Shown here: positions 1 to 26,156 of the stretch, one piece after another
Numbering within the stretch: position 1 is the stretch's first letter
Layout of the letters: each line of letters begins with the position of its first letter
Virus record (IMG/VR): IMGVR_UViG_3300043409_000596
Span: 1 to 26,156 of that record
Strand: one strand, 5' to 3'
Source of the DNA: a virus
DNA: 26,156 nucleotides
Notes under the pieces: generated by a model
The model's input: only the letters and a program-made list of their open reading frames with translations
Told to the model about the DNA's origin: nothing
Database searches by the model: none
Made by a program: the position numbers and the translations under genes

Positions 1-2
1 GT

Positions 3-2000
3 GGCTTGTGGGAGGGTCGGCGTGATGCGGTGCAGATGCATCTCCACCTCGTCGAACGCAACCGCCTGTTCCGTGCAGGGCAGCAGTGGATTTCGGCCAA
101 CGGCATGGGTCCGTGGCGGGAACCGGCGCGTCCGCGTGATGCGGCCCGTGTGGTGTACAACATGGTCGATAAGGCGCTGGATCAGCGGTTGCAGATTCTG
201 ATGGATCAGAAGCCCGGCTTCTCCGTCACGCCCGTCACGCAAGACCCCGAAGATCGTCGGAAGGCGCAAGCCCAACAGATGGCGCTGGAGTACCAGTATG
301 AGCAGCAAGAGATGCAGCGTATGGCGCGAGAGGCGAGTTTCTGGGCGCAAACGGACGGCATTTCCTTCTGGCACGAGTACTGGGACCCGAATCGTGGACC
401 GTGGGACGAGCGCATGGGCGATCTTGCTGGGCAGAAGAAGCCTATGGGCGATATTGGCTGTCAAACGCTTCGGGTGGAGCAGGTTCGTGTCTCGCCGAAC
501 GCGACCGCGACCCAACGCCCGCACTGGGTCATCATCCGCGAGGTGATTTCTCGGAGTGAGGCGGCGTATCGGTATGGCGTGACGGGATTGGACGCCGCCA
601 ACACGATGCTGTCCACCAGTAATGGCCCGACGTACAGCGGCAGTGAAGGGATTGGCGCATGGGTGCTCTCGCAGACCACGATTGGCGAAGGCCAGCGGTT
701 GCGGGATGAGGATGTGACGGAACGGTTCACGGTCTATCTCCAGCCGCACCCCGATGTGCTGCCCGAAGGCTTGCAGATGGTGGTCGTTGGCGATGAAGTC
801 GTGTTCGGACCCTCACCCCTTATGTGGAACACGATTCCACTGGTCCCAGTACGCGACGGTTCCAGCGACCCCAGTTACTATCCGCGCCCCGTCATGGAGC
901 AATGGATAGATCACCAGATGCGGATCAATGCGTTGTTGTCGAAGTGGGTCGAGAACATCCGTGTGAACGCTGGCGGACGGTTTTTGACGCGGCCCAACGC
1001 CATTGCGACCGAAACCTTCATGGGCGGCGTCACGTCTATGATCGAAATTCGTGGCGCAGGTCCGATGTCGGACAGCATCCAGCCCGTCAATGGGTTTAGT
1101 GTTGGCAACGATGTCAAAGAAGCCCTCGCGTTGGAGAAGGGGGCGTTTGAAAACGCCTCGGGCTACAACTCGGTCAGCCGTGGGCAGGTAACAGGCGAAT
1201 CGGGCCGTGCGATTATTGCCAGCCGTGAACAGTTGGAGCGGGTCTTTAGCCCCGGCGTCAATGCCTTGGCGATGGCCTTCACTGACTGGGGCAAAATCAC
1301 GCTGGCAGGGATGTCGTGGGGCTATGATATGCCCCGCTCGCTTGGCGCAGTCGGCAAGGGTCGTCCTGACTTGGCTCGTGCCGTGTCGGCGTCGGACTTT
1401 GACGGACAGAGCGATGTGAAGGTCGAAGCCTCGTCGATGATGCCGATGCCGCTGGCGTTCCGTATGTATATGCTGGACAACTGGCTCCAGACGGGCGTGA
1501 TCGACATGAAGGAATACCGTCGTCGCCAGATGTTTGCCGTGGCAGGAGACATCTCCACGCCAGACGCCGATCAAGAAGCACGGGCCAAGCGGGTGGCAGA
1601 TGCCATTCGGATGCAGACGCCCGTGCCCGAGATGCGGTGGCAGGACAACGAAGCGATTCACCAAGATGTGCTCGAACGCGAGTTACTGCTCCAAGACGAC
1701 GTAGAACCGTCCGTCATTGCCGCTGCACAAGAGCGGTGGGTAGCACTGGCGAATCAAGCGCAGCAGAAACAGGGAGGGGGAGGAGAAGAAGGACCGCCTC
1801 CGATGGCCCCTCCCGCTGGGGCTGGCCCAGCAAGCGGACCCCCCGCAGCCAGTGTACCAAATATCACACCGGGACAGTTACCGCTTGCCAGTGGCAATCC
1901 GCCGATCGGGGTCACCAACCTACTCCAACAGAGTTTGGCTGGCATCCCAGAGGCAGAACAAGCCGCACAGCAAGCTGACATCTTATCCCGACAGCAATAG
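3..2000 (+). CDS. Portal protein (head-tail connector), 5' end outside window
   Basis: The frame is already open at the left edge, and the first TTG (6) and ATG (39) codons fall inside a conserved-looking segment (RNRLFRAGQQWISANGMGPW), so the true start probably lies upstream of the window. About 665 codons are visible, the size range of P22-like podovirus portals. The ring of this protein sits at the capsid vertex, threads DNA during packaging and docks the tail. Support comes from its place directly before scaffold and coat genes, and from the typical mix of an N-terminal helical segment, a central wing rich in beta strands and a long helical stem region around residues 300-420 (SGRAIIASREQLERVF). 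The C-terminus is a Pro/Gly/Gln-rich low-complexity tail (GGGGEEGPPPMAPPAG). The family assignment is from overall sequence character and gene order, not from a search. Confidence 0.82.
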   Translation, partial: GLWEGRRDAVQMHLHLVERNRLFRAGQQWISANGMGPWREPARPRDAARVVYNMVDKALDQRLQILMDQKPGFSVTPVTQDPEDRRKAQAQQMALEYQYEQQEMQRMAREASFWAQTDGISFWHEYWDPNRGPWDERMGDLAGQKKPMGDIGCQTLRVEQVRVSPNATATQRPHWVIIREVISRSEAAYRYGVTGLDAANTMLSTSNGPTYSGSEGIGAWVLSQTTIGEGQRLRDEDVTERFTVYLQPHPDVLPEGLQMVVVGDEVVFGPSPLMWNTIPLVPVRDGSSDPSYYPRPVMEQWIDHQMRINALLSKWVENIRVNAGGRFLTRPNAIATETFMGGVTSMIEIRGAGPMSDSIQPVNGFSVGNDVKEALALEKGAFENASGYNSVSRGQVTGESGRAIIASREQLERVFSPGVNALAMAFTDWGKITLAGMSWGYDMPRSLGAVGKGRPDLARAVSASDFDGQSDVKVEASSMMPMPLAFRMYMLDNWLQTGVIDMKEYRRRQMFAVAGDISTPDADQEARAKRVADAIRMQTPVPEMRWQDNEAIHQDVLERELLLQDDVEPSVIAAAQERWVALANQAQQKQGGGGEEGPPPMAPPAGAGPASGPPAASVPNITPGQLPLASGNPPIGVTNLLQQSLAGIPEAEQAAQQADILSRQQ

Positions 2001-2009
2001 GATCGGAGC

Positions 2010-3071
2010 ATGGACCTCGGTGAAGCAATTTCCAGTGCCGTCGCAAGCGCCCTCCCACCGCAGCAGGACAACGGTGCGGCGGAGGAAGCGGAAGAGGGAC
2101 TGGCTCCAGATGCAGCAGAGGATGGCGGAGAAGCCGTAGAGGACGCTGACGAATCAGAAGACGTTGGTGACCAGCCCAATATGCCAGAAGGTTATGTGGC
2201 CGTTCCCACGGTCATGGATGATCTGGCAACGGAGTTCTCACTCCACGATGCAGATGGAGAGGTGGAAGTCCCGAACTTGATGGTGGAGTACAAGGCCAAC
2301 GGGAAGATGCGGAGTGACCGGTTGGATCAGGTGGTCAAGCTGGCCCAGTGGGGCGTGTACAACCAAGATCGGGAGCAGAAGGTCCAGCAGGTTGAGCAGG
2401 CTGCTCAACAGGTCCATCAAGAGCGCGAAGAACTCGCGGCCTTGCTGTCGGAACGAGAAGAGCAGATTGAAAAGCTGTTGATGGACGACGATTTCTTATT
2501 GGCTGTCCGCGATGCGTATGGCGAACAGAACTCGCCGGAAAACAGGGCCGCTCGCGCAGAACAACAGGTGCAGGACATTCGTGTCCAGCACCAGATGTCG
2601 GCGATTGCGGAGAAAGGCCAAGTATTCTACGAGAACGAAATAGCGCCAGCCCTTGATATGATTGCCAAGGCACTGCCGTCTGTTCCCGTCGAAGAGTTGG
2701 CCGAGAAGTTTCAGATGGCGATGTATGCGCACGTTGAACGCGCTCCCAACGGAGAGGCGTATGTTCCAGCGTCACGCTACGATGCGATCCGACAGTACAT
2801 CCTCGACGATTTAGCCGTATGGGCACAAGCGCAGCATGGTCGCCGCTCACCGTCAACCACCTCTGCCCCGCAACGGGAAACACAGAAGGCGTTGGCAGAA
2901 CGGGACAAGGCTCGCATTGAGTCACAGAAGGCCAAACGTGCCGTAGGACAAAAAACCCTCCCCGTTGGCAATGCGGGCAAGCCGTCTGGCAAGCCAAAGG
3001 CTAGCGTGGGCAACACCGTAGACGATGCCGTCGCCAGTGCGTTGAGTACGGCGTTGTCGTCATTCCGTTAA
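2010..3071 (+). CDS. Capsid scaffolding protein
   Basis: This 353-residue protein sits between the portal and coat genes, the usual place for a scaffold that guides coat assembly and then leaves the procapsid. Residues 16-58 are strongly acidic (runs of Glu and Asp), residues about 119-158 form a Gln/Glu-rich predicted coiled coil (VQQVEQAAQQVHQEREELAA), and residues about 285-335 are basic (Lys/Arg rich), which is the acidic-coil-basic plan seen in many phage scaffolds. The ATG at 2010 follows a GGATCGGAG element and starts 9 nt after the portal stop. The same short helix, AVASAL, occurs near both ends (residues 10-15 and again in the last 20 residues). There is no catalytic protease motif, so a protease-scaffold fusion is unlikely. 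Confidence 0.78.
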   Translation: MDLGEAISSAVASALPPQQDNGAAEEAEEGLAPDAAEDGGEAVEDADESEDVGDQPNMPEGYVAVPTVMDDLATEFSLHDADGEVEVPNLMVEYKANGKMRSDRLDQVVKLAQWGVYNQDREQKVQQVEQAAQQVHQEREELAALLSEREEQIEKLLMDDDFLLAVRDAYGEQNSPENRAARAEQQVQDIRVQHQMSAIAEKGQVFYENEIAPALDMIAKALPSVPVEELAEKFQMAMYAHVERAPNGEAYVPASRYDAIRQYILDDLAVWAQAQHGRRSPSTTSAPQRETQKALAERDKARIESQKAKRAVGQKTLPVGNAGKPSGKPKASVGNTVDDAVASALSTALSSFR

Positions 3072-3091
3072 TACTTTCTAAGAGGTGACTC

Positions 3092-4402
3092 GTGGCTAAC
3101 CCCACTCTTATTACCGATGCCGAACTAACCGGCCTCCTGAAGAACGTGTACTCGCAGTTCCGTGAGAAGGTGCAGAACCTTGTCACTCCTCTCCTCGCGC
3201 AGTTGGAGAAGGGCCGCTCTGGTGGCCCCCGCAACATGCGGTGGGGCGGTAACAACGTGTTCTTTGACGTAGTGACTGGCCGTCCGGCTGGCGCGACGTT
3301 CTCGGCCTCTGGTTACTTCCCGCCCGACACAACGGCGACTGAAGTGCAGGCCAATGTGGGCATCGTCCGTGCGTACACCACCCGTCAGGTTGACGGTCTG
3401 GCGTTCGTCGGTACGCAGTCCAAGGATGCGGCCTTCACGACCATCGCCAGCAAGACGATGGAAGAAATCAAGGACGCTTCGATGCTCCTCATGCAGCAGG
3501 CGCTGCACAACAAGGCTGATGGTGTGGTGGCGCTGATCGGCACCGTGACTAGCACGACCGTTATCATCGTCTCTTCGCCCTACGGCATTGCCAGCTCGGG
3601 TCAGGGTTCGTTGCTGTTGTCGGTGGGCGACTACATTGCCGTCCTCGATACGTCCTCGTCTGACGCGGTGCTGGGTCGTGCGGCCATTACGGCCATCACG
3701 AACAGCGGCGACAACGCCACGCTGACCATCGGCACGGCCATCACGGGCATGGCGGCGACGGACAAGATCGTCAAGGCGACCGCGAGCGATACGTCGTTCA
3801 ACGGCGCGATGAACGGTCTCATCAGCATCACGAACCGTGGTAACGGCTACGCCTCGTTGCACAACATCAGCAATGCGACGTACAGCATTTGGGATGCCAC
3901 CCGCATGGTCGCGGGCACGGACACGCCGGACGCCACGCAGCCGACCGAATCGGACATCTGGGACTTGATCCAGAAGATCGCCGGTCGTTCTGGCAAGGAT
4001 GCCAATGTGAAGCCCAAGGACTTCCTCCTCATGACCACCCCCGGTCTGGCGAAGAAGCTCATGGAGTCGATGGTCGCCCAGCGTCGCTTCACGGCTGGCG
4101 AGTTCGGCACCACGATCAAGGGTGGCTACAAGGCCATTGAAATCTGTGGTATCCCGTGCGTGACGGACTACTACGTCCCCGCTGGCACGATCTACCTCCT
4201 GCACATCCCGTCCCTGTCGTGGGTGGATGCGAAGGATTGGGGCTTCGTGGAGTTCGAGGGCGCGGGTCCGTGGCGTTGGTTGTCGGGCCGCGATGCGTTC
4301 GAAACGACGTATGGCTGGTACGGTAACCTTGCCTGCTTGGCGCGAAATGCGCATGGCAGCATCACGGGGTACACGGACACGGCTCGTTACAGCCACATCT
4401 AA
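3092..4402 (+). CDS. Major capsid (coat) protein
   Basis: This 436-residue protein would form the icosahedral shell. It starts with GTG at 3092, preceded by a strong AGAGGTGA ribosome-binding site at 3081-3088. The N-terminal region (DAELTGLLKNVYSQFREKVQ) is helical, followed by a long region containing a Ser/Thr/Ala-rich beta insertion (about residues 145-235) and a C-terminal domain with the segment DFLLMTTPGLAKKLMESMVA, consistent with an HK97-type coat fold. The position immediately after the scaffold and the size are typical. The codon use is very uniform (AAG for Lys, ATC for Ile), as expected for an abundantly made protein. A 433-codon reading frame on the opposite strand is an artefact of this codon bias. 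The fold is inferred, not demonstrated. Confidence 0.85.
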   Translation: MANPTLITDAELTGLLKNVYSQFREKVQNLVTPLLAQLEKGRSGGPRNMRWGGNNVFFDVVTGRPAGATFSASGYFPPDTTATEVQANVGIVRAYTTRQVDGLAFVGTQSKDAAFTTIASKTMEEIKDASMLLMQQALHNKADGVVALIGTVTSTTVIIVSSPYGIASSGQGSLLLSVGDYIAVLDTSSSDAVLGRAAITAITNSGDNATLTIGTAITGMAATDKIVKATASDTSFNGAMNGLISITNRGNGYASLHNISNATYSIWDATRMVAGTDTPDATQPTESDIWDLIQKIAGRSGKDANVKPKDFLLMTTPGLAKKLMESMVAQRRFTAGEFGTTIKGGYKAIEICGIPCVTDYYVPAGTIYLLHIPSLSWVDAKDWGFVEFEGAGPWRWLSGRDAFETTYGWYGNLACLARNAHGSITGYTDTARYSHI

Positions 4403-4411
4403 AGTCGCGGT

Positions 4412-4443
4412 GGGGGGTGGTAGCACTTCGGCTGCTGCCCCCC
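4412..4443 (+). promoter_or_regulatory. Intercistronic RNA hairpin after the coat gene
   Basis: Arms at 4412-4424 and 4431-4443 pair over 13 positions (GGGGGGTGGTAGC with GCTGCTGCCCCCC), three of them G-U wobbles, closing a 6-nt loop. It starts 10 nt after the coat stop codon and is followed by ATTGGGATC rather than a T-run, so it does not look like a complete intrinsic terminator. A partial terminator or an mRNA 3'-end stabiliser that keeps coat mRNA in excess over downstream genes is the likely role. Confidence 0.6.
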
Positions 4444-4469
4444 ATTGGGATCAACTTGGAGACTTCTAG

Positions 4470-4901
4470 ATGGCCTATAACTTTTTTGCTCCAAAGCCGG
4501 GGCGTCTTGGGACGCTGCCTGTCCCGCTGAACAGTGGCCGCTTGAACACGGGCACGTTGGCGGCGGGTACGCAGACACACAACATTGGCGGGTTCCCTGC
4601 CAAGGTGTATGTCAATCGGGCGACCCTGTGTGCCGAGACGTTCCCGACAGCGGCGACCTCGTGCGTGGCGACGTTGTTTGAGATGACGGGCGCAACGGCG
4701 GTCGCCTTGACCGATGGCCTGAACATCAACGCGCAGACGGCAGAGACGCCGTTGCAGTTTGTGTTCCTGACCTCGACCACGGACGCCCAGCGGACGCTGA
4801 CCACGGCGAGCAGCCTCCGTGTGTCCATCGTGACCGTGGGTGCCGTGTCGGTGCAGCCCGACGATGTGACGGTCAACGTCGAACTGCTGGTGTGCGAGTA
4901 A
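4470..4901 (+). CDS. Unknown small virion-type protein, possible head decoration protein
   Basis: The product has 143 residues and no recognised family. The ATG at 4470 is preceded by TTGGAGACTTCTAG. The sequence is rich in Thr, Val and Ala with alternating hydrophobic residues through most of its length (for example LRVSIVTVGAVSVQPDDVTV), which suggests an all-beta, exported or particle-surface type fold rather than an enzyme. There is no signal peptide and no membrane segment. It lies directly behind the coat gene, where many phages encode a capsid decoration or head completion protein. That role is an inference from position and composition only; a head-tail completion protein is an alternative. 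Confidence 0.5.
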   Translation: MAYNFFAPKPGRLGTLPVPLNSGRLNTGTLAAGTQTHNIGGFPAKVYVNRATLCAETFPTAATSCVATLFEMTGATAVALTDGLNINAQTAETPLQFVFLTSTTDAQRTLTTASSLRVSIVTVGAVSVQPDDVTVNVELLVCE

Positions 4902-4902
4902 C

Positions 4903-5346
4903 ATGACCGCGCCCGTGATTCTGGTGAATCCTGCGGGCATCCCCGAGCCGTCGCCTGAGATTCAGCGGCGGCTTCGGGAGGTGCATAGCGGACTGAAGTT
5001 GCGGCTCATGGACACAGGGGTGCCTACATGGTCTGTGTGCATGGAGTGGCAACCCGAAGACCGCCGATGGGAGTGGGTGCAGCGCGAGAGCTACGACGCA
5101 CGAATGGCCTATGACATCATTGGCTATCTGCCGCTGGGATGTAGCCCCGACGAAGCCCCGTCATATTTAAGCAAGATGGTCCGTACTTTCCCGCGAGAAG
5201 ACATCCAGCGGTTGTCCGACTCCGTGGAGAATTACAACACGGGGATGATGTCTGCGGCGATGGACAGTGCCATTGGAGAAGTGCTGGATAGTGCCGATCC
5301 GTCTACCATGCGGCGTGGCCGTGGACGCCCTCGTAAAGTGAGCTAA
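4903..5346 (+). CDS. Unknown 147-aa protein with AT-hook-like C-terminus
   Basis: The gene begins 1 nt after the stop of the preceding gene, so the two are probably translated together. No family was recognised. The middle has a Trp-rich, mixed-charge segment (MEWQPEDRRWEWVQRESYDA) and a helical stretch, and the last 12 residues (136-147) read MRRGRGRPRKVS, which contains the RGRP core of an AT-hook DNA minor-groove-binding motif with basic residues on both sides. It sits between capsid and adaptor genes. A DNA-contacting role at packaging or in the mature head is possible, but the basic tail could equally bind RNA or be a simple electrostatic anchor. Confidence 0.6.
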   Translation: MTAPVILVNPAGIPEPSPEIQRRLREVHSGLKLRLMDTGVPTWSVCMEWQPEDRRWEWVQRESYDARMAYDIIGYLPLGCSPDEAPSYLSKMVRTFPREDIQRLSDSVENYNTGMMSAAMDSAIGEVLDSADPSTMRRGRGRPRKVS

Positions 5347-5354
5347 GGAGAAGT

Positions 5355-6041
5355 ATGGCAACCGTCACCCTCGGACAGTTGGTTACCGACACCCGCGAGT
5401 ACATGGATGCGGTTGGCTCGACACGGTGGTCAGACGAGACAATCAAGCTCGTCCTGAACAACGTCTTTGACGGCGAGTGGTCCAACATCCTCAACGCCGC
5501 GCCATACTATCGGTTTGCGATCCGTCAGGTGACCACGGACGCCAGCGGCCAGTTCGCGTTTACCACGCTGAACAGCGGGTCTGGTGATTCTGAGCAGAAC
5601 TTCTACCGCATCATGTCCGTTAGCGACGGCAACGTGCTGTACGGGCAGACGCGGTATCAAGATGTGCCGCTGGCGACCACGACCAACTATCTCCCGACCT
5701 ACCCCAAGCTGTATTACATCGCGGGGCAGTCGGTGCAGGTGTTGCCCGTGTCTTCAGGGTTAGGGTTGTACGTTGGCGTGAATTACAAGCCCACGACCAT
5801 CTCCGATCTGGCAGGGGATTCAAGCATTATTGACTATCCCGACAACTCGCATCTGGTGTTGGTGTGGCAGGCCGCCGCGTTGTTGCTCCTCAAGGGTGGC
5901 ACGGAAGCGGCGGCAGCGGCCAACCTGAAAGCGATGGCGGACGACAACCGCAAGTCACTGCTCGATGACATCCGCCGCATGACGATCAACCCGACGTTGA
6001 TGGCCTACCCCGATCAGAAGTATGCGTGGGGTGGCGGCTGA
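5355..6041 (+). CDS. Head-to-tail adaptor (P22 gp4 / T7 gp11-like role)
   Basis: The product has 228 residues, starts at ATG 5355 with a perfect AAGGAG site at 5345-5350, and stops in a TGATG junction with the next gene. Adaptors form a 12-mer ring bound to the portal and carry the tail nozzle. The N-terminal helical segment (VTLGQLVTDTREYMDAVG), a central beta region with many aromatic residues (YYRFAI, LYYIAG) and a C-terminal helical hairpin (WQAAALLLLKGGTEAAAAAN to IRRMTIN) match the general plan of this class. Length is close to T7 tail tubular protein A. The assignment rests on this and on the order coat-adaptor-nozzle-fibre; individual motif evidence is weak. Confidence 0.68.
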   Translation: MATVTLGQLVTDTREYMDAVGSTRWSDETIKLVLNNVFDGEWSNILNAAPYYRFAIRQVTTDASGQFAFTTLNSGSGDSEQNFYRIMSVSDGNVLYGQTRYQDVPLATTTNYLPTYPKLYYIAGQSVQVLPVSSGLGLYVGVNYKPTTISDLAGDSSIIDYPDNSHLVLVWQAAALLLLKGGTEAAAAANLKAMADDNRKSLLDDIRRMTINPTLMAYPDQKYAWGGG

Positions 6042-7573
6042 TGGCGCAGGGGCGCGAGAAGGTTGTTGACGAGCAGCCACGGTTTGATGGCGGACTGAAC
6101 AGCGTCTCTGACGATGCGGCGGTCCAGCCTAATCAGGTCCGCACGTCAACAAACGGGCGACTAACGGACTACGGAGCCATCAGCAAGCGGGGTGGCACCC
6201 GCCGCACGTCTGCTGCGTTAGCCGCCCAGCCGATTACGGGTGGCTTTACATGGACAAAAGATGATGGCAGTCGCCCCGTGTTGGCTGTGTGCAACGGCAA
6301 GCTGTTTACCTCGACGTTCAACACGACCACATGGACGTGGACGGAGCAGACGGGGGCGCTGGCGTCCAACACCACGTCGTACTTTGTCACGTTCCGCGAC
6401 GGGACGGGCAACGATGTCGTCTACATCGCGGACGGTGGCCTCCTGAACAAGTGGAACGGCACCGCCCTTTCGACCAACATCGCCAGTACGCCAAGCTGCT
6501 CGTCCATCGCGGTCTATAACGAGCGGTTGTGGGGCACGGGTGACGGAACCTATCCCGACAGCATCTTCTATTCTGACCTCAACAATGGCGACACGCTGGG
6601 CATTGGGGCGTCAGGTGGTGGGCAAATCGTTGTCCGCACGTTTGGGCAAGAGCAAGTGGTTGGCCTCGCGTCGATCAATACGTCCCTCTTGATCTTCCAC
6701 CAGCGTGGTGTGTCACGGCTGACGGGCTATGGGCAGGACGATCTCACAGTTGCGCCACAGGCCGTGAGCGCGGACGTGGGCACGATTGCTAAGAATAGCA
6801 TCGTGGCGAACGACAACATTGCATACTTTATCTCAGAACGGGGATTGTACCGCTGCAACGAGGCAGAAGTCTCGCCGGTTGCCACCCCGCAGCAGCCTGA
6901 CCCGATCCTGCCTATTATTCGGCAACTCACGTCGTCAGAGTTTGACAAGGTGAACTGTCTGGTCAATCGGGCGACGAAGGAGTTGTGGATTACCATCCCC
7001 GGCTTTGGGTGCTATCAGTACAACACCTTGCTGCAAACATGGTCTGGTCCGTGGGATACAGGCTATGTGTCCCCAGACACGTCGTACCTGTTTGAAGGGA
7101 TCAACGGCTCCGGTCTTCCGATTGCCTTGCGGGGCGATGCGTCTGGGTATGTCAGCGTGTGCGATGCGCCGGGAATCTTTATGGACAACGTGGCCAGTAA
7201 TGGGACAGGCGGCACCCGTTATGCCATGTCCATCCAGATGCACCGCCTGTACTGTGGGGACGACGCGCTGGCCAAGGCCCTGCGGTGGGGATACATCACG
7301 GCGCAGTTGAATGGATCAGACCAGACCCGTATTCAGTGGAACACGGGCGAGTCTTTTGGATCGTACAGCCTCCCCGCGACGTATAGTTCAACGTGGGGTG
7401 ACGCGAGTACCACATGGGGAACAGGGACGTGGGGTGGTGCAGGCAGTGTGAGTTACCGTATTCCGATGGGTGGGACTGGGTACTATATCGACGTAACCAT
7501 CATTGACTCTGGCGAGTCTCAGCCAGTGTTTAGCCGATTCCAGTTAGAAGCGTTCGCGCTAGGACGGAGATAA
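6041..7573 (+). CDS. Tail nozzle / tail tubular B-like protein
   Basis: The chosen ATG at 6041 overlaps the adaptor stop by one base (TGATG); a GTG at 6026 would add five residues. The product has about 510 residues. The opening RFDGGLNSVSDDAAVQPNQV is the characteristic start of podovirus nozzle or stabilisation proteins (P22 gp10, T7 gp12 type), followed by repeated short beta segments with Trp, Asp and Gly turns (VVYIADGGLLNKWNG, ERLWGTGDGTYPDSIFYSDL, AYFISERGLYRC) that look like beta-propeller blades. Near the C-terminus a short TWG repeat occurs (STWGDASTTWGTGTWGG). It would form the distal tube and the platform for the fibres encoded next to it. Confidence 0.72.
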   Translation: MAQGREKVVDEQPRFDGGLNSVSDDAAVQPNQVRTSTNGRLTDYGAISKRGGTRRTSAALAAQPITGGFTWTKDDGSRPVLAVCNGKLFTSTFNTTTWTWTEQTGALASNTTSYFVTFRDGTGNDVVYIADGGLLNKWNGTALSTNIASTPSCSSIAVYNERLWGTGDGTYPDSIFYSDLNNGDTLGIGASGGGQIVVRTFGQEQVVGLASINTSLLIFHQRGVSRLTGYGQDDLTVAPQAVSADVGTIAKNSIVANDNIAYFISERGLYRCNEAEVSPVATPQQPDPILPIIRQLTSSEFDKVNCLVNRATKELWITIPGFGCYQYNTLLQTWSGPWDTGYVSPDTSYLFEGINGSGLPIALRGDASGYVSVCDAPGIFMDNVASNGTGGTRYAMSIQMHRLYCGDDALAKALRWGYITAQLNGSDQTRIQWNTGESFGSYSLPATYSSTWGDASTTWGTGTWGGAGSVSYRIPMGGTGYYIDVTIIDSGESQPVFSRFQLEAFALGRR

Positions 7574-7576
7574 CTC

Positions 7577-9676
7577 ATGGCACAAACAGTTGCACAGCAT
7601 AGCGTTGCGACGTTTACCACCCCGGTCAACGGCACGTCGCCTATCGACGCCACCACCGTCCGTGGAAACGACAATACCCTGCGGGTTGGGTATAACGACC
7701 ACGACGCCGACCCCGGCGTTCATCTTCAGTCCTCCCTCCTTGCCTCTCGCCCTGCGGCGGGGGACTCTGGGCGCAAGTGGCTGACCACCGATGTCGCCGC
7801 CCTCAAGCTGTACTTTGACACGGGATCGGCGTGGTCGGAGATCAGCTACCTCCCGCTGTCTGGTGGCACGGTGGCGGGCAACGTTAGCATCACGGGCACA
7901 CTGGGCGTCACTGGGGTCTTGACGGCAACGGGTGGCGTGGTGGGCAACGTGACGGGCAACGCCAGCACGGCAACCGCGTTGCAGACCGCCCGAGCAATTA
8001 ACGGGGTCAACTTTGATGGCACTGCCGCCATCACCGTTACGGCTGCGGCAGGAACGCTGACGGGTGCGACCTTAGCCAGCAATGTGTTGGCCTCCAGCTT
8101 GACCAGCGTAGGCACCCTAGCGGCGCTGACGGTGACCGCACCGATCACGGGCAGTGTGACGGGCAGTTCAGGCAGCACCACGGGTAATGCGGCCACGGCC
8201 ACGGCGTTGCAAACGGCACGGACGATCAACGGGACCAGCTTTGATGGAACCGCTAACATCACGGTCACTGCCGCCGCTGGTACGTTAACGGGCGCAACAC
8301 TCGCCAGTAACGTGTTGGCGTCCTCGTTGACCAGTGTCGGCACGTTAGCCACGCTCGCCGTTACGGGAACCGCCACCCTCAATACGGTGCCGTACACGTT
8401 CCCCGCGTCGCAGGGCAGTGCCAGCACCATTCTGACCAACGACGGCAGCGGAACCCTCACATGGTCTGCGCCCGCCTCGGGTCCAGCAGCGGCAGGGACG
8501 CTAACGGGGGCCACGCTGGCGAGCAACGTGTTAGCGTCGAGCTTGACGAGTGTGGGCACCCTCTCCTCGCTGGCGGTCAGCGGAACGACGGCGCTCCGTG
8601 GCGTGACGTACACATGGCCTGCGGCGGACGGCACTAACACCTATGTCCTCTCGACCAACGGCAGTGGCACTCTGTCGTGGGCGGCGGGTGGTGGTGGGAC
8701 AACCACGAACAGTCTGACCGCAGGCACCTACCTCACGGGTAGCCCGTTCAACGGAAGCGCCGCCATCACGTTTGCCGTCGATGCCACCAGCGCCAACACG
8801 GCCAGCAAGGTCGTGGCACGAGATGCGTCAGGCAACTTTAGTGCTGGCACCGTCACGGCGGCACTGACAGGCAATGCCTCAACAGCCACGGCGTTGCAGA
8901 CGGCACGGGCCATCAATGGCACCAACTTCGATGGCACAGCCGCAATTACGGTGACGGCAGCGGCTGGCACGTTGACGGGCGCGTCGTTGGCCAGTGGCGT
9001 CACAGCGTCATCGTTGACCAGCGTGGGAACGCTGACCAGTCTTGCGGTTACCGGCGATCTGACGGTAGACACCAGCACCCTCAAAGTAGACAGCACGAAC
9101 AATCGGGTGGGCGTGGTCAACGCATCGCCAGCCTACACGCTGGATGTCGGTGGCAACGCCAATATCTCTACTGGATCGACCTACAAGGTGAACGGCGTAG
9201 ACACCTTGAGCGCCACAACGCTTGGGTCTGCCGTTGCTGCGTCAAGTCTGACCAGCGTCGGGACGTTGACGGCGCTGACAATGGGCGGCACCGTGTCGAT
9301 GGCCGACAACGTGATGGGCCGTCCACGGTTTACGGACTACGCCGAGACGTACACCACGCCAGCGATTAGCAGCGGAACGCTGACGCTCAACATTGAAAAC
9401 GGCAACGTGTTCCGCGCTTCTCTGAACGCCAACATTACCACGTTGACCATTAGTAACCCGTCAGGCACGGGCAATGCCTGTTCGTTCACGCTGATCTTTG
9501 ACGCAGACGGCACAGCACGGACCGTGACATGGCCTGCGGCAGTCAAGTGGCCGGGTGGCACTGCGCCGACGCTGACCAGCACGGCCAGCCGATCCGATAT
9601 GTTCGTGTTCTACACCAACAACGCGGGGACGGCATACTACGCCATGACAGCCGCGCAAAACTTCGTGACGAGCTAA
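7577..9676 (+). CDS. Tail fibre protein with internal repeats
   Basis: The product has 699 residues and begins 3 nt after the nozzle gene. Residues about 1-90 form a presumed particle-attachment domain that is also present in the protein at 11047 (shared TFT-PVN, ID-TVR-NDN, HDAD, H-QS, RPAA). Residues about 128-560 are a repetitive, Thr/Ala/Gly/Val-rich shaft. The unit NASTATALQTARAINGVNFD and its continuation to SLTSVGTL occurs in full three times and in part twice. Residues about 540-565 and 585-699 include an FTDYAETY-started C-terminal domain rich in beta strands with VTWPAAVKWPGGTAPTL, a module frequent in environmental phage fibres. Such fibres are trimeric and bind the host surface. 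No peptidase or depolymerase motif was seen. Confidence 0.8.
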   Translation: MAQTVAQHSVATFTTPVNGTSPIDATTVRGNDNTLRVGYNDHDADPGVHLQSSLLASRPAAGDSGRKWLTTDVAALKLYFDTGSAWSEISYLPLSGGTVAGNVSITGTLGVTGVLTATGGVVGNVTGNASTATALQTARAINGVNFDGTAAITVTAAAGTLTGATLASNVLASSLTSVGTLAALTVTAPITGSVTGSSGSTTGNAATATALQTARTINGTSFDGTANITVTAAAGTLTGATLASNVLASSLTSVGTLATLAVTGTATLNTVPYTFPASQGSASTILTNDGSGTLTWSAPASGPAAAGTLTGATLASNVLASSLTSVGTLSSLAVSGTTALRGVTYTWPAADGTNTYVLSTNGSGTLSWAAGGGGTTTNSLTAGTYLTGSPFNGSAAITFAVDATSANTASKVVARDASGNFSAGTVTAALTGNASTATALQTARAINGTNFDGTAAITVTAAAGTLTGASLASGVTASSLTSVGTLTSLAVTGDLTVDTSTLKVDSTNNRVGVVNASPAYTLDVGGNANISTGSTYKVNGVDTLSATTLGSAVAASSLTSVGTLTALTMGGTVSMADNVMGRPRFTDYAETYTTPAISSGTLTLNIENGNVFRASLNANITTLTISNPSGTGNACSFTLIFDADGTARTVTWPAAVKWPGGTAPTLTSTASRSDMFVFYTNNAGTAYYAMTAAQNFVTS
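7958..9037 (+). repeat. Tandem-like coding repeats of the fibre shaft
   Basis: Full repeat units start near 7958, 8186 and 8873 and run about 165 bases each. A shorter copy covering only the second half (AAGTLTGATLASNVLASSL) starts near 8487, and an isolated fragment (ASSLTSVGTL) lies after this span near 9240. The protein copies are nearly identical while the DNA copies differ at many third positions, so the protein repeat is old or selected and not a fresh duplication. The copies are separated by non-repeated segments. Confidence 0.8.
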
Positions 9677-9679
9677 CCG

Positions 9680-10528
9680 ATGCTAGCCAATCGCATGATG
9701 ATGGCGGCGACGATTAAAGCCGCTGCGCCGGGCCAGCAAGCCTACACGACGGCGGGGAGCTACACGTTTACGGTGCCTGCTGGGGTAACAAGTATCTCTG
9801 TAGTGTGTGTTGCTAGTGGTTCTGGAAACATCTATGGCTACGGCGGCTCCGGTGGCGATCTCCGATACGTCAATAACATCAGTGTAACCGCTGGTGATTC
9901 TCTTGCTGTTGTTGTTGGCGCAGCAGGTACAGATAACGGCTATGGGAATTCATCTTCCCTGAGCACTTTTTGTTCAGCGCGAAATTTTGACAGAGGCGGA
10001 TCTAATATTGGTACTGGAGGCAATGGTGGGGCGGGAGCAACCGGTGGAGTGTGCGGCAATGGCGGTGGTGGCGCTGGAGGATACAGCGGGAATGGTGGCG
10101 CTGGCGGAAATTTCCAGACTAACTACGGCCTAAATGGATCGGCTGGCGCTGGTGGTGGAGGCGGTGGTGGAGGCGGTGGGACATACTTGGAAGATTATTA
10201 CCAGTCCGGATATGGGGCGCTGTTAGGTGGGGGCGGTGGCGGTGGAGTCGGCATCCTTGGCTCTGGATCATCTGGCGCTGGCGGTGCTGGATCTCCCGGA
10301 GGTAGCACAGTTGCCGCCGGTGGTGGAGGTGGCGGATCATCTGGAGCAAGTGGGGCTTCTAGTATTTTTGATGGTGGTGCTGGCGGTGCATATGGCGGCG
10401 GCGCTGGCGGGGTGGGTCTAAACGAGTTTACTGGCAACCCTTATACTGGGCAAATTGGCGGTGTTGGCGCTGTCCGCATCATCTGGGGCGCTGGTCGTAG
10501 CTATCCGTCAAACGCCGCAAACGTCTAA
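9680..10528 (+). CDS. Glycine-rich tail adhesin candidate
   Basis: The product has 282 residues. Residues about 20-50 (AYTTAGSYTFTVPAGVTSIS) match the small beta domain that opens many glycine-rich phage proteins. The centre (about 95-255) is extremely Gly-rich, with runs of up to ten Gly interrupted by aromatic or polar turns, as in polyglycine-II sandwich adhesins such as phage S16 gp38. The end has the conserved-looking GAVRIIWGAGRSYP. The gene lies directly after the fibre, where a separate tip adhesin would be expected. Its DNA is visibly less GC-rich than both neighbours and uses many GGT/GGA Gly codons and A/T-ending codons, suggesting exchange of this gene as a module. Several Met codons are available at the start (9680, 9695, 9698, 9701) and no strong ribosome site picks one. 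Confidence 0.7.
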   Translation: MLANRMMMAATIKAAAPGQQAYTTAGSYTFTVPAGVTSISVVCVASGSGNIYGYGGSGGDLRYVNNISVTAGDSLAVVVGAAGTDNGYGNSSSLSTFCSARNFDRGGSNIGTGGNGGAGATGGVCGNGGGGAGGYSGNGGAGGNFQTNYGLNGSAGAGGGGGGGGGGTYLEDYYQSGYGALLGGGGGGGVGILGSGSSGAGGAGSPGGSTVAAGGGGGGSSGASGASSIFDGGAGGAYGGGAGGVGLNEFTGNPYTGQIGGVGAVRIIWGAGRSYPSNAANV

Positions 10529-10539
10529 CTGAGAAACGC

Positions 10540-11043
10540 ATGGGACTCACCATTTCTGATAGCGACTTGCTGGTCATCCGAGCGGAGAGCGGCGGGAGTA
10601 TTGGTTTCCCGGTGACGTATAGCAACTTCCGTATGCTGTTCCCGCAGACCAGCTTCCCCGATCTGCCCGACAACAGCTTCTTGGTAGACTTCGGCTACGC
10701 GGTGTTCAAGTACACGGAACAGCCTGCGCCAGTCCAGTTCGAGAACACGAACGACGGGCCGATTGTGTGGGACGCAGCGAAGGATGCGTACACGAACACA
10801 TGGATCAACACGCCGTTCACGCCAGCCGAAATGGAGCAGGCCAAGCAGAACGCGTTGTACAGTCTACGTCGTACCCGTGACGCGAAGCTGCAAGCCTGCG
10901 ACTACACGCAGCTACCCGACGTGCCGCTGACGGACGAGAAGCGGGCCGAGTGGGTGACGTATCGCCAGCAGTTGCGGGACTATATGGATACGGTGGTTGA
11001 CCCGTTCAATCCGCCCGCGTGGCCCGTTCCGCCAGCGAAGTAA
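10540..11043 (+). CDS. Tail assembly chaperone-like protein
   Basis: The product has 167 residues. The C-terminal part carries the pattern of the phage tail assembly chaperone family (Phage_tail_APC type): RRTRDAKLQACDYTQLPDVP at about residues 110-129, then EWVTYRQQLRD (137-147), and a closing Pro/Trp-rich FNPPAWPVPP. The N-terminal half (1-75) is beta-rich and unlike that family. In related phages such proteins follow fibre or adhesin genes and help them fold or attach, and this one is placed between the glycine-rich protein and a second fibre-like gene. Whether it is a chaperone that leaves or a component that stays in the particle cannot be told from sequence. Confidence 0.65.
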   Translation: MGLTISDSDLLVIRAESGGSIGFPVTYSNFRMLFPQTSFPDLPDNSFLVDFGYAVFKYTEQPAPVQFENTNDGPIVWDAAKDAYTNTWINTPFTPAEMEQAKQNALYSLRRTRDAKLQACDYTQLPDVPLTDEKRAEWVTYRQQLRDYMDTVVDPFNPPAWPVPPAK

Positions 11044-11046
11044 CCA

Positions 11047-11778
11047 GTGGCCGTCACCCTGCCCCTGCACACGATCAAGACGTTCACGGCCCCTGTCAAC
11101 ATTGGCACGGGCCTGATCGACGCGAACACGGTGCGGACCAACGACAACCTTGCGGGTGCCGCCTTCAACGCGCATGACGCGGATACGTCGATCCATGTGC
11201 AGTCGGGCACACAGGCCCAGCGACCGGCTGCGGCGACCGAGGGCAGCGTGTGGGTGTCTACGGATACCAGTATTGCCTACATCTACACGAGTAGTGCGTG
11301 GGCGCAGATCAGCGGGTGGTTCCAGAACTACCACGGGGCGTTTTCCGACACGACCGACCAGACCGCTAGCGCAGTCAACACGCAGCAGCTTATCACGCTG
11401 AACACCACGGACATCAGCAACGGCGTGACGCTGGTCAGTGGGTCTCAGGTAAAGGTTGCCAACGCGGGGACGTACACGGCGCAGTTCAGCATCCAGTTTG
11501 CCAACGCCGACTCGCAGGATCAAGATGTCTGGGTGTGGTTCAAGAAGAACGGCACCACCATTGCCAACTCTGGTGGGCGTGTGACGGTTGTGAGTAAGCA
11601 CGGGTCTGTCGATGGGCACCTTATTGCGATCTGGAACATCTTTATCACGTTAGCGGCCAACGACTATCTCCAGTTGTACTGGGAGACGACGGACACCGAC
11701 TGCCGTATCGAGCAGATTCCCGCTGCTGGCGACCATCCTGCTGCGCCGTCCGTCATCTTTACTATCAACAGGGTCTAG
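11047..11778 (+). CDS. Second fibre-like protein sharing the anchor domain of the main fibre
   Basis: The GTG start at 11047 lies 3 nt after the preceding stop. The product has 243 residues. Residues about 1-85 align well with the N-terminus of the fibre at 7577 (TFTAPVN, IDANTVRTNDN, HDADTSIHVQS, QRPAAA, then WV-TD and SAW-QIS). The rest (about 95-243) is different: alternating hydrophobic strands such as GTYTAQFSIQFANADSQDQD and VWVWFKKNGTTIANSGG resemble a C1q/TNF-like jelly-roll head, which is a trimeric binding fold. The simplest reading is a short receptor-binding spike attached to the same tail site type as the long fibre. The jelly-roll call is by sequence feel and needs a structure prediction. 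Confidence 0.68.
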   Translation: MAVTLPLHTIKTFTAPVNIGTGLIDANTVRTNDNLAGAAFNAHDADTSIHVQSGTQAQRPAAATEGSVWVSTDTSIAYIYTSSAWAQISGWFQNYHGAFSDTTDQTASAVNTQQLITLNTTDISNGVTLVSGSQVKVANAGTYTAQFSIQFANADSQDQDVWVWFKKNGTTIANSGGRVTVVSKHGSVDGHLIAIWNIFITLAANDYLQLYWETTDTDCRIEQIPAAGDHPAAPSVIFTINRV

Positions 11779-11780
11779 AT

Positions 11781-11954
11781 ATGCCGAAGCGAAAGGTGGC
11801 GTTTTGGAAGAAGGCTGCTCCAAAAGGGGACAAGCCCACCACCCTCACCGCGAGTCAGAAGGCGCGAGCCAAGGCCCGAGCCAAGGCGGCTGGACGACCC
11901 TACCCTAACCTCGTAGACAACGCCGCCGCCTCGCGGACAGGAGAAAATAAGTGA
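11781..11954 (+). CDS. Small basic protein, 57 aa, unknown function
   Basis: Reading from ATG 11781, 2 nt after the preceding stop, gives 57 residues ending in TGA at 11952-11954. It is very rich in Lys, Arg and Ala: MPKRKVAFWKKAAPKGDKP at the start, then SQKARAKARAKAAGRPYPNL. Its stop overlaps the GTG start of the next gene in a GTGA junction, which supports both genes. The basic, Ala-rich helix could bind DNA or RNA. In late phage clusters such small proteins can be packaged with DNA or bridge virion components, but nothing here proves either role. Confidence 0.62.
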   Translation: MPKRKVAFWKKAAPKGDKPTTLTASQKARAKARAKAAGRPYPNLVDNAAASRTGENK

Positions 11955-12196
11955 CTACCCCCACCGTCCTCGACACCCGCCCTGCGGACGAGGCCCTCGT
12001 GTCAATCTCCCAGCGGTTTGCCGCTAGATTTCAGCAGGAGATGGAACACGTTGCACAGGTCGCCCTTGATGCGGCCCCAGACCTCTCCCCCGAGCAGGGG
12101 TGGCGGTATGATGTCTTTGCTGGTGTGTATGTGCAGTTGGCGTTCCCGACCGTGGAACTGCCGTCCACTGAACCGGCCTCTGAGGCCACGGAGTAA
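11951..12196 (+). CDS. Unknown 81-aa protein
   Basis: The GTG start at 11951 overlaps the preceding stop by 4 nt (GTGA), and a GACAGGAGAAAATAA ribosome site precedes it. The product has a helical core (LVSISQRFAARFQQEMEHVA) and a Pro/Glu-rich C-terminal end. No family, signal peptide or membrane segment was recognised. Its place at the head of the ejection-protein run suggests a virion or assembly role, without further support. Confidence 0.6.
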   Translation: MTTPTVLDTRPADEALVSISQRFAARFQQEMEHVAQVALDAAPDLSPEQGWRYDVFAGVYVQLAFPTVELPSTEPASEATE

Positions 12197-12198
12197 CG

Positions 12199-13050
12199 AT
12201 GGCTCGTAAGCGTGGTGGAGTGGCGGGTATCTATGATCGCAACAAGGGGCTTATCAAGACGGTGGCTCCGATTGCCGCAGGCTTTATCCCCGGTGTTGGC
12301 CCGCTAGTTGGCGCAGCCCTTGGCGCAGCGATGGGCGGCGACACGGAAGGCAAAGGGTACTTTAGCGGGTTTAATGCGGGTGGTGCGGTTAAAGGCGGCA
12401 TTAGCGGCTACGGTGGAGCCAAGCTGGGTCAGGCGGCAAAGGGTGGCCTTGCCAAGATGTTTACCGCCAGCCCAGTCGATAAGCTGACAGGCGCTCCGAA
12501 GCTGGGTGCCCTCACGCAGACGACAAGTGGCGCGGCCCCTGTCATGCCCGGCGTAGGAGCCGCTGCTGGCGCTGCGCCGACTGCCGCATACACAGGCAAC
12601 GTCGGCGGCTATGGCATCGGGATGCCGATTGGCAGTGCCGCCCCTGTCCCGTCGAGTGCAATGGCTGATTTGCCCGCAATGGACATGGCGAAGATGCGGC
12701 GACTCACGCAGACGACCGGAGCGCCATTGCCCAACATCCCTGCCCCTCGGATGGGTGCGATGCCTCGTCTTGCCTCGCAGGTAGCCGATAAGCCGATGGG
12801 TCGTTTTGCTCAGGCTGGCAAGTTTGCCAAGGAGAACAAGGACTTGATTGCTCTGGCTGGTCAAGGCATTCAGTCTAGGCTCCCCGACGCAGCAGCGGAC
12901 GCGGCCTACATGAACGCAGAAACGAATCGGCTGCGGCTTGAGCAAGAACAAAGTCAGGAGAAGACGGAACAGGAACGCCGTCGCCGTATTGCTGAGTTGC
13001 TGATGCCGATGTTCACGCAGATGCAGTCGCGTCCGTCCTACGGAGGGTAA
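12199..13050 (+). CDS. Internal virion / ejection protein candidate with membrane-active N-terminus
   Basis: The product has 283 residues and starts 2 nt after the previous stop. Residues about 18-50 form a Gly/Ala-rich hydrophobic segment (KTVAPIAAGFIPGVGPLVGA), followed by a second Gly-rich stretch (GGISGYGGAKLGQAAKGGL), typical of small podovirus ejection proteins that insert into or cross the host envelope. The middle is low in complexity (Ala, Pro, Met, with the motif LTQTT twice), and the last 60 residues are a charged helix (RLRLEQEQSQEKTEQERRRR). It is the first of four adjacent genes of this character, like the T7 gp14-15-16 or P22 gp7-20-16 sets. The role is inferred from composition and position. 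Confidence 0.58.
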   Translation: MARKRGGVAGIYDRNKGLIKTVAPIAAGFIPGVGPLVGAALGAAMGGDTEGKGYFSGFNAGGAVKGGISGYGGAKLGQAAKGGLAKMFTASPVDKLTGAPKLGALTQTTSGAAPVMPGVGAAAGAAPTAAYTGNVGGYGIGMPIGSAAPVPSSAMADLPAMDMAKMRRLTQTTGAPLPNIPAPRMGAMPRLASQVADKPMGRFAQAGKFAKENKDLIALAGQGIQSRLPDAAADAAYMNAETNRLRLEQEQSQEKTEQERRRRIAELLMPMFTQMQSRPSYGG

Positions 13051-13052
13051 TC

Positions 13053-14765
13053 ATGGCCACGTTTAACACGGCGTTCGGTTCGCTGCCCGGATACAAGGAA
13101 ATGATGGGCACGACCAACAGCACCGCTGGCGGCGAAGAAAAGACGCCCACGGTGTATGGGGGTCAAACGCAGACCCAACGCAAGACCGAGCAGCCCGCAC
13201 AGACCTTTGCCCAGATGCAAACGCAGGGTCGGGCACGTCCTGCGGCTCCTGCTAGCCCTACAGCGACCGCCTTTGGACAGTACGGCGGAAGTCAGCAGGG
13301 ACAGCAGTTGCGAAGCCAGTTGCAGCAGCGGTTGACCGAGTTTGGGCAGGCTCCGTCGCGGTATGATACGGAGTCGTTCAAGCAAATCCGTGGCGCACAA
13401 GCGGCGAACCTCCAGTCGGAATACTCCGCGCAGCAGAAGGCGTTGAACGAAGACCTTGCCCGCCGTGGATTGTCCGCGTCGAGCATTGGCGGTGGGCGGA
13501 TGGGTGACTTGGCAGGGCAACAGGCTCGTGCCTTGTCGTCGCTGGACGCCCAGTTGTTGCAGCAGGCGGCAGACACGCAGGCACAAGACCGTGCCCAGTA
13601 CATGCAGTCAGGGCAGGGCTTGGCCGAACTGGCGGGGTCACAAGACCTTCAGCAGTTTGAGGCCAACCGTGTGGCACAGGCCGCGACGTTTGAGAACCAG
13701 TTGCGGTCGGCACAGTTTGGCCAGCAGCAGTACGAACAGGCGGGACAAGAAGCCTTCCAAGGCGCACAGTCTGAAGAAGCCGCCTCGCAAGCCGCTCGCC
13801 AGTTTGACTTGGCTGCGCTTGGACAGACGGGCGGATTGTCACTGGACTTGCAGCGGTTGCTCGGGTCGCAGGAAGTGGAACGGGCTGGTCTGACAGGGCA
13901 GCTTGGGACGCAGCAGACGTTGGCCGGACAGCAGCAGGCAGAACAGACGCGCCAGTTTAACATTCAGCAGGCGTTGCAGCAGCAGCTTGGCATTGGCCAG
14001 TTGGGTGTCAGTCAGGGCGAATTGGCGGTTCGCCAGCAACAGGCAAACGAAGAGGCGCGGCAGTTTGGCCTTTCACTGAATGAGCAGCAGTCGGCTCGCC
14101 TCCAGCAGTATGGTATCTCTGTGCAGGAGCTTGGGCTTGAAACGCAGCGGGTGCAGAACCAAGCCTCACAGTTTGGTCAGCAGTTGTCCTCGCAAAACGC
14201 GCAGAACACCGCACAGAACAATCTGGAGCAGGCGCGGATCAACGAGGCCATTGCCGCTCGCGGGACGGGCGTGTCGGAGTCGGCGTTGGAGCGGCAAGCG
14301 CGTCAGTCGTTGCAGACACAGCAGACATCAGAGCAAGCTAGACAGTTCAACCTTGAGCAGTCATTGCGTAACGCCATCGCGCAGACGGAAGCCACAGGGT
14401 ATGCCTATCAGCCGCTAACAACCGGAACATCGGTTGGCGCTCTTGGTGGGATGACCGGAACCTTGGCGCGGACGGCACTGGAAGGACAGCAGTCACAGGC
14501 GAACCTAGACCTTATGCTTCGTCGCCAGCTTGGGTTGACTGAGTTGTCCGGGAGAGTCTACGATCCTAGTGGCACAAGCATGGGGTCGGTGGAAACGGTC
14601 GGCTCTCGGTCGGCGACGGCGCAGGACCAGTTGGCGAAAAACCAACTCTTTATCCAGTTGGCGCAGGCGCTTGGTGCTCTCTCTCCGACGCAGATTCAGA
14701 ACATTGTCAAGACTGGCACCACAAATACTGGTGGCGCTGACGGCGACCCCAACACCGCAATTTAG
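13053..14765 (+). CDS. Gln-rich internal virion protein candidate
   Basis: The product has 570 residues, starts 2 nt after the previous stop, and is dominated by Gln, Ala, Ser, Leu and Gly. A short motif, (A/T)RQF(N/D/G)(L/I), recurs near residues 249, 300, 336 and 431, with looser copies such as QASQFGQQL in between, so much of the protein is a long, imperfectly periodic helix. There is no enzyme motif, signal peptide or clear membrane span. Such Gln-rich helical proteins are common next to ejection-protein genes in environmental podophages, where they may form part of the internal core or a periplasmic tube. That role is an inference. Confidence 0.55.
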   Translation: MATFNTAFGSLPGYKEMMGTTNSTAGGEEKTPTVYGGQTQTQRKTEQPAQTFAQMQTQGRARPAAPASPTATAFGQYGGSQQGQQLRSQLQQRLTEFGQAPSRYDTESFKQIRGAQAANLQSEYSAQQKALNEDLARRGLSASSIGGGRMGDLAGQQARALSSLDAQLLQQAADTQAQDRAQYMQSGQGLAELAGSQDLQQFEANRVAQAATFENQLRSAQFGQQQYEQAGQEAFQGAQSEEAASQAARQFDLAALGQTGGLSLDLQRLLGSQEVERAGLTGQLGTQQTLAGQQQAEQTRQFNIQQALQQQLGIGQLGVSQGELAVRQQQANEEARQFGLSLNEQQSARLQQYGISVQELGLETQRVQNQASQFGQQLSSQNAQNTAQNNLEQARINEAIAARGTGVSESALERQARQSLQTQQTSEQARQFNLEQSLRNAIAQTEATGYAYQPLTTGTSVGALGGMTGTLARTALEGQQSQANLDLMLRRQLGLTELSGRVYDPSGTSMGSVETVGSRSATAQDQLAKNQLFIQLAQALGALSPTQIQNIVKTGTTNTGGADGDPNTAI

Positions 14766-14787
14766 CCCATAGCTCGGAGACATTTAT

Positions 14788-15756
14788 ATGGCACGACGAG
14801 GATTTGGCGGCACCGCGCTCAGAGCAGCACTGGGCGCGGTCACAGGCGTCGCAGAAGGGATGCAACAGCGTGAGGTGGTCGCGGAACAGCGCCGCAAGGA
14901 CGCAGAAGAGGCAATGTTCCGGCGCATTACTGCTGGGATACTGCCGGTCGAAGATGTGCTTCCGCAAGAACAGGGGAAGATCGGACCACTGGCGGCATCG
15001 CCAGCGGCTATGCCCTCGGCACCAACACCTCCCGCAACGTTTGGGCAAATGATGGCCCAGCGGACACAAGCGCCAGTTGGAGGCTCGGGACCAATGGCCC
15101 CCGCTGCCTTTGGCGCTTCTGCGGCAGCCCCTCCGCGGACCGTATCAAACGTCCAGCGCGTGATGGATGAGTTCAGCTCGCGCGCCCCGAAGACCTTCCG
15201 TGAAGGCACTCAGCGGTATGCGTTGCCTCGGACGGACGAGGAGCGGACGATGCTGAGCATTGCGCTGCAACAGGCGGCGGGGCAGGATACGACGGCGGGG
15301 AACGAAGCGGCGATTGAGAAGCAGGCGCAGGCGTTTGCGTCACTGGTCGGCGGAGACATGAACAAGGCGCGGTTGCTGGCGCGGGGGATTCCGCCCGGGA
15401 TGCTTGGCGTGGAGACGTCGAGTCCGCTGGAGAGGCGTGTGTCTGAGGCGAACATCCGGCAGAGTGATGCGGCGGCAGCAGCTTCACGCGCTGCGGGTGA
15501 CGCCGCAAGGGACACTAAGTCCGGGAAGATGACGGAAAGGGACATCAACGAGCAGATTGCGCGATACATGCAGCAGGATGTTATTCTCAAAGATGACTCA
15601 GGGCAGGAGACGCGACGCCAAAAGACGGAGCAGGAAATTCGGACGTTTGCGGCAACACTCCGCGCTATTGTGAATACCCCAACAGAATTTCCGAGCTTTG
15701 AGAATTGGAGTCGCAGCGGGATGAACCCGTTTCCGAACACCGCGCCGAAGAAGTAA
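14788..15756 (+). CDS. Internal virion protein candidate, 322 aa
   Basis: The ATG at 14788 has a CGGAGA ribosome site upstream. The N-terminus (RGFGGTALRAALGAVTGVAE) is a Gly/Ala-rich amphipathic segment followed by a charged helix (MQQREVVAEQRRKDAEEAMF). The centre is Pro/Ala-rich and the rest is helical with many Gln, Glu and Arg. The end is a Gly/Asn/Pro-rich tail with three Lys. No family or active site was recognised. Composition and position between the Gln-rich protein and the giant protein suggest a third member of the ejection set. Confidence 0.5.
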   Translation: MARRGFGGTALRAALGAVTGVAEGMQQREVVAEQRRKDAEEAMFRRITAGILPVEDVLPQEQGKIGPLAASPAAMPSAPTPPATFGQMMAQRTQAPVGGSGPMAPAAFGASAAAPPRTVSNVQRVMDEFSSRAPKTFREGTQRYALPRTDEERTMLSIALQQAAGQDTTAGNEAAIEKQAQAFASLVGGDMNKARLLARGIPPGMLGVETSSPLERRVSEANIRQSDAAAAASRAAGDAARDTKSGKMTERDINEQIARYMQQDVILKDDSGQETRRQKTEQEIRTFAATLRAIVNTPTEFPSFENWSRSGMNPFPNTAPKK

Positions 15757-15776
15757 ATCCTTACCGGACATAGCCT

Positions 15777-18700
15777 ATGCCTGATCCGATCAAGTCTCGC
15801 GCAGAGTACGAACGCCAAAAGTCGCTGTATGGCGAGTATATGCGCCAGAAGGAGGACTTCTACAAAAAGGCGTATGGCGCAGCAGAGCCACCGACCCCGA
15901 TCCCCGCTCCTACTGCTGACCGGCCCGGGCTAGTCAGCCGCTTCTTGAATCGGGCGGCGGTCAGCGGGATGCGGTTGGGGGCAGACGTTGGCGAGATGCT
16001 GGCAGGTATCCCGTCTCCCGGAGCGCGTCCAGCCGCGGACCTCCCGAAGGCCAGAGCGCAGGGCGTCGCCGGAGCCAGATCGTTACGGGAATCGGCGGCA
16101 ACACTGGAAGCAAAGGTGCCAGAGGCGCAGGGCCTTCTGGAGTATGCTGCGTCTGGGGCTGGGTATATGGCCCCAGACGTTGTGGCCACCATGCTTGGCA
16201 CTGAAGCGTTGTCTGGTATGTCAAAGGGACTCCGCGCTGAGTCTCTGCTGGGGCGTTTCCTAACCCCAGACAAAGCCGCTGGGGTGATCCGCCGGAATAT
16301 CCCGGGCGCGATTGCTGCTGCCCCGCTTGTTACGATCCCGGGCGCGCTCTCCGAAGAAAGCAGGCGGTCTGCGACGGGTACGCTTGGCGAGATGCTGACG
16401 GGCAAGCGCCCGAGCGCCCCAGTCCGTGTCGCTGGCGACATTGCCCTCGACGTGCTGGGCGGTGCGGTGGCAGAGAAGCTGCTCATCAATCCCGTGGCGA
16501 AGATGTTTGGCAAGCGGGCGGCTGCTACCGCCGCCGATGTTCCCGTCACAGGCCCTGTCACTACTCCGCCGCGAACAGAACCGCTCCGGCTTGGCGCGGG
16601 GTCCTATGCCATGCCTGCGTCAACCGACGACTTTGCCTTTCGGCAGGCGCGGATCGACGAGGTGATGCGGCGGGCGCAAGAGGATGTGGCAAAGGCGCAA
16701 GAGCTAGGGGGAGGACGGACGCCCACTACTGTGCCCGTGTTGTCCCAAGAGGATATCGCAGACCGTCTAGCGGCCCTTGCGGCGCAGGCCGGAGGCAAAG
16801 AGGGGAGCGGCCTCGTTGTGCCAGAGGTGTTCAGCCCCCGTGGGACACGACGGCAGAATATCCTGCGTGGCCAAGCAGAGCAGAGCGCCCGGCAAATACA
16901 GTCCGACCTTGACAACCGTCGCGCTATGGCGACGCCAGACATGGGAGCCACGCGCCAGTTGGAAGCGGCAGCGGAGGCAGGGAGTCAACAGCGGGGAGCA
17001 CAGCCGAAACCCCTCATCGAGACGTTCACGGGCCGTGGTCGCCGTGGCTCGACGAGTGCGGCGGTGCTTTCCCCAGTCGGCGGGGCGGGCCTTGGCGCGA
17101 CGGGGGGCCTTGCAACGGCCCAGTCGGACGACGACATGACGCCGCTGCAGCGGGCGCTCGCCTTTGGTTCCGTTGGCGCTGGGCTAGCCTCTGGAAAGGC
17201 CGCGACGGCGCTTCGAGCGTTGGGCCGCGAAGCGGGAGGCGAGGTAGGCGAGGTGGGCGAACGTGTTCTCGGTCGCCGTTCTTCTGGATCGGCCATCCCG
17301 CAAGAGACGCGGGCGGTCGGACGGTTTGGCTTTGTCAAACCCCCAGAGACGTATGTGCTCGACGAAGCGTTTGAGCGGGAGCACATGACAAACGTCTTTA
17401 CCGCAACCGAACCGACACTGTCTCGGATTGGCGCACAGTCGCAAGAAGCGGTTGATGGCGCAGGCTTGTTTGGTGGTGATGTCTCCCCGAACAGCATCAT
17501 GCGGTTTGCCGATGAGGCCACCGACGACGACATTCGTATCGCTGCGGCAATGCGGGGACTAGCGTTTGGCCAAGACCAGCAGTTAATCTACCGGAGGGCG
17601 CGTCCCACCGACAAGGAAAGCACGGCGGCGGTGGTCATTACCGGGCCGGATTTCGCCCAGTTGCCCAATGACGTGATCGACGCCGTGGTCACTCGACTGA
17701 GAGCCGATGACGCGCTTGGCCCGTATGGTGGGGCAACGCGGGAGGGGGGCCACTTGCTGGCGCTCAACCTGAAGCGGTATACCGGAATGGACGATGATGT
17801 TTTCCGGCAGGCTGTCACAAAAGCTCTAGACGATGTTGCACAGACACAGAACATAGCCGTTCACCCTTCCTCGTATTACTCGGAGCATTTAGATGGCACT
17901 GCAGATTATGCCAGAACTCTCGGACGACGCCCCGACGCCCTTCGCGCTGCGCGGGACGCGATTGTTGTCGCACAGCCCGAGTACATCCGGTATGCCACAG
18001 CCGTTGGCGCCGATGTCAACGCGGCAGAGCGAGAGATTGCCGCTCGCATCGAATCCCTCGACCGACTCCTCAATCAGGTAGAGAACCCGCCACAGCTTGG
18101 CCGGACCAAGGGTGGCGTCCCTCTCGTCGAGGCCGCAAAGCAGGTCTACTCCCAGTTCCCCCGTCTCGGGAGAGAGGACCTTGGGGCCGTCGTCCCTGAG
18201 ATGGTCTCGCGGCTGGGCACCATGGTTGACGACCTCGTTGACACTGGCGTCATGAACCGAGAGATGGCGCAAGACTTCTACCGTGGGGCAACCCTTGACC
18301 AGCGGCAGATTGCGCGGTTGGCGTTGCCAGAACTGCGGGAAGACCCGAAGTACGCCTTGTACACGGTTGTTAACAGCATCCTGTCGTCAGGCCAACAGGT
18401 CGCCGCCGAGAGCAGGCAGGGGCTGAACGTCTTTGAGCAGTACCTCAAGACTGGGCGCTTCTCCATCCTTAATCCAGAGAACGCTCAGTACAAGCAGTCG
18501 CTGACTGGCGGGAAGAAGGCGTTCACGGGGGATAGAGGGACGGGTCTGCTCGGAGAGCAAATGGCCGCTTCGCCCCGTACCCTGAATCACGAACAAGCCC
18601 TGAATCGGCTGGACGCGCTCGTGCAGTCGCTTGGCGAAGATGGCGCTGCAGCCGCGTTGGCGGAGACTGTGCCCATCATGCGGGGCAAGACCGTCATCGA

Positions 18701-21700
18701 AGAACGGCCCGCGCTTGTCTTCCTCTTTGGCCCCAAGATCGGCCAGTATGCGATGGACAAGCTGGGCATTATCGGAGGCGACAAATCCACGATCGATCTG
18801 TGGATGGCGCGGCTGAACCATATGCTGCTCGGAGTTGGGGACGATGTCCCGCTCAAGGGCAAAGCGTTGAACGACGACGTTGACCCTGCGATGCGGAACC
18901 GCATGCAGGCGGTGATTGCCCGGTACGCCAAAGAAAAGGGCATCCCAGAGTCCTCCGCGCAAGCGGTGGCGTGGTACGCGATCAAGAACGCCTTCCGTGG
19001 GGCCGGGTCACAAGAGAAAAAGATGGCCTATGCCACGCTCGGGAGTGCAACAACCGACGCCATGGCAACCCCGCTGACCAAAGAGTTTACGGGAGAGCCG
19101 CTCACGCAGGGGATGGTCAAGCAATCGACCGCGTATGATCGGGCGGCAGAGGGATGGGACGACCCCACCCTGCGGGATTTTGCCAAGAAGACCGGACGAC
19201 AGGGAACGATTGCGCCGACCGCCGGGGCCTTTGCCGGCAAGGTCTTTGACGTGGGCGGCGCGTTTGGCGCTGCCGTGGGGACACAGTTTGGACGTGAGGC
19301 GCTGCCAAAAGTCGCCGTTGGCGTGGGCGGGTACGAGCTTGAGCAGATGTCCGACGACCCGCGCCTCAAGGCGACCGGACAGGGCATGCAGCTCCTCGGG
19401 GCACTCTCGCTGGGCTATCAGCCGAGCAAGGTCTTGGTCCGTTCTGGGGCGGTAAACCTTAAGGACGCGCTGGCCCAGTCGCCGAAGGGGCGCATGGCCC
19501 TCAACCTCATCAGCCGTGACATCCTGATCGACCCGAAGATCAAGTCGCTCGTCGAGCTGGCCGAGCGGGAGATGTCGAAGTACCGTGCAATCGGCATTGA
19601 CCTTGCACGGAGGGCACGAGCCTTGGGGCCGGAAGGCGATCGCCTTGTCTCGGACATCGTAGAGGGGGAGAAGCTACAGTCCCGTGCCGGGATGGACGAC
19701 GAGACGGTCAGGGCGGCGATGGCGGTGGCGGAGAAGGTCGCACAGGAAGTGGTCGGCCTTGGAGAACAGAAGGTGGCCACCGGAACCATTTCGCAGGCCA
19801 CGTTCTTGCGGCGCAAGGCGTCCTACCTCAAGCGGATTTATGCGGCGTTCAAGGGTGGCGAGGCGATGAACGCCGTCACGATCCGAAAGGGCAACAAGAC
19901 GTTCCGCATTGAGCCGGAGCGGGTGCGGAATGAGAACCTGACGGTCGATGAGCGGAACGCACTGGGTGAAATCCGCGAGGCGTCGGTACGGCTTGGCGAG
20001 ACCTTTACTCGTGGTGGGAAGAACATTGCCACGTCACGGCTCTTCAATGCGCTGGCAGACATCGACGGCGTGATTGCGCCTGCCTACAAACAGGCGATGG
20101 ATCAGGCCGAGAACGCCCGTCTCCTCTCTGATGCGGCCTATGCGAGTGGCGACACAGAGATGGGGAAGGCGGCTCGCGGTGCCGAGATGGAGGCCAAGCG
20201 CACGATGAAGGGGCTAGCACAGGAGATCGTGGCCTCCGACGACCAGTACATCGTGCTGCCGGACACGCCGAAGCTGAGCTTTCTTCGAGGCGCAGTGGTA
20301 CGGAAGGACGCCGCAGAGTACCTGATGACCATGCCGGACTTTGGCATTGATCGGGTCGGAGTGAGGGGCATCTACGACAACGTGATGCGCTTTTGGAAGC
20401 GGGTACACACCGTCTACAACCCGGGCACACACGTTGGCAACTTCGTGTCCAACGCCTCGAAGGTGCATATGGGCGGACTCTCCCTCATGGAGCAGCCTGT
20501 CTATCTCACAGAGGCGTGGAAGGACCTTCGGAACTACGGGCCAGCCACGAAAGCCTTGGCGGAAGCCGGAGTGCTGGAGCGGGGTATCCCGACATACGGC
20601 GACATTGCCGTGGAAGGAATCGCCTCGCAGAAGCAGACCCTCCAGCAGTTGGCCAAGACCACCCGCCCAGAAACGCGACAGGCGTTGAAGGCGCGTGGCG
20701 TCGAACCGCGTGGGAAGGCCCGGGAGTTTGCTGGGTGGGCCTCACAAAAGGCGCAGACGGCCTATGCGTTGGAGGATGGCGTCTACCGGGTGGCGCTGTA
20801 CAAGAAGCTGCGTGACAATGGGATGGGCGGGGACGAGGCGCTGAAGGAAGTCGAGCGAGTGCTTCCCGGCTACGATACGCGGTCGCCCCTGTTGACCGGG
20901 ATTAAGAACTCGGTGTCCCCGTTCATCATGTATCCCGTCAAGTATATCCCCAGCTTGATGGAAGACATCATGGACCACCCGGAGCGGTGGGTGGTGCTGG
21001 CCGCGCTGTGGGGTGGGATGGACCAGTTGAGCCGGAGCCAGTACACGCCCGTCGATGATCGGGACCTGCGCCCCGAGCAGCGGATGAACAAGCGGCTGGG
21101 CTATCTAATGCCCGGGACGATACAGGTGGATGCGTTTATGCGCCCGCTGGCCAAGGCGTTCGGTGCCGAGCCAAAGCGCGGCGAGAGCTACACCTTCGAC
21201 GTTTCCCGCTTTACGCCGCTGTCCCTCTTCTCCGGCAGTCCTGCGCCGGGGTCTGTCGTGGGGAAGATTCTTCCGGGTGTCCCGGGGGCCTCGATCCTCC
21301 AACCGTCAGGCCCTATTCCGGAACTCTTCTCTCGCGCTAAAAACATTGACCCGTTTACGGGACGGGAGTGGATGACTGGGGGAGAGTCTGGCTTACAGAA
21401 GGCGCGGATGATCGCAGAAGATGCGGTCCTCCCGTTTATCACGCCCACCGCCGTGTCGTTCTACGGGAAGAAGCTGCTCAAGGAGACGATCCCCTCTAAG
21501 AATCGTTCGGAAATGCTCTCCGATGTCATGGGGATGCTTGGGACAAAGGCACAGCTTGTCCGCCCGGGGATGCAGTCGCGGTACGAGCGCCAAGACTTTA
21601 TGAACCAGATACGGGCCGTCAAATCCAAGCGTGACAACCTTCTCCGCAAGACGGAATCCCCTGAGCGGAGACAGGAACTCTTGGACGCCTCCGCAAAAGA

Positions 21701-21767
21701 CCTTCAGCGAATCCGCGCAAAATACTCTGCCAGTCGGCAGGCCCTAACCGATGAGACCAAGCGATGA
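15777..21767 (+). CDS. Giant (1,996 aa) internal virion / polyvalent-type protein
   Basis: This is the largest gene in the window, from ATG 15777 to a TGA that overlaps the next ATG (ATGA). The N-terminus is a charged helix (residues 10-35). Gly/Ala-rich hydrophobic patches lie near 120-150, 430-485 and 1148-1225. A compact-looking domain covers about 520-1080 and includes GPKIGQYAMDKLGIIGG, STIDLWMARLNHMLLG (to about 1020) and GIPESSAQAVAWYAIKNAF (about 1053-1072), segments like those in large polyvalent phage proteins. The C-terminal third has VYNPGTHVGNFVSNASKVHM (about 1546) and a hydrophobic stretch near 1718-1750, then a basic helical tail. The likely role is delivery with the DNA, like T7 gp16 or P22 gp16. 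No N-terminal lytic transglycosylase motif of the T7 gp16 type was seen. Any enzymatic domain is unproven. Confidence 0.6.
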   Translation: MPDPIKSRAEYERQKSLYGEYMRQKEDFYKKAYGAAEPPTPIPAPTADRPGLVSRFLNRAAVSGMRLGADVGEMLAGIPSPGARPAADLPKARAQGVAGARSLRESAATLEAKVPEAQGLLEYAASGAGYMAPDVVATMLGTEALSGMSKGLRAESLLGRFLTPDKAAGVIRRNIPGAIAAAPLVTIPGALSEESRRSATGTLGEMLTGKRPSAPVRVAGDIALDVLGGAVAEKLLINPVAKMFGKRAAATAADVPVTGPVTTPPRTEPLRLGAGSYAMPASTDDFAFRQARIDEVMRRAQEDVAKAQELGGGRTPTTVPVLSQEDIADRLAALAAQAGGKEGSGLVVPEVFSPRGTRRQNILRGQAEQSARQIQSDLDNRRAMATPDMGATRQLEAAAEAGSQQRGAQPKPLIETFTGRGRRGSTSAAVLSPVGGAGLGATGGLATAQSDDDMTPLQRALAFGSVGAGLASGKAATALRALGREAGGEVGEVGERVLGRRSSGSAIPQETRAVGRFGFVKPPETYVLDEAFEREHMTNVFTATEPTLSRIGAQSQEAVDGAGLFGGDVSPNSIMRFADEATDDDIRIAAAMRGLAFGQDQQLIYRRARPTDKESTAAVVITGPDFAQLPNDVIDAVVTRLRADDALGPYGGATREGGHLLALNLKRYTGMDDDVFRQAVTKALDDVAQTQNIAVHPSSYYSEHLDGTADYARTLGRRPDALRAARDAIVVAQPEYIRYATAVGADVNAAEREIAARIESLDRLLNQVENPPQLGRTKGGVPLVEAAKQVYSQFPRLGREDLGAVVPEMVSRLGTMVDDLVDTGVMNREMAQDFYRGATLDQRQIARLALPELREDPKYALYTVVNSILSSGQQVAAESRQGLNVFEQYLKTGRFSILNPENAQYKQSLTGGKKAFTGDRGTGLLGEQMAASPRTLNHEQALNRLDALVQSLGEDGAAAALAETVPIMRGKTVIEERPALVFLFGPKIGQYAMDKLGIIGGDKSTIDLWMARLNHMLLGVGDDVPLKGKALNDDVDPAMRNRMQAVIARYAKEKGIPESSAQAVAWYAIKNAFRGAGSQEKKMAYATLGSATTDAMATPLTKEFTGEPLTQGMVKQSTAYDRAAEGWDDPTLRDFAKKTGRQGTIAPTAGAFAGKVFDVGGAFGAAVGTQFGREALPKVAVGVGGYELEQMSDDPRLKATGQGMQLLGALSLGYQPSKVLVRSGAVNLKDALAQSPKGRMALNLISRDILIDPKIKSLVELAEREMSKYRAIGIDLARRARALGPEGDRLVSDIVEGEKLQSRAGMDDETVRAAMAVAEKVAQEVVGLGEQKVATGTISQATFLRRKASYLKRIYAAFKGGEAMNAVTIRKGNKTFRIEPERVRNENLTVDERNALGEIREASVRLGETFTRGGKNIATSRLFNALADIDGVIAPAYKQAMDQAENARLLSDAAYASGDTEMGKAARGAEMEAKRTMKGLAQEIVASDDQYIVLPDTPKLSFLRGAVVRKDAAEYLMTMPDFGIDRVGVRGIYDNVMRFWKRVHTVYNPGTHVGNFVSNASKVHMGGLSLMEQPVYLTEAWKDLRNYGPATKALAEAGVLERGIPTYGDIAVEGIASQKQTLQQLAKTTRPETRQALKARGVEPRGKAREFAGWASQKAQTAYALEDGVYRVALYKKLRDNGMGGDEALKEVERVLPGYDTRSPLLTGIKNSVSPFIMYPVKYIPSLMEDIMDHPERWVVLAALWGGMDQLSRSQYTPVDDRDLRPEQRMNKRLGYLMPGTIQVDAFMRPLAKAFGAEPKRGESYTFDVSRFTPLSLFSGSPAPGSVVGKILPGVPGASILQPSGPIPELFSRAKNIDPFTGREWMTGGESGLQKARMIAEDAVLPFITPTAVSFYGKKLLKETIPSKNRSEMLSDVMGMLGTKAQLVRPGMQSRYERQDFMNQIRAVKSKRDNLLRKTESPERRQELLDASAKDLQRIRAKYSASRQALTDETKR

Positions 21768-22033
21768 CCGCTGAAACCAGTACGGCCCTCATGATCGGTG
21801 CCGCCTCTGCCGCTGGAACGGCCTTTGCCCAGACCAATCCCGCATGGAGCATGGCGGTGCCGCTGGTGTCGGGGTTTATCGGCATTGCTGTGTCGTGGGG
21901 CATGATGCGGGTGACGGTCAAGGTGGTCGAACGTGACGTAAAGGGAATGAGGGACGACATCCGCGACATCTACAACTTGACCCGTGACATCAGTGATCGG
22001 GTCAGTCGCATGGAAGGGAGGATTGAGAAGTGA
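21764..22033 (+). CDS. Small membrane protein, holin candidate
   Basis: The product has 89 residues. Its ATG overlaps the previous stop (ATGA), and its TGA overlaps the GTG start of the endolysin gene (GTGA). Two hydrophobic segments (about residues 7-22 and 29-50) are followed by a charged helix rich in Arg and Asp (RDVKGMRDDIRDIYNLTRDI) that looks like a coiled coil in the cytoplasm. Two spans, small size and direct translational coupling to an endolysin fit a holin, which opens the inner membrane at lysis. A membrane-anchored regulator of lysis is an alternative. Confidence 0.65.
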   Translation: MTAETSTALMIGAASAAGTAFAQTNPAWSMAVPLVSGFIGIAVSWGMMRVTVKVVERDVKGMRDDIRDIYNLTRDISDRVSRMEGRIEK

Positions 22034-22545
22034 GTAAACTCCCTGCTGCCCCTGCTGAAGTGCCGGTGCAGTCTGACATCACCCTCTTGGCCCCGTTCTT
22101 TCGAGAAGCGGTGGAGAGAGTGGTTGCCGACATGAAGGCGTGGGGCTACACCCCGCAAGTCTTTGAGACGATGCGGACAGAAGAGCGGCAAGCGTTCCTG
22201 TACGGCTTTGGCCGCACCTACGACGATGGCCGTGGAGTGGTCACCCACTCGCAGAGCGCCGATGATACATGGCACGGCTATGGGCTGGCCGTAGACATCA
22301 TCTGCGCGAGGAGGAAGTGGAACGCTGGGCCGCACTTCTGGAACGTGCTAGGCACTTCGGCCCGTCGGCATGGGCTGGTGTGGGGCGGCGACTGGAATAG
22401 CAACTGGTCGATCAACGACGAGAGCTTCGCAGACCGTCCACACATTCAGTGGGGCGCAACACGACGAAGCCCGTCGGCGAAGGCCGTGGAGTTGCGAACG
22501 AAGGGTGGACTGATCGCCGTGTGGAGTGCCGTCGCGGCGATGTAG
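22030..22545 (+). CDS. Endolysin, M15-family zinc peptidase
   Basis: The product has 171 residues, starts at GTG 22030 within a GTGA overlap, and is the last gene of the rightward block. The centre carries the M15 (VanY/T5 endolysin-type) signature WHGYGLAVDI, giving zinc ligands His82 and Asp89, and the C-terminal part has DRPHIQW, giving the third ligand His138 with the presumed catalytic Asp135 three residues before it, the spacing seen in T5 endolysin. Enzymes of this type cut peptide cross-bridges in peptidoglycan (L-Ala-D-Glu or D-Ala-D-Ala type bonds). There is no signal peptide, so release depends on the holin. No separate cell-wall-binding domain is present, as usual for phages of Gram-negative hosts. 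Confidence 0.87.
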   Translation: MSKLPAAPAEVPVQSDITLLAPFFREAVERVVADMKAWGYTPQVFETMRTEERQAFLYGFGRTYDDGRGVVTHSQSADDTWHGYGLAVDIICARRKWNAGPHFWNVLGTSARRHGLVWGGDWNSNWSINDESFADRPHIQWGATRRSPSAKAVELRTKGGLIAVWSAVAAM

Positions 22546-22557
22546 AGACAACACAGC

Positions 22558-22602
22558 AACACGAAGCCCCCGTCGCTAGGAAAGCTACGGGGGCTTTGTG
22601 TT
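22558..22602. terminator. Convergent hairpin terminator
   Basis: Arms AACACGAAGCCCCCGT (22558-22573) and ACGGGGGCTTTGTGTT (22587-22602) pair over 16 positions with a single G-U wobble and a 13-nt loop. The + strand side ends in a T-rich CTTTGTGTT, the best terminating side. In the other direction the exit is TCGTGTTGCTGTGTTG, weaker but usable. It lies 13 nt after the endolysin stop and its right arm contains the stop codon of the leftward 104-aa gene, so it separates the two convergent operons. Confidence 0.85.
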
Positions 22603-22915
22603 ACCGCTTATACGGATGCTCCCACGGCGGGGGCGAGGCAGAGCCACTGTCCCAGCGTTCTTTCCGGTCCTTTGGCGACTTTCCCTTGTGCATGTCGCGG
22701 AAGCAGTGGCCAAGGGAAGTCCATTCAATTGTCTTCCCGCTCGGCGTCATCGGCGAGACATCGCGGACAGAGTCGGTGACAATGATCCGATTCCCCCGCA
22801 GCCCCTTGACGACAAACCGCAGGGTGCTGTCATCCCAGCGGCACGACACGGTGGATTTGTCAGAGAGACGGACACGGTAGCGGTCGTTGTGGGTCAGGTA
22901 CAGTCTTGCGGTCAT
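22601..22915 (-). CDS. Unknown 104-aa protein, last gene of leftward operon
   Basis: The start codon at 22915 overlaps the stop of the upstream gene (ATGA), and the TAA stop lies inside the terminator stem. The N-terminal 55 residues have alternating strands (ARLYLTHNDRYRVRLSDKST, FVVKGLRGNRIIVTD), the C-terminal half is basic and rich in Ser, Trp and Pro (SPKDRKERWDSGSASPPPWE). A small beta-barrel nucleic-acid-binding fold is imaginable, but no family was recognised. Confidence 0.6.
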   Translation of the reverse strand: MTARLYLTHNDRYRVRLSDKSTVSCRWDDSTLRFVVKGLRGNRIIVTDSVRDVSPMTPSGKTIEWTSLGHCFRDMHKGKSPKDRKERWDSGSASPPPWEHPYKR

Positions 22916-23178
22916 GGCGTTCCCTTTGCTGCTGTCTTACGGACAGCGGCGTTAAAGTGTTTGATGATCGTCCGCTCTAGCTCCTCGCAATACTCCGCAA
23001 TGGCTTTCACATCGTCAACGTGTGCCAGCTTGGCCTCGCGGCTCACGCGGCCTTGTTGCCGCAGCTTGCCCAGTGCCTCCGCATGGTGGCGCAAGGCACG
23101 GGCAGCACTGGCAACGTCTTGTCGGATCGTGTTGATGGTACGAGGGGACTTGTGCAGTCCGTTAAACGCTCTGTCCAC
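22912..23178 (-). CDS. Unknown 88-aa helical protein
   Basis: The start is GTG at 23178, with a strong AAGGAG ribosome site just upstream on the - strand. It overlaps the end of the 52-aa membrane-protein gene by 17 nt and ends in an ATGA overlap with the next gene. The product is mostly helical with many charged residues (TIRQDVASAARALRHHAEAL, AIAEYCEELERTIIKHFNAA) and no membrane span. No family was recognised. Confidence 0.62.
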   Translation of the reverse strand: MDRAFNGLHKSPRTINTIRQDVASAARALRHHAEALGKLRQQGRVSREAKLAHVDDVKAIAEYCEELERTIIKHFNAAVRKTAAKGTP

Positions 23179-23320
23179 GCCTCTCCTTCCACCGCTCTGC
23201 TGCGTCGATGGGCTTCTTCATGATCTTGTGTACCACTTCTTCGACGGCAAACAGGGTATGAACGAACCCAATAAGGGTAAGACAGCCCAGCGGCCACAAA
23301 TACATAACGGGGATCGTCAT
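23162..23320 (-). CDS. Small single-span membrane protein, 52 aa
   Basis: Found by reading the - strand: ATG at 23320, stop TAA at 23164-23162. The start overlaps the upstream stop (ATGA) and is preceded by a very strong CAGGAGGGGGC ribosome site. The N-terminal half is a hydrophobic span (PVMYLWPLGCLTLIGFVHTL, about residues 4-26) and the rest is charged (KKPIDAAERWKERRGQ), so one membrane pass with a cytoplasmic basic tail is likely. No family was recognised. A host-membrane modifier, an anti-defence protein or a lysis accessory are all open. Confidence 0.7.
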   Translation of the reverse strand: MTIPVMYLWPLGCLTLIGFVHTLFAVEEVVHKIMKKPIDAAERWKERRGQSV

Positions 23321-23529
23321 GCCCCCTCCTGCGGGTGCAGGATTTTGCCGATGGCATCAACGAGCCGTTCGACGCCCTTTGACCGCTCGTACCCATTGAG
23401 AAACTTGATTACCCACTGCTTGTGCAGGGTGTCAATCGCGGCGAGTTGTTCGCGCAGCCGTATCACTTCGTCGGCCATGCCCTCGCTTCCGAACTCGCGT
23501 AGCACATCAACCACATCCTCTCTGGTCAT
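23317..23529 (-). CDS. Unknown 70-aa helical protein
   Basis: The ATG at 23529 was chosen over an upstream start that would add 26 Gly/Arg-rich residues, because it overlaps the previous stop (ATGA) and has an AGGAGGAAGAGGC ribosome site. The product (MTREDVVDVLREFGSEGMAD...) is helical and charged, with a likely coiled-coil segment (EVIRLREQLAAIDTLHKQWV). No family was recognised. Confidence 0.66.
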   Translation of the reverse strand: MTREDVVDVLREFGSEGMADEVIRLREQLAAIDTLHKQWVIKFLNGYERSKGVERLVDAIGKILHPQEGA

Positions 23530-23702
23530 GCCTCTTCCTCCTCTGCCTCTGCCCCAAACTCGGGCATCGGGTCCAACTGCTCCCCCGTGTCGCGGTCTTC
23601 TTGCCACTGTGCCTTGGCGTGACGGAGAACGGCGGCATCATACGCTCGCTCGTAGTCTAGCCCGTCGTCTTCGCTCTGAATGTCCCAGTCATCGAATGTC
23701 AT
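23526..23702 (-). CDS. Small acidic protein, 58 aa
   Basis: Found by reading the - strand: ATG at 23702, TGA at 23528-23526. The start overlaps the stop of the upstream 39-aa gene (ATGA) with a GGAGG ribosome site 7 nt ahead, and the stop overlaps the next start. The product begins MTFDDWDIQSEDDGLDYERA and ends in a run of Glu (GAEAEEEEA), with few basic residues. Such strongly acidic small proteins can mimic DNA and block DNA-binding host proteins. That is a possibility suggested by charge only. Confidence 0.65.
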   Translation of the reverse strand: MTFDDWDIQSEDDGLDYERAYDAAVLRHAKAQWQEDRDTGEQLDPMPEFGAEAEEEEA

Positions 23703-23818
23703 CGCCCTGCCTCCTTGTCTTGGGTGTCTTGTGTCTTACGTTTTCTTGCGTCGTGCAACGCGCCGTGTGCGAGTAGGACTAGCAACACCAGCACCATCCC
23801 CCAAAACGTCCACGGCAT
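23699..23818 (-). CDS. Small single-span membrane protein, 39 aa, overlapping the resolvase gene
   Basis: Found by reading the - strand: ATG at 23818, TGA at 23701-23699 overlapping the next ATG. A CTGGAGG ribosome site lies just upstream. The product MPWTFWGMVLVLLVLLAHGA has one hydrophobic span (about residues 5-19) and a basic, hydrophilic tail (ALHDARKRKTQDTQDKEAGR). Its first 83 nt lie in another frame within the 3' end of the RusA-like gene. The strong ribosome site and the stop/start coupling with the next gene are the main support. No family was recognised. Confidence 0.6.
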   Translation of the reverse strand: MPWTFWGMVLVLLVLLAHGALHDARKRKTQDTQDKEAGR

Positions 23819-24179
23819 CTAACCTCCAGATAGTGATGACGGCCCCTGCCTCCTTCCCCTTCTCGGCAGGCTCAAACTTCCATCGCTCGTCTCGGACTTG
23901 TCGATCATCGACCCAGACCCCGCCGACATCCGTGATCCCGTCCTTCAGGTTCTTCGAGAAGTTGAGATCACGGCGGCGACGGTCAGGCTCTCGAACCAGA
24001 ACGTACAACCCCAAGTCAACGTCAACAAGAGGCCAGCCAAAGATTTTTGCAGATTTCTTGGCAAGGGTGCCGATCACCAGCTTGGCCTCACGGTACTGGT
24101 CGGACAGGATGTAGCGGTACTTGAACTTGCGGTTGTCAGAGCAGAGGGCGGTCCACGGGACGGCAAATGTGAGGATCAA
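23736..24179 (-). CDS. RusA-like Holliday junction resolvase
   Basis: The start is taken as TTG at 24179 because it overlaps the primase-helicase stop by 4 nt (TTGA) behind an AAGGAG site, matching the other junctions of this operon; a start at 24278 would overlap that gene by about 100 nt. The product has 147 residues. The opening MILTFAVPWTAL, the centre RRRRDLNFSKNLKDGI (67-82) and VWVDDRQVRDERW (88-100), and the final strand GAVITIWRL follow the RusA layout. RusA cuts four-way DNA junctions as a dimer, useful for clearing branched replicated DNA before packaging. Asp71, Lys76 and Asp91/92 are present, but the usual D-x-D-N pair reads D-L-N-F. The C-terminal 25 residues are basic and Arg-rich. 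Confidence 0.62.
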   Translation of the reverse strand: MILTFAVPWTALCSDNRKFKYRYILSDQYREAKLVIGTLAKKSAKIFGWPLVDVDLGLYVLVREPDRRRRDLNFSKNLKDGITDVGGVWVDDRQVRDERWKFEPAEKGKEAGAVITIWRLDAVDVLGDGAGVASPTRTRRVARRKKT

Positions 24180-25927
24180 TTCCGCTCCTTCCACTTGGGG
24201 ATCATCGGGCCATGCTTTTCTTCCTGCTCCTTGATACTCGGCGTCCGCTGCGTCAACCGTAGGGTACGGAAGTCCCACTGGACTGGGATGTCACACGACC
24301 CACCCACGCGGTTCTTGTCTACGATCAACCATGTGTCGGCCAAGTTGCCAGAGCGGGTGAAGCGGGAGTGATCGAACAGCAGCACTTGGTGGCTGTCATT
24401 CTCAATGGCGGACCCACCCATCAAGCCCTGACTAATGGGCCGCTCGGCACGGTTGGCACTGGTCTGTCGGTTGAACTGAGACAGCGTGACCATGCGGACG
24501 TTCAACGTCTGTGCGAGTTCGCGGAGTTCATGCGAGACAGCTTCAATGCGGTCGTGGATGTTGTTCATGTTCGACACGCTGGCGAGTTGGATGTAGTCCA
24601 TGATGAAGTACTTGGACCCACTGACCTCGGCGTGATGCTTAATGCAGGCTGACACATCAGACATCTTGGACAGTGGACGGCGGTTGACGAGCACATGACC
24701 GCCCGTCCTTTCTCGGGTCTCGTTGAGCATCCGTGCCGCCCGTCCGTACGCCGCTTGATCGAACATCGGCCCTTGCTCTAGCAGCACCACACTTTCGTTG
24801 CTGACGACCGACAGCAGGCGTGTAGCGAGTTCGCTCCGCCCCATCTCCAAGCTGACAAACGTCACCGTCTCGCCATGTTCGATGGCACGGGCGGCGAGGT
24901 TAATGCCGATCAACGACTTGCCCGTGCCCGTGTTGGCCCCAACCGTAATCAGCCAACTCTTTGCCAAGCCCACGCCACCACCGCTTGATCCGCACACACG
25001 GTTCCACGCTTCGAGCGGCGTTGGCACCGCATCGACGGGAAGGAGTTTCTCGGTCAACATCTGATCCAACGTGTCGCCCGTGATGCTGTCAAACGCCACG
25101 GCTGGCGGCTCTGCGCCGATGGGCGTGGTGGTGCCGAGGATGCCCTGCCACACCGTTGCCCAGTCATCGCCATGCGCCTGCACCGACTGATGCAAATCGC
25201 ACAGGTCTTTCATGGGCTGACCGTGGTGCTTCACATCCCGCAGGATACGAGCCTTGGGCAGCGACGGAGAGATCGCCGCCACCATGGTTGCGCCCCCTTC
25301 GTCAGGCTCTTGCCACACGATCACCTCACGGCCCGACAAGAGGCTGGCATACTCCCCCTTCCACTGCGAAGCCCCCGGCAAGCCCACCACCGTCACCCCC
25401 CGCTGCCACCCTGCATGGCAGTCACTCTCACCCTCCACGACCAGCACAGGGCCAGCAGGGGCAGCGGCCAGTACGTCCTGCCCGTACAACGGCGTCCCTT
25501 CCCCGTCCCGATCCCAGAACGTCCCTTTTCTGGTACGGCACTTGGTACGGATGGTGCTGCCATCAGCACGACGGTACGGCATGGCGACAATCGCATCACC
25601 AAACTTCCCCACCCGTTCGACGACACCAGCCTTGGCCAGCCCTGCCAGCGACAACCCCTTCCGCTCGGCGTACTCCTGCAACGTTAGCCCACTGGCTGAT
25701 TTGGCGTCGTCAGGCAGGGTGACGCCCAGCACATCAGCCAGTGTCGCCAGCGGTTCGGTGAAGCCACAGGCCGAACATCCCCACGCATGATCGCCCAGCC
25801 ACGCACTACTGGTGCTGTCGTTGTGCCGTACACAGCGGAAGGCAATCGCCTTGCCCGTTTTTTTTGCATGATGCCCTCCCCGTAGCAGGGCAGACTTCAA
25901 CAGGCCGTGCGCGTCGAGGGTGTTCAC
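24176..25927 (-). CDS. Primase-helicase fusion (T7 gp4-like architecture)
   Basis: The GTG start at 25927 overlaps the upstream stop (GTGA). The product has 583 residues. A zinc-binding segment (Cys32, His35, Cys51, Cys54) is followed by a Toprim primase domain with VLVVEGESD (161-169) and EPDEGG (207-212). The C-terminal half is a DnaB/gp4-type hexameric helicase: Walker A GANTGTGKS (330-338), SLEM with catalytic Glu361, Walker B FIMDYIQL (441-448), SQFNR (483-487), GGSAIENDSHQVLLF (504-518) and DKNR (537-540), where an arginine finger is expected. It would unwind the replication fork and lay down RNA primers. The Toprim acidic pair reads E-P-D where D-x-D is usual. Confidence 0.9.
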   Translation of the reverse strand: MNTLDAHGLLKSALLRGGHHAKKTGKAIAFRCVRHNDSTSSAWLGDHAWGCSACGFTEPLATLADVLGVTLPDDAKSASGLTLQEYAERKGLSLAGLAKAGVVERVGKFGDAIVAMPYRRADGSTIRTKCRTRKGTFWDRDGEGTPLYGQDVLAAAPAGPVLVVEGESDCHAGWQRGVTVVGLPGASQWKGEYASLLSGREVIVWQEPDEGGATMVAAISPSLPKARILRDVKHHGQPMKDLCDLHQSVQAHGDDWATVWQGILGTTTPIGAEPPAVAFDSITGDTLDQMLTEKLLPVDAVPTPLEAWNRVCGSSGGGVGLAKSWLITVGANTGTGKSLIGINLAARAIEHGETVTFVSLEMGRSELATRLLSVVSNESVVLLEQGPMFDQAAYGRAARMLNETRERTGGHVLVNRRPLSKMSDVSACIKHHAEVSGSKYFIMDYIQLASVSNMNNIHDRIEAVSHELRELAQTLNVRMVTLSQFNRQTSANRAERPISQGLMGGSAIENDSHQVLLFDHSRFTRSGNLADTWLIVDKNRVGGSCDIPVQWDFRTLRLTQRTPSIKEQEEKHGPMIPKWKERN

Positions 25928-26142
25928 CCCTCCTCTTGCATCAGCAGTTCAGGCTTGCGGTAAGCGTAACGCTGCATGAGTTCGGCGTAGGTGGCTGCAC
26001 AAAAGTTGAAATGCCAACCCCCAATGGGGTCCCCAACCTCTACCACGGCAGCCCACCCATGCCCGTGCATGTACGACACATGAAGCAGGGTGTTGGTATC
26101 GAAGAACCAGAAGAGCTGTTCGGTGAAGTAGCGATCTTTCAT
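25924..26142 (-). CDS. Unknown 72-aa protein
   Basis: The ATG at 26142 overlaps the stop of an upstream gene (ATGA), and the TGA overlaps the primase-helicase GTG start. The product is rich in aromatic residues and His (QLFWFFDTNTLLHVSYMHGH, GGWHFNFCAATYAEL) without a clear membrane span. No family was recognised. Coupling to the primase-helicase suggests a replication-associated or regulatory role, without direct evidence. Confidence 0.62.
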   Translation of the reverse strand: MKDRYFTEQLFWFFDTNTLLHVSYMHGHGWAAVVEVGDPIGGWHFNFCAATYAELMQRYAYRKPELLMQEEG

Positions 26143-26156
26143 TCGGCGTACCAGAT
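26139..26156 (-). CDS. C-terminal codons of an upstream leftward gene (partial)
   Basis: On the - strand the last 18 bases read IWYAE followed by TGA at 26141-26139, and that TGA overlaps the ATG of the 72-aa gene by 3 nt, the same ATGA junction used through the operon. So a further leftward gene most likely runs in from beyond the window. Five codons allow no product call. Confidence 0.45.
   Translation of the reverse strand: MWYAE

What the first reader, a model, noticed from the sequence alone, without database searches (positions are those of the whole stretch)
22601..26156. Leftward operon of stacked overlapping genes with three start codons and several unlisted tiny genes
Seven of the nine junctions seen are 4-nt stop/start overlaps using ATGA, GTGA and TTGA; the other two overlap by 17 and 83 nt. 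Most starts have a strong ribosome site inside the previous gene. This pattern predicts near-obligate translational coupling. It reveals three proteins of 39, 52 and 58 residues that a length cut-off would miss, and it corrects the starts of the resolvase (TTG) and the 70-aa protein. The uncharacterised small genes downstream of the replication genes are the best place in the window for an undescribed host-takeover or anti-defence function.
Basis: partly seen in the sequence, partly recalled or inferred. Interest (0 to 1): 0.72.

Follow-up and report, generated by a model that had tools for sequence, protein, structure and literature searches.

The report
Swappable small-gene tail of phage operon
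At the end of the replication operon of an undescribed bacterial virus sits a run of genuinely conserved, previously unnamed tiny genes joined end to end by 4-base stop/start overlaps; related viruses swap these genes one at a time while usually keeping the same joint. The overlaps themselves are ordinary, and what the tiny proteins do is still unknown.

Summary
Related contigs show that the small genes are real. Frames are intact in every relative found, and dN/dS is about 0.1-0.35 for the 58-, 52-, 88- and 104-aa genes. The 39-aa gene is a membrane segment overprinted on the 3' end of rusA, conserved with its ribosome site in seven contigs; its dN/dS is uninformative. The 70-aa gene has only one relative. 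The RusA TTG start is conserved. Overlaps of 4 nt are the commonest spacing in prokaryotes, so the architecture is ordinary; 'near-obligate' coupling is not shown, and two starts look open enough for independent initiation. New here: the region is a mosaic of single-gene cassettes. Genes with different upstream neighbours nearly always keep the 4-nt joint (47/77 junctions versus 7/85 in structural genes). In relatives the same stretch holds C5 DNA methyltransferases (five contigs) and a Mom DNA-modification gene (one), which gives location support, and only that, for a counter-defence role. Side finding: the whole replication module is inverted between close relatives.

The parts
25924..26142 (-). 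g1, 72 aa, ATG start overlapping the previous stop by 4 nt
   Evidence: homologues in about 10 other loci (29-100% identity), dN/dS 0.2-0.4
24176..25927 (-). g2, 583 aa primase-helicase, GTG start at a GTGA joint
   Evidence: PF03796 1e-31, phrog_239 1e-41
23736..24179 (-). g3, 147 aa RusA-like Holliday junction resolvase, TTG start at a TTGA joint; the last ~26 residues are a tail present in close relatives where g4 overlaps
   Evidence: phrog_34 9e-11; matches PDB 1q8r 2e-6; TTG start conserved; tail
23699..23818 (-). g4, 39 aa single-span membrane protein overprinted (+1 frame) on the rusA 3' end by 83 nt
   Evidence: same frame, SD and start in seven other contigs, plus one without overlap; hydrophobicity
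23526..23702 (-). g5, 58 aa acidic protein (net charge -16), conserved motif DDWDI...YERA.D.A...HAK.Q..EDRDTG..LDP
   Evidence: ten relatives 60-89% identical, dN/dS 0.10-0.24
23317..23529 (-). g6, 70 aa, ATG at an ATGA joint, strongest SD of the set
   Evidence: one relative only, residues 10-70 at 87%; dN/dS uninformative
23162..23320 (-). g7, 52 aa single-span membrane protein, conserved IPxxxLWPLGCL
   Evidence: found in eleven contigs, including integrase-bearing phages; dN/dS 0.17-0.30
22912..23178 (-). g8, 88 aa basic helical protein, GTG start, 17-nt overlap with g7
   Evidence: four relatives 49-68%; dN/dS 0.26-0.34
22601..22915 (-). g9, 104 aa basic protein, predicted small all-beta N-terminal domain (residues 1-76)
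   Evidence: relatives at 67-91% plus one at ~30%; dN/dS 0.11-0.24; AlphaFold pLDDT ~80 over residues 11-70
22564..22596 (.). candidate two-way terminator hairpin between the operon and the convergent lysin gene
   Evidence: inverted repeat AAGCCCCCGT...ACGGGGGCTT read; not flagged by the scan, whose loop limit is 8

Best explanation
This is the accessory tail of the leftward replication operon of a tailed phage from a lineage without cultured relatives. After primase-helicase and RusA come six small co-directed genes (39, 58, 70, 52, 88 and 104 aa) of a kind that relatives gain, lose and swap as single-gene cassettes. Each gene usually ends with a ribosome-binding sequence in its last codons followed by ATGA, GTGA or TTGA, so whichever gene comes next is translated by reinitiation at the joint, by fresh initiation at the embedded SD, or both. 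The joint works as a generic connector: a cassette can be exchanged without losing expression of the next gene. Likely roles (inferred): conditionally useful early functions such as modification or protection of DNA and modulation of the host; g4 and g7 act in the membrane. Shown: gene reality, exchange, joint conservation, the company of DNA-modification genes. Inferred: coupling in vivo, connector role, function.
For: Intact frames and low dN/dS for g5, g7, g8, g9. Alignment ends between the window and relatives lie a median 9.5 nt from gene boundaries (random 39; 60% within 12 nt against 20%). Families with several different upstream neighbours keep the 4-nt overlap: F9 in six of seven neighbour types, g5 in all five types (with one 11-nt exception within one type), g7 behind five different genes. 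With a gene caller that gives no bonus to 4-nt overlaps, 47/77 accessory junctions against 7/85 structural ones are 4 nt. Same stretch in relatives: C5 methyltransferase in L028, L032, L039, L042, L050 and Mom in L026 (PF25680 6e-38). Coupling by short overlaps: PMC10666635, PMC6728339.
Against: Loci share ancestry, so junction counts are not independent. In-house gene caller, not a standard one. Open start regions at g5 and g6 argue against strict dependence. No promoter found, so co-transcription is assumed. No functional homologue for any small protein.
Confidence: 0.7

Rival explanations
1. Plain genome compaction: 4-nt overlaps are simply the default spacing of prokaryotic co-directed genes, and conserved joints after gene exchange only reflect that any successful insertion in a gene-dense operon must have a start near the previous stop.
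For: Overlaps of 4 nt are by far the commonest spacing in 1,695 species of 49 phyla (PMC10666635). 36% of spurious ORFs already carry a start overlapping the stop by 4 nt.
Against: The structural genes of the same genomes mostly have short gaps, 7 of 85 joints at 4 nt against 47 of 77 here, so spacing is not uniform within the genome.
Confidence: 0.4
2. The small genes are a dedicated counter-defence island: g5 is an acidic DNA mimic or decoy, g4 and g7 are membrane-acting proteins such as exclusion or signalling blockers, and g8 and g9 bind nucleic acid.
For: Methyltransferase and Mom genes occupy the same stretch in relatives, and a sulfur-transfer (PAPS-reductase/SspD-like) gene lies just before primase in L032. 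g5 net charge -16 of 58 residues. High turnover of genes.
Against: No hit to PADLOC, Pfam, PHROGs or NCBIfam families. g5 structure unresolved (pLDDT 62, one helix). The C-terminal Glu run of g5 coincides with the SD of the next gene and may be partly dictated by it (sequence). A methyltransferase may serve gene regulation or simple self-protection.
Confidence: 0.3
3. The smallest frames are translation devices rather than functional proteins: short coupled ORFs that hand ribosomes on.
For: Short length; strong SDs at the joints.
Against: Protein-level selection on g5, g7, g8 and g9 and conserved residues independent of neighbours. It survives only for g6 and partly g4, where dN/dS is uninformative (0.84 on 16 differences) or confounded by the rusA overlap (0.6).
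Confidence: 0.05

Closest known systems
Overlapping gene pairs coupled by termination-reinitiation (PMC6728339; PMC10666635)
   Same: 4-nt stop/start overlaps with an SD inside the upstream gene
   Different: here the joints persist through exchange of unrelated neighbouring genes in a phage; dependence on upstream translation is untested
Early accessory regions and single-gene mosaicism of tailed phages (own knowledge)
   Same: rapid turnover of small unnamed genes beside replication genes, together with DNA-modification genes
   Different: almost no intergenic space: cassettes meet at ATGA-type joints inside one operon; unlike classical morons, no promoter or terminator of their own was seen
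Mom and C5-methyltransferase counter-restriction genes
   Same: found in this stretch of related contigs (L026; L028, L032, L039, L042, L050)
   Different: absent from the window itself, whose small proteins have no sequence relation to them
Overprinted small membrane genes such as Rz1 in Rz (own knowledge)
   Same: g4 is a small membrane-protein gene in a +1 frame over a longer gene
   Different: host gene is rusA, overlap only partial, not part of the lysis cluster; lipoprotein signal not looked for by a tool

Membership tests
Termination-reinitiation coupled gene pairs | stop and start overlap by 4 or 1 nt | tested here: met
   7 of 9 joints
Termination-reinitiation coupled gene pairs | SD motif inside the upstream gene (common, not essential) | tested here: met
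   six of nine strong, three weak to moderate
Termination-reinitiation coupled gene pairs | translation of the downstream gene depends on translation of the upstream gene | not testable with these tools
   predicted start accessibility is mixed
RusA Holliday junction resolvase (g3) | sequence similarity to RusA | tested here: met
   phrog_34 9e-11; PF05866 5e-4 but 21.1 bits, below its 22.8 cut-off; PDB 1q8r 2e-6
RusA Holliday junction resolvase (g3) | catalytic residues Asp70, Asp72, Asp91 and Lys76 of E. coli RusA (residues from own knowledge) | tested here: inconclusive
   D70, K76 and D91 equivalents present; the DLD of E. coli is DLN with one residue fewer in this clade, so D72 has no clear counterpart. 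Filed as RusA-like.
Moron genes | independent gene with its own promoter and terminator | tested here: not met
   no promoter-like site found in the region; the single terminator-like call on this strand lies across a joint and is within chance expectation; genes overlap
DNA-mimic anti-restriction proteins such as Ocr | strongly acidic small protein | tested here: met
   g5 net charge -16, pI 4.1
DNA-mimic anti-restriction proteins such as Ocr | sequence or fold match to a known mimic | tested here: inconclusive
   no family hit; model of low confidence, not searched by fold
Sm/Hfq-like beta-barrel RNA-binding proteins (g9) | Sm fold | tested here: inconclusive
   best PDB matches include Lsm/Hfq but E >= 0.07 and TM about 0.4 or less by query length; no viral match at E <= 0.001
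Mom or C5-methyltransferase counter-restriction genes | sequence match in the window's small genes | tested here: not met
   no hit in the window; present only in relatives

The most novel reading that the evidence does not exclude
The SD-plus-ATGA end of each gene is a selected, standardised connector that makes early phage genes interchangeable parts: gene exchange in this lineage occurs at these joints so that every incoming counter-defence cassette is at once translated in step with the replication genes; g5 and g7 would then be new counter-defence families.
Probability: 0.15. Interest if true: 0.65.

Novelty: new member of a known kind. Interest (0 to 1): 0.36.

Why it matters
Length cut-offs drop genes like these. 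Here comparison of relatives confirms several tiny genes in a phage lineage without a close record in the phage collection searched, and shows the stretch is a cassette site shared with DNA-modification genes, which makes it a rational place to screen for new counter-defence proteins. The retained 4-nt joint offers a testable idea of how gene-dense phage operons tolerate fast gene turnover.

Tried and rejected
Family searches of all nine proteins in Pfam, PHROGs and NCBIfam, and of the seven unnamed ones in PADLOC, gave no usable hit for g1 or g4-g9; weak hits were judged chance. tblastn of g5 and g9 against 50,697 phage records: none. The portal had no match there and the capsid only distant partial ones, so the host is unknown. 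Scan of 84,980 genomes with the primase profile gave one remote hit, no host or prophage. g8 and the F9 family, which both neighbour g7, looked like alternative versions of one gene; profile comparison gives no support (probability 1.7%). AlphaFold: g9 gives a small beta domain with no significant match; g5 is not resolved. 'Tiny frames are chance ORFs' rejected for g5, g7, g8, g9 by dN/dS and conservation. Inverted repeats as cause of the module inversion: none above chance.

Full report
OBSERVATION. An own gene caller trained on the large genes of the window returns the same chain up to the 88-aa gene; it misses the 104-aa gene, which is confirmed by comparison instead. Six of nine starts have a Shine-Dalgarno duplex of -8 kcal/mol or stronger. 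A start overlapping a stop by 4 nt is not rare in itself (36% of 201 spurious ORFs), but one followed by at least 39 codons with SD <= -5.5 is (5%), and rightward genes of the window have 2 of 17 such joints.

ARE THE SMALL GENES REAL? Scans of viral contigs with the primase gave 19 and then 69 loci, about 32 of them close (60-98% identical). tblastn finds the 58-aa protein in ten of the compared loci (60-89% identity), the 52-aa protein in seven plus four contigs of other phages, the 39-aa protein in eight, the 88-aa in three plus one, the 104-aa in several plus a remote relative at about 30%, and the 70-aa in one. No homologous stretch is broken by a stop; the two apparent stops in g7 lie beyond its natural end. 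Pairwise dN/dS: 58-aa 0.10-0.24, 52-aa 0.17-0.30, 88-aa 0.26-0.34, 104-aa 0.11-0.24, against 0.08-0.11 for primase; the 70-aa value (0.84 on 16 differences) is uninformative, and the 39-aa value (about 0.6) is confounded by the rusA overlap.

THE OVERPRINTED GENE. The 39-aa gene lies in the +1 frame of the rusA 3' end. Its SD (TGGAGG) is encoded by the Trp-Arg codons of the RusA motif IWRLD, and start, SD and hydrophobic segment are kept in L021, L022, L023, L025/L020, L027 and L032; in L026, where rusA is destroyed, the gene persists without overlap. Among the relatives without it, RusA ends about 20 residues earlier in L030, L031, L036, L045 and L049. Other, more distant relatives have unrelated tails. 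The last ~26 residues of the window's RusA are therefore most simply a passenger of the overlap (inference).

STARTS. The TTG start of rusA with SD about -8 recurs in L021, L022, L027 and L032, and L031 also has a TTG start there. The 70-aa start rests on the SD of -12 and the ATGA joint alone, since the only relative (143 aa) has a different N-terminus.

COUPLING. Overlaps of 4 nt are the commonest spacing of co-directed genes in prokaryotes and couple translation efficiently (PMC10666635), but SD dependence and strictness vary from pair to pair (PMC6728339). In the window the energy needed to open the start region is very low for the 58- and 70-aa genes (3rd and lowest percentile of random sites) and high for the 52-aa gene (88th). 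Uniformly near-obligate coupling is therefore not supported; mixed behaviour is the better prediction.

MOSAIC OF CASSETTES. Downstream of primase and RusA gene content differs in almost every contig. DNA similarity between the window and relatives stops close to gene boundaries (median 9.5 nt against 39 for random positions). Families met behind different genes keep the 4-nt joint: F9 behind seven gene types (six at 4 nt), the 58-aa gene behind five types, the 52-aa gene behind five different genes. With the caller's bonus for 4-nt overlaps removed, 47 of 77 accessory junctions and 7 of 85 structural junctions are 4 nt (Fisher P = 3e-13); the contigs are related, so the P value overstates independence.

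FUNCTION. No small protein has a usable family hit, and the two tested have no relative among 50,697 phage records. The company is informative: a C5 DNA methyltransferase sits in the same coupled stretch in five contigs and a Mom gene in another; a PAPS-reductase/SspD-like gene lies just before primase in L032. This supports, by location only, a role in DNA protection or host modulation. The 39- and 52-aa proteins are predicted single-span membrane proteins (hydrophobicity only). The 52-aa gene also occurs in other phages carrying an integrase-like gene; in one (L136) it follows a homologue of the 88-aa gene with an ATGA joint, the reverse of the window's order. The 104-aa protein is predicted as a small beta domain with only insignificant Sm/Hfq-like matches. 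The 58-aa protein is very acidic but unresolved; its Glu-rich end coincides with the SD of the next gene, so that run need not be functional in the protein.

SIDE FINDING. The module from the single-strand-binding-like gene (name uncertain) to the 104-aa gene is inverted as a block between relatives whose flanks are colinear (G001 23438-31596 against G004 14136-20510). It converges on the lysin gene in the window, L021 and L044/L045/L052, and runs with it in most others. On a primase tree the labels need at least two changes. No inverted repeats beyond chance were found at the ends, so there is no evidence of a programmed switch.

VERDICT. The work adds several new orphan families and a cassette model with a testable joint.

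Noticed in passing
window 22601-26156 and beyond; G001 (L107/L108) 23438-31596 versus G004 (L119/L120) 14136-20510: The whole replication module is inverted relative to the lysis and head genes between close relatives (97-98% identical primase in L021 and L022). At least two orientation changes on the primase tree; no inverted repeats at the ends.
   Followed up: partly
window 23736-24179 and relatives: RusA of this clade has DLN where E. coli RusA has the catalytic DLD, one residue shorter, so one active-site Asp has no clear counterpart.
   Followed up: partly
L026 9760-10425, L028 8923-9705: In L026 and L028 no intact rusA follows primase; a DUF1064/endonuclease I-like resolvase gene stands there instead (in L026 a 28-residue rusA remnant remains).
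   Followed up: partly
L042 9953-10633, L046 8734-9420, L050 10229-10921: RusA carries ~100-residue Arg/Pro/Ala-rich tails; in L042 a +1 frame ORF of about 107 residues overlaps the tail, and L046 has a shorter +1 frame ORF with a similar end: possible further overprinting.
   Followed up: no
L136 3744-4138: In an integrase-bearing phage a homologue of the 88-aa gene directly precedes the 52-aa gene with an ATGA joint, the reverse of the window's order.
   Followed up: partly
L028 10058-10198 and 12845-12982: Two diverged copies of the 52-aa membrane gene in one phage.
   Followed up: no
window 21764-22545: The holin-like 89-aa gene and the lysin gene are themselves joined by 4-nt overlaps (ATGA into the holin-like gene, GTGA into the lysin), the only two among the rightward genes.
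   Followed up: no
window 15777-21767: A 1996-aa protein precedes the holin-like gene; relatives are 24-40% identical or undetected, while most head genes are far better conserved.
   Followed up: no
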